DNA of 64,000 nucleotides, taken from NCBI RefSeq assembly GCF_032362555.1, contig NC_083531.1:2728001-2792000 (forward strand), read 5' to 3'. The notes under the pieces were generated by a model that saw only the letters and a program-made list of their open reading frames with translations, had not been told where the DNA came from and did not search any database. This stretch comes from Amyelois transitella (lineage: Eukaryota > Arthropoda > Insecta > Lepidoptera > Pyralidae). Shown here one piece after another: positions 1 to 64,000 of the stretch (position 1 is the first letter of the stretch; every line of letters begins with the position of its first letter). Made by a program: the position numbers and the translations under genes.

Positions 1-49
1 ATGGAGTGGTTCCTATTTTTTCTTATCGGTGCCGTGAACCACACGGCAC
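1..49 (-). mobile_element. SINE-A, 5' end, cut by window edge
   Basis: The reverse complement begins with the conserved GTGCCGTGTGG head of SINE-A. The remainder lies outside the window. Confidence 0.8.
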
Positions 50-344
50 AAAGTGGAAATAAATATTTATTTTACTCATTACCTACCTACGACTTAGGTC
101 GCCGACGGTACCAGGAGAAAATGACGAGTAAGGAGTTAGTGTTTTGGTGTACATCGATAGTGACTTAGTGTGTGTGATGTTTTGAATTGGGGGTATTGAC
201 CTCAATAGTGATTTGCCACGTTTCAAATAATTAAATTTTATTGACATGCATTTATGAACATGGTGATAAGGACCAGTATTAGATGTAGGTAGAATCTATT
301 AAAGGTATACCTAGTTTCCACCCACTTCATATGATAACCACAAT

Positions 345-588
345 AAATAAAATAAATATATACGGGACAAATTACACTGATTGAGTTAGCCTCGAAGTAA
401 GTTCGAAACTTGTGTTACGAGATACTAACTCAACGATACTATATTTTATAATAAATACTTATATAGATAAACATCCAAGACCCAGGCCAATCAGAAAAAG
501 TTCTTTTCTCATCATGCCCTGACCGGGATTCGAACCCGGGACCTCCGGTGTCACAGACAAGCGTACTACCGCTGAGCCACAGGGGCCT
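345..588 (-). mobile_element. SINE-B (tRNA-derived SINE)
   Basis: Read on the minus strand it starts GGCCCCTGTGGCTCAGCGG (A-box-like). It then carries GGGTTCGAATCCCGG (B box) and ends in ACAAATTTGTCCCGTATATA-type sequence plus an AT-rich tail. The element ends about 19 bases upstream of the first visible exon of gene A. It is a SINE, not a functional tRNA. Confidence 0.85.
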
Positions 589-606
589 TAACAATAACTC
601 TTTCAG

Positions 607-3600
607 CTCCAAACAAGAGGCGTTCCCTTGCGAATTGTGCCACAAGATCTTCAAATGGAAGACTTCTCTACGGAAGCATTTGGAAACTCACAGGATTGAG
701 ATGGGTCAGAAACGCAGGCCTTATTGCGAGCCTTGCCGCCTCTCGTTCTCAACGTCAGCCAATCTGCAGAAACATGTCAAGACAAGTTCCACTCATCAGA
801 TCAAGCTCAAATTGAGGTGTGTAAATAAATAAATATAACCTACATACATACATACGCAAGTGATATAGACGTGATTACATGTATGTATGTATGTGTATAT
901 GTATTATAACAATATTTATCAAACAGAGCCGTGTGGTTCCCGGCACCAATAAAAAAAAGAAAAAAAGAAGAATAGAACCACTCCATCTCGTTCCCATGGA
1001 TGTCGTAAAAGGCGACTAAGGGATAGGCTTATAAACATGGGATTCCTCTTTTAGACGATGGGCTAGCAACCTGTCACTATTTGAATCTCATCATAAAGCC
1101 AAACAGCTGAACGTGGCCTATCAGTCTTTTCAAGACTGTTGGCTCTGTCTACCCCGCAAGGGATATAGACGTGATTATATGTATGTATGTATGTTTATCA
1201 AACAGGAAACTACAAGAACTCGAGCCGTTAGACGAAGCGACTCCGTCTCTGATCTCCTCGTCGGTGCGTCGCTCTCTACAGCAATACGCGTGTCCGCATT
1301 GCGACAAGAAGTTCCAGTGGCGCGGGAACCTTTCCAGGCATATCAATAGCCACAAGGACAGGTGAGATCATATGTACATATATATATATACAGGGTGACT
1401 TTCAATTCAACTGCATAAGGATATTTAAAAACGTTAAAAGAAAAATATCGGTTCATATTTCAGAAAGTACGAAAAAAAATAAAAGTATCAAAATCCACGA
1501 TCCTAAATACGTCATATCACCCCGGCCGGCGGAAAAGCGACGCGTAAGATTCAGAGGTCAACGACACAATTCATTCAGCTGAGCGATCTCGACAACTCTG
1601 TTCTTTACTTGATCTTGATACTAGAAAAATAATTTATTTTTCAGACATTTATTTACATGTTTAGTTTGAATTTCTTTTTGTAGTATTGGTCTTTAATAAA
1701 GCGTGTGACGTAGTTTTTAAGGGTTTTTTAAATGTGAAAATGATGACGTTTAATTTAAATAAAATAGGCTCAAACGGCTCAGAAGCATGGGTATAGTCTA
1801 TGTTTAAAAGAATGCAGTTGTTTTAAATGTCACCCTTTATATTATAATAATTAAATTTGTTTCCAGGGCGAATGGCGATCTGGTCTGCGAGCCGTGCAAC
1901 AGAACATTCTCGTCTATTGCGACTTACAAACAGCATATGGCGATTAGCAAGAAACACGTCAGCGAGAGCGATTACAAGTAAGTTTTGTATGTTATACTAG
2001 CTGTTGCCCTCGACTTCGCCGTAAACGTTCACTAAAAACATTAATACAAAAAAAAAATCACATACACCCTGTATAACCTTAGAGGGGTGGGCGGATACAT
2101 TTTTATTTACCAGTTTTTGAATTAGATTAAAGCCGTAACGTCATAGAAACTGCATCAAAATTGGAGCAATAGTTTGCGCGTGATGCAAGTATAAACATGT
2201 AGACAGACGGAATTTTCTAAAAATGTAATTTTTTGCTTATGTTAGCCTTAAATGGATCCCCTCATTCATCATCATCAGACATACATTCATACATATAATC
2301 ACATCTATATCCTTTGCGGGGTAGAGAGAGCGAACAGCATCGATAAGACCAATAGGCCACGCTCAGCTGTTTGGCTTAATGATAGAATTGATCATAATAA
2401 AAAATCAATTTTTTCTTAAATTGGTTATCATGCTTATTAACCTACCTCCTAGATATGATGGCTCCATAAAAAGTTTCCTGTTAATAAAAAGACACCCTGT
2501 ATAATCAAATTAAATGCTTTTTTTTCCTAACTTCGTTTTATTTAGCTTTCATTTATACAACATAGAAGAAAATGCTGCAGTGCAGTTTTTTATCACATCA
2601 TCTGCACTGACGCCATGGAAGCGGCAGTAAACATAGTTTTAAGTAATTTATTTGACATCAACCAATGTTGTGAAACCAAAAGATTTGACAATTATTAATC
2701 GATATGAATTATCCTATAATAATGAATAAAAAAATTTAATTTGAATTTGAATTCGTTTCTTCAAACTTCAGCATGCAAACTTATTATATAGCTAGCTCAC
2801 TTATAAAGATAAAACATAACATAAAAATATACATTTCAGACACATGTGCAGCGATTGTGGAAAGCGTTTCGCAAACAAGACTCAGCTCAAAGACCACGTG
2901 GACTGGGAACACCTCAAGAACTACACGCACACTTGCAAAGACTGCCACAAGGTATATAATAATATAAATAAATGAAAATCTATACTAATATTATAAAGGT
3001 GAAGAGTTTGTTTGTTTGTTTGAACGCGCTAATCTCAGGAACCACTGGTTCGAATTAAAAATTCTTTTTGCGTTGAATAGACCATTTATCGAGGAAGACT
3101 TAAGGCTATATAACATCACGCTGCAACTATTAGGAGCGGAGAAATAATGGATAATGTAAAAAGAACGGGGAAAATTATTCATCCTTGAGGGCTTCAATGA
3201 TGCTGAAAATAACTATTCCACGCGAACAATGTCGCGGGCACAGCTAGTAAATAAATATATACGGGACAAATTACACATATTGGGTTAGCCTCGAAGTAAG
3301 TTCGAGATTTGTGATGTGATGATTATATGTATGTATGTATGCATCTTCCTCCTAATGTCTATAATCGGAAGGTCATATTGAAGTGGAAATCTTATTGAAC
3401 AATTTTGCAGGTATTCAAGAGCTACACCTCACTATATCTACATAAAGAGGTGGTTCACAGGAAAGATGGCGCGGGCCACCTTTGCGACCACTGCGGGAAA
3501 TCTTACCCGGTATGTTTCTAATTTTTTAATGTTATACATACATACATACATACATAAAATCACGCCTCTTTCCCGGAGGGGTAGCCAGAGACTACCTCTT

Positions 3601-4226
3601 TCCACTTGCCACGATCTCTGCATATTTCCTTTGCTTCATCCACATTCATAACTCTCTTCATGCAATGTTATACTATCATTAAGTGCCGTGTGGTTCCCGG
3701 CACCGATACAAAAAAGAATAGGAACACTCGCATCTCTTTCTAATGGATGTCGTAAAAGGCGTTTGAGGGATAGGCTTACAAACTTAGGATTCTTTTTTAG
3801 GCGATGGGCTAGCAACCTGTGTCTAGTTGAATCTCAATTCTATCGTTAAGCCAAATAGCTGAACGTGGCCATTCGGTCTTTTCAAGACTGTTGGCTCTGT
3901 CTACCCCGCAAGGGATATAGACGTGACCATATGTATGTATGTATCATTAAGCCAAATAGCTGAGCGTGGCCATTCAGCCTCTGTTGCCTCTGTCTACCCC
4001 GCAAGGGATGTGGACGTGACCATGTGTGTGTGTGTGTGTTTAAAATAGTATAAAATAATTAAAAACATTGTTTCAGAACAAAAGCAAGCTGCGCTGTCAT
4101 ATCACAGCTCTTCACAGCGGCACTTCGCCTTACCACTGTAGCATATGTCCAGCTCGGTTCAGCTGGCACTCCTGCCTCTCCAGACATGTGAGAAGAGCTC
4201 ATCCCAAGAGGAAGAAGGAGGAGTGA
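607..4226 (+). CDS. C2H2 zinc-finger protein, gene A (3' six exons, 5' end outside window)
   Basis: Coding exons read 607-816, 1206-1361, 1867-1977, 2840-2951, 3411-3509 and 4077-4226 (TGA). Each has AG/GT borders. The first three introns are phase 2 and the last two are phase 0. The joined frame gives eight C2H2 fingers: CELC..HLETH, CEPC..HVKTSSTH, CPHC..HINSH, CEPC..HMAISKKH, CSDC, CKDC, CDHC and CSIC. Fingers 2 and 4 have HX6H spacing. Fingers 5-7 are each cut by a phase-0 intron just after, or a few residues past, the CXXC. The protein ends in a basic tail (RRAHPKRKKEE). Exons 1-3 look like a repeated two-finger module. The product is probably a nuclear DNA-binding protein, by family knowledge. 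The exon layout matches genes B, E and F, so an N-terminal ZAD upstream of the window is inferred, not seen. Confidence 0.85.
927..1193 (+). mobile_element. SINE-A, full length, TSD on a splice acceptor
   Basis: A complete 267-bp copy runs from GCCGTGTGGTTCC to (TATG)n. It is flanked by a perfect 12-bp direct repeat, TTTATCAAACAG, at 915-926 and 1194-1205. The right copy ends in the AG acceptor of the exon starting at 1206. Confidence 0.92.
1391..1836. mobile_element. Non-autonomous DNA transposon (MITE), copy 1
   Basis: It has terminal inverted repeats beginning CAGGGTGAC, about 23 bp with a few mismatches. The body is closely shared with 6621-7097 and has no coding capacity. It sits in an intron of gene A. 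Confidence 0.75.
2277..2395 (-). mobile_element. SINE-A 3' fragment
   Basis: The minus strand carries the SINE-A 3' part (TACCCCGCAAAGGATATAG and ATGTATGAATG-like tail), diverged. It lies in an intron of gene A. Confidence 0.65.
2564..2752 (+). mobile_element. LINE 3'-UTR fragment (GAATTT-tailed family)
   Basis: It contains the blocks GAAAATGCTGCAGTGCAG, GACGTCAACCAATGTTGTG-like and ATAATGAATAAA, followed by a TTTGAATTTGAATT tail. The same sequence ends the coding LINE fragment at 47098-47990, so this is a 5'-truncated copy. Confidence 0.7.
2979..3247 (+). mobile_element. Helitron-like non-autonomous element (H1)
   Basis: It starts TCTATACTAATATTATAAA and ends GCGGGCACAGCTAG, followed by T. 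This fits Helitron ends (5' TC, 3' CTRR, insertion between A and T). It belongs to a short lepidopteran family with related copies at 15137, 20312, 22188 and 50298. It lies in the intron after the 2840-2951 exon. Confidence 0.75.
3536..3665 (-). mobile_element. LINE (RT family) 3' tail fragment
   Basis: It begins with (TACA)n, then AAAATCACGCCTCTTTCCCGG and the antisense of the last codons of the LINE at 36174-37733. It is a 5'-truncated insertion. Confidence 0.75.
3682..4040 (+). mobile_element. SINE-A with a duplicated 3' segment
   Basis: A near full-length SINE-A runs to about 3945. A second copy of its last ~75 bp follows directly (ATCATTAAGCC..GACGTGACCATGTGTGTG) and has decayed to (TG)n. 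It lies just before the last exon of gene A. Confidence 0.8.
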
Positions 4227-5010
4227 TGTGTGTGAGAGATTTTGTAAATTTTTAATAACACTTAGAAGACTCTAGATGGCAAAATGGTACGTCTAACTTC
4301 TGATATATGTTGTGTACGGGGCAGTACAGTTGGCACTCCTGCCTCTCCAGACATGTGAGAAGAGCTCATCCCAAGAGGAAGAAGGAGGAGTGATGTGTGT
4401 GAGAGATTTTGTAAATTTTTAATAACACTTAGAAGACTCTAGATGGCAAAATGGTACGTCTAACTTCTGATATATGTTGTGTACGGGGCAGTACAGTTGG
4501 CACTCCTGTCTCTCCAGACATGTAAGAAGAGCTCATCCCAAGAGGAAGAAGGAGGAGTGATTTGTGTGAGAGGTTTTGTAAATTTTTAATAACACTTAGA
4601 AGACTCTAGATGGCAAAATGGTACGTCTTACTTCTGATATATGTTGTGTACGGGGCAGTACAGTTGGCACTCCTGTCTCTCCAGACATGTGAGAAGAGCT
4701 CACCCCAAGAGGAAGAAGGAGGAGTGATTTGTATGAGAGGTTTTGTAAATTTTTATTACTAAAAATAAAAAATAAAATGGAACGTTCCACTTCTGTTGTA
4801 TTTTGTGTTCGGGGCAGTACAGTTGGCACTCTTGCCTCTCTATATGATGATGATGATATATGAGAAGAGCGCATCCCTGGAGGAAAAAGGAAGAGTGATG
4901 AGTGTGAGAGAATTCGTATATTTTAATTATTAAAAATAAAATAGAACGTCACACTTCTGATGTATGTTGTGTTCGGAGCAGTACAGTTGGCACTCCTGCC
5001 TCATTCCCAG
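4165..5010 (+). repeat. 167-bp tandem repeat made from the gene A terminal exon
   Basis: The motif TGGCACTCCTG recurs at about 4164, 4331, 4498, 4665, 4824 and 4988, a period of 167 bp shrinking to 159-164. Unit 1 is the last 62 bases of gene A coding sequence including its TGA. Later units lie downstream of the stop. Units 2-4 are almost identical, so the expansion is recent. Units 5-6 are diverged and partial. Confidence 0.93.
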
Positions 5011-5116
5011 AGGAAAAAATAACGAGTTTGAATGATTCTAATGATGTGGTTTTTCCTAAAATGACGCTAATTTATTGTGTGATCGTCCTAAAATGTGTGT
5101 TGTGTCTTTGTAAGGA

Positions 5117-5122
5117 AATAAA
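5117..5122 (+). terminator. Candidate polyadenylation signal of gene A
   Basis: AATAAA lies in an A-rich stretch just past the tandem array, the first good signal downstream of the stop at 4226. This implies a 3' UTR of about 900 bases made mostly of the repeat. Confidence 0.45.
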
Positions 5123-5199
5123 ATAATTGATAAGTGTAATAAAAAAAAGTCTGATATAAGTTTTTGCATTTTATTACATGTCATACCTCATACTTATAT

Positions 5200-6172
5200 T
5201 TTAAAAGACGAAACATAAAGTCACATCTTTCCCTTCGGGGTAGACAGAGCCCACAATCTCGAAAAGACTGGAAGGCCACGTTAAACTGTATTGAGATTAA
5301 GATAGTGACAGGTTGCTAGCTCATCCCAGCTTATAGAAGATTCCTAAGATCATATAAGGAAATATAACTTTTGTTTCTTACGAACAAAGTTAATAAATAC
5401 TGTACTTATATTGATGGGTTTTGAGACAGACAAAAAAAACATACAAAAGAAACGGAGCCCCCAATATCTCACGGGCGTAATATAAATATATAATACATAT
5501 ATAAATATATTCGGGACAAATTACACTGATTGAGTTAGCCTCGAAGTAAGTTCGAAATTTGTGTTACGAGATACTAACTCAACGATACTATATTTTATAA
5601 TAAATACTTATTTAGATAAACATCCAAGACCCAGGCCAATCATAAAAAGTTCTTTTTTCATCATGCCCTGACCGGGATTCGAACCGGGACCTCCGGTGTC
5701 ACAGACAAGCGTACTGCCGCTGAGCCAAAGAGGGCGTAATCGTAAGACAATTTTTTTTAAATATTTGTATGAACATTTATACAGAGTCAAAGTTAGGTTA
5801 CTTTTATTGTGGAATATAAATCACTTGGAAACTTATTCCAAGTGATATCATATCTCAGACCGATAAAGACAGGAAATATAAATTAACGTGGAACGGAGCT
5901 GGGGCTAAAGCTAGTATTTCATACACATTATCACGTCTATATCCCTTGCGGCGTAGGCAGAGCCAGCAGTCTTAAAAAGAGTGACAGTGCTTGGCTTATT
6001 GAGATTCAAATGGTGACAGGTTGCTAGCCCATCGCCTCCCAAGAAAAATGTAAATAAATAATTATTCTAATACCAAGTTTATTAACCTTTCCTACTCTAT
6101 ATTCTTTTACGACATCCATGGGGAAAATATGGAGTGGTCCTATTCTGAAGTGCCAGGAACCACACGGCACGT
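5200..6172 (-). mobile_element. Intergenic SINE run: SINE-A fragment, SINE-B, SINE-A
   Basis: 5200-5350 is a SINE-A 3' fragment (-). 5492-5738 is a SINE-B (-) with GGGATTCGAACCGGGACC, the antisense B box. 5925-6172 is a near full-length SINE-A (-). No gene is visible in this part of the A-to-transporter interval. Confidence 0.75.
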
Positions 6173-6304
6173 GATGTAATCATCACATAATTTCAAATAT
6201 AATGTGGCATTTCTATGGTAGGTTGTATAGAAATAAAATAGTAAATGTGTTATAGGTGAGTAGGTAACTAGTACTGGAACATCGTGTGAACGAGGCTTTA
6301 GTTT

Positions 6305-6475
6305 AAGAAGAAAATGCTGCATTGCAGTTTGTTACTGCTTCTGCCTTGGAAGTGGCAGTTAACTTAGTTAAAAGTACTTTATTTGACGTCAACCAATGTT
6401 GTGAAACCAAAAGATTTGGCAATTATTAAGCGATATGATCGTATCCTATAATACTGAATAAAAATTTTGAATTTG
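6305..6475 (+). mobile_element. LINE 3'-UTR fragment (GAATTT-tailed)
   Basis: It has the same blocks as 2564-2752 (AAATGCTGCATTGCAG, GACGTCAACCAATGTTGTG, then TTTGAATTTGAATT). Confidence 0.7.
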
Positions 6476-6620
6476 AATTTAGATTCACGTTGACATGATA
6501 TTTATTTATTTAGCACACCAAACAGATTACAAACAATAAAAATGTTGTACACAAATAGAAGTGATCCAGATTACAATCCTAAAACAGGCGTGCCTAAGCG
6601 CAAGAATATTTACAAAACTA

Positions 6621-7097
6621 CAGGTGACTTTTAATTCAACAGCATAAATTTTACTGTTATGTGTACTCATCTAAAGGATATTTAAAAACGTTAAAAGAAA
6701 AATATCGGTTCATATTTCAGAAAGTACGAAAAAAAAAGTATGAAAATCCACGAACCTAAATACGTAATATCACCCCGGCCGGCGGAAAAGCGACGAAGCG
6801 AAGATTCAGAGGTCAACGACACAATTCATTCAGCTGAGCGATCTCGACAACTCTGTACTTTACTTGATCTTGATACTAGAAAAATAATTTATTTTTCAGA
6901 CATTTATTTACATGTTTAGTTTTAATGTCTTTTTGTAGTAAGTATTGGTCTTTAATAAAGCGTGTGACGTAGTTTTTGAGGGTTTTTTAAATGTGAAAAT
7001 GATGACGTTTAATTTAAATAAAAATAGGCTCAAACGGCTCAGAAGCATGGGTATAGTCTATGTTTGAAAGGATACAGTTGTTTTAAATGTCACCCTG
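6621..7097. mobile_element. Non-autonomous DNA transposon (MITE), copy 2
   Basis: It is the second copy of the 1391-1836 element. It opens CAGGTGAC, one G short of copy 1, and closes GTCACCCTG. It also carries an extra ~28 bases near its left end. Confidence 0.75.
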
Positions 7098-7394
7098 TAT
7101 ATAACAATTCACTGAGGTGAACTGTACCTACATAGTTTCAGTTTCTTCACAACAGTGTTAAGACAAGGACACAAGTGTTTTTGGTTTATAAATTATATCT
7201 ACCTATTTAATTTTAATTCAATGTAAGTACGGGTATATCTTTTAATAGCTTTGTTTGTTTTGAGCTATTGTGGTAAAACTCAAATTTCTCCCGTTCCCGT
7301 GGGAATTGCGGGAAATCCTCTCTGATTTTCCCCAAACTTCCCAAGTAATGGTAATATTTAAAATTCGTACTACTTACCACTAGTTTATGCTGTA

Positions 7395-7890
7395 CGGTGT
7401 TTTGTTGGTGGTTGAATCGTTAAAATGCGTGATGCGCCGAAAGGCACCGGTTCGAATCCCACCTCGGCCATGTACCAATGACTATTTTCAAAGTTATGTA
7501 CATTAGTTTGAATACTAACCGATGCTCTTATGGTGAGGGAAAACATCGTGAGGAAACCTTGCACATTCAGGCAACTGGATGTGTTACTATGGATTCAATA
7601 CGGTTGCGGAGGTCAGAACCCCGAGTGTAAGTTTTCATTTGTGAAAAACGCAACTAGTGCGTTTGCGTTAAGTTCCAATTTTGTATGTAAACTTGAACAG
7701 CGCCTCTAGCGGAAACTATTAGAAATAAAATGACGAGTGTATTTGTACAAACGATGGGAGTCGCTTCGGGTAAAAACGTGACTCACCCAATCCAGGATCC
7801 ATGGTCAACGACATACCTCGGGCTCCTCTCCAAAGAGGTGAGGATGCAACCGGAATTGAAAAGCCAGGAGGAAGAAAGTGATTTTCACGT
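7395..7890 (+). mobile_element. SINE-C (second tRNA-like SINE family), two pieces
   Basis: 7395-7660 has the B-box-like GGTTCGAATCCCACCTCGG, then CATGTACCAATGACT and GAGGAAACCTTGCAC. 7730-7890 has the family's 3' body (GGGAGTCGCTTCGGGTAAAA, CTCCAAAGAGGTGAGGATGC, AGCCAGGAGGAAGAAAG). The intervening piece is unrelated. The short open frame over the second half is not a gene. Confidence 0.6.
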
Positions 7891-8022
7891 AAACGCTATT
7901 TTTATTGACACCTGTGCATGAACCCAGAGCCCGCCTTAAACTACTTTCTAGAAAGATCTATTATCAAATAAAAATAACTTTCTAGAAAGATCTATTATAT
8001 TATTATTAGATTATCTCTAGAG

Positions 8023-8300
8023 ATGTGTGGCGAAATCTATACGCCACCAGTCACAAAAATAAAAAATAAAATCACGCGACGCTATCAGTCAAAAACAGCG
8101 AAAAACCTAAATCGCGCAAGCAAATATTTCACGGATTGGAGCGCATATATACAACCTCCGACACAACATCGTCTGTCGCGCAGTTCCCCAGGCATAACAT
8201 CTAGCCTGGCGGAAGATCTTCCCTTTGGTGGCGGTCGAGCCGAATCATCGCTCCCGCTACAGATGTATTGTCGACGAAGGAACGACACCCGTCTGATCTT
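8023..8300 (+). repeat. Unclassified repeat family R, copy 1
   Basis: Shared blocks (ACGCGACGCTATCAGT, AATCGCGCAAGCAAA, GCGGAAGATCTTCCCTTTGG) recur at 16600-16735 (-), 21840-22040 (-) and 48030-48300 (+). A TATA-like GCATATATACAAC lies before TCGTCTGTCGCGCAGTTCC, so an LTR or Pol II promoter is possible. No flanking retroelement genes are seen. Confidence 0.55.
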
Positions 8301-8399
8301 TTGCGATCTTTATCGTGGTTGTCGTAAAGTTTCACACCTTGACTCCATCAATGTAGTGTTAAAGTCAGTAAAATTTAAAACGATTTACATAATTGCATA

Positions 8400-8530
8400 G
8401 AAAAGAATAGATTTATTTTCAAAATTGGATACAAGCTATCACTTATTGACGTTAATCTAATTGTATCTACTACCGCTTCCAAAGCGCATGTGTAGAACAA
8501 ACGGCAGAACAATTGTTAAATATCTGAATG
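8400..8530 (-). mobile_element. LINE 3'-end fragment (AGAATAGATTTATT family)
   Basis: It begins GAATAGATTTATTTTCAAAA and contains CTACCGCTTCCAAAGCGC. Related copies lie at 49285-49435, 52685-52752 and 60738-60890. Confidence 0.65.
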
Positions 8531-8747
8531 AAATACTGGATCTTCATAATTCGAAGAATACCGTATATAAAATATTTTTGTTCTATTTTTACGCACGACC
8601 TATGCTAACATAAGTTAACATGTGATCAGGTGATCAGATAAATAAATGAACATTACATATATCTTTTTATTTAATAATAATATTTGTTATATTGTTATTT
8701 GCCAATGTAATTTCAGCTTCGTAATGCAGAAAAATAAATGATATAAA

Positions 8748-11377
8748 ATGGACAGCGACTACACACAAATAACTACACAGAAAAATGAGCCAAATGAAGG
8801 CAGGCAAAGTTGTAAAACTCCAAGAAAATTCTTCTTTAGACAGGTATAGTACCTACGTATGTAAAAGCTTGATTTCTAGATCAATTTTTTTTAAAGTTCT
8901 TGTTAGACACGGTAAAGCACTCTTTAAAAAGTAAAACCTAGATATGGAAATAAACTGGGGATGCTCTTGGGATGAAGTAAAACTGCACTTTGGTTTAACT
9001 TTAAATATGCACTGTAATAAACCGCTGAACTTATTGATAAAATAATGTTTAAATAAATTGATTCGTACTAGATATTACATTGTAAAAAAGAATTAATAAC
9101 ACACTTAAATTTTCTTTTTCTTTTTTGTAACTGGCCAGTTATGACACATTCTGAATAAAACAGAAAATAGGTTGCACAATACCAATTATATTAAACAGTT
9201 CTAAAACCATTGTCAGGCATATAATGTGCACAACCCATTGCAGTTGTTCGTTACGAGTGGAGCATGGACTATATATTTCTTGGTCGGCTTGTACGTCGGA
9301 GCACCCACTGTGATCATCCCTCAGTTACGACGGGAAGCCAACTCTACTGACGCGGTCAGCTTACAAATGGCTTCGTGGTTATGTGAGTAACTGATTAAAA
9401 CTACATACATACATATACATGTAGTCACGTCTATATCCCTTGCGAGATAGACAGAGCCAACAGTCGTGAAAAGACTGATAGGTCAAGTTCAGCTTTTTGG
9501 CTTGATGACAGAATTGAGATTCAAATAGTGACAGGTTGCTAACCCATCGCCTATAAGGAGAATCCCAAGTTTATAAAACTATCTCTTAGACGCCTTTTAT
9601 GACATCCATAGGAAAGAGAAGGAGTAGTCCTATGCTTTTTTTGAGAAAAGTCACGGCAAAAGAAAAAGAAAACACACAGCAATATTAAAACTATATAAAA
9701 AAAAGAAAAATAGTATAGTACTTAGTAGCCATTGTTTGTTTATTATTCAAAAACTCGCTTAGACTACAATTTCCGACCGAAATTGATATTATTTAAAAAC
9801 TAGCTTAGACTACAATTTCCGACCGAAATTGATAATATTTTTAACACTATAGGTCCTAGATAACTGAACTTTTAGGTAAAATTTTGACGTCATTGTGTTG
9901 AGAAAGACTTACTTACAATATATGTTCTCCTCAAAAAAATTGTGAACCAAATAGTGACCCTTGTGCTACTCCAGTACGAAACTTTTTACAAATGGACGAT
10001 ATGCTAAGTTCCCATGTGATTGAAGACTAGCTGTAATTAGTCATAATTTACATGAATTTTACGCGTACGTACGTTTATTACGCGTCTCAGTTTAAAAGTT
10101 AGTCAAATGCAAGAGAAAGTTCACTAAATTGAAACTTCTTTATTCCAGCTTCCATGTCCAGCTATTCGTCTCTCCTCTGGGAATGCGTTCTGCCATTCAT
10201 TCTGTCTTTTTACGGCAGGAAGATAACATCTATCATCATTCATACATCTACGCTTATGGTCACAATAGCGTTCTACTTCAGCTCGACAACTACTCATTTA
10301 CTCATCTCAGAGTTTTTGCATGGCATCCCGTATGCTGGTATTTTGACAACTTCAGTATTAATCATAGCGGAGTATTCGTCACCATCGAACAGAGGAATTT
10401 TTTTAATAGTAAAATCTGCGTCCGTGTTTTGGGGTATTTGGGTATCTAACGCAGTAGGCACATTTTTTCATTGGAGGAATATAGCCTTAGTAGGTTTTGT
10501 GTGTTCTGCTTATTCATTGACTGTATTCTTCTGGCCTGAGTCACCTTTTTGGTTAGCGACTAAAGGGCGATATGAGGATTGCAAGAAATCACACAGATGG
10601 TTAAAAGGTGTTGGGGAGAAATCCGAGAGAGAACTAAGAAATATGATCATCTCGCAAACTGATGTTAAAAACGTTGATACTGAAAACGTTTTAGCGTATA
10701 CGTTCAAAACTTTACGGTCTAAAGAGTTTTATTTACCGGTCATAGTAGGGTGTTTGCCTATCATCATGTATCAGTTCTCAGGCAAAATTGTATTTAACAT
10801 CTATGCTATAGAGGTCATGAAAAAGATTTCAGATAACGAGTCAGCTGCGTACACTGGTATGTTAATCATGGATGGCGTGACTGTTTTCAGCATGTACGTT
10901 TCTAGTATCATTTCAAAATATACCACTAGAAAGTTTTTACTTATATCTACGTCAATATCATCAATTGTATTCTTGTTAGTATTGTCTTTATATTTGTATT
11001 TAGTTAAATTATGTATATTAACAGAAAATGTGTATGTGTCTATATGTTTGCTGACAGGATTTTCTTTATTTGTTAGTATGGGACCGGCGTCTTTATGTTT
11101 GGCGTTATACGGAGAACTTGTTCCCTTGAGGCATAAAAGTTTAGCCGTTATAGTAACAGCAGCGGTAATGTCTTTCATGCAAGCGACTAATTTAAAAGTG
11201 GCTCCTTATATGTTTAGATCAGTTGGAATTCACGGGGCATGTTTATTTTACGGGTTAACATCATCTGCCTTTATTATACTATTGATTAAATATTTACCAG
11301 AAACTAAAGACAAGACTTTGCAAGAAGTTCAAGAATATTTTAAGAAGGATCGCGATGAAATTAATACTTTAGTCTAA
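8748..11377 (+). CDS. Sugar-transporter-like MFS protein 1 (Tret1/SLC2-like)
   Basis: Three exons, 8748-8843, 9244-9382 and 10149-11377, join in phase 0 then phase 1 into 487 residues, the usual length of SLC2/Tret1-type transporters. The start ATG follows a candidate non-coding acceptor (TTTCAG ending at 8716). Visible family marks are YGRK in the 2-3 loop, EYSSPSNRG, PESPFWLATKGR after TM6, and PETKDKTL after TM12. The usual QQxSG sugar-site motif of TM7 reads YQFSGK, so the substrate may differ from the hexoses or trehalose typical of the family. By homology it is a plasma-membrane facilitator. It is convergent with and paralogous to the gene at 11608-14941. Confidence 0.9.
9405..9655 (-). 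mobile_element. SINE-A, diverged
   Basis: The minus strand carries recognisable SINE-A blocks (GATGTCATAAAAGGCG, GGTTAGCAACCTGTCACTA, TATCTCGCAAGGGATATAG). It lies in intron 2 of transporter gene 1. Confidence 0.75.
9748..9846 (+). repeat. Two-copy ~48-bp direct repeat with inner dyad
   Basis: The unit GCTTAGACTACAATTTCCGA.. is present twice in a row. Each holds the dyad CAATTTC/GAAATTG around CGACC. It is intronic and its function is unknown. Confidence 0.7.
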
Positions 11378-11385
11378 TTAATCAA

Positions 11386-11391
11386 AATAAA
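11386..11391 (+). terminator. Polyadenylation signal of transporter gene 1
   Basis: AATAAA lies nine bases after the stop, implying a very short 3' UTR. Confidence 0.6.
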
Positions 11392-11412
11392 ACAACATCG
11401 GATTAACTTTGG

Positions 11413-11418
11413 TTTATT
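11413..11418 (-). terminator. Polyadenylation signal of transporter gene 2
   Basis: TTTATT on the plus strand is AATAAA on the minus strand, about 190 bases past the stop of gene 2. The two convergent transcripts would end within some 30 bases of each other. Confidence 0.5.
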
Positions 11419-11607
11419 TATATAATAACGATAAAAAAATATTTGTCAATAAAATTTTAAAAATATAATTTTTTTAGCGTAATTAAACTACTAAATGTTA
11501 TATAGCCATATATTCTTACAGATAATGGAATGGGCTTGAAAACTAACCAAATTGGTTCTCCAATAAACTCCTGCTACCAAGAGAAAAATGATAATGAACA
11601 TACAACT

Positions 11608-14600
11608 TCAACTATCCGTTCTCTTATTCTGTAATTTTTCTTCTCCTTTAAAATACTGATCGATTTCAATCAACGTTTTATCTTTCGTTTCAGGCAAAAA
11701 CCAGAACACTAAAATAGTAAAAATGCTCATGCATATACCATAAAACAAGAAGGTGCCATGCATTCCAAAACTTTTGAATATAAACGGCGCAATATTTAAA
11801 GATGTTGCTAATAGTGACATAAAAATTATTGATACTAAAACAACACTTAAACTCTTATGTCTTAACGGTACTAATTCAGCGTACAATGACGTCGCCATAA
11901 TCGTGGGTCCACAGCCCACAGAGAATGAATAACAACCTAACAAAGCTATAGATAAGAACGCATTTTCAACTAATAAAGACAATTTGACTAAAAACAAATA
12001 CAACGATATAGTAAATAGAAATAAAATAGACACAGTAGCAGAACATAACAATAATGTTCTACGTTTAAGAAATCTACACAATAAGCAGCCCACGTACATG
12101 CTGAAAACTGTTGCACCATCTAAAATTAGCATGCCGGTGTACGCCGCAGAATCATTCTTAGTAATTCGCTTGAATATATCTATTGCATAGATGCTACAAA
12201 CGAGTTTCCCCGAAAATATATACAGACAAACACACAGAGTTATAACGAAGATAGGTTTGTAGAATTCTCTAGAAGATATAGTTCTGAAAAATCTAAAAAT
12301 ATTACCATTTCTGATCGTAAGATTCTCATAATTTTGGTAGTTTAGTAAATTATCAAGTTCCTTTTTAGAGAATTCTCCATTGCCTTTCAACCATCTATGG
12401 GATCGTTTACACTCGTTAAACCTACCCTTGTTGGCTAGCCAAAATGGAGATTCCGGCCAGAAAAATGCTGTTAAAGTGTACAGCGAACACAAGAACCCAA
12501 CCACAGCTATGTATCTCCAAGAGAAAAATGTCCCAATAACATTTGACACCCAAATACCCCAATGTATGGACGCTGATTTGGTCATCAAGAACATGCCACG
12601 ATACTTAGGTGACGTGTATTCGGCTAGTATTATGACGGCAACAGTGACAGTCCCGGAGTGAGGTAATCCAGTGATGATTTCAAAGATGAGGAGTTGGTTA
12701 GGACTGTCGCTAATGTAGAATATAACGCTGGTGATGATCAAGGCGCAGTTTACGAAGAGAAAGGTTCTCCTCCGGCCGAAGGTCGACAGTAAGACGGGCA
12801 AGATGAAGTTCCAAGGAATCGTGCCGTAGCTGCAGCCGGAAGCTGAAATCAATTGTTTGTTGAAATAAATTTGTTTTTAAATGATGCGTATAATACCTAA
12901 CCTAATTATTATATTTTTCGTTTTTCCTTTCGCTTGTTGGGAGTTAACATAAAAAGTAGTAACTAGTAAAGTAATAGCCACGTTTACAGTTTTCTTTACA
13001 AGATTGACTAGAAGCCGCCCGCGACTTCGTACGCGTGGAATCAATCCTGAGGGAACTCCGGGATAAAAAGTTAGCCTATATGTTATTAAGCCAAACAGTT
13101 GAACATGGCATAACATTATTTTCAAGATTGATGGCTCTGTGTACCTCGCAAGGGATATAGACGTGATTATATGTATGTGTGTATCCCTTACATAGGTATA
13201 ATGTGAATGTATAGCAGTATCTATGTATATTTGTGTATAAAATAAGTAACTTACAAATCAAAGAAGCCATAGCATCGCTGACGGCGTCTGAGTCGTTTCT
13301 CCTCAGCGCGGGAATGATGACTGTTGGAGCGCCGAGGTACATGCCCACCGTGAAGAAGAGAGTCCATACCGCGGACGACAGGAATAGCTAATCCAAAACA
13401 GTAATAATAAGCTTAAAACGGCCTCTGTGGCGCAGCGGTAATACGCTTGTCTGTGACACCGGAGGTCTCGGGTTCGAATCCCGGTCAGGGCATGATGAGA
13501 AACGAACTTTCTCCGATTGGTCTGGGTCTTGGATGTTTATCTATCTGAGTATTTATTACAAAATATAGTATCGTTGAGTTAGTATCTCGTGACACAAGTC
13601 TCGAACTTACTTCTAGGCTAACTCAATCTGTGTAATTTGTCCCGTATAAAATAAAATAAAATAAAGCTTAAAATATTCTTTACTGTATATAACATGGCAC
13701 AATAAGGAATCATGAGATTTGGCGTGTAGGAGAGCCGAGTTCACACCGCGGACGACACGAAAAGCTGGAGCAAACGAGGAATACTCATCTTGAAAACATT
13801 GTTCATTTGTGCAAAATATGGGTAGGTCACTTGTAATTCTTCAAAAGCAACCTTTCACTATTTGAATCTCGAATTGAAAACCGTAGAGATGAATAACTGG
13901 ATGAAACGCGGAATAGCGCAGAGGGATTATTAATTACAAGCCCAACCCGAAATCCTAACCCGGTCATAGTAAAGTTAGGAATGAGAAAATAAAATCATTT
14001 TTGTTCCTTAGCTAACCCTATCTTTAAAGCAAAATCAAAGACTATTTTCTAAATTTTCTACAGTAGTTTGAGAGTCGATTTCTTTACGGTGAAACATCGT
14101 GAGGAAACCCGCATATTTGGGCAATGTACACCATACCAACATCTATACAGGCGAGATTCTCCTGCCAAGGTAGCGGTCACACCAGTCTATTCGTGCAAAA
14201 ACCTGAATCGTCCAATACAATCATGGTCAAAAATGCGCCTCAGGCTCTTTTCCAGAGAGTTAAAGACTAAGGCTAAGGCCAGGAGGAAGAAGCCCCTTAG
14301 GTATAGTGGGCTTTATAGGGAGTGCCAGTCTTATACAAACAATATCAAGAAGTACATACTGACTGCCCCTCAAGACATATGGCGACAGTATAGGTTTTTG
14401 AATCTCAATTCTATCATTAAGCCAAACAGCTGAACGTGGCCTATCAGTCTTTTCAACACTGTTGGCTCTGTCTACCCCGTAAGGGATAAAGACGTGATCA
14501 TATGTATGTATTTATAGGTATTGTGATTTTTTAAGTCCCGGCTGCATCATCATCTACGATTAACCAAGAGTGGAGAGCTCGATCTCTATCTGTTTTGTGC

Positions 14601-14941
14601 TGTTTTGTATGTTTTACTCTTATGGTGCTTGTATGTTTTACTCGTATAGTGCAATAAAGAGTTTTATATATCTATCTATCTATGTCAAGTTTATATAATG
14701 AGCGAAGTATCTTTTGTCCTTCATGACTTTTTAATAGCAAACTGAGATTGGATAATGAATTAGTCGCTAAATCTTTGCAATTTTCAACTAATATAGCCAT
14801 GCAAAGAAATAACCATATACTTATAGCCATGCAAAGAAATAAATTTATTCCACAACTAACCTGTCTTAAAAATATTTTCCATGAAAAGTGTTCTTCACAG
14901 GTTTCTTGTGTAAACACTTCTTTATACTTGCAGGTTTCCAT
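11608..14941 (-). CDS. Sugar-transporter-like MFS protein 2 (Tret1/SLC2-like)
   Basis: Minus-strand exons 14941-14861, 13387-13255 and 12842-11608 join in phase 0 then phase 1, the same intron positions as gene 1, to give 482 residues. Exon 1 encodes METCKYKEVFTQ..KIFLRQ. A longer in-frame start at 15019 exists but is less like gene 1. Family marks are FGRRR, EYTSPKYRG, PESPFWLANKGR and PETKDKTL. TM7 reads LYIFSGK instead of QQxSG. It is highly similar to gene 1 throughout (NAVGTFFHWR against NVIGTFFSWR; SAAYTGMLI in both), so the pair is an inverted duplication. A 3.3-kb locus and conserved frame argue that it is functional. Confidence 0.88.
13076..13182 (+). mobile_element. SINE-A 3' fragment
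   Basis: TTAAGCCAAACAGTTGAAC through GGGATATAGACGTGATTATA. It lies in intron 2 of transporter gene 2. Confidence 0.7.
13422..13660 (+). mobile_element. SINE-B (tRNA-derived SINE)
   Basis: The best-preserved forward copy. It has CTGTGGCGCAGCGG (A box), GGGTTCGAATCCCGG (B box), ATTTGTCCCGTATAAA and an (AAATA)n tail. It lies in intron 1 of transporter gene 2. Confidence 0.88.
13710..13775 (-). pseudogene. Decayed copy of transporter exon 2
   Basis: On the minus strand, an AG acceptor is followed by CTTTTCGTGTCGTCCGCGG, closely matching the start of exon 2 at 13387. The frame reads LFVSSAV then TGA where the live genes have TGG, and similarity fades after ~40 bases. It is a relic of a third gene copy or an internal exon duplication. 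Confidence 0.7.
14068..14510 (+). mobile_element. SINE-C fragments followed by SINE-A 3' end
   Basis: CATCGTGAGGAAACCCGCAT and CTTTTCCAGAGAGTTAAAG..CCAGGAGGAAGAAG are SINE-C pieces. 14395-14510 is SINE-A 3' sequence ending ATATGTATGTATT. The 121-codon frame across them is not a gene. Confidence 0.6.
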
Positions 14942-15136
14942 GTTAAACACAAAATTATGAGATGCGTGTGTCCCAGGCTCCTCGCCAGTACAAACTTCAA
15001 AAGCGTATAATATTTTCAACCGATTTTAATAAGACGGAGGTTGAATATTTTTAAATTATTCTTCTTGTAGCATGCGCCCAGTGCCCACACATTTAAGCAC
15101 TGCGAATTACCTATATTGTGTCGTAAGCAAACTATA

Positions 15137-15424
15137 TCTATACAAATATTACAAAGCTGAAGAGTTTGTTTGTTTGTTTGAAGGCGCTAATCTCAGGAAC
15201 TACTGGTTCGAATAGAATACTGGATACTACTGGTTAAATTCGTATTGTTTTGATTACGCCATTTATCGAGGAAGGCTTAAGGCTATACAACATCACGCTG
15301 CAACTTTTAGGAGCGAAGAAATAATGGAAAATGTTAAAAAAACGGGGAAAATTATTCATCAATGAGGGCTTCAATTATGCCCAAAATAACTATTCCATGC
15401 GGACGAAGTCGCGAGCACAGCTAG
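15137..15424 (+). mobile_element. Helitron-like non-autonomous element (H1)
   Basis: TCTATACAAATATTACAAAG at the start and GCGAGCACAGCTAG|T at the end. It lies upstream of transporter gene 2. Confidence 0.72.
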
Positions 15425-15956
15425 TAATTAATAATAAGCTGTTTCTTAGGAATCTAGATAGATTTTTAAATCAAAAATGGAAAAAAGGACCTTTGCTAGT
15501 GAGGTTGCGTCTTTTGAAAGTCTGCAAAATATCTGTGGTAAAAACAGGTAAGTAGATGTTAATTTAGTCTTTGCTGGGCTTGAATAAAAGGGCCGGGTTG
15601 AGAAGAGCCTTACTTGATGCCGCCTTGGATCATACTATGCGAACCAGTCAAAGTAGGAAGGTGGGTCTCGTACAACGAAACGAAATGATTTTTCGAATAG
15701 GAATACACAAAGTTGACACTACTAAATTAAACTGTCTTATGTGAAGACTGACATCGTGACACTAAACCACGACTGTATTGTCGTATACAATTAATTTCAC
15801 TTGTACAAATAAAACTTGACAATAAAATAAAAATAGAAGTCATAAAAATACATTTACTATATGTACCTACAATCTACATACATATAAATAGTCTGTTATA
15901 AAAATGACTCATTTTTCCAATATTTTTATCTCATTTAAATAAATTTTAAATATATA

Positions 15957-16188
15957 TACGGGACAAATTATACAGATTGAGTTAGCGTCGAAGTAAGTTT
16001 GAAACTTGGGTAACGAGATACTAACTCAACGATACTACTTATTATATAAGTATTTATAAATAATTTAAGTAGGTAATAAAAACATCCAAGACCCAGGCCA
16101 ATCAGAGAAAGTTCGTTACCCTGGCCGGGATTCGAACCTGGGACCTCCAGTCACAGACACGCGCATTACCGCTGCGCCACAAAGGCAG
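15957..16188 (-). mobile_element. SINE-B (tRNA-derived SINE)
   Basis: Antisense B box GGGATTCGAACCTGGGACC, and ACGGGACAAATTATACAG at the 3' end. Confidence 0.8.
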
Positions 16189-16599
16189 TCTCTCTGTAAT
16201 GTAGAGCATGCACAGGTACTTTTACATTACATAATAATGGACAAAACCTGATTACCCTGGATTGGTAGGTTCCCATTAAAAAGTAAATAATAAAAAATAA
16301 AACTCAATCTTATGGTACCAAGTAGGTATGTATTAAGTTATATTTTTTAAGAAATACGTCGCGTAGGTTTACCGCTCCATACCTACAAATTTACAAATAT
16401 TAACTCTAAACTAAGCAATTTACTTTAACACACATTAATAATAAATTAACTTACACTTTATTACACGTGTATTGCACAAAGATTTTTACTTTTTGAAGAA
16501 AATAAACCATAATGGGAGAGCCCAGACCTATGACTACGATCCAGGATTGATTATGGTCAAGTCTTTAAAAGTTACTACATTTATAACGTCTGACCACTT

Positions 16600-16910
16600 A
16601 AGATTAAAATTATCCGGCGACTCCATGATCCAATCCGTGAAACTTTGCTTGCGCGATTTAGACTTTTAACTGATAGCGTCGCGTGGTTGCTCGTTGTGAC
16701 TTGTGGCGTAGATATGGCGCCACATTTTTCCTTCCAAGCCCGGAGGTCTATCCTATTCTCAAGAACCACACGGCAAAACTGCTTAATATTGTTTACATAC
16801 ATACATACATAAAATCACGCCTCTTTCCCAAAGGGGTAGGTAGAGACTACATCTGTCCACTTGCCACGATCTCTGCATACTTCCTTCGCTTCATCCACAT
16901 AATATTGTTT
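16600..16910 (-). repeat. Repeat family R fragment followed by LINE 3' tail
   Basis: 16600-16735 is family R in antisense. 16795-16910 is the antisense 3' tail of the RT LINE (AAAATCACGCCTCTTTCCC..). No gene is seen between 14942 and the 63-bp array. The rest is unremarkable AT-rich sequence. Confidence 0.6.
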
Positions 16911-16912
16911 AT

Positions 16913-18085
16913 TTGACATCAATTTCTAACAATTCAACATTCTTCTTCCGCGGATATCTGCATAATACTGTTTATATGACATCAATATCTAACAATTCCA
17001 CATTCTTCTTCCGCGGATATCTGCATAATACTGTTTATTTGACATCAATGTCTAACAATTCAACATTCTTCTTCCGCGGATATCTGCATAATATTGTTTA
17101 TTTGACATCAATGTCTAACAATTCAACATTCTTCTTCCGCGGATATCTACATAATATTGTTTATTTGACATCAATATCTAACAATTCAGCATTCTTCTTC
17201 CGCGGATATCTGCATGATATTGTTTATTTGACATCAATATCTAACAATTCCACATTCTTCTTCTGCGGATATCTGCATAATACTGTTTATTTGACATCAA
17301 TGTCTAACAATTCCACATTCTTCTTCCGCGGATATCTGCATAATATCGTTTATTTGAAATCAATATCTAACAATTCCACATTCTTCTTCCGCGGGTATCT
17401 GCATAATATTGTTTATTTGACATCAATATCTAATAATTCAACATTCTTCTTCCGCGGATATCTGCATAATATTGTTTATTTGACATCAATGTCTAACAAT
17501 TCCACATTCTTCTTCCGCGGATATCTGCATAATACTGTTTATTTGACATCAATATCTAACAATTACACATTCTTCTTCTGCGGATATCTGCATAATACTG
17601 TTTATTTGACAACAATATCTAACAATTCAACATTCTTCTTCCGCGGATATCTGCATAATACTGTTTATTTGACATCAATATCTAACAATTCAACATTCTT
17701 CTTCCGCGGATATCTGCATAATACTGTTTATTTGACATCAATATCTAACAATTCAACATTCTTCTTCCGCGGATATCTGCATAATATTGTTTATTTGACA
17801 TCAATATCCAACAATTCCACATTCTTCTTCCGCGGATATCCGCATAATACTGTTTATGTGACATCAATATCTAACAATTCAACATTCTTCTTCCGCGGAT
17901 ATCTGCATAATATTGTTTATTTGACATCAATGTCTAACAATTCAGCATTCTTCTTCCGCGGATATCTGCATAATACTGTTTATATGACATCAATGTCTAA
18001 CAATTCCACATTCTTCCGCGGATATCTGCATAATATTGTTTATTTGACATCAATATCTAACAATTCCACATTCTTCTTCCGCGGA
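16913..18085 (-). repeat. 63-bp minisatellite made from the gene B 3' end
   Basis: About 18-19 head-to-tail copies of a 63-bp unit. On the minus strand each reads CCGCGGAAGAAGAATGT..GATGTCAAATAA plus an ~18-base spacer. The unit nearest gene B is its own last 14 codons with stop, so the array is an expansion of the coding end and 3' flank. One unit has lost three bases (around 18011). Because 63 is 3 x 21, the opposite strand stays open for 401 codons. That frame is judged an artefact. Confidence 0.95.
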
Positions 18086-21000
18086 CAAATCTTATGCACT
18101 CGCTTCCTATGCGTGTAAAGTGACGCGCTCTGCCGGAACGTGCGGCCGCAAATTTCACACGACAGCGGCCGCTCACCGCTGTGTATAAACTGGTGTTCAC
18201 GAAGACCTTTTTTGTCCTGTAAATAACAGGCACGATGACTATTTAATGTTTTCGTGCTTTTATTTACATAGGTACATACAAAAACTATAAAGATAAATTA
18301 AATGTAGTAAACCACTGTTTGTATAGGGTATTATTAAACTTATAAACATAGGTACATACATACATAAAATCACGCCTCTATCCCGGAGGGGTAGGCAGAG
18401 ACTACATCTTTCCACTTGCCACGATCTCTGCACACTTCCTTCGCTTCATCCACATTCATAACTGTCTTCATGCAAGCTCGGCGGTTTCGGGTACTCTTGA
18501 CCTGACTCTTTACCAGGACATCCTTAATTTGATCAAGATACGTTCGTCTAGGTCTATAACAGGTACGATGACTTTGTGTTTTTGTGCTTTAATTTACATA
18601 GGTACATACATATCATCACGTCTATATCCCATGCGGGGTAGACAGCACCAACAGTCTTTAAAAGAGTTATAGGCCGCGTTCAGCTGTTTGGCTTAATGAT
18701 AGAATTGAGATTCAAATAGTGACAGGTTATTTATTTATTTATTATTATTTATTTATTTTAATCATTCAAAATTATTTAAAAATAACTATACCTACCATCA
18801 GTGAATAAAAATACAATTATTGAGTGATAAGAAGTGTAAAATAATAAAGAATAACATTTTTGAAATTGAATATATCTAAAATATTTAATTGTCCCAACTC
18901 ACCCTGAACGCTTTGCCGCAAAGCTGGCATATTTTGTCTCTGGCGTTCTCTTTAACGCCGCGGTGGGCGCGCCGCACGTGACGCGCTATACATCGCCGCG
19001 TTGCGAGTGCCTGAACAAAATATATCCTACTAATATTATAAATGCGATAGTTTGTATGTCAGGATGTCAGTATGGATGTTTGTTACTCGTTCACGCAAAA
19101 ACCACTGAAGCGATTACAATGAAATTTTGTATGTGGGTAGCTGAAGACCCAGAATAACATACATATAGCTATTTAACTCCGGGAACGGGAAATTAAGCTA
19201 ATATAATTACCATTACTACGCTAATATACTACTTACTAAGCTAATATAAAATAAATACTATTATTTTATCCCGGAGTTCCCGCGGGATTGATACGGTTTC
19301 CATGCGGACGAAGTCGCGGGCGGCCTCTAGTGTATATATATATATACAACTAACTTTTAAGAATTTTTCTACACTTATGTGAAAACATGTAATTGGTCAA
19401 AAGTAACTAAATGAGATTTTGTACAAGATAGATGACTACCTATATGTTTTCCAAATAAAAATAAATGAAAATTGTCTGTGGCGCAGTAGGTCCCGGGTAC
19501 TATTAGATAACTATAAAGATAAATTTAGTAAAACAAATCAACAGTCTTAAGGACTATTGTCAAATCACTGATTCTATAGGGTATTATTAAACTTATAAAC
19601 ATACATACATACATAAAATCACGCCTCTTTCCCGGAGAGGTAGGCAGAGACTACATCTTTCAACTAGCCACGACCTCTGCACACTTCCTTCGCTTCATCC
19701 ACATTCATAACTCTCTTCATGCAAGCTCGGCGGTTTCGGGTACTTTTGACCTGACCCTTTACCAGGACGTCTTTAATTTGATCAAGATACAATTATATAT
19801 ATATATATATATTCCGTTACCTACCTTCCCGCACTCGGGACATTTATGCCGAGTCCTGTTCTCGTGCTGATAGCTGACGTGGTCCCGGAGTTCCGCCCGG
19901 GAGCGGTATCCTTTGTCGCATGTCTCGCATTTGTATCTATTGTGAAGAGGATTTAGAATCATTCAATCGTTTGCTTGTAATGGGTCGTGTATTAGATGCT
20001 TTAAGAAACAATAATATAAGTTAAAAACATATATATGTAAATAGGTACTTTTATCATATCTTTATTTCTTACTGTGTAGACAAAACAAACTCTCAAGAAA
20101 TGGAGATTTAGATAGTGACAGGTTGCTGGTTCGACTTCGAAAATAATAATCCAAAATCTTGATAAATAGGTAAAAAATACTACAATAAAAATACTAAATT
20201 AATCACTACATATTAGCAAAGTAACTTCCAGCGTTTGTCCCTAATATGTCTGTATTTATGCTTAGATCTTTAGAACTATTTACCAAACGAATTTTGATGC
20301 ATTATAATTAAAACTACCTTTGCCCGCGATTTCGTCTGCGTGGAATAGTTATTTTGGGCATCATTGAAGCCCTCAAGGATAAATAATTTTCCCCGTTTCT
20401 TTTTCACATTTTCCATTATTTCTCCGCTCCTAATAGTTGCAGCGTGATGTTATATAGCCTAAAACCTTCCTCGATAAATGGTCTATTCAACACAAAAAGA
20501 TTTTTTCAATTCGAACCAGAAGTTCCTGAGATTAACGCGTTCAAACAAACAAACAAACTCTGCAGCTTTATAATATTATTATAGATAGTTCTAGTGATTC
20601 CACATGAAGGTTTATGTATATTGTATAAATGCTACACGTGATAAATATAAATAAATAAATAAGTAAATATATACGGGACAAATTATACAGATTGAGTTAG
20701 CCTCGAAGTAAGTTCGAAACTTGTGTTACGAGATACTAACTCAACGATACTATATTTTTTATAATAAATACTTATATAGATAAACATCCAAGACACAGGC
20801 CAATCAGAGAAAGTTCATTTCTCATCATGCCCTGGCCGGGATTCGAACCCGGGACCTCCGGTGACACAGACAAGCGCACTACCGCTGCGCCACAGAGGCC
20901 GTCATATAAGTATAGCCGCAAAACAAATAAATAAAACTCACTTTAAGAACATCAAAATGCGCGTGCGCGACAAGACTATTTAGATAATAAGGTTTATTAC

Positions 21001-24000
21001 ATTACATTATTAATTATGTTGTTTTAAGACCTGGTCATGATCCCTTATAATGAAATATATATTTTATTCTGTCTCTTTCACACACTACCCTGACGGGCTA
21101 GCAGCCTGTCACTATTTGAATCTCTCTCAATTCCATCATAAATAAAATGCATCAAAATTCGTTGTGTAAATAGTTCTAAAGATCTGAGCATACATACATA
21201 CAGACATATTAGGGACAGACGCCGGAAGCCACTTTGCTAATATGTAGTAATTAATTTAGTATCTAGTTTTATTGTAGTATTTTTTTACTTATTTATCAAG
21301 GCACACATGTAGTTATTAATTTAGTATCTAGTTTTATTGTAGTATTTTTTTACTTATTTATCAAGGCACACGGCACTAAACTTAAAAAACTCACTTGAGA
21401 ATATCGCCATGCGCGTGCGCCCTCGTATACTTCAAATGGTGTTGGTACGACGCGCGACTCACGAACGACTTGTCGCACGCTCGGCACGAGTGACGCTCGC
21501 GAGCTGCGTGCGTCAGCGCGTGCGATTTCATCAGATCGCATCGGACCGACTTGCGACATATTGGGCATTGTTCCCGAGGTGGTGGGGATAGGTGGAGACT
21601 GCGAACAATTAATTTATTTTGTACATACATACATTAATATAGTCACGTCTGTATCCCTCGCGGGGCAGATAGAGCCAATAATCTTGAAAAGGCCACGTTC
21701 TGCTTTTTGTTCATAATATAACATAACACAGTTCATAATATAACACGATCCACCGTCTACATGTCTATACAAGTTGTTTGCGAACTAAAACCACTTGCCG
21801 TAACCGTTACTGGCTGTGTTAATAGCTAGAATCATTGAATTATAATGTAGCGAAAGCGATGATTCGGTTCGACCGCCACCAAAGGGAAGATCTTCCGCCG
21901 GGCTAGGTGTGATGCCTGGGGAACCGCGCGACAGACGTTGTTGTGTCGGAGATTGTATATCAGTTCCAATCCGTGAAATCTTTGCTTGCGCGATTTAGAC
22001 TTTCCGTTGTTTTTGACTGATAGAGTACTCCCCCGCCAATACCGGAGCTCTGAACTCTTGGTCTTGCTGTGGAATCTGTGCGTGTTGAACTCAAGAGTGC
22101 CAGATTGACTTCCAGTGAGTCGGAAGTGGAGATTGCTCGTAATATATACACGCGGACGAAGTCGCGGGCACAGCTAGTATTATAATACTAGCTGTGCCCG
22201 CGACTTCGTCCGCGTGGAATAGTTATTTTGGGCATCATTGAAGTCCTCATGGATGAATAATTTTCACCGTTTTTTTTTTCACATTTTCCATTATTTCTTC
22301 GCTCCTAAAAGTTGCAGCGTGATATTATATAGCCTAAAGCTTTTCCCGATAAATGGTTTATTCAACACAAAAAGAATTTTTCAATTCGAACCACTAGTTC
22401 CTGAGATTAGCGCGTTCAAACAAACAAACAAACAAACTCTTCAGCTTTACAATATTAGTACATATCTATTCAACACAAAAAGAATTTTTCAATTCGAACC
22501 ATTAGTTCCTGAGATTAGCGCGTTCAAACAAACAAACAAACAAACAAACTCTTCAGCTTTACAATATTAGTATAGATAGATAACACAACTCACCGCACAT
22601 GCCTATTCAAGTTGTTAGCGAACGGAAACCGCTTTCCGCATTTGTCGCAAGCGTAGCCCTCGCGGTGGCAACGCTGAATGTGTTTCCAACGCTTGTTTTT
22701 TGTGCTGGAAAAACATCACTACATAGTATAAAATACACATGGTCACGTCTATATCCCTTGCGGGGTAGACAGAGCCAACAGTCTTGAAAAGACTGAATGG
22801 CCACGTTCAGCTATTTGGCTTAATGATAGAATTGAGATTCAACTAGTGACAGGTTGCTAGCCCATCGCCTAAAAGAAGAATCCCAACTTTGGCAGCCTAT
22901 CCCTTAGTCGCCTTTTACGACATCCATGGGAAAGAGATGGAGTGGTCCTATTCTTTTTTGTATTGGTGCCGGGAACCACACGGCACCATAGTATAAAACA
23001 AAGTCGCTATTTTAGTCTGTTTGTCTGTATGCTTAAATCTTTAAAATTACGCAACGGATTTTGATGCGGTCTTTTGTAACAGGTACAGTGATTTAAGAGG
23101 AAGGTTTTTATGTATAATTTTTTCCGAATTTTGCACCCGTTCGAAGCCGGGGCGGGTCGCTAGTACGAATAATATAAGACCCGGGCTCCTCTCCAGAGAG
23201 GTGAGGATGCAACCGGGACTAAAGTCAGGGGGAAGTATTAGTATTGCAGTTTGTTACCGCTTCTTCTGCACTGACGCCTTGGTAGCGGCAGTGAACTTAG
23301 TTTTAAGTATAATTAATTTGACGTCAACCAATGTTGTGAAACTAAGAGATATGACAATTATTAAACGATATGAATACGATAACGATATATATATAGATAA
23401 ATCTAATCTTCTATATGACATGTGTGCCGTGTGGTTCCCGGCACCAATACAAAAAAGAATGTCCATCCAACTCCATCTCTTTCCCATGGATGTCGTAAAA
23501 GGCGACTAAGGGGTAGGCTTATAAACTTGGGATTCTTCTTTTAGGCGATGGGCTAGCAACCTGTCACTATTTGAATCTCAATCCTATCTTAAAGACAAAC
23601 AGCTGAACGTGGCCTATAAATCTTTACATGACTGTAGGCTCTGTCTACCCCGCAAGGGATATAGACGTGATTATATGTATGTATGTATGTCTTATCTTCT
23701 ATAATAATGAATGAAAAAAAAAATTAATTTAAATTTTAGAATTTGAATTATCGTAACGTGTTATTAGCTTTTTATAATATCACACATGATTTCAAAATCA
23801 TTGTTGAAAAAGTTAAATCTTGATAGTCTTCTTTGCAGGCAATGGGTCAGCGGCCTGTAACTATTTGACCTCCACTCTAATGTTAAGCCATCCAGCTGAG
23901 CGTACTCTTTTTTTAGGAGGTAACCAAATAATTTTCCGACAATGTTGGCGGTCTACCGCGTCAACAATATTGATGTCATATATCTACATATGTATGTAAA

Positions 24001-24758
24001 AAATATATTTTCTGTCTAAATATTTAAAATGATTTTTAACCAATTTTTTTTTCTATTCTTTTTTCTTTCTCTTTTGTATTTTTGTTTTTTTTTTTTTTGT
24101 ATAGGTGCCGGGAACCACACGGCACCAATACAAAAAAGAATAGAACCACTCCATCTCTTTCCCATCCCCAACTAAGGGATTGGCTTACAAACTTGGGATT
24201 CTGTTTTAGGCAATGGGCTAGCAACCTGTCACTATTTGAATCTCAATTCTATCATTAAGCCAAATAGCTGAACGTGGCCATTCAGTCTTTTCACGACTGT
24301 TGGCTCTGTCTACCCCGCAAGGGATAAAGTCGGGACCATATATATGTATATGTTTTTTAACCAACAACCTCCCTATTGCTGTACAGTGGGTTAAAATGAT
24401 ACTCACTCGAAATATTTATTGCACTCCGGGCATTTAAAGGTATCACCATGTGACGAGATTTTATCTTTGCATGCATTCTTCATTTTCGTATTGGGAGAGA
24501 CTGCCATACGAAGATCCTGCGAAGTTAGATCATTATTAAGATATTTTGCCATATGCAAAGTAGTAGTTACGTGTCTTTGGATTCAATGGAGTCCCGGATT
24601 CTACCTACAGTTAGGTGATAATGAAAAATTAACTTTTCATATAAAAAATAAATAAATAAATACATATATGGGACAAATTAAATTAATACAGATTGAGTTA
24701 GCCATGAAGTTAGTTAGAAACTTTTTTTACGAGATACTAACTCAACGATATATACTTA

Positions 24759-24796
<38 letters not shown>

Positions 24797-27401
24797 TACT
24801 TAAGCTTCCAAAACCCAAGCCAATCAGAAAAAGTTGTTTTCTCATCATGCCCCGGCCGGGATTCGAACCCGGGACCTCCGGTGTGACAGACAAGCATAAT
24901 TTATTTCGCCACCTTGGCTGTTAAACTTACTTTCATTTCTCTATGGCCGTACACATGTTTCGCCATATCTCTCGGAGTGACAACAAGTCCACATAATTTA
25001 CAAGTGTACTTCATAAGATGACTTTCTAAGTGCGATTCAATTTCATCGTCGGGTGTGAAAGAGAGGCAGGTAGAGCACTGGGAGTGCTTCTCTTTCTGAA
25101 ACAATTGTTTTAAATCAAACCATCTCTGAAGCTTTCTACAGAACGAAAGCGGTATTTAAAAGCGAGCCCACGCAAGTTATAATAAAAAAAAAGTCTTTGG
25201 AAAACTAACAATCTTATATCTAAAAGCTTACACTAATAACAGAGTTAAGAAAATATAAATATATCCATAAATAAACACTCTCTAAATAAATATCATTATT
25301 TATTTATTATCACCGTTTTTACGATTGGTACTTACCATAGTATGAAAATCCTCATCATGTTTCTTTAAAGCAATATCAGTCTTAAACTCTATTAAACAAG
25401 ATTCGCATTTGCACAGCGCATCTTTAAAAGTGCCTAATTTAATTTCTTCTCTCATTTTCAGCATATCTTCATTGGACATTTTTGTCTCTGTAAAATATTT
25501 CTTGTGTCTCAACAAAGAAGATTCATTATCATTAATTTTGACATTAGTTTTCTTTTTTAACTTCACTTTTGCTCGGGATTTTATTTTCTGAAATAATTTT
25601 ATATCGTAAATCATACAACAAAATACATATTGATCATCTGCTTTACTGCCAGAGGGGTAGGCAGAGACTACATCTTTCTATTCTGCACTAACCCTGCAAA
25701 CTCTATTTTCTTAACAATGTATTGTGTCATACATGTTGATTACAAAGCGTCACCCGTTTAACTTCTATAATTATTTCAGGGGAACCTATCCCTTTATTGC
25801 CTGAATGTGCAATTGAGGATCCCATTCCTTCTTTCAACCTTAAAGATACTCTTTATCTACAAATGGTAAAATTTAAACTGGATTAAAATATAGCACATTT
25901 ACCTCATGCCGATGCCTTTAATAAACTTAGGATTCTTCTTTTAGACAATGGACTAGCAAACTGTCATTATTTAAATCTCAATTCCATCATTAAGCCCTGC
26001 CCTAGCTTAGCCTTTTTGAAAGTAAAATGTCTGTTACAAAGACTTTGACCAACAGTATCTATTACAAATACTGTTGGTAAAAGGTTGAGGTCAAGGTTCA
26101 AAATAGTCTGTTGCTGTCTGTGACTGTTGGTTCTGTCTACCCTTAATGGGATAAAGACATGATGAATGTGACATATGTTTACCTCATTAAAGCTATCATC
26201 ATCTGAAACACAATTAGGATTCAACTCTGACAGAGGTATATCATCATCACTGCTGGCTGGACCGCAATCGATAAAATTGTCTGTTTCATCAGTCAGATTT
26301 GAGATAATTACATCGTATGTGTCCTTGGTTGTTGTTATTAAATTTGAGAGACCATGTTTAAGATTTTCTATCTGAAAGAAGCAGAATAACAAAGTATATA
26401 ATTCATGAAATAGCTGAACGTGGCCATTCAGTCTTTTCAAGACTGTTGGCTCTGTCTACCCCGCAAGGGATATAGACGTGACCATATGTATGTATAATTC
26501 ATGATTGCATACAATTTTTTTGTATAAATGTTTTAGAATTTTATATGTATGGGTGGAGTGATCTTTATCTCTTACAGGTTCTTGAAAAGACTGAAAGGTC
26601 ACATTCTGCTAAATATCATAATATATAGAAATTTTGCATTATTTAAGTCAGTTACAAATATTATTCAACTATTACATTCCAAGGGATAGGCTTACAAACT
26701 TGGGATTCTTTTTAGGTGATGGGCTAGCAACCTGTCACTAGTTGAATCTCAATTCTAGCATTAAGCCAAATAGCTGAACGTGGCCATTCGGTCTTTTCAA
26801 GACTGTTGGCTCTGTCTACCCCGCAAGGGATATAGACGTGACCATATGTATGTATGTATTACATTTGTCCGTCCATCAGCAATATCTGTCAGCTGTTTCT
26901 GTATGGAGCAGGCTTGGTGTCGGAACAGGCTGATTTTAGACAACACAGCCTTGCACTCCCAGCAAACGTGCAGGCTGGCTGTGTCCTTGTAGAATACTTC
27001 CTGTAAAAAAAAAAATACTACATATTTAATTTTTCACAAGACATTTTCACTTCAATCCTGTGGACCTCTTGTGGAGTCATAAAAATGTGAATGTTAGGTG
27101 CATAATTTTTTTTTTTAAACTTTGGGTCTTGGTCGTTAGACAGTTAATTAAACTTTAATAATCTGTCAACAGTCCAATTGAGAGTAAATAGCCATGATTT
27201 ATAGGTGTATGCGAATGTCTCAAGTTATCAAAATTACTAAAATTTACTATATTCCCTTACCTTATAAGCCTCTTCATCGTATGATAACAGTGAATATAAA
27301 TTATTTACTCCATCAGCAAGCCGACAAAGTTGAAATAACTTCCTTTTACGACTCAAACAAGTACAACATATCGTTCTTAACACATTTTCTGAATCATGCA
27401 T
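18040..27401 (-). CDS. ZAD-C2H2 zinc-finger protein, gene B (complete)
   Basis: Eleven minus-strand exons join without a frame break into 568 residues: 27401-27261, 27000-26863, 26371-26183, 25587-25336, 25095-24931, 24516-24407, 22704-22594, 21598-21395, 19936-19825, 19010-18903 and 18216-18040. Exons 1-2 form a ZAD ([15 protein letters not shown].., then [17 protein letters not shown]), the zinc-binding dimerisation domain of insect zinc-finger-associated proteins. Exon 3 is an acidic linker. About eleven C2H2 fingers follow, and the seventh (CRAC..) has HX6H spacing. It is probably a nuclear DNA-binding regulator. The acceptor at 24517 is chosen because it alone restores the frame. An upstream acceptor at 24575 would force a stop. 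The last codons continue into the 63-bp array. Confidence 0.88.
18355..18730 (-). mobile_element. LINE 3' tail, then SINE-A 3' half
   Basis: 18355-18557 is antisense LINE sequence (CCTGACTCTTTACCAGGACA, GATCAAGATACGTTCGTCTA). 18600-18730 is SINE-A in minus orientation. Both are in the last intron of gene B. Confidence 0.75.
19025..19330 (+). mobile_element. Helitron-like element (H2) abutting a splice acceptor
   Basis: It runs from TCCTACTAATATTATAAATG to GCGGGCGGCCTCTAG|T. Its left end is 15 bases from the exon border at 19010 on the opposite strand, so the branch region of that intron is now Helitron DNA. Confidence 0.75.
19600..19800 (-). mobile_element. LINE 3' tail fragment
   Basis: Antisense AAAATCACGCCTCTTTCCCG.. 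to TTTGATCAAGATAC, followed by an (AT)n run. Same family as 36174-37733. Confidence 0.75.
20156..20586 (-). mobile_element. Inverted-repeat arm, then Helitron-like H1 element
   Basis: 20156-20312 is the reverse complement, imperfectly, of 21146-21300. 20312-20586 is an H1 element in minus orientation (TTTGCCCGCGATTTCGTCTG.. to ATTATTATAGATA). Confidence 0.65.
20645..20902 (-). mobile_element. SINE-B (tRNA-derived SINE)
   Basis: Antisense B box GGGATTCGAACCCGGGACC and antisense A box CCGCTGCGCCACAGAGGCC. Confidence 0.85.
20937..20975 (-). pseudogene. Relic of gene B exon 8 3' end
   Basis: ACTCACTTTAAGAACATC..GCGCGTGCGC mirrors the donor end of the exon at 21395 (ACTCACTTGAGAATATCGCC..GCGCGTGCGC), including a GTGAGT donor. 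Nothing upstream of it is recognisable. Confidence 0.6.
21146..21372. repeat. Right inverted-repeat arm and a 62-bp direct repeat
   Basis: 21146-21300 pairs with 20156-20312. The segment TAGTTATTAATTTAGTATC..CAAGGCACAC, or nearly so, is present twice in tandem (about 21247-21309 and 21310-21372), just before an exon. Confidence 0.7.
21738..21805 (-). pseudogene. Relic of gene B exon 7
   Basis: The minus strand reads YGKWF, stop, [11 protein letters not shown], matching the live exon's [16 protein letters not shown] (22704-22594). The CXXC is lost and an in-frame TAG is present. Confidence 0.65.
21840..22040 (-). repeat. Repeat family R, copy 3
   Basis: Antisense of family R (CCAAAGGGAAGATCTTCCGC, CCGTGAAATCTTTGCTTGCG). 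Confidence 0.65.
22149..22216. repeat. 68-bp perfect palindrome (two Helitron 3' ends)
   Basis: Arms 22149-22182 and 22183-22216 are exact reverse complements with no spacer. Each arm is the H1/H2 terminal sequence (GGACGAAGTCGCGGGCACAG, CTAGT). The left arm is only an end fragment. The right arm continues into a full element. Confidence 0.95.
22188..22576 (-). mobile_element. Helitron-like H1 element with duplicated 5' end
   Basis: It is a minus-oriented H1 from CTAGCTGTGCCCGCGACTTC to AATATTAGTACATA. About 105 bases of its 5' end are then repeated (22466-22576), with 3 against 4 GTTT units. Confidence 0.8.
22714..23164 (+). mobile_element. Helitron-like H3 element interrupted by SINE-A
   Basis: It starts CACTACATAGTATAAAA and ends GGGGCGGGTCGCTAG|T. 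The uninterrupted copy is at 30186-30376. SINE-A (-) at 22734-22986 is inserted inside, flanked by the 12-bp duplication CATAGTATAAAA (22722-22733 and 22987-22998). Confidence 0.85.
23230..23760 (+). mobile_element. LINE 3'-UTR fragment split by SINE-A
   Basis: 23230-23395 and 23695-23760 are the GAATTT-tailed LINE end. SINE-A (+) at 23425-23692 (GTGCCGTGTGGTTCCCGG to ATGTATGTATGT) separates them. Confidence 0.75.
24040..24355 (+). mobile_element. SINE-A with inverted head
   Basis: The SINE body runs forward from 24127 to 24355. Its 5' hairpin reads GGTGCCGGGAACCACACGGC, inverted relative to other copies, and is preceded by antisense SINE 5' sequence. This implies a head-to-head junction at the hairpin. 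Confidence 0.7.
24650..24893 (-). mobile_element. SINE-B with internal (TA)n expansion
   Basis: Antisense B box GGGATTCGAACCCGGGACC near 24860. A (TA) microsatellite of ~30 bases lies inside the body near 24761. It fills most of the intron between gene B exons 5 and 6. Confidence 0.8.
25905..26495 (+). mobile_element. Diverged SINE-A fragments flanking gene B exon 3
   Basis: 25905-26165 holds diverged SINE-A blocks (AAACTTAGGATTCTTCTTTT, CTACCCTTAATGGGATAAAG). 26400-26495 is a clean 3' fragment ending GACGTGACCATATGTATGTA. Confidence 0.65.
26679..26856 (+). mobile_element. SINE-A, 5'-truncated, TSD on a splice donor
   Basis: It starts within the SINE (CCAAGGGATAGGC) and ends ATGTATG. The 9-bp duplication TATTACATT lies at 26670-26678 and 26857-26865. 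The right copy overlaps the last three bases of gene B exon 2 and its GTAATA donor. Confidence 0.88.
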
Positions 27402-27920
27402 AGTATACGTTGCTTATAATTTGACTTATTTTTTAGAATAAAATACTTAATGTATTTGAAACATAAACCAAACAATCTCTATGACAAGTGACAAGACAAA
27501 AACAAAACCGAGAAACACCGACAGTGGTGCCAACTCTGTACGACGAGAAGGCACTAAATCAGTACCAAAAAGTGAATCTGTCGAGACTATGACGTGATAT
27601 CCAAAGCAGAATTTGTAAAACGCTCAATGCTTAAATCAAAAAGAAAAAGAAACACTCGGATATCGCTTTTTGGTAACAATTTAGCGCCATCCCGTCATAT
27701 AGAGTTGGCAACACTTAAGTGGTAAATAATAATGTCATGATAATGTTTATATTTTTGTGGTTTGTTTGTTTTGGTTACTGACTTGTGAAATGATAATTGA
27801 ATGAATTATTTTAAAACATATTTGTTTCTTTCTTTCTTTTCTATATTATGGCTTCCACCAGACTTTCGGTGATTCTGCCAATGTCATTTATTTCTTTATT
27901 TGGTTAAGTGTTAAAATATA

Positions 27921-28006
27921 TAGTCGCCTTTTACGACATCCGTGGGAAAGAGATGGAGTGGTCCTAGAGTTCTTTTTTGTACTGGTGCCGGGAACCACAC
28001 GGCAAT
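27921..28006 (-). mobile_element. SINE-A 5' third
   Basis: TAGTCGCCTTTTACGACATC to CCGGGAACCACACGGC, just upstream of the orphan ZAD exon. Confidence 0.8.
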
Positions 28007-28051
28007 CCCCTGTAACTAGGTACTAAAATGTATTTGATTTTGATGTCACAG

Positions 28052-28165
28052 CTACCAGGTGGTAGTGAATTCACATTATGTTGGGAATGCAACGCCTTTG
28101 TGAGGAAAGCCAAATTATTCAGGCGAAAAGCCCAGAAGATTCTAACAAGCACAGTTACTAATAAG
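28052..28165 (+). pseudogene. Orphan ZAD second-half exon
   Basis: A TCACAG acceptor, 38 open codons and an AAG/GTAAGC donor. The peptide holds FTLCWECNAFVRKAKLFRRK, matching the ZAD CWEC half in genes B and E. No first-half CXXC exon or finger exons are found nearby on this strand, so it is most likely a remnant, though the splice sites are intact. Confidence 0.65.
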
Positions 28166-30122
28166 GTAAGCTCGTCTAAACTTAAGTGTGAATAATTGTA
28201 TGAAAAGGAAAGAATTAAGAATGAGAAAGTTTAATTGACTTTTACACTAGCATACACTATGTTTTTACCAACAGATTAGCATGGAAACTTGCATTAGATG
28301 AATGTGCACCTATTCCCTTCGCCCTCTTTTAATTCATCCATGAGACAGGGATTGAAAGGCTGAACTCTAAAAAACAAGTTTGAACAGAGTACTACAATAT
28401 GAAATTTTCTCGTTTATTTTGGACTAGTAAACTTCACCTATGAAAACAAACCCATTCATATAAAAAATTTAATCACATTTTCTTAAATACCACATCTTTT
28501 TCAAAATCAATCTTCTTTTTTTTTCTACGTCACCTTTACATAATTTAAGAAAAAAATAAACAGGTTTTGGATAAATAACATAACCTATAACTTTTATAAA
28601 TTGTATAGATATTGAACGCGCCCACCACTGAGTGACAGATTATACAAACTCCCTAGCACCGCTGTCTACTTGTTATTTTAAATATTTATACTGTATATTG
28701 AATGGCAAAGCCTCCTCCGTACTAGGTTTCACTGAAAATCATGTAACTATTATAAGTATATCATACAACGCATGCATATGCTGAGTGGAAACCCTTTTGG
28801 TTGCATCATGTAATTTTTTTACACATACATACATATGGTCACGTCTATATCCCTTGCGGGGTAGACAGAGCCAACAGTCTTGAAAAGACTGAATGGCCAC
28901 ATTCAGCTATTTGGCTTAATGATAGAATTGAGATTCAAATAGACAGGTTGCTAGCCCATCGCCTAAAAAATAATCCCAATTTTTTTTTTTATTCCTATGA
29001 TATGGACAATGTAATGCTTCATTTTGCGCCAAATAATGATTTTTCTTTCTTTCTGATCACGGATCATTGTAACATGACTCGAAACGTTTATCTCGGATAT
29101 AATAAAGGTGCGCGTTTAATACCTGTAGCATTTATAATAATTATCATAACCTTTTTAAAAAAAATACCATGATTTAAGAAAAAAACGGAAATCAGTAAAG
29201 TTATACATATAATTTCATGACCTACTACTAGAAAAAATAGTGATTCACGAACTTTGAATTGGCATACGTCTTCACTCACTATTTTTAAGCTAGAGAGAGA
29301 AGACGTATACCGCTCGTACATTGCCCTACTGGTATTGATAACATATACATATATCCCTTACTGGGTAGACAAAGCGAACAGTCTGACAACGACTTAAAGA
29401 CCATGTTTAGCTGTATGGCTTAATGATGGAATTGAGATTCAAATAGTGACAGGTTGTTAGCGCATCATCTTAAAGAAGTATACCAAGTTTATTAGCCTTT
29501 CTCTTAATCTTATATATAAAATTCTCGTGTCACAATGTCCCTTCCCGTACTCCTCCGTAATGGCTTGACCGATTCTCATGAAATTTTGTGAGCACATTGA
29601 GTAGGTCTGAGAATCGGCAAATATCTATTTTTCATACCCCTTAATGATAAAGGTTGTCCACGCTTAACATTTTTTTTAACTAGAAATTACTTAAATAATT
29701 ATTTATATGACAAAACAACGTCTGCCATGACAGCTAGCTAAATAAGAAGAAGACACACAGATAGAGAAGCAGTTGGCAGACACTATGTTTATCGTCGCTA
29801 TCAGGCCAGCCCACTCAGCATACCATGCGCGACGCAGTTTTTTACAGCGCGAAAAACTATCGCTGTCTCGTTTCAGGTCATAATAAAAAGAGAAGCAAAA
29901 CTGTAGCTTTTCGCGCGATAAAAACGGCGTTCATTACAAAATTCTCTAGTTGACTAGATTGAAGACTTATCGAATAACGTATAACATATTAAATAAGTAA
30001 CTAAGTAAGAAAACTTTTACATAATAATAAAAAAAATCGCTCCTCTAATGACCTATTTGTAGAAATGCTACATAAAATATTTTACTAATTTAAATACAAC
30101 TAATTTCATCTGAAATAATTAT

Positions 30123-30189
30123 ATACGCGTTAGTGAAATCATCATACATACGAGTATATGCAATATATAATGATTTTACTAACGCGTAT
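30123..30189. repeat. 20-bp inverted repeat (hairpin)
   Basis: Arms 30123-30142 and 30170-30189 pair at 19 of 20 positions (ATACGCGTTAGTGAAATCAT) around a 27-base loop. It lies immediately before an H3 element. Confidence 0.8.
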
Positions 30190-30376
30190 GTCACTACATA
30201 GTATAAAACAAAGTCGCTATTTTAGTCTGTTTGTCTGTATGCTTAAATCTTTAAAATTACGCAACGGATTTTGATGCGGTTTTTTGTAACAGGTAGAGTG
30301 ATTCAAGAGGAAGGTTTTTATGTATAATAACATTTATAATTTTGCACCCGTGCGAAGCCGGGGCGGGTCGCTAGTA
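30186..30376 (+). mobile_element. Helitron-like H3 element, uninterrupted copy
   Basis: CACTACATAGTATAAAAC to GGCGGGTCGCTAG|T. Nearly identical to the split copy at 22714-23164. Confidence 0.8.
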
Positions 30377-30679
30377 ATTTTATAAAAACAATAGTTTTTT
30401 AAAGGAAGTGCATGTTTTTGTGAAAATTGACATTCCTATAGCTTAGATATTTCAGTAACATAATAAGAGAATAAAAAGCATTTTATAGACTTCCATTTAT
30501 ATAATAAAATTGTAACTTACCGATGTCTGTACTTTAAATTGTCAAAAACATTTTCTACAATTATTCGTTACATTTCTTATTCTTTTTCAATTAGTAACTA
30601 ATTAAACAAACATTAGAAATGCTTTAATAAAAAATATTCTTAACCAGTGTTACTGATCGGGAATACAAAGTGCCATTGT

Positions 30680-30770
30680 GTAACAGTGTTACTCATTGGG
30701 AAAACGATAGTTGCAATGTGTACCACTGCTACACAACGGGAATTTTTTTCCCATTGAGTAACAGTGTTAC
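30680..30770. repeat. 21-bp inverted repeat within a GTGTTAC-rich block
   Basis: Arms 30680-30700 and 30750-30770 pair at 19 of 21 positions (GTAACAGTGTTACTCATTGGG). Related words recur at about 30645 and 30720. Confidence 0.75.
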
Positions 30771-31117
30771 AGATCGAGGTGTGACTGAATAGGAACAAAC
30801 CGTCAAAAAGCTATATGGGAGATCTATACAAGATCAATAGGAGCCAAAAATATGAATTCTAGAATTTCTGCCTGTCTGTCTGTATGTTTGTACTCGCATC
30901 ACGCGAAAACTATTGCTCCGATTGGAATATGGTTTTCTCAGATGTGGCTTAAAAGCATAAAACTGGTATACGAAAAATTATCTCCACGATTCTAATTACC
31001 TAACCCCCCTGGTCAGCATTAAATCGAGATGGTGAGTGAACTTTTACGGCGTATGAAGTCGCCGGCAACAGCCAGTTCTAATTGGCTGATGATTAAAAAA
31101 CTACCTCTATTATATTC

Positions 31118-31887
31118 TTAATCTATAACATGTTTTTTTAAGTGTCGTTTCAATTTAGTCTTCAACGTAAACCGACTCAAACAAACATTACATTCGTAGG
31201 GTTTCTCGCCTGTGTGAGTTCTTGAATGCCTCATCAACGTACTTTTCTCAGTAAATTTTATCTTACAAACATTACATTCAAACGGTTTCTCGCCCGTATG
31301 CCGTCTCATATGCGTCTGCATGTTACCTTTGCGAGAAAACAGTTTCCGACAAACATTACATTTGAAAGGTTTCTTACCTGTATGCGTTGTCAAGTGTGCA
31401 TGTAAACTGGTCCTCTCAGAAAATCGTACATTACATACGGTACATTCAAAAGGTTTCTCACCCGTGTGAGTTCTCAAATGTCTTTTCAAAGTACATTTAT
31501 CAGCGAATCTGCTTCTACATAGATCGCATTCATAAGGTTTCTCACCCGTATGTCTTTTCATGTGTAAATCTAATTTACTCTTGGAAGTAAACCTACTTTG
31601 GCACACTGTACATACATATAAATTTTCACCTGTATGCAAGCGTAAGTGCGTTTTTAAATTGCTCCTTCTAGTAAATTGCCTTTGACAAATATTACATATG
31701 ATAAGTTTCTCACTAGTATGTGTGGTATAATGTGCTAATAATTTACTCAATTCGCTAAAATGTTTCTGGCAGACGCTACACTCGTGGGGTTTCTCGCCAT
31801 TTTGTGAAACGCGTTGAGTCTCGGGCTTCTTGTTTCTCGGGTTTCTTTCGACGCGTTTCCGTTCTTGTTGCGAATTTTGAACGCCAC
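31118..31887 (-). CDS. Gene C distal terminal exon (8 fingers)
   Basis: After a basic spacer (ERKRVERNPRNKK) come eight fingers: CSVC, CNIC, CTVC, CDLC, CTVC, CNVC, CNVC and CNVC, each CX2CX12HX3H. Almost all are joined by TGE(K)P-type linkers, and the exon ends HLKKHVID. The ATG at 31906 lies upstream of the acceptor and is probably intronic. Confidence 0.85.
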
Positions 31888-34800
31888 CTGCACCATTATT
31901 TTGCATTTAACTTCCACTAAATTATAAATAGTAAACTTCCATTAAATTAGGGCTAATAAACTTAGGATCCTTTTTTTAGGCGATGGGTTAGTCTGTCACT
32001 ATTTGAACCTTAATTCCATCATTAAGCTATACAGTTGAACGTGCCCTTCATCTTTTTGATATTGTCTGTCTGTTTGCTTTTTTCTAACGGTTGAATGACA
32101 GAGAATTCTATTAGCATTAAGTCTACCTATTGTACTATTGAGGCTCAATAAAGTTTTTAATAAATTAAAAAATAGAGACATGACGGAAAATGCAATTTCC
32201 TAAGCTGAAAGCCTTGTTATTATTGGAAATTTGAGTGACTTTCACCTCAATCTGTTTATAAGCAAGATGAAATTGTAAGGTGACGCAAGTAAGATGAAAA
32301 GTAAAAACAATTCGAATTAGTTTTACAAACAATTTATTTACAATAAAACCGGTTGTCATTCGTAATATAAAAATAGGTTTATTTGATAAATTCTAACTAA
32401 CATCATTCAACATAAAACATGTATAATTTTAAACATTAATTAATCATTTTTTACATGGATAGTAACAAATTACTTATATTATTAAGTATATTATAATTTA
32501 TAAATGTATTTTTCAATTAAAGACCTACTTAGATTTTTACTTCAGTGCCTCAAGAGATGGTCTATAAAAAATCTTACTGGGAAAGAGTAGTGATTATAAT
32601 ATGTATAGTATCCCACCCCAAGGAATACTCCATGAACAGATAATTTTTTTTACTGTTTTATTATATTTAATGATATTGTTTGATATATTCTATCTATAAT
32701 GTACCACTTTGACGTGTCTATTCAACGAACTTTTCTCTCTAAATCGACTGTGACATACAAAACATTCGTGCGGCTTCTCACCGGAATGCGATCTCATATG
32801 TTGCTGCAAATGATCTTTCCTTGAAAACATACTTTTGCAAACTTCACAATGAAAAGGTCTCTCGCCCGTATGTCGCCTCGCGTGTGTTCTCAAATTCCTC
32901 CTATCACTAAACCTTTTCTTACAAAAACTACATTCGTAAGGTTTTTCGCCGGTATGAGTCCTTAAATGTGCCTTTAAATTGGGAAGTCTGCCGAATGTTT
33001 TGTCGCAATATTCACATTTGAGGCTTTCCTTTCTTTCTGTTTCTCGTCGTTTCTCGCTGCTTTTACAGCGATTTTCTCGTTTTGATTTCCCGTTAGTAAC
33101 GCCACCTGCACGTCAATCAGTGTATGAATAATGGATAATAAACAATCGTTATTTCAATGGAAAACTTCAAAAAAAATTTGCTAGAACAAGAATCAAAGAT
33201 CTGGAGTAACCGGTGACCCTCATTAGAGAACACAAGAGTCCAACCAAACTATTAGAGATACCGATATACCGCTTTTACAAAAAATATTGAACTTGGTGGG
33301 CCGCTTCAATTGATATCAAAAATCGACGGCCTAAGGTATCTGATAAAGAACCCTCAGCTGTTCTCAGGTATATTAGGAATGTGGTAATACCCCCTTCTAT
33401 TGGCGTATGTATGGCGGTGTCAAATAAGAATATCTAATAAAATAAATCAATAAGCCCACGTTTCTACGAAAAGAATTGAACTCCTACCAAAAACATTCTG
33501 CAAAAAAAAACTGGCCAAGTCTCGACGGAACTGCTTGTTTATCTCTGAAAACTGATAAAATCCAGACAAAGTCGTGACAAGTCTAAGTTATTCCTTACTG
33601 CAATTTCATTATTACTTTAGTTAATCTTGTGTAACTTTGCTGACTAACGTATAAAGAATGTTCAATGCTTACATATTTCATTTATTGACTTACCGCTTCA
33701 GAAAAAGATAAGTTATCACTTTCACATAGAGAAATTATCACTTTTATGAACCACAAGTTTTACAATTTTCTTTATCGACAATTTTATTTGTATTTTAATT
33801 TATAATGAATTAATAATTGTAAATATTTGTTAAAAAACTAAACAAAAACAACAATCGACTTAACGTCAACGTCGTGTCCCATCAAAATCTATTGCTAAAC
33901 TGACATTTCGGCTAACAAGCTATCTTGACATAAACTGTATTTAAATGGCTTCTTCAATATTTTTTTAACCATTGACTTTTTAATTAAACCGGTCCGATAT
34001 CTTTTAAATAAAATTATGAAAAAATATGAAATTAAAATACCTATAGATTGTTATTTACTCGTTACACATTTAAAATATAATAAAGAACTGTCTTACCGCT
34101 TGAATTTTTTGGAGGCGGTATATTCATATTGTTGGCTTCTTTCAGTTTCGACGTATCCGGTTTCTGAACAGCACCATCTATCGACAAAAATGTTAAATTA
34201 CTAATATAAAGTAAGTTTATTTGTTTGTAACCTCTTTACGCGTTATCTACTTCTTGAAATTTCGCGTATAAATAATTAAAAGTCCTAAGAGACGGACATA
34301 GGTAAAAACATAGTTCTTATGGGATTTATAATAACCTAGTATATCTTTAGTAGGTAGGCTTACAAATTCGTACAGGCGAAGCTGCGGGTAAAATATAGTA
34401 ATATTATAAATGCGAAAGTAACTCAGTCTCTCTGTTTATCTGTTACGTTTTGCGCCTTAACAACTGAACCAATATTGATCACTGGTTTAGGAGTAAAATC
34501 CCAACGCGATATGGTAGCAACCTGTCACTATTAGATCTTAATTCCATCATTTGACGGCCTCTGTGGCGCAGCGGCAGTGCGCTTGTCTGTGACGTGATAC
34601 CGGTTTCCAATCCCGGCCAAGACATTATGAGAAATGAACTATTTCTGATTAGCCTCGGTCTTAGATGTTTATCTATATAAGTATTTATTATAATACAGTA
34701 GTATCTTTGAGTTAGTATCGCGCAACACGAACTCTCGAACTTACTTCGACGCTAACTCAATCTGTGTAATTTGTCCCGTATTTATTTATTTATTTATAAA

Positions 34801-37800
34801 GGGAGGGCAAGGGATATAAACTTAATTATATGTATGTAACCACATATCAAGTTACTCTGCATATAAAACTGTCTGTACACGGTAATAGAGGCCAATATGC
34901 AGTGAATTTAGATTGGTTGATATTATTATGCTGTTGACTGTACGTTATTTACTCACAAACTTTAGCATTTATAATATAAGTAGGATGTTACCATACCTCC
35001 ACAATTATACTTCTTGATCAAAATTAAGGACAGAACTTAAAATCTTTGAGTTAGACTAAAGACTAATGGGCTAGCAACCTGTCACTATTTGAATGTTAAT
35101 TCTATAATCAAGCCAAAGAGCTAGCCGTGGCCTGATGGTCTTTTCGAGACTGTTGGCTCTGTCTACCCCGCAAGGGATATAGACGATTATATGTTTATAT
35201 GTAAAAGAGTAAAAAAACTTGGGATTCCTCTTGTAGGCGATGGGCCAGCGATCTGTCACTATTTGAATCTCACTTTCATCATAAAGCCATACAGTTGAAC
35301 GTGCCCTAAGTCTTGAAAAGACTGTTTGCTCTGTTTACAAAATAATAATTGTGCCGTGTGGTTCCCGGTACCAATACAAAAAAGAATAGGACCACTCCAC
35401 CTCTTTCCCATTGATGTCGTAAAAGGCGACTATGGGATAGGCTTACAATCTTGGGATTCTTTTTTAGGCGATGGGCTAGCAACCTATTCACTATTTGAAT
35501 CTCAATTCTATCATTAAGCCAAACAGCTGAATGTGGCCTTTCAGTTTTTTCAAGACTGTTGGCTCTGTCTACCCCGTAATGGATATAGACGTGACCATAT
35601 GTATGTATGTATGTACAAAGTAATATGTAGACCTGTACTCATATTACCTTCATCATCATCATCATTGATTGGTTCCATTTTCACATTCACACTGCATTGC
35701 TCCTCCGTCTTAACCTTGCATTGCTGCTCAACGCTGTAACTCTTCAATGGAATGTTGCATTGTGATTCAATTTCATATTCCACTTTTATTTCATTTACTG
35801 TCTTCATTTGTTGATTTTCTGTAAATAATTTCATATTATGAAAAACATATTTATATAGCCTGAAGAAACATTGAATGTATGAAGAGTATTAATGTTTATG
35901 AAGAGAAAAAAATATTCAGATAGTCTCTAGCTACTATTATATGTATAAGTCACACCTCTTTCCCAGAGGGGTAGTCTTATGCATACATGTGTATGTCTTC
36001 TTATACCTCCTGGTGTAAGTGACAGTTACATCCAGTTTCCAGGAAAGGTGCCTGGAGTTTGCCTTTATGACCATGATCCTGGAATGGGTGTGTCAGGTTT
36101 TTACATGAAGCGACTCCCATCTCACCTCCGCAACCTTTGCGGGAGAACCTTATCATCGAAAGAAATAAAAACATACATACAAACATACATACATACATAA
36201 AATCACGCCTCTTTCCCGGAGGGGTAGGCAGAGACTACCTCTTTCCACTTGCCACGATCTCTGCATACTTCTTTCGCTTCGTCCACATTCATAACTCTCT
36301 TCATACAAGCTCGGCGGTTTCGGGTACTTTTGACCTGACCCTTTACCAGGACGTCCTTAATTTGATCAAGATACGTTCGTCTAGGTCTTCCCACTCCGAC
36401 CTTTCCCTCCACACTCTCCTTGTATATCTGCTTAGTCAACCTGCTTTCATTCATCCTCTCCACATGACCGAACCATCTTAACATACCCTTTTCTATTCCT
36501 GTAACTACATCTTCTTTCACATCACAACATTCCCTTATCACGCTGTTCCTTATCCTGTCACTCAATTTCACACCCATCATACTCCTTAACGCTCTCATTT
36601 CCACTGCATTTATTCTGCTTTCATGCTTCTTTTGCCATACCCAACTTTCACTCCCATACATTAATGTCGGGACCAACACGCCCCTGTGCACAGCCAGTCG
36701 AGCCTTTTTGGATAGTTTCTGACTGCTCATAAAGGCATGCAAAGCTCCATTCACCATGTTCCCCGCGTTCACTCTCCTTTCAATATCACTATCATACTTG
36801 CCATCTGATGTAAACTTTGATCCTAGATATACAAACTCTTTCACTTGCTCCACTTTTCTCCTCCAATCAAAATATTACATGCTGTCATTTCTTTCTCCAT
36901 TTCAAAAACCAGTGTTTTAGTTTTACTTACGTTCACTTTCATTCCTTTCTCTTTTAAAGCTTCATGCATACAGTTTACCATCTCCTGTAACTCCTCCGCT
37001 GATGACGCCAGTATAACCTGATCGTCGGCATAGAGCAGACATTTGACGAGTAACTCATTCATCCTTAATCCACTTTTAGACTCTTTCAAATCTGTCAAAC
37101 AGCTATCCATAAATAGGTTGAACAGCCACGGTGACGCAACACATCCTTGCCTAACACCTTTCTCAATCTTAAACCACTCAGTGTGCGCTCCGTTTATCCT
37201 GACACAAGCACTCGAATCCTCATATAAGGATTTCAGTGCTCGTATTAAGAGACTGCTCACCCCATGCATAGAAAGTGCTGACCACAATTCATTCCTCTCA
37301 ACTCTGTCATAGGCCTTTTCCAGATCTACGAATGTGCAATAGACTTTTTGACTCTTGGCCAAAAACTTTTCGGCTATGCACCGCAAGGAAAAGACCTGAT
37401 CAGTACATCCCATTCCCTTTCGAAATCCCGCTTGAGCATCCCTTATTTTGTCATCAGTTTCATTCCTGACTCTATTAATCAATACCTTAGCATACAATTT
37501 GCCGACGACGCTAAGCAGGCTTATACCACGATAATTTTTGCAGTCCAGCTGTGACCCTTTTCCTTTGTAAAGTGGCACGATAACAGCCTTACACCAATCT
37601 TTTGGTACTCGGCCGCTTCTCCAACACAAATTGAAAAGGCAGTACAACTGACTAGCTACTACGCCTTTTCCTGCTTTAAGCATCTCGACCGACACTCTAT
37701 CACACCCAGCAGCCTTTCAGCAGCAGCACCAGCAGAAATAAAAACAGTCAAAAAATTTGTATAAACAAAAATCATCAGATGTAACTTATTACTAACCTTC

Positions 37801-37878
37801 AGAAATATCAGTCTCGGTCTTCACGAGAGTATGTAAATCTGGTTCGCATTTAATTTCGATATGACTAGCAGACGCCAT
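31118..37878 (-). CDS. C2H2 zinc-finger protein, gene C, with two candidate terminal exons
   Basis: Minus-strand exons 37878-37797 (ATG, MASASHIEIKCEPD..), 35818-35648 (acidic, QCNIPLKSYSVEQQ, ending NDDDDE) and 34177-34097 lead to a finger exon. All junctions are phase 1. Two finger exons follow: 33105-32690 (4 fingers, total 249 residues) and 31887-31118 (8 fingers, total 367 residues). Both start after GTGCAG with GTGGCGTT and fit the same phase, so alternative last exons are likely. Fingers carry TGEKP linkers, typical of sequence-specific DNA binding. No ZAD is present. Intron 1 carries a 1.56-kb LINE. Gene C is divergent from gene D, which has the same exon style and an early KCE motif. 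Confidence 0.85.
32690..33105 (-). CDS. Gene C proximal terminal exon (4 fingers)
   Basis: A basic spacer (KRRETERKESLK) precedes fingers CEYC, CSFC, CEVC and CFVC. The exon ends HVKVVHYR. The whole exon stays in frame from the GTGCAG acceptor. Its spacer differs from the distal exon, while the acceptor and first codons match, so the pair arose by exon duplication. Confidence 0.82.
34552..34795 (+). mobile_element. SINE-B (tRNA-derived SINE), B box decayed
   Basis: CTCTGTGGCGCAGCGG is intact. The B box reads GGTTTCCAATCCC, and the 3' end is AATTTGTCCCGTATTTATTT. It lies in intron 2 of gene C. Confidence 0.8.
35057..35615 (+). mobile_element. Three SINE-A segments in tandem orientation
   Basis: 35057-35205 and 35215-35340 are partial. 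35350-35615 is near full length (GTGCCGTGTGGTTCCCGG to ATGTATGTATGT) and ends about 33 bases from the donor end of gene C exon 2. Confidence 0.78.
36000..36160 (-). mobile_element. SINE-C body fragment
   Basis: Antisense of the SINE-C body (AAGTGACAGTTACATCCAG, GAAGCGACTCCCATCTCACC). Confidence 0.6.
36174..37733 (-). mobile_element. 5'-truncated non-LTR retrotransposon with reverse transcriptase
   Basis: Minus-strand frames 37695-36841 and 36853-36203 together encode a reverse transcriptase (PLYKGKGSQLDCKNYRGISL, YADD catalytic box, GVRQGC) and the LINE C-terminus (YGSESW, RWFGHVERM). A one-base shift near 36850 breaks the frame, so it is dead as a protein source. The element ends GAGGCGTGATTTTATG and (TATG)n. 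It is flanked by the 13-bp duplication AGAAATAAAAACA (36161-36173 and 37734-37746), and so is a discrete insertion into intron 1 of gene C. Confidence 0.92.
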
Positions 37879-39770
37879 GTTGAAAACTGACACAAGACCT
37901 AAAATTGCAAATCCAATCATGTTACTGTGGTACTGTATGGTTTCAGTCATTCCATATCTTTCCTATGGATGTCTTAAGAGGCAACTAAGGCAGTGGCTAA
38001 TGAACTTGGGATTCTTGTAAGCTAACCTGTCCCTATTTGAAGAATGTGATTAGGGTATCACTGAGCCAGAACTTGTTATGACATTAGCATATTGTAGTTA
38101 TTTTTGTGTATTTTGCTCAACATATACCTAATGTATGTTTCTACTTCATAATATGTAATTTTTTATGGGCAATAAAGATAATTTGTATTGTACTGTATTA
38201 TCTGAATTATGTGATGTCACAATAAATTGCCTTTTGCAGCAAATTCTCTGTCACGAAATTTGCTTTTGGTTGCCTAGAAGAATTGAATAATGCAATAAGG
38301 CGGTCTTTTGTACATTATATGGTCACGTCTATATCCCTTGCAAGGTAGACAGAGCCAACAGTCTTAACAACACCTTAACATATAAACGTGTGTATTGAAT
38401 ACATTTGACCTTGTGATTTCTGGCATTTAAAGAATAAAAGCACTAGAACATATGACTAAGAGAATAAAACTAATAATCAAGCTCTAAACCGTAAATGGTC
38501 ACTGAAATCAGGGGCCAATTATGTATGAAAACAAAGCTTTTCTATTTCTGCATGGTGGTCCGATGTAGATCTAAAAGCTCCTTCCCAGAGGACGTAACCG
38601 GGACTACAGTAAGCAGAATAAATATTTTTATGTTAAAATTTTGTGATAAACGTACGCTTTTCACATCGATAAGTCACAAAATAGCACCAGATGACAGTGG
38701 TTTCCTTATCGATTAATTAATTGATTACTTAAAACATTACGAAGATCTTTTAGGAAACTTTAATCATTTTCATTCAGAGTGTTCAAGAAAAGAAAACAAA
38801 CTGTGAACATGGGTACTCGGCTTGACAGAGGCTCATTTGACGTTTAGTAACTGACATTTATGACAATCGAAGTCCGAAAACTTAGTAAAATATTATATAC
38901 TGGCAAGATTAATACTCAAAATTGGCTAAAATGTAAAGAAAACTTTACTCTGTATAGTTTTAAGAGCTAAAATAAGCATATGAAGAAATTTAAAAGCCAA
39001 AACTAAGAAAAGTAAAAGAGAAAGTATACACGTATATTATATCTGAGGTTTCCTTCATAACTTCACTATACTTTTTAATGTTATGGCTCCATCGTTCAAC
39101 AAAACGATTTAACCAATGACAAGTTTGAAAAATACACGATGATCCGACAAGTGACGGTATCGTTGATCCGTGTGTAATTCCTTCATAACCTTAAAAATAA
39201 TAGTTCATCAATCAACTTCAAAAAATAATGAAATCTGATGTCATCATATCATGTGTCATACGTGGTGTCAGTACCTAACTAATATGTATCCAAACAAAAC
39301 AAAACAATTCTTTAAATTAAGTAGTTTTATTTAAAAAAAAATTACACATATACTAGCGAGGAGAACATAAAAATTATCGTATATTCGGAAGAAGGATTTA
39401 ACTCAGTTAATTTGCACGGACTACCATTTAAAAGTTTACTTTTACCAACCATCAATGTGACAAGATATAAGTTACCATGATCACAAGATCTTTGTAAGTT
39501 CAGAAGATTAATCTCATCAGTTTTGCTCAATGTACACCTTACTCAGCTTTATGACTGTATGTATGTACTTCCCAAAAAAGTGCTCACTCTTTACGACACT
39601 GATCAAATTACACCCGACAGAATTCAGACCTATGTAACTGCATAAATAAAGGGAGATCTTAACAATGATGCTGATCAAACAGCAGTGGCCGCTTTTGGTA
39701 TAGATAAGTAGAAGAGAATATAAGAAAATTCAAAGCAGATATTATGTCATTGTGACCGTGTGAATGTGAC
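37879..39770. other. Divergent intergenic region between genes C and D
   Basis: Contains a worn SINE-A (+) at about 37930-38050, a short SINE-A 3' piece (-) at 38315-38365, and otherwise AT-rich sequence. Presumably it holds the promoters of C and D. No convincing TATA or initiator was identified, and no extra gene. Confidence 0.45.
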
Positions 39771-42700
39771 ATGGAATCCAAACAAAATATTTTGTTGAAA
39801 AGTGAGCGGCAATTTTATGAAGGTATTTTGATTACAATTCTTTTAGATTTTGTCTTATTATCCCAACTAATATAAATGCGAATGTGAGTTTATTTGTTTG
39901 TTTGTTAAATACAAACTAATGTAATTAATGCCCATAATAAATTACTCTGCCCACATTCCACAGTTTGACTGACAACAAAAAAAAACTGTATAATATTCAG
40001 TTGTGCATATAAATTTGCAGGTACCATAGAAGTAGAGAAATTTACATACATACCTCCATACAATGTGAAATGCGAGATGAATGCAGATATATCAAATGTA
40101 TCTACCAAGACCGAACAAGGAGACCAGGCAGGTATTGATAGTAGTTCTTACTTTTGTGAATATAATATATACATTGCAGGGTAGACAGAAGATAAGACAT
40201 AGCCAACAGTCTTGAAAAGGCTGATAGGCCACATTCAGTTGATTGATTTTTCCCGGCACCAATAATAAAAATAAAATCATCGTAAAAGGCGACTGAGGGA
40301 TAGGCTTATTAACTTGGATTTTTCTTTATAGGTGATGGGCTAGCAACCTGTCACTATTTGAATCTCAATTCTATCATAAGGCCTAACAGCTGAACATTAC
40401 CTATCAGGATGTGGACGTGATTATGTATGTATGTATATTTATTGTATTGTTGATGAAATTGGAATGAAATGTAGTTTAAAATTATTTTTACAGGTTGCCA
40501 ACAGTGGCAGTGTGGGGTGGTCAAAGCAGAGTTTGAACCTAAGTCTGTGGATGTGAAAATAGAGCCGTTGGTGGAAAATTTCCAAGACGGTAAGAACAGC
40601 AACATTACAATCTTTTGTCACAGGATATTCTTACTACAGTTTTAGAGTCTTTGGGTTAAGAAAAAGCTATGCCCTGATTATTTTTCTTTTCAAAGACTAG
40701 CCAAATTTTTAAGAATAATTTAAAAGTATATGTGACAAATAAAATCCTTTGACAAAAAATAGTCATGTATAAACGAATGAATGAAATTAACCCTGCGAGA
40801 TCTAATCCAACGTTGAATTATTAGTTACATAATATCCAATTGTAGGAATGTGCAGATTTCCTCACGATACTTCACCATCAGAGCATTAGTTTACTATCAA
40901 CTAATTTGTGATACTCAACATAGTCAATGTTAATATAAGGGATTCAAATAGCCTTGTTGGGATTCGAATCTTGGTACCTTGTAACAGATAAGCTTTATGA
41001 GACAATTATACCTCAACCACTCTCTAATATAATTATATATACAAGACAAATTACGCAGATTGAGTTTGCCTCGAAGTAAGATGAGAACTTGTGTAACGAG
41101 ATACTAACTCAATGATACTATATGTTATATTTTATAACCACGAAGCGCCTCTCGCCTGACCTCCACAAAAATTCCATATTCTTCTTGAATTTCAGATTCT
41201 CAACCAGCATCGTCTCGGGCGCAGAACGATACAGAACCATATCAGGAGACTAGTGATCCGTTGACCAGCTTTTTGTTGGAACGGCAGAGTAAACTGCTCG
41301 AGCCGACGCAAACGGCAGATGTAGAAGGTATTGTACAGTTAACAGCATATCAACTTATCCTTCAGTAACGAAAACACAACCGTGTTTTGGCATTGAGATT
41401 CGCCAGTATCGGGTTACTAGCCCATCGGCAAAAACAAGGATCTCAAGTTTGCCTTTTCCTTGATTGACTGACTGAGTTGGTTCTGTAGCTTTCTAATCCT
41501 TATCAATTCGATCATCGACACTCTGATAACTTACTACTTCAGTCTACTTAGTCTTCTTCAAGATTTGTGACTGAAAATTATAATATTTTTTTTGCAGGTA
41601 CTCGACATGCACGGCAGTCTTCAAATATGAGTTTGGATGTTAACATGTTGAATACTGATTTGAACACAGCAGAGGATGTCTACAAAGTGACAGAGGTGGA
41701 AAAGGAATGGACAGACGGGGAGGGTAAGGTCTATTTAACTTTAATATCTATGATATACAACATTTTTATATTTAATGATTATACTGATGCAATTCTTCTG
41801 ATCTTAAAAAATTAAACTCTTTATCACCATCCAAACAAAACTTCCAAAAACGACACGGAACATTTCGAGAAATGGTAGGTTAGGTTAGGTTGTTACTAAA
41901 TGAAAGATTGAAATGATAAAATAAACCCAAGAAACAATAGTACATCAGTTCTGCTTGTTTCTAAAGAAATTTCTTTCAGCAGACCCGAGCCAGGAGACAT
42001 GTTAGAAGTCTTAAAAGTAATCAAAACAAATTTTCTTCCATATAACAAATTTTCACACAGATGCCGCCTCACAAGATTGGGAAGCCGAGAAACGAGAACC
42101 AGATGAAGGGAACCAAAATACCAAGAAACAAGACTCCAATTACAACCCAAAATCAAAAGACCAGGGCATCGTGTGTTGTGTTTGCAAAAAATACATCACC
42201 CGCTCCAAAAACCTGAAACTACATATGCGCGTACACACTGGAGAAAGACCTTATGAATGCAAAATGTGCGGAAGCCGCTTCAGCAACTCTAGTATGTTAC
42301 AAATTCACAAACGAACTCATACAGGTGAGAAACCTTACGAATGCGACGTGTGTCATAACAGGTTCGCAGTGAAATCTCATTTACAGAGACATTCAAAAAC
42401 TCATACCGGGGAAAAGCCTTACGAATGTAATGTATGTCGAAGCAGGTTCACTAGCAACAGTAACCTACAGGGGCATTTGAAAACGCACACAGGCGAGAAA
42501 CCGTTTCAATGCGACGTGTGTCAAAAAAGTTTCGCGAGAAACTCCGTGTTACAAAGGCATATAAGGACTCACACGGGTGAGAAACCGCACGAATGCAATC
42601 TGTGTGAGAAATCTTTCGCCGATAGAAATAAATTGCTTGTACATTTACGCACTCATACTGGTGAGAGACCTTATGAGTGTAGTATATGTCCGGCTAGGTT

Positions 42701-42869
42701 TAGCGATAATGGTAGGTTGAAAATACATATAAGAACTCATACAGGTGAGAAACCGTATGAGTGTACGTTTTGTCAACGCCCCTTCGCAGATAAGTCCAAT
42801 TTGAGAAGTCATATGTTGAAACATAATGAGGGACATAGTTTTTTACGAGCTACTATGAGAAATTCTTGA
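39771..42869 (+). CDS. C2H2 zinc-finger protein, gene D (complete)
   Basis: Exons 39771-39801, 40021-40131, 40494-40589, 41196-41327, 41598-41723 and 42061-42869 all join in phase 1 to give 434 residues. The short first exon (MESKQNILLK) is the least certain, chosen for its ATG, GTGAGC donor and matching phase. The middle exons are acidic and low in cysteine (VKIEPLVENFQD, TSFLLERQSKLLEP). The last exon carries eight fingers (CCVC, CKMC, CDVC, CNVC, CDVC, CNLC, CSIC, CTFC) with TGEKP/TGERP linkers. It is likely a nuclear transcriptional regulator and the divergent partner of gene C. Confidence 0.87.
41035..41130 (-). mobile_element. SINE-B 3' fragment
   Basis: ACAAGACAAATTACGCAGAT and GAGATACTAACTCAATGATA. 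It lies in an intron of gene D. Confidence 0.6.
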
Positions 42870-44297
42870 AATCACGTATTAAAATTATCTTTCTCATGGC
42901 TAAGTCTTTGTGTATATGTCGCAAAGCGTGGGAGCATAAGTTGAACCAAAATGCGGCCACCCGTGGGACTTTTCTAAGTTACGCACATTAGTTTTGTTAC
43001 TAACGGTAAGGGAAACTATTGTGTGATTTGATCGTATAGTGCATATCAAATAAGATATTTAGTGTTCTTAATACTAAAATCAATTTCAGCCCAATTCGTT
43101 ATCTCTATACATTTGGTCTTGATTTTTTTAAATATAATGACTTAAGTTAATAAGTAATTTATTGTATGCGGGAATGAAACAACCACAACTTTCGAATATA
43201 TTTAATATTGTTATATATAATATTCACAAGTATTTTTTATTAGCATTTGACTGCGACTTCTTTCGCGTGTAAGCCTAGTGTTTTCGCAATGACACTTTCG
43301 CATTTATGGTATAGATATAGGTTGAAATGAAACCGTGCCATCTCTTTCTCGCAATTCCGCGATAATGTTATCGTACGCAATAAATGTTAGTAAAGTTTAT
43401 TTTTATTTTATTGTTAAGTCTGTTTTTATACAGCAAATACACGAGTTTAATTTAAGAATTATGTTTTAATGGAATATTGTTAATTAAAATTGTTACAGTA
43501 TTTTGTTTTTTTTTTTCAATCTCAACCCCGTTTTCGTTTATTTAAAGCGAGTACGCCGCTTCACAAACGATTGTTAACTTTGAAAACTAAATAATAAACC
43601 TATTACCCCTCCGGGAATAAGGCCTGATTTTATGTATGTATGTATAATAAACCCAGTTTTACAAGCCAATTAAATTGCTTGTAATGTTAATGTTGCTAGT
43701 AATTTAATGCAGAACATTTGAAATTTTTTTTTTTTTAATTTGAAAAACTAACATTTTACTTACTTACTAAAATTTTACTAACTTTGTATTAGCTCTATTT
43801 TTCAAAAATGCCATGGGATCTTTAGTTTTTACCGGGATGAAAGTACTTACCCTATGCCCTTCTCCAGGCTCTAAATTCTATATACGTGATATTTCAACAA
43901 AATTAATTCATTATATAAGAAGTAACAAACAAACAAATAAACTTTCGCATTTATGATATTAGTAAATTTAGCCAAGCAGCTGAATTAGTCTTTACAAGAC
44001 TGTTGGCCGAGTTAACCCCGCTGGGGATTAAGACGTCATTATAAACATATATTATTAGTTGGGATTTAAATTAAGGACGTCCTGGTAAAGGGTCAGGTCA
44101 AATGTACCCGAAACCGCCGAGCTTGCATGAAGAGAGTTATGAATGTGGATGAAGCGGAGGAAGTATGCAGAGATCGTGGCAAGTGGAAAGAGGTAGTCTC
44201 TGGCTACCCCTCCGGGAAAGAGGCGTGATTTTATGTATATATGTATGTATGTAGGTATATAAATTAAAAAAAAAAACAATTTTCAAAATAAGAACGT
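42870..44297. other. Gene D to gene E tail-to-tail interval
   Basis: Gene D 3' flank with AATAAA near 43380. LINE 3'-tail pieces (+) lie at about 43605-43645 and 44072-44250 (CCTGGTAAAGGGTCAGGTCA to GAGGCGTGATTTTATG). SINE-A-like words occur at 43975-44040. No further gene is seen. Confidence 0.55.
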
Positions 44298-47200
44298 TTA
44301 TTTAACAGAACACACAGGTTTAGTCCCGATCTTGTGCACAGACCTCATGTGCGTGGTGAGCGGGTAGGCCTGCGTGAACGCCGCCCCGCACACAGCACAC
44401 ACGAACGGCCGCTCGCCGGTGTGAGTTCTTATGTGGTTGTTTAGAATCCTGCGTTCCTGTCAATGAACAAATAATTAATTAATTAATAAATAAATAAATG
44501 TAGGTATGCAGAGATCGTGGCAAGTGGAAAGAGGTAGACTCTGCCTACCCCTCCGGGAAAGATGATGATGAAAGGGTGATTTTATGTATGTATGTATGTA
44601 ATAAATAAATATATACGGGACAAATTAATTATTACAATTGTGCCGTGTGGTTCCCGGCACCAGTACAAAAAAGAATAAGACCACTCCATCTCTTTCCCAT
44701 GGATGTCGTAAAAGGCGACTAAGGGATAGGCTAACTTGGGATTCTTTTTTAGGCGATGGGCTAGCAACCTGTCACTATTTGGATCTCAACTCTATCATAA
44801 AGCCAATCGGCTGAAAATGCCTAAACTTGGAAGCGAATCTGCGAAATGCTGGACATACTTAGTAGCTTGAAATACAGTTTTTTTTTAACCGGCCCTGTTG
44901 TTCTATCAATAAATAACTTTGATATTTTCCACACCTCTTCATCTCTTTCTAACAGACCTAATTTTAAAGTGACAGAAAAAGATAAGGGTTGATTTAAAAA
45001 TATATTCTATGTTTGAGCGCGGATTTTTAATTTTGAAAACGGTTAAATACAGACTGGACTCTATTAATAATATCAGTAAGGGATTAAGAGTGTTACTTAC
45101 AGAAAATCCTCTCCCGCAATGCGGGCAGAACTTGTTCTTTAGCGGCTTGATTTTATCGTGGAACGCCGCCTTGTGCCGCCGCAGTTGGTAATTGTTCAGG
45201 AAATACTGCCAACAAAACGATCATAACGTCATTTTTATTTTTTTTGTAGGTTAATTTCCACAAATTGACTTAGCCTCGAAGTTAGTTCGAGACTTGTGTT
45301 ACGAGACACTAAATCATACATACATATGGTCACGTCTATATCCCTTGTGGGGTAGACAGAGCCAACGGTCTTGAAAAGACTGATAGGCCACGCTCAGCTA
45401 TTTAGCTTAATGATAGAATTGAGATTCAAATAGTGACAGGTTGCTAGCCCATCGCCTAAAAAAAGAATCCCAAGTTTGTAAGCCTATCCCTTAGTCGCCT
45501 TTTACGACATCCATGAGAAAGAGATGGAGTGGTCCTACTCTTTTTTTTGTCCTGGTGCCGGGAACCACACGGCACTAAATCAACGATACTATATTTAGTA
45601 ATAAATACTTATGTAGATAAACATCAAAGACACAGGTCTAGAATTTAGCCTTCTTCAGGTTCATTACTTACGATATTTCAAGTTATCTTCTGTTCTGTAA
45701 TGGGCCGAAATTCTGTAAATGGCCGTTTAGAATCTTACGAATGGACACCCTTTAGTTTATAAATTTACCACGAGAGGGTGTAAACTGATAAATTTGCGAA
45801 AATTTTGGACACAAGATAATACAATTCTCTCGTTTAGAATCCTACGAATTAGTTTATAAATTTCTTAGGAAGTTTATAATTTTCATTAAATATAGAAGGT
45901 TTTTGTAATTTTCCAGCGACAATATAAAGTTCTCGTGTCACAATGTACGTTCCCGTACTCCTCCGAAACGGCTTGACCGATTCTCATGAAATTTTGTGAG
46001 CATATTGAGTAGGTCTGAGAATCGGCTAACATTTATTTTTCATACCCCTTAGTGCTAAGGGTTGTCCACGCTTAATATATTTTTCTAAATTTTTAGACAT
46101 TTTTTAAATTAAATTTTTTTTGTTATGTCGCATTAAAAATACATACAACCCTAAATTTTTACCCTCTTATCACCAACCCTTATTTTTAATAACCATTTTA
46201 GTAATTCAATCATTGTTCATCACCGGTCGATAACTGATCAATCGTCATTTAATATTATTTATAAGGCAAAACAACGTTTGCCGGGTCAGCTAGTATATAC
46301 TAGTATATACCTATCTTGATCAAATTAAGGACGTCCTGGTAAAGGGTCAGGTCAAAAGTACCCGAAACCGCCGAGCTTGTATGAAGACAGTTATGAATGT
46401 GGACGAAGCGAAGGAAGTATGCAGAGATCGTGGCAAGTGTAAAGAGGTAGTCTCTGCCTGCCCCTCCGGGAAAGAGGCGTGATTTTATGTATGTATGTAT
46501 GTATACCTATATAGATTACTACGTACCTTAGCACACGCCTCGCAATAGAATTTAGTACGGCCTATATGTGCGTAGTTGTAATGATACTTCATATTCATTT
46601 TCTTATTGAACAACTTGTGGCATTCCGGGCACGGGTATCTGAAAACGAGATTGATAACAAACATCTGGAACTGGAAGAGATCCCTTCATGGGATAAGTCC
46701 GCCATTGCAAGTGATTTGTTTATTTTATAACTATGTACTATTTTCTTGTTACTGTGTAAATTTCTATGCAATAAAGATTATTACGAACAAACAAACATTT
46801 TTCTTCTTTAAAACTGCTATTCTATATTTCGCAAGAGCGTCGATGGCCAAACGGTAAAGGTGCCCGGCTAAAATGTGTAAGTAATGCGCGTGGACACAGG
46901 TTCACATTCTACCTCGGCCATGTACTAACGACTCATTAATGAATACATTAGTTTCAGTGCTAACAGAATCTTTTACGGCGAGGGAAACCTGTATGTCTAT
47001 TCAAATATTAGTTAGGTTCTTCTGCAAAGGTTGCGAAGTTCAGATAAGAATGAACTGAATCACCCAATCCAAGATTATGGTTTGCAAGGCGCACCCTAGT
47101 TCAAATTCAAATTCAAATTCAAAATTTTTATTCATTATTATAGGATATTATTATATCGCTTAATAATTGTCGTATGGTTTAACAACTTGGTTGACGTCAA

Positions 47201-50200
47201 ATAAATTACTTAAAAACTAAGTTTACTGCCGCTTCCAAGGCGTCAGTGCAGAAGAAGCGGTAACAAACTGCACTGCAGCATTTTCATCAACAACGTCAAC
47301 TTCACAATATTAAATTATACTTAGAATAGAATGTGGACGGGAGAATACATTGTTCACGGGAGATTTATATATTTATGAGATTTAATATTGAAAAAAGAAA
47401 AATATATATATATATATTATGGATTGCCAATTTTAAAAAGATTTATGTACAGAGTGTACTGAAATTTTGATTTAAGTTCAAATTAAACTACAATTAATTA
47501 CGAGGTTCCTGTGCCAAGCTCGAGCCAGATGTTTTTATCATTAAGGTAATCATCAGTCCTATAATAAGCCTTCCCACAAAGTACTTTCTTTACATACTCT
47601 TTGAATTTTCGGTAGGGCATATCAAGAACAGACTCCGGCAACCTATTATAAAATCGTATACAGTTCCCCATAAATGATTTACTGACTTTGCTAAGCCTAT
47701 GAAACGGCATGACTAATTTATGTTTATTACGTAAATTTCTTCAGTTCTATCAGTTGTGGCACTAACTTTTTGAAAAAAAGAGGTATTTTTCCTAACATAC
47801 ATTATAAGATCAAAAATGTACTGGGACGTATGTTTATTTTCTTAAAGAGTTGTCTTAACGAGTCTCTTGGTCCTAAGCCGTAAATTGCGCGAACGGCCCT
47901 TTTCTGAATTATAAAAATAGTTTGTATATCAGCCGCGCTACCCCATAAAAGTAGTAGTCTCCTCTCCAGAGACGTTAGGTGGTACCAGGACTAAAGCCAG
48001 GAGGAAGAACATATACATGCACAAATATTGAACGTTCAATAGTGTGGTGGACAGCTCAAACGTCACACGACATCAACCAATCACAGCAAAGAATACGCCG
48101 CGCTTAATCAATAACAGCGAAGACTCTGTGGCGACATCACAAACGTCACACGCCAACAGCCAATCACAGCGCTCAGGCTAAATCGCGATATCAAAGGATC
48201 GGAGCATAAATACAACTTAAGACTCGTCTGTCGTGCGGTTCCCCGGGCATCATATCAGCCTGCAGGAAGATCTTCCCTTAAAGGCGGTCGAGTCCGAATC
48301 CCAGCTCCCGATAAAAATAGAATAGAATACTGCCGTGTGGTTCCCGGAACCAATACAAAAAAGAATAGGACCACTCCATCTCTTTCCCGTGGATGTCGTA
48401 AAAGGCGACTAAGGGATAGGCTTACACACTTGGGATTCTTTTTTAGGCGATGGGCTAGCAACCTGTCACTATTTGAGTCTCAATTCTATCATTAAGCCAA
48501 ATGGCTGAACGTGGCCATTCAAGACTTGTTGGCTCTGTCTATCCCGCAAGGGACATAGACGTGACCATATGTATGTATGTAGTATACTCACTTCACATTA
48601 CTTTTAGGTTTATGCTTGACACTCGTGTTCAGATGCATTTTATACGTAGGCACGTTGTCAAATTGAACGTTACATTCTACGCAGAATGCGTCTTCCGTTC
48701 GACTTTTAATATGTTTCTTTTGTATATGACTACGATGACTTCTTTTTGTTTTGAACGTGATATTGCATATCTTGCAAATGTGGGGCAGGTGTCTCACTCT
48801 GCAAAAGAGGGGTATAGTAATTCGTGTACGTGATGTCTGTAAGATAAAGTACGAGCTAAGCGAACTATTTTCTTTAAAGATTTTATTATTCAACTTGCGC
48901 TGACTGTATGTTAGGGTGGAATGGAACACAATTTAGAAATAGCTATTTTCAACCGAATAAGGTGAAATTTTATATACACGTTAAAAAGGAAAGAGTAACC
49001 TTCATCAAAATTGCAAGATCTTACCTCATATGCCGTTCCAATACACTCTTTTTTAAAGCCACCTTTCCACATATGTCGCATACAAACTCTATGTGTGTTT
49101 TGAAATGCGAGAGGATTTCGACTTTGCACCTAAAACAAAAAAAAAAAAAAATAATGTCTCCTGCTACATACATACATATAGTCACGTCTCTATCCCTTGC
49201 GGGCTAGACAGAGCCAACAGTCGCGAAAAGACTGACAGGCCACGTTCAGCTTTTCGGCACGGTAGGTATATCACGGCGGATTAGAATAGAATAGATTTAT
49301 TTTCAAAATAGTATACAAGGTAGGTATCACTTATTGACGTCACATAACTTAAATCTAATTATAACTACTACCGCTTCCAAAGCGCATGTGTAGAAGAAGC
49401 GGCAGAACAAACTACACTGCAGCATTTTCATTCATTCATCATTTTCTAATTAATTTGACTCCCGGAACTTTTATTAAACAAGAAATTGAAACTTATCGTA
49501 TATTAGGTATGATAAACTAGGCTAAGGCTAACTTAGGCTAAAAACAAAAACCTTTATAAACATAAACTACTTACCGGGATTCCAGAATAACACCGCGTGA
49601 TGTTTTAGTCAGTACAAAAACTTTTTGAGGTTATTCAGACCATAATTAGAACATTAAGTGTATCAATGCCGAATCCCGGAATTTTTGAGGTACAAAAGTA
49701 CGTTCCATACTAACCCAACACCCCAACTTAAGGTAAATATGCATCCGAATATCCGATCTCTGATGATACATACATACATATAGTCACGTCTATATCCCTT
49801 GCGGGGTAGACAGAACCAATAGTCCCGAAAAGACTGAATGGCCACATTCAGCTGCTCGGCTTAATGATGGAATTGAGATCAAAATAGTGACAGGTTGCTA
49901 GCTCATCGCCTAAAAGAAGAATCCCAAGTTTATAAGCCTATCCCTTAGTCGCCTTTTACGACATCCATGGGAAAGAGATGGAGTGGTCCTATTCTTTTTT
50001 TTGTACTGGTGCCGGGAACCACACGGCACCTGATGCTAATACTGTAGTATACTCACTGGAAATGTCTGCCGCAATATCTGCATTCATACGCTCTATCGTG
50101 TTCATGTCTCACGTGTCTCTGAACATATTGCTTCCTTAAGAACTCTTCGTTGCATATTTTACACACATATTTGTACAAGTGCGTACTACAGTGTTTCACC

Positions 50201-53200
50201 AGATAGTTCTTCGCGTCAAATCTTTGGTGACAGGTGTCACATTCATATTTTTTGTTGAACTAAAAATAATAAAACATAAATTTTTTAAATAATTACCTAT
50301 ACTAATATAACAAAGCTGAAGAGTTTGTTTGTTTGAACGCGCTAATCATAGGAACTACTGGTTCGAATTGCAAAAAATATTTTTGTGTTGAGTCGACCAT
50401 TTATCGAGGAAGGCTTTAGGCTATATAACATCACGCTGCAACTTTTAGGAGCGGAGAAATAATGGAAAATGTGAAAAAAAAAGGGGAAAATTATTCATCC
50501 TTGAGGGCTTCAATGATGCCCAAAATAACTATTCCGAACGCGGACGAAGTCGCTGGCGCAACTAATACATACATATAGCCACGTATATACTACACTATAT
50601 CCCTCGCGGGGTGGACAGAGCCTAGCTGTATCGAAAAGACTGAAAGGTTCAGCTGTATGGCTTAATGATGGAACAGAAATTCAAAGTGATAGGTTGTTAA
50701 ATCATCGCCTACAAAATAAGCCTATCCCTAAGTCGCCTTTTACGACATTCGTGGGAAAGATATGGACTGATTCTATTCTAACTAAAGTGCCGAGAACCAC
50801 AATTATAATTTATAATAATAATAATTTTATAATTAACAATATTTTTTTCATTATATGACAGAGAAAGAGTCATATAAGTATTTTATTTAAGTACTATGAC
50901 TTTTCTCTCTCCACTTGGACCAGTTTTATGGCTTCCTCAGCCTTCATTGGTTCGAATATCATGTTTTGTGACGTCCAGCCAGGATTATTCACACTAAATA
51001 TAAACAAAGACTATGGCAAAACCAACAAGTGCCGGTTAGTGTTGCCATATAAAAAATTTAATTACTGGCTAAAATTTTCATATACATATTTTGTTAACAG
51101 GAGTAATATCTTATGCTTGTTCTCCAACGAGTGTCCGATAAATGAAGCCTACGTAAAAATACCAACTTACAATTCGCGAATCAGACAGATGTACAGATTC
51201 ATCTAGACCAAAGTGTCCCAAAGTATTTTTCAGTGAATTATGTTTAGACAATAACTTACATAATAAGATACAGAATGATTTAAAAAAAAAAATTTTTTAT
51301 ACCACCGGGTAAAAAAGAGGGGTTTTGTCAGTTTGACTTGTCTCTCTGTCTGTGTGGTCATAGCTCACAAAAGAATAAAACGATTTGATCAAAGGTGATT
51401 TAAATGCGAGTGTTCTTAGTTTAACACCCAGTGCAAAAAAGAGAAGTCTTATAAGTAAAATTTGTGTAGAGCGTTTCTTTATTATCATAGTTACCAAAAT
51501 AAACTTAAAGTGAAATAATTATGTGACCAACCTTATCATGACTTCTCAAATGTTGTAAATATGTATTCTTATTTGGATACCCAACAATGCATAACTCACA
51601 CTTATACGTCATTTTCACATAATCCTTGGACAACCTCTGTTTCTCTCTAAGCAAATTTAACTCCGAGGACTCTACTGGCACTGTATCATACAAACCGTAT
51701 ATATTATCACCATTCTTGTATATAACTTTATACGGACGCCGGAAGTCTTTCCTCCTGCGTTTCTCTCTTCTTTTAACTTCTTTCTTTTTATTTTCTTCAT
51801 TAAAATCATCCAAATTCAATAAGTCATCGTAATGATGATCACTTTCCTCAATTTCATCTTTGATATTATCAATGTTAGTTATGTTGGCATCGAATAAATT
51901 ATTTAATATTTCTTGTTCTAAATCAACTTTCTCATCCTTAATTTCATTGTTAAGTTTCAGTTCTATTTCGCATTCGTTATTTTGTTCACATTTTAAGGCA
52001 TAAGTCTCCTCTTTGATTGCATCAAAAGCTATATTTTCAACGGTAGCAGTGACAGGAGACTCTGTGCTTTTTTCACAGAAATAGAAATTAGTATCTTGGT
52101 TCAAAACTGATTGTAATGTTGACAGTCTAAAATTGTACTGAAATGTAAAATGATTTACTGTTAGTATTTATAAAGACTGACATGAATCCATGACTCTTAT
52201 CTGAGTCATGAGCATATTTATGCTTATTCACAATTTTTTTTATTGTAGACAATGTGCAAATGTCGTCAATTTAGATTTAAGAAAGTTAAATAATTTTATA
52301 ACCATTGGTAAGGAGAACAGGAAATAAACTTTTGATTATTTCATAAAGTAAGTTTCACACTTACTTCTCGAAGTGTGAAACTTACGTTCTCGGGTAGCCT
52401 CGGTTAACTCTCTGTCTCATCTGTGTGATTTGTCCTGTATACATTAATTTATTTATTACCTGTGTATTCCCATCCAGTGAATTTTCCAAATTTTGCAAGA
52501 TATTCTGAGCTGTAAGTACTTTCTGTTGGAATTTTTCCACCTTTTGCAATAAATTGTGGCATTCCCAACATATTAGAAGATTCTGGAATAAGAAAATAAA
52601 TTATTTATCAATATTAATCCATATAGTTCCATAAGTACAGTAAGTACTAATACTGAAATTATAATAATATAGTAGTTATAATTGGATTTTAGTGATGTGA
52701 CGTCAATAAGTGATACCTTGTATCCAATTTTGAAAATAAATCTATTCTATGCTACCAAAGAGTCTACTGAACTTTAGGCTAGATGCTGATGCTCTTACGA
52801 GGGAAAGTGAGGGAAATAATAGTGAGAAAACTTCTGTATGAAACTGGTCTGGATAAATTGATTTTATTATGGGTTAGGTCCCTATGGTCGCATCATGTAT
52901 TTTTTTTTATTTCTATGTGGAAAATGAAAATTTTATGTTACATCTTGCGCCAAGTAAAGATTTTTTTTTTCTTTCTTTCTCTGCTCAAACGGGAATCGCT
53001 TTAGTCCCTGGGCTCCTCATCAGGGACTTCAGCAACTGGGATTGACGCCAGAATGATGATGAACGTTAAAAACTTACCGCAGACTTATAAACTGGCTTTA
53101 ACTTCCGACAGATTTTCGTAAATAAATATAAATATTTTCCCAATGGAGTAAGAGTCCTGCCTGTTGATAAACAAACTTTGCACATATCATTTATTCCTGA

Positions 53201-53212
53201 TTTGGTGTACAT
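44298..53212 (-). CDS. ZAD-C2H2 zinc-finger protein, gene E (complete)
   Basis: Nine minus-strand exons join cleanly into 584 residues: 53212-53078, 52582-52460, 52137-51532, 50259-50057, 49129-49025, 48798-48592, 46638-46527, 45205-45101 and 44456-44298. Exons 1-2 make the ZAD ([12 protein letters not shown].., then [15 protein letters not shown]). Exon 3 is a long acidic, Asn/Glu-rich linker with a basic patch ([14 protein letters not shown]) that could serve as a nuclear localisation signal, then finger 1. About eleven fingers are seen, and the seventh (CVECNVQF) has HX6H spacing. The exon 3 donor (GTTGGT) is weak but phase-correct. The last five exons mirror genes B and F in size and phase. 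Confidence 0.9.
44505..44810 (+). mobile_element. LINE 3' tail, then SINE-A
   Basis: 44505-44605 is a LINE tail with an inserted GATGATGATG run. 44638-44810 is a 3'-truncated SINE-A. Confidence 0.75.
45312..45575 (-). mobile_element. SINE-A, full length, inside a SINE-B remnant
   Basis: CATACATATGGTCACGTCTA to GGGAACCACACGGCAC. It is flanked by ACTAAATC on both sides (45307-45314 and 45575-45582), a target-site duplication. The flanking SINE-B pieces are 45250-45310 and 45583-45640. Confidence 0.8.
45926..46503 (+). mobile_element. H4 Helitron-like element and LINE 3' tail
   Basis: 45926-46294 (GTTCTCGTGTCACAATGTAC to TGCCGGGTCAGCTAG|T) resembles 29510-29745. 46310-46503 is a LINE tail (+). 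Both lie before exon 7 of gene E. Confidence 0.7.
46833..47095 (+). mobile_element. SINE-C (tRNA-like head)
   Basis: CGATGGCCAAACGGTAAAGG with CAGGTTCACATTCTACCTCGG, followed by the family body (CACCCAATCCAAGATTATGG). Confidence 0.7.
47098..47990 (-). mobile_element. 5'-truncated LINE (GAATTT-tailed), RT C-terminus
   Basis: Minus-strand frames read [19 protein letters not shown] and then [21 protein letters not shown] sequence to [13 protein letters not shown], typical of the C-terminal part of a LINE reverse transcriptase. The 3' UTR ends AATTTGAATTTGAATTTGAA. This identifies the parent of the non-coding fragments at 2564, 6305, 23230 and 63225. Confidence 0.78.
48030..48300 (+). repeat. 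Repeat family R, copy 4
   Basis: GTCTGTCGTGCGGTTCCCCG and GGAAGATCTTCCC as in the other copies. The left part holds two ACGTCACACG.. direct repeats. Confidence 0.6.
48331..48581 (+). mobile_element. SINE-A, full length, next to a splice donor
   Basis: GCCGTGTGGTTCCCGGAACC to ATGTATGTATG. Its 3' end lies about ten bases from the donor of gene E exon 6 (48592) on the opposite strand. Confidence 0.85.
49165..50028 (-). mobile_element. SINE-A piece, LINE 3' end, full-length SINE-A
   Basis: 49165-49265 is a SINE-A 3' piece. 49285-49435 is the AGAATAGATTTATT-type LINE end. 49768-50028 is a full SINE-A bounded by CTGATGATA/CTGATGCTA, an imperfect target-site duplication. Confidence 0.75.
50298..50800 (+). 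mobile_element. Helitron-like H1 element, then SINE-A (-)
   Basis: 50298-50565 is an H1 (CCTATACTAATATAACAAAG to GTCGCTGGCGCAACTAAT, with a decayed CTAG end). 50575-50800 is a worn SINE-A in minus orientation. Intron 3 of gene E has no further coding evidence up to 51531. Confidence 0.7.
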
Positions 53213-53308
53213 TTTAATTTTATTTTAATAAAAAGAACTATTTTTGCAATCCACCGTAATATTAAAATAATATAGGTGTACTTGTTGACATTGACACTGA
53301 TTAGAGAA

Positions 53309-53324
53309 CTATCGATATCGATAG
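53309..53324. promoter_or_regulatory. Doubled DRE-type TATCGATA palindrome upstream of gene E
   Basis: CTATCGATATCGATAG is a perfect 16-bp palindrome about 100 bases upstream of the gene E start codon. A further TTATCGATAA follows near 53371. TATCGATA is the DREF/BEAF-type element of insect housekeeping promoters. Use here is inferred. Confidence 0.55.
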
Positions 53325-54428
53325 CATTTCAATAGTTAACCAACAGCTGGAAAGAAAAAAAACAAACAGTTATCGATAATATCAATAGCCGATTTGGCGC
53401 AATCAAATAACCTATTTAATTTATAGTTTATAGTAGTACAATAGATAGTATTGGCTCTGAATGTCAAGTACATTCGTAATTTTTTTATATATGGGGATAA
53501 CCATTGAATAAATGTAACTATTGATATTACGAAACTACTGACAGATATCTGTGATGATATCGTAGCGGGTATTAGGTTAAGTTTAAAATTTGTTTTATAA
53601 TTAATATTTAAAGTTTTTTATTATTTGTAGATTGTATCGTTTTTAAGTTTCTGCTGAGTCCGGCCCCTAGTATACGGTCCTGTCTCTTAATAGAATACCT
53701 AGCGCCCGGCTATTTTGAAATCGCGGAGTCTTCTATGAATTTCGTTGCGTTTTTGTTCGATAGTTTTTTGTTTCATTCACATTTTTCCATCGATTATTTT
53801 TTATGTTAGTGTATTGTATAAATAGCATCCAATATATATTTATTTTGTAAATCGTATTTTTCTTTACATAAAGTAAAGAAGCAAGTTGCTATAATATGAA
53901 TACTTTTTATAAAAACTAAAAGAAGTAAAATGACAGACAATTGATTGAAATGAGTGAATAACATGTTTTTTAATTAAAATTACAATATTGTTTTTATGTA
54001 ATATTTCAAAGAATACCTATCGGTACCATCGACAGTCAAATGGTCATTCAATATCACTGATTATCTGAGGTCAATTCAATTCAAAATCTTTACAGCATAT
54101 TATAAAATACATCAGTAGGCTATTTGACTGTATTAAAAATATACATTTCTTTTATGTCATCAATCTTAATATTATTTTTTTGGAGCGATTTGTAATAACA
54201 CGAGATAAAAATATTGCATTATTTAAACAAAATCCGTCTCAGAAAATTAGGTTTTTATATGCAGCTGTCACGTGACTAAAACGAACGTGATTGGCTATTT
54301 CTATTATGACGTCAATTATCCATAAACAGACTGTGGATCGTACCGTTCCTTAGCGTTCGCTATTATTTTTCAAGATTTTATAAGTGTTTGATCGCTCAGG
54401 ATTACTCAGATAACATAGGTATTTAATA

Positions 54429-54571
54429 ATGGAAACCAATTCCGCGAAAGCTGACAGTCGAAACCTACCAAAAGTGGACGCAAAATGGTTGGAAGAAGAA
54501 ATCTGGATTGTCTTCTTCAAAGACAATCCAGATTTCTATGCTGCCGAACTGAGGAATGTGAAAATATCAAT
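54429..54571 (+). CDS. Unrecognised coding exon, candidate 5' exon or uORF
   Basis: ATG followed by 47 codons (METNSAKADSRNLPK.., EEEIWIVFFKDNPDFYAAEL) up to an AAT/GTAAGT donor, ending in phase 2. The family is not recognised. If spliced to the TACAG acceptor at 55410, the frame runs nine more codons and stops two bases before the ATG at 55438, so it could be an upstream ORF of that gene. It contains a 17-bp perfect inverted repeat at 54498-54536. It may equally be the first exon of another gene. Confidence 0.4.
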
Positions 54572-55437
54572 GTAAGTATATCTTGGTAACCACTGATCTT
54601 AGATCATGATCTGAAACCACTTCTTGCGAATATTCAAACGACGGATTTGCATAGAAAAAAACAGTTTCGTAGGAGATTTTATTGTTGTATTAGTGCATTG
54701 AGGCACTGCTCAACATTTATAGGAACTCATTTTAATAATTTTCACACATATGACGTGGCACAAGTTAAATAAAACAAGAGAAAATCAAAACTTTTCGAAA
54801 CACCAACAAGCTTTGTATGATATTTACACGAAATTTACGTCACTGCGTGCCATGGCCGCCATATTGCTAAAAGTCGCGTTTTGGCGGCATATTTGAATAT
54901 TTCATTTTCTTTTTCGATTTTTTAATAAAATAGCTGTAGCAAAGGCAGAAAAGTATTTTTGTAGGACTCCTTATAAACAAATAAATACCCTAAGATAGTT
55001 TTTAGAACTTTGTCAAATAGCCTGTTGCATTACAGTTACTGCTTATTAATCTAAGCTTAAGCTAACTATCGATAGTCATACTATCGATAGTTTGGCAACA
55101 CTATCTTTTAAGTTTTTTATTAAAATTTCTTTAAGTCGTATATTGACGGCTGTGGATACAGACTATAAGTCCTACCTCTGAATAAAAGATTCAGTTATTC
55201 AGGCGTCCTACTGACCTCAAGTTATCCCCACAAAATCAGTCAAATCTATCTTTTCATTAAATTTTGACATGGCGTCGTTATGTCAAGTCAATAATAAATA
55301 TATAGTTTTGTATTGTATTTTCTGGATTATCGTAATGTTGTCATAAAGTTTATCAATATCCAATGACTTAAAAATATAAATAAATAGAAGAATTACCTAA
55401 TTTCGTACAGAGGCATTATAGATAAGGTGACATAAAA
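54572..55437. other. Intron or intergenic stretch before the HTH gene
   Basis: AT-rich, with two close TATCGATA elements at 55067-55074 and 55082-55089 about 350 bases upstream of the ATG. No repeats from the families above and no coding evidence. Confidence 0.5.
55067..55089. promoter_or_regulatory. Paired TATCGATA elements upstream of the HTH gene
   Basis: Two TATCGATA copies separated by seven bases (TATCGATAGTCATAC..), each inside AACTATCGATAGT-like flanks. A candidate DREF/BEAF-type site. Confidence 0.5.
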
Positions 55438-56271
55438 ATGACGACACACGAAGTACCAGTTATACACCACCAACAAATGCATCATGAAATAGAAGTTCCA
55501 GTTTTAAATTTGTTAGTTCCAATGCATCATCAGCCGCCGCAGCAGGTGATACACGAGTCTCAGATAATACAGCAACAGCAGCACATCCCTGAACCGCCTG
55601 AACAACAACACATCCCCGAGTCCCAGTCACAGCCCCCACCTCAACCCCAACAGCAAACTCACGAAGAGAGAAAGCCTAAATTGGACAAAAAAAAGAAAGA
55701 GGCCATAGACGGACAAGCGCGGGAAATCATATTTAAGGTCATAAAATTTTTCGAAAGTGAAAAACAAAATAGGGGATATGCATTTCCTGTTGAAAATGTT
55801 GTTAAAAGAGCTTGCGCCGCTACTGGGCTGTCGGAGAGTACGATCAAAAGGATCAAGAGAGACGGTTTGCGCGCCGAAGCGACACATACAAAAATGACAG
55901 GTCCGAAGAAGAAAAGAATTAGAAAAACTAAAGTGCAGCTTGATTATTTCCAGTTATGTGCATTAAGAGGTATTGTAAATGGTTATTCTAATAGGAAAGA
56001 GGTGCCAACATTAGGGAAAATATTAGCCGCTGCTAAACATGAACTGAATTACAGAGGGGGGAAAGAATCCCTTAGGCTTATACTGTTGAATAAGCTTGGT
56101 ATTAAGTTTAAAAAATGCGAGAAAAAGAATAAAAAGCCAGTAGAGCCGGCTCCTCAGCAAATGCCTATGCCAAATACAATGCAGCATCCACCAATGCAGC
56201 AAATGAAACCTATGGAAAATCATTGTGTTTACACGAACCTTATGCCACAAGTACCGCCTGTATCATATTAG
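55438..56271 (+). CDS. Transposase-derived helix-turn-helix protein without catalytic domain
   Basis: An intronless 277-residue frame. Residues 1-75 are His/Gln/Pro-rich. 80-90 is Lys-rich. About 94-143 (REIIFKVIKFFESE.., TGLSESTIKRIKRDG) looks like a first helix-turn-helix. About 168-226 (LDYFQLCALRGIVNGY, EVPTLGKILAAAKHEL, GGKESLRLILL, LGIKFKK) looks like a second. This two-HTH arrangement is the N-terminal DNA-binding part of DDE/Tc1-mariner-like transposases common in insect genomes. The usual DDE nuclease domain is absent, and instead the protein ends in a Pro/Met/Gln-rich tail. The clean frame suggests a domesticated DNA-binding protein. Family placement is from memory of the motif, not a search. 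Confidence 0.72.
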   Translation: MTTHEVPVIHHQQMHHEIEVPVLNLLVPMHHQPPQQVIHESQIIQQQQHIPEPPEQQHIPESQSQPPPQPQQQTHEERKPKLDKKKKEAIDGQAREIIFKVIKFFESEKQNRGYAFPVENVVKRACAATGLSESTIKRIKRDGLRAEATHTKMTGPKKKRIRKTKVQLDYFQLCALRGIVNGYSNRKEVPTLGKILAAAKHELNYRGGKESLRLILLNKLGIKFKKCEKKNKKPVEPAPQQMPMPNTMQHPPMQQMKPMENHCVYTNLMPQVPPVSY

Positions 56272-56454
56272 TATATAGCTGTTTTCATATTTATAAGATT
56301 TATAGAAAGATGACAGATGTAAAAGATATGTTAAGTTGGACATTGTAGATGTGGGTTAAAGATTCAATTTGAACTTGAAGGTTTAACATTCAAATTTAGA
56401 TGTAGGCTACAGCATTTAGTTCTCATCCACATCTAATACATGAATGTAATGTCC

Positions 56455-57210
56455 ACATTAACAGGCCTTATTTCCTTAGAGACATACGCCTGCGAAACTT
56501 GCGTCACTAACATCAAAACTGGCACACCAACTAAATGTTACTCAACAAGCCATTAAATGAGTTACGCTCGAAAATCTGTTCGTCCACCGTTTATTGGAGT
56601 GCACCAGAGTAGAGTATGTAGGTCACCACTTTGCTAAACTCAAGTGGCCGTGGGCTAGCGTACTGAGTGGAGATGCTTGACGGAGCAAATCCGTCCTGGA
56701 ATGGCAACCAAGAGCTGGAAAGAGGAATACTGGAAGAACAATAACCAGCTGGTCTGACAACATAAAAAATCATGCTGCGATAACCATATAATCTGGGCCA
56801 GAAAAGCCTTTGATAGAGCTAGGTGGAAAGATAAAGGAGAGGAATATACCCAGGAGTGGGCGAATTTATGCTGAAGAAGAAGATTTCAATTCACACAATT
56901 ATTAGTTTACATGCATTTGAAGTTAAAGCAAACTAAAGAATTAGTGTTTGCTATTTTAAACTTTTGTAAAAAAAGAACTGCCTCCAATCGATAACCTACT
57001 TTTTTGAAGTCAGTTAAATCTCTAAAACCTAAGTGTTACACACTTTCCTGAAAACCGCATCGAAATCGGTTCAGCTAAACGTGAGATAATCGCGGACAAG
57101 CATACATACAGGTCAAACTGACAACCACCTTTTTTTTGTTTTTTTTTAAAAACTAAACCAAGGTGCCTGAGTAGAATCAGGATAGTTGCAAACAAAATAC
57201 AAGAAATCTC
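56455..57210 (+). mobile_element. Decayed LINE C-terminus and an unclassified repeat
   Basis: 56690-56875 decodes, with one stop, to TKSWKEEYWKNNNQLV and ARKAFDRARWKDKGEEYTQE, the usual end of an insect LINE ORF2. 57000-57210 (GAAATCGGTTCAGC, ATAATCGCGGACAAGC, CAGGTCAAACTGACAACC) is a repeat also found at 62396-62700. The 3' flank of the HTH gene up to 58100 has no other gene. Confidence 0.6.
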
Positions 57211-59116
57211 ATTGATTAATAGAAATGCTAGTATTTTATCAGGAAATATTGTTGTTGTAACTATACATTACTGTATGAAACATGTTATTGGCATGAGCCC
57301 AGACATTTTATATGAATTTTATTATATAATGTATTCATAAGAGATAATGCAGCCATAATTTTTCACTCGAATCAAGGTTTTTTAAGAATAAAGTTAACAG
57401 TCAATTTTTAAAAATTATTCAACTTTGTATTATTAATACCAAGTTGAATAATTTAAAAACAAATAGCTTTAAATTTTATCACTGAAACATAAAATACAAT
57501 TTTGTATGGTAATACCAACTCTTGCATTGAATTGTTTTATTATTATATTTAAAAGCCTGCTGTAGGCATAGCCATTTCCCTTTTATTAACTGTCAAATCC
57601 AAATTTTGATATCAACTCAAAAACTTCAATTCCAAAGACGTGATTATATGTATTGGTACTCAAAAAGCTATTCATATTGGCCTGCTATAAAAAAATACAT
57701 CATAAAAAATTTCTCTTTCCCGGAGGAGAAGGCACGGACAAAAAATAGTTACTAGTTGCAACATAGTCAGTTTCAGGTACTCTTGAACTGATATTCTGCC
57801 AAAATGTCTATGTTCAAGGCTTTCCCACTCCACCAATCTGATTCACACTCCCATTGTATATTTGCTTAGATTTACCAATAGTTCGACTAAATAAGTCATC
57901 ACATCCAGTTGGAACTATATTTCATACCATCTTATATACCCACTTCGAAAGTTTGATAATTTTCGTACATTAATAAAAGATAATGTTCTGGCATGAATAT
58001 GATCCACAGTATATATTTTTGTTCATTATATTAATGATAAATAAGACGTAAGGCTGAACATAATTATGTATTATACTAATTTTTAAATGAAATAAAAGAT
58101 AATTTAAGTTGTAAACAGTTTATTATTTACACACCTTGTGGATGGTTTTTATGCAAGTTATGTGCATACAAATTAATTGCAAATTTTGTGATTTACTTAA
58201 TAATATTTACATATGAACCTATACCTCCCCTTCAAAAATAAAAAAAAAAATTGCTTTAATAAATAATAAAAATTTCATTTGTATAATAAAAAATAAATGG
58301 TATAATATTGTTCACATATTAACTTCTGATTAAAAATCCGGATTTTTAGTTTACGGACGAGAGTCAAAAAACATATTTATGGCTTTTGCACAATTGTAAA
58401 TTACACTCTTAGTCGTTTCACGTCTTCAACTTTACAAACTTTAGTCTGTCAAGTCTTACATACATATGTAATGTATATCATCTGCAATATTTACATACCT
58501 TTGTAAAAGTAACTTGTGGAAGTTACACGTTCTTATTTAACTGTACACACCTACAATAGGTTATAAATACAACCTATCTTCACTTTTACTCACTTGTAAC
58601 TTGTAATTTTTACACAACTATAAAAAATTTACACGTACGCTCTACATTCGCGTCGGGACAGTGTTGCAACTTTTATATATCTTATGACACTAACCCATCT
58701 TCATTTACACGCCTGTCACTTATTTCAAAACAAAAACACGGCAAGAGATTAGATTATGACAGATTCCACCTTATTGTCTTAACATATTTACGACTTAAAT
58801 ATGACTTGTGACATTAACAAATTTGCAAGATTTACAAACTTGTCACATTTACACGTCTGCAACTTTTACACATCTGTGTTTTACACTTTACATTCCAGTC
58901 GGGACTAACATACATACATACATAAAATCACGCCTCTTTCCCGGAGGGGCAGGCAGAGACTACCGGACTAGTCGGGACTTTTATATCCATATTAAGGTTT
59001 TGGCGTGAGTTTAATCGCGATTCTCTGCGCTAAGGTGGCTCGACAGTCGATATATCAAATTTAAAATCTTGTGACATTTACACGCCTGCAACATTTACAC
59101 ATACGTGTTTTACACA
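57211..59116. other. AT-rich interval downstream of the HTH gene
   Basis: AT-rich, with many imperfect TTTACACATCTG / CTTGTAACTTTTACAC words from 58430 to 59115 forming a loosely repetitive block. A LINE 3' tail fragment (-) lies at 58915-58965. No gene is seen. Confidence 0.45.
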
Positions 59117-62100
59117 TTACATTCCCGTCGGGTCTTTAAGATCCCCGATGTCCATACTAAGGTTTTTGTGTTGTGTTTTGGCGTGTGTTTTCATCGCGAT
59201 CCTCTGAGCGAAGGTGGCTGGACAATGCGGACATTGGTACGGCCGCTCGCCGGTGTGAGTCCGTCTATGGTTCGTTAGGATGCGGTTCGTCTGAAAGTAC
59301 AAAGAGTTTTTTATTTTATTTTATTTAATTTATTATATACATAACAGAATACAACTAAGTACATAATAATAAGATAAAAAAGAAATAGTAGAAACAGATC
59401 TGTTACAAGTTATACACTAGATTTTGCTGTTAAATATGGCTGAATATCAATGAAACTATATAAACATACATACGTACATATAATCACGTCTTTATGCCTT
59501 GCGGGGTAGACAGAGCCGACAGTCTTGCAAAACACTGATAGGCCACGTTCAGCTGTTTGGCTTAATGGTAGAATTGAGATTCAAATAAATGGCAGATTGC
59601 TAGCCCATCGCCTTAAAGAAGAATCCAAAATTAAAAAGCCTATCCCTTAGTCGCCTTTTACGACATCCATTGGAAAGAAATGGAGTAGTCCAATTCTTCT
59701 TTTCTATTCGTGCCGGGAACCACACGGCAAACAACTCGATAGATCTTCGGTGAAAACCTAGAGTAATTAACCTCTTCCACTACCATTAGGACTCGTACCA
59801 GCCATTTTCTCGCGCGAAAATTCGCCGTTTCGCTTTTTATTACAACGTGAAACGGAACGGCGATAGTTTTAGCGCATTAAAAAATGGCGTCGCGCGCGCA
59901 GCAAATATACTCACACTGAATCCTCTCCCGCATATATCACAGTACTTGTTCTTCGGCAGCGGTATTTTTTCGTGAACGCATTGTCTATGCGTACGCGCCG
60001 AATACGCCGAGCAGAATGTCTGAATATACCAACATACACAAAAAAAAAAACAAATTATCAATCTGTAAAAATATTTTGAAGGTTAATGATATCGAACATT
60101 ACCTAAACTGGGTTATTTTACACATGTAGACTAGTTAGACATCTGATAATAATGAACGGTAAGTAAATGTTTTATTGTTCACTAAAGGAGTACATTACAA
60201 ATATTTATTTATGCAAATAATGCAACGTTTGTAGTACAAAGTTCTTCTTCGCCAACTGCTATATCCCTTGCGGGGTAGACAGTGTCAGCAGTCTTGAAAG
60301 ACTAACAGACCACGTTCAGCTGTTAGGTTTATTGATAGAATTGAGATTCAAATAGTGACAGGTTGCTAGCCCATCGCCTAAAAGAAGAATCGCAAGTTTA
60401 TAAGCCTACCTCTTAGTCGCCTTTTACGACATCCATAGGAAAGAGATGGAGTGTTCCTATTTCTCATTACACTGATGCCGGGAACCACACGGCACTTACC
60501 TTATTACAAATATCGCATCTATGTTTCGTATTCTTCTTATGCACGGACATCACGTGGTTAGTCATTCGGATTTTCCTTGAAAACACCTTTCCACACTCTG
60601 GGCACGGCACGCTGGAATTAAAATTATATATATATAAAATATATAAATAAAAGACACTAAGCGGTATGATACATTAATGATAGAATTTGATCTAGCATGA
60701 TTGGATTTGATCGATAGCGGTGTCAAAGATGAAATACTATATAGAATAGAATAGATTTATTTTCAAAATTGGATACAAGGTATCAGTTATTGACGTAACA
60801 TCACTTAAATCTAATTATAACTACTGCCGCTTCCAAAGCGCATGTGTAGAAGAAACGGTGGAACAAAATACACTGCAGCATTTTCCCCGAACGTCAATTT
60901 ACAAATTAATATAGATCTCTTATATTTGTAGATTGACGTCTATACGTTACTATATACCTTTTAATTGTTGTACTGCCATCTAGCGAGAGAAAAAACGAAA
61001 CTGAGAACACTAGCGCCATCTGCAGACATTACCTCTCGATTTTGGGCGGCGTGTGCACCGCGGCGCTAGGCAAATGCCTCTTATACTTGCATATACACAC
61101 TTATTCATGTCTTACGGGGTAGACAGAGCTTTAAATCAGACAATCAAACGCATGGATTAATGATGTTATTTGACCTAACTAGATTGAATTGAAGTACAGA
61201 TCCAATTTAATCACGTCAACGTTAAAAGTGTATTTATTTTGTACGTTTTACATACCTTTCCATTTTCTGTGCTGCCATCTAGCGAGAGAAAAGAGAAACT
61301 GAGAACACTAGCGCCATCTGCAGACATTACATACCTACATACATATGGTCACGTCTATATCCCCTGCGGGGTAGACAGAGCCAACAGTCTTGAAAAGACC
61401 GAATGGCCACGTTCAGCTATTTGGCTTAACGACAGAATTGAGATTCAACTAGTGACAGGTTGCTAGCCCGTCGCCTAAAAAAGAATCCCAACTTTGTAAG
61501 CCTATCCCTTAGTCGCCTTTTACCATATCCATGGTAAAGCGACGGAGTGGTCCTATTCTTTTTTGTATTGGTGCCGGGAACCACACGGGAACCACGCATT
61601 ACCTCTTGATTTTGGGCGGCGTGTGGACCGCGGCGCTCGCCAAATGCCTCTTGTACTTGCATATACACACACTTATTCATCTCTTACGGGGTAGACAGAG
61701 CTTTTAGTCAGACAATCAAACACATGGATTAATGATGTTATTTGACCAAGCTTTATTGAATAGAACTTAAGATGTAATTTAATCACTTCTATCGGTGTCA
61801 CGGATTAAAAGTGTACTTAATTTCGTACGTTTTTACATACATACCTTTCCATTTTCTGTGCTGCCATCTAGCGAGCGAAAAACGAAACTGAGAACACTAG
61901 CGCCATCTGCAGACATTACCTCTCGATTTTCGGCGGCGTGTGGACCGCTGCGCTCGCCAAATGCCTCTTGTACTTGTATACGCTGGGGAACTGCTTGTTG
62001 CATTCCACGCAGTACGCCAACTCCTTGTTCTCCAGCTTGAGCAACTCCGGGTGGTTGAGCCGGTAGTGGTTGTCCAGATTGTGGTACTGCGAGTATGTCT

Positions 62101-63590
62101 TGTTGCACAATTCGCAAGTTGGCGGCAGGTGATGGCGTCTGCAATAAATATGGTCACGTCTATATCCCTTGCGGGGTAGACAGAGCCAACAGTTGTGAAA
62201 AGACTGAATGGCCACGTTCAGCTATTTAGCTAGTTAAAACTAAAAACTAAACTGGCTTAAAAAATAATCCCAAGTTTGTAAGCCTATCCTTTAGTCGCCT
62301 TTTACTACACCCATGGGAAAGAGATGGAGTGGTGCTATTATTTTTTGTATTGGTGCCGGGAACCACATGGCACCGGTACGGCAATTTTGATAACTTTTTT
62401 AAATAATACAAACAAACAAAAAAAAAGGGAACCGCCTCGAATAGGTATCCTCTTTTTTTGAAGTCGGTTAAATTTAAAAGTGTAACAAACACATTGCTGA
62501 AGACCGCATCGGAATCGGTTCAGCGATACGAGAGATAATCGCGGACATATACATACATACAGGTCAAACTGAGAACCAGCTTTTTTTTTGAAGGCGGTTA
62601 GAAAGAGCATCGTATCCTCCTTTTCTGAAGTCGGATAAATTTCTAGAAACAATCTTCTTAGTGTAATTAAGACATTCCTGAAGACCGCATCAAAAGAAAT
62701 TTATTTTTCATAGTTACAGTTTCTTTGTTTATTTGTAAACTCTTTATTGCACAAAAAAATTAAATCATACAGTTCTCAAAATAAAAAAAAAAAACATACA
62801 TACATACATATGGTCACGTCTATATCCCTTGCGGGGTAGACAGAGCCAACAGTCTTGAAAGACAGATAGGCCTCGTTCAGCTATTAGGCTTTATGATATA
62901 ATTGAGAACCAAAAAGTGACAGGTTGCTAGCCATCGCCTTAAAAAAATGATCATCTTCATTTACTTTATTTATGTCGGAAATAACATAATCCATACATAT
63001 GTATGTTTGAAAGTGAGTATGTGTGTTTGTTACCTCTTCACAGTTAAACCACTGAACCGATGTGCATGAAATTTCGTAGGCATATAGTGTGGTGTACGGA
63101 GAAGGACTTAGGATACCTTTCATTCAGGTAAAAACTTTAGTTCCCGCGGGATTTGTGGGATTTGAAAACCTGTTTTCTTTAATATAATTCGCGCGGGCGA
63201 AATCTTGTCAGTAACATACAAATGAATAATACAATTTGAATTTCATTCAAAATTTTTATTCATTATTATAGGATACTATCATATCGCTTATTAATTGTCA
63301 AATAATTTAGTTTTACAACATTGGTTGACGTCAAATAAATTACTTAAAACTAAGTTCACTGCCGCTTCCAAGGCGTCAGTGCAGAAGAAGCGGTAACAAA
63401 CTGCACTGCAGCATTTTCTTCAACAATGTCAACTTCACAAATATCCGAACTTAGAATAGAATGTGAACGAGAGAATACTTACTTTATGTGTGTCTCCAGC
63501 GAGCGTTTCTTTATAAAGCTCTTTCCACAATGGTCGCACACTATTCGCAAATGCGCCTCTTTATAATGTTTCTTGAAATCTTTTACAGTG
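59117..63590 (-). CDS. C2H2 zinc-finger protein, gene F (3' five exons, 5' end outside window)
   Basis: Minus-strand exons 63590-63483, 62138-61920, 60611-60500, 60019-59915 and 59290-59117 (TAA) join in phases 2, 2, 0 and 0. They match the last five exons of gene E (105, 207, 112, 105 and 159 bases against 108, 219, 112, 105 and 174). Fingers are CDHC, CELC, CVEC (HX6H, HLASAAVH), CPEC, CDIC, CDIC (GRGFSTNRILTNH) and CPHC, ending HKNLSMDIGDLKDPTGM. The 63590 exon opens with the end of another finger (HYKEAH) whose CXXC must lie further upstream. An N-terminal ZAD beyond the window is inferred from genes B and E. Confidence 0.85.
59465..59732 (-). mobile_element. SINE-A, full length
   Basis: CATACGTACATATAATCACG to CCGGGAACCACACGGC. 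It lies in the last intron of gene F. Confidence 0.85.
60257..60496 (-). mobile_element. SINE-A starting four bases after a splice donor
   Basis: The SINE 5' end (GTGCCGTGTGG on the minus strand) begins at base +4 or +5 of the intron after gene F exon 60611-60500, so the donor reads GTAAGTGCCG with SINE-derived bases. The (TATG)n tail is missing at the far end. Confidence 0.8.
60738..60890 (-). mobile_element. LINE 3'-end fragment
   Basis: AGAATAGATTTATTTTCAAAA, CTGCCGCTTCCAAAGCGC and ACACTGCAGCATTTTC. Confidence 0.7.
60955..61845 (-). pseudogene. Two partial tandem copies of a gene F exon and its donor
   Basis: 60955-61250 and 61251-61845 repeat the last ~50 bases of exon 62138-61920 plus ~80 bases of following intron. 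The codons still encode KRHL[AP]SAAVHTPPKI and keep the GTAATG donor. The CXXC half is replaced by unrelated sequence, so the copies cannot make a finger. The second copy is split by SINE-A (-) at about 61335-61590. Confidence 0.82.
62150..62375 (-). mobile_element. SINE-A with internal deletion, next to a splice acceptor
   Basis: ATGGTCACGTCTATATCCC begins about 13 bases upstream of the gene F exon start at 62138. The middle is shortened, and the head ends GGGAACCACATGGCACC. Confidence 0.8.
62396..62945 (+). repeat. Tandem ~180-bp unclassified repeat, then SINE-A (-)
   Basis: TTTTTTTGAAGTCGGTTAAA, AGACCGCATCGGAATCGG and ATAATCGCGGACATATAC form a unit, partly repeated at 62580-62700 and found at 57000. 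62800-62945 is a 3' half of SINE-A (-). Confidence 0.65.
62990..63435. mobile_element. Worn H2 Helitron-like element and LINE 3'-UTR
   Basis: 62990-63215 keeps ACCACTGAACCGATGTGCAT and TTCCCGCGGGATT with a decayed end. 63225-63435 is the GAATTT-tailed LINE end in minus orientation. Confidence 0.65.
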
Positions 63591-63605
63591 CTGAAAGAGA
63601 ATAAA

Positions 63606-63970
63606 ACATACATATAGTCACGTCTATATCTCATATGTAAAGACTGATATGCCACGATCAGCTGTTTGGCTTAATGATAGATATGTGATTCAAATAGTGA
63701 CAGGTTGCTAGCCCATCGTCTAAAAGGAGAATCTATAGTTTATAAGCCTACCCCTTAGTCACCTTTTACGACATCCATGGGAAAGAGATGGAGTGGTCCT
63801 ACTCTTTTTTTCTATTGGTGCCGGGAACCACACGGCACATTGTATGACATACATTCATATAAGAGACTTTATTCGATTCTTTATTATAGAAGGAAGTATG
63901 CAGAGATCGTGGCAAGTGGAAGTCTCTGCCTACCCCTCCGGGAAAAAGGCGTGATTTTATGTACATATGT
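63606..63970 (-). mobile_element. SINE-A (-), then LINE 3' tail (+)
   Basis: 63606-63838 is a near full SINE-A. 63890-63970 is a LINE tail with an internal deletion (GTGGCAAGTGGAAGTCTCTG). Confidence 0.75.
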
Positions 63971-64000
63971 ATGTTGTAAGCAACCTTCTTGGTCTACTAC

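Follow-up and report, generated by a model that had tools for sequence, protein, structure and literature searches.

Minisatellites (VNTRs) are found in 3' untranslated regions (UTRs), that of human SLC6A3 being one example. The array described here lies at the end of a zinc-finger gene that we call gene B, and it resembles the SLC6A3 VNTR in consisting of tandem units of tens of bases placed just behind a coding end. It differs from that VNTR in the content of its unit, which holds the coding end itself, the stop codon, and a poly(A) signal overlapping the stop, and in that the first unit is still translated. A second parallel is offered by the coding minisatellite of Prdm9, where, according to an excerpt of the report, a zinc-finger gene's own sequence likewise evolves as a minisatellite; in that excerpt, however, the Prdm9 repeats are fingers inside the protein, whereas the copies at gene B stand behind the stop (PMC3890296). 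The D4Z4/DUX4 macrosatellite also has units that carry gene sequence, and in the excerpted account a poly(A) signal decides which unit yields stable RNA. There the signal is described as lying immediately distal to the array, whereas at gene B it is present in 16 of the 19 units, each of which carries 14 codons (PMC3018141). Finally, duplications covering part of a gene are treated, in the excerpted text of PMC3449122, as possible new genes or dead ends. The copies at gene B are partial duplicates in the same sense, but they are only a few dozen bases long and are arrayed behind the stop codon of their parent.

Among the listed matches from the open-licence literature, which comprise titles and the beginnings of abstracts, none appeared to describe a minisatellite unit with a coding end, a stop, and a poly(A) signal. 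Taken alone, the array seems to us ordinary in kind but unusual in its unit; what deserves following up is that duplicated ends recur in three of the four genes lying close together here. The account that we favour, and consider likely, is that a neutral minisatellite was born by tandem duplication of the end of gene B, with transcripts probably ending in the first units. The structure of the array, the source of its unit, the lack of coding constraint in the copies, and the mosaic of variants are shown by the sequence; from these we infer the mutational mechanism, the transcript ends, and the neutrality.

Anatomy of the gene B array

The window, by which we mean the whole stretch of 64,000 nucleotides analysed and to which all positions refer, contains four C2H2 zinc-finger genes that look split into exons: gene A on the plus strand and genes B, C, and D on the minus strand. 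Their last exons start in phase 0, and their upstream exons are unassembled. Three single open frames lie among them (31121-31906, 32693-33112, and 42021-42866), with 8, 4, and 8 C2H2 patterns, respectively. The ZAD zinc-finger genes are an insect family characterized by an N-terminal ZAD domain. A loose pattern of two C..C pairs, applied as a test for this domain, matched five frames in the window, all of them finger-bearing, and an upstream frame from gene B and another from gene C gave no Pfam match.

The last exon of gene B (18040-18216, minus strand) is an open frame behind a TTTACAG acceptor, as an earlier sequence-only reading of this DNA had placed it. It contains a C2H2 finger (Pfam zf-C2H2, 26.6 bits against a cut-off of 25.2) and closes with a TAA stop. 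In the intron before it (18223-18610), a stretch of about 55 bp just ahead of the exon is found again, at 86%, some 333 bp further along, and these duplicates flank an interspersed repeat.

When cut at a CCGCGG anchor, the array at 16898-18084 on the minus strand resolves into 19 units; Tandem Repeats Finder delimits it as 16898-18085, with a period of 63, 18.9 copies, 93% matches, and a score of 2061. Seventeen of the 18 spacings are 63 bp and one is 60 bp; accordingly, 17 units are 63 bp long, one is 60 bp, and the most distal ends after 56. Each full unit comprises 14 codons (42 bases), TAA (3 bases), and 18 further bases, which is the composition that the sequence-only reading had assigned to it. 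Unit 0 (18084-18022) is gene B's own coding end. Behind its stop follow 18 extra units (16898-18021): sixteen have the full 63 bp, one has 60 bp, and the most distal agrees with the unit for 56 of 63 bases. This count accords with the roughly 18 to 19 repeats that the sequence-only reading had put past the real stop. The in-frame stop attributed to every unit is also there, with TAA intact at the stop position in 19 of 19 units. With 19 head-to-tail units of 63 bp, the array falls within the range of about 10 to 100 bp per unit used for minisatellites (as given in an excerpt of PMC3152781). The unit has no second locus within the 64-kb window, and a search against viral_contigs returned 0 matches. 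These results confirm the original observation of a gene-end minisatellite and, as far as one window can show, support its interpretation as the end of gene B turned minisatellite.

The start first proposed for the array needs correction, as the array begins at 16898. The position given, 16913, is the start of a 401-codon open frame on the plus strand (16913-18118; 401 amino acids from TTG, 380 from the first ATG), which had been ascribed to the 21-codon period. That explanation holds. The 42 substitutions separating the units from their consensus would be expected to produce 0.76 nonsense changes in this frame, and none was seen (probability of none, 0.44); because so few are expected, the frame needs no selection to stay open. 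At least one of the six frames is open in 73% of 5000 shuffled units, and Pfam gave two matches, both under the cut-off (24.4 against 27 and 21.2 against 29.5). The plus-strand frame simply follows from a period that is a multiple of three.

At its far end, the most distal unit breaks off at ATTATG and gives way to a truncated interspersed repeat (16796-16899, minus strand), some 104 bases long and bearing an ATGT tail, whose borders share a few bases with the unit and the tail. Six other near-full-length matches at 91 to 94%, plus partial or weaker ones, occur in the window. The sequence TAAACAATATTA appears first at 16900-16911 as part of the distal unit and again at 16784-16795 (both minus strand), where AGCAG and the presumed old 3' flank come after it; the stretch behind the ATGT tail reads TAAACAATATTAAGCAGTTTTGCC. 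The two borders share 12 bases, whereas at least 11 shared bases were found in 0.25% of 4000 random pairs, and we read this 12-bp repeat as a probable target-site duplication. Together, the shared border, the ATGT tail, and a length shorter than that of several copies in the window match what is looked for in a non-LTR retroelement; as a test of clade, a 60-residue tail, used as a self-composed query, found no relative in viral_contigs. Past the insertion, the presumed old flank agrees with the unit as far as GCAG, apart from one difference, and diverges thereafter; the sequence beyond GCAG is probably the old 3' flank of gene B. As we read the anatomy, the first duplication predates the insertion and would have taken place on an element-free copy, because whole units contain the GCAG that lies behind the insertion point. 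Elsewhere, a stretch at 13420-13500 with GGTTCGAATCCC resembles, by eye, a tRNA-derived short interspersed element.

Duplicated ends at neighbouring genes

The coding end of gene A, its TGA stop, and its 3' flank are repeated in tandem at 4157-5019 (plus strand), mostly at 167 bp. Five copies begin at 4157, 4324, 4491, 4658, and 4817, with a stub at 4981, and the unit starts within the last finger and takes in TGA and some 100 bases of flank. Compared with the gene's own copy, the other full copies are identical at 0.988, 0.958, 0.862, and 0.842 going outwards, and the 39-base stub at 0.949; the fifth copy has a short ATG run. The full copies decay outwards, but a steady decay with distance fails at the stub, which is again closely similar to the gene's own copy. 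At gene D, the coding end and 3' flank occur twice, about 178 bp apart (58830-59229, minus strand, the outer borders being approximate), with 86% identity over 50 bp and 87% over 77 bp, and have no copies elsewhere in the window. The second copy is split between 58907 and 58969 by the same repeat family that is found at the far end of the gene B array; AGTCCCGACT flanks this insertion at 58897-58906 and 58970-58979, and at least 10 shared bases occur in 0.35% of random pairs. Near 58836-58784 and 58659-58523 there are two more matches, both weak (identities of 73% over 53 bp and of 61% over 144 bp, the latter with E 0.007), which were left uncounted as copies. Gene C and the three single-frame zinc-finger genes were also searched for duplicated ends and showed none, the matches seen there being finger-to-finger repeats, interspersed repeats, and short weak ones. 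Coding ends are therefore duplicated through the stop in three of the four split zinc-finger genes (A, B, and D). We count three separate events because the units differ in length, borders, and sequence.

To ask how far this recurrence departs from chance, we used a diagonal scan for local duplications at offsets of 20 to 400, since BLAST scans missed arrays that Tandem Repeats Finder reported at 9741 and 21242. The diagonal scan returned 18 loci, the gene B array scoring best among them (926.8), and none in one shuffled window. After removal of nine loci with copies elsewhere in the window and two finger-to-finger repeats inside genes, seven remained, three of which cross the stop of a zinc-finger gene. 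The probability that at least 3 of 7 random units fall on a stop is 0.0002 for the seven zinc-finger stops and 0.00004 for the four split genes. These values are post hoc, as gene D came from a search aimed at gene ends and the gene B array prompted the choice of the window; with that array set aside, two of six duplications cross stops, and the probabilities become 0.006 and 0.002. The test covered zinc-finger genes, the other genes being unannotated. In an excerpt of PMC3152781, tandem repeats with units of 1 to 50 bp, shorter than those considered here, are reported to be least dense in the coding sequence of Daphnia, Drosophila, and honeybee; on that basis, coding ends are not expected sites for repeats. 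One window cannot settle whether the recurrence goes beyond chance, but the duplications at two other genes suggest that an account confined to gene B may miss a cause. Tentatively, the gene ends of this zinc-finger cluster might be hot spots for tandem duplication through the stop, for instance, by termination-linked breakage combined with relaxed constraint. Such duplications would protect themselves, because the first copy always closes the protein, and gene ends could in this manner serve as a general nursery of minisatellites; we see this as possible rather than probable.

Unit variation, end signals, and rival explanations

Relative to the consensus, the gene B units carry 42 substitutions, corresponding to 18 distinct ones. 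The distinct changes within the 14 codons comprise 4 silent (2.9 expected under the same spectrum), 7 missense (8.3 expected), and 1 nonsense (0.8 expected), and variable sites make up 10 of 42 coding and 6 of 21 other positions. Because these counts are near expectation and variable sites are evenly spread, the copies show no sign of being kept as protein; no sense-strand coding constraint was found in them, and 9 of the 19 units still encode the exact 14 residues and stop. Similarity between units bears no relation to their distance within the array (r = -0.03, p = 0.59). Two of the 15 site pairs tested (5/49 and 18/49) show all four combinations of variants. The units are thus mosaics, a pattern that points to an exchange of variants among them, though repeated mutation could also produce it. 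Unit 0 differs from the consensus by one change and hence belongs, while still translated, to the same variant pool as the array copies.

The end of gene B reads GTC AAA TAA ACA, such that an AATAAA hexamer starting at 18044 (18039-18044, minus strand) overlaps the stop codon at 18042-18040. Canonical AATAAA is present in 16 of 19 units, with TATAAA in two and CATAAA in one, and the next AATAAA past the array on the minus strand is at 16462 (scanned to 15501). Gene C, which ends GTTAAATAAAC, closes in a context like that of gene B, with VHKI...VK and AAA TAA AC, and is likely a paralog without an array. Its end reads GTT AAA TAA ACG, placing an AATAAA at 44302-44297 across the stop just as in gene B. 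Because gene C has this overlap and no array, the overlap of stop and AATAAA is likely, though unproven, to be the ancestral end signal of both genes. With a stop in every unit and the canonical signal in 16 of the 19, gene B transcripts most likely end within the first one or few units, and the mRNA would have a very short 3' UTR, perhaps accompanied by a 63-nt ladder of longer forms.

This abundance of signals, with AATAAA in most units and TAA in all, raises the question of whether gene B relies on the array, as a functional block of tandem poly(A) signals, to secure or tune the ending of its transcripts, a reading to which the duplicated ends of two other cluster genes might lend weight. 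We consider it unlikely. Variation falls evenly on coding and other sites of the unit, and the hexamer has been lost in three units. Moreover, AATAAA is absent from four of the six gene A units (the first three and the stub) and from the surroundings of the gene D stop, so the signal is not common to the three cases, and we rejected a shared poly(A) role for them.

Somewhat less probable still is that the array came first and that gene B, once its own stop was lost, ran into it and owes its closing 14 codons to the first unit. In favour of this, unit 0 sits inside the cloud of array variants, one change from the consensus, and so has shared in homogenisation. Against it, gene C has a similar tail, with VK and AAATAAAC, in the absence of an array, and the presumed old flank past the inserted element retains gene B's post-stop bases. 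Within the 64-kb window, we found neither a copy of the unit elsewhere nor an array predating gene B. An assembly artefact is very improbable: assemblies can miscount the copies in a 1.2-kb array, but the 19 units comprise 18 distinct sequences over 56 columns, and the flanks on the two sides are unlike each other. We rejected as scarcely credible a plus-strand protein built from 21-residue repeats. In its favour are the 401 open codons and a sole indel that is in frame (3 bp); against it stand the few nonsense changes expected, the frequent openness of shuffled units, the lack of a Pfam match above cut-off, and the reading of the unit on the opposite strand in gene B.

Proposed birth of the array and its significance

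We return to tandem duplication of the gene B end. That gene B existed before the array is supported by the end of gene C, the apparent old flank, and the lack of coding constraint in the copies. Originally, gene B would have ended in ...DVK TAA ACAATATTA(A/T)GCAG, with AATAAA overlapping the stop. A tandem duplication would then have linked the end of this stretch to the beginning of the 14-codon tail. As the duplicated segment spans the stop, the first copy would still have closed the protein, leaving it unharmed. Unequal exchange, slippage, or conversion may subsequently have brought the number of units to 19 and redistributed variants between them. A truncated retroelement would later have inserted, duplicating its target site, and capped the far end. 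The array today is a non-coding minisatellite. Its birth junction is untidy: AAGATTTGTCCGCGG in the gene stands against GCAGATATCCGCGG in the unit, and CCGCGG is preceded by AAGATTTGT in gene B and by GCAGATAT in the units. Two histories would fit, one in which the join was at AG, 2 bp being lost later and one base substituted, and another in which filler bases were added at the join.

The array shows how a gene end can give rise to a minisatellite without harm to the protein, and much of the sequence of steps can still be read from it. For annotators, the 401-codon frame is a warning, being merely a by-product of the 21-codon period, and for studies of transcript ending the array provides a natural series of tandem poly(A) signals. 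The three duplicated gene ends in 64 kb lead to a hypothesis that can be put to any annotated insect genome, namely, that tandem duplications are enriched across stop codons.
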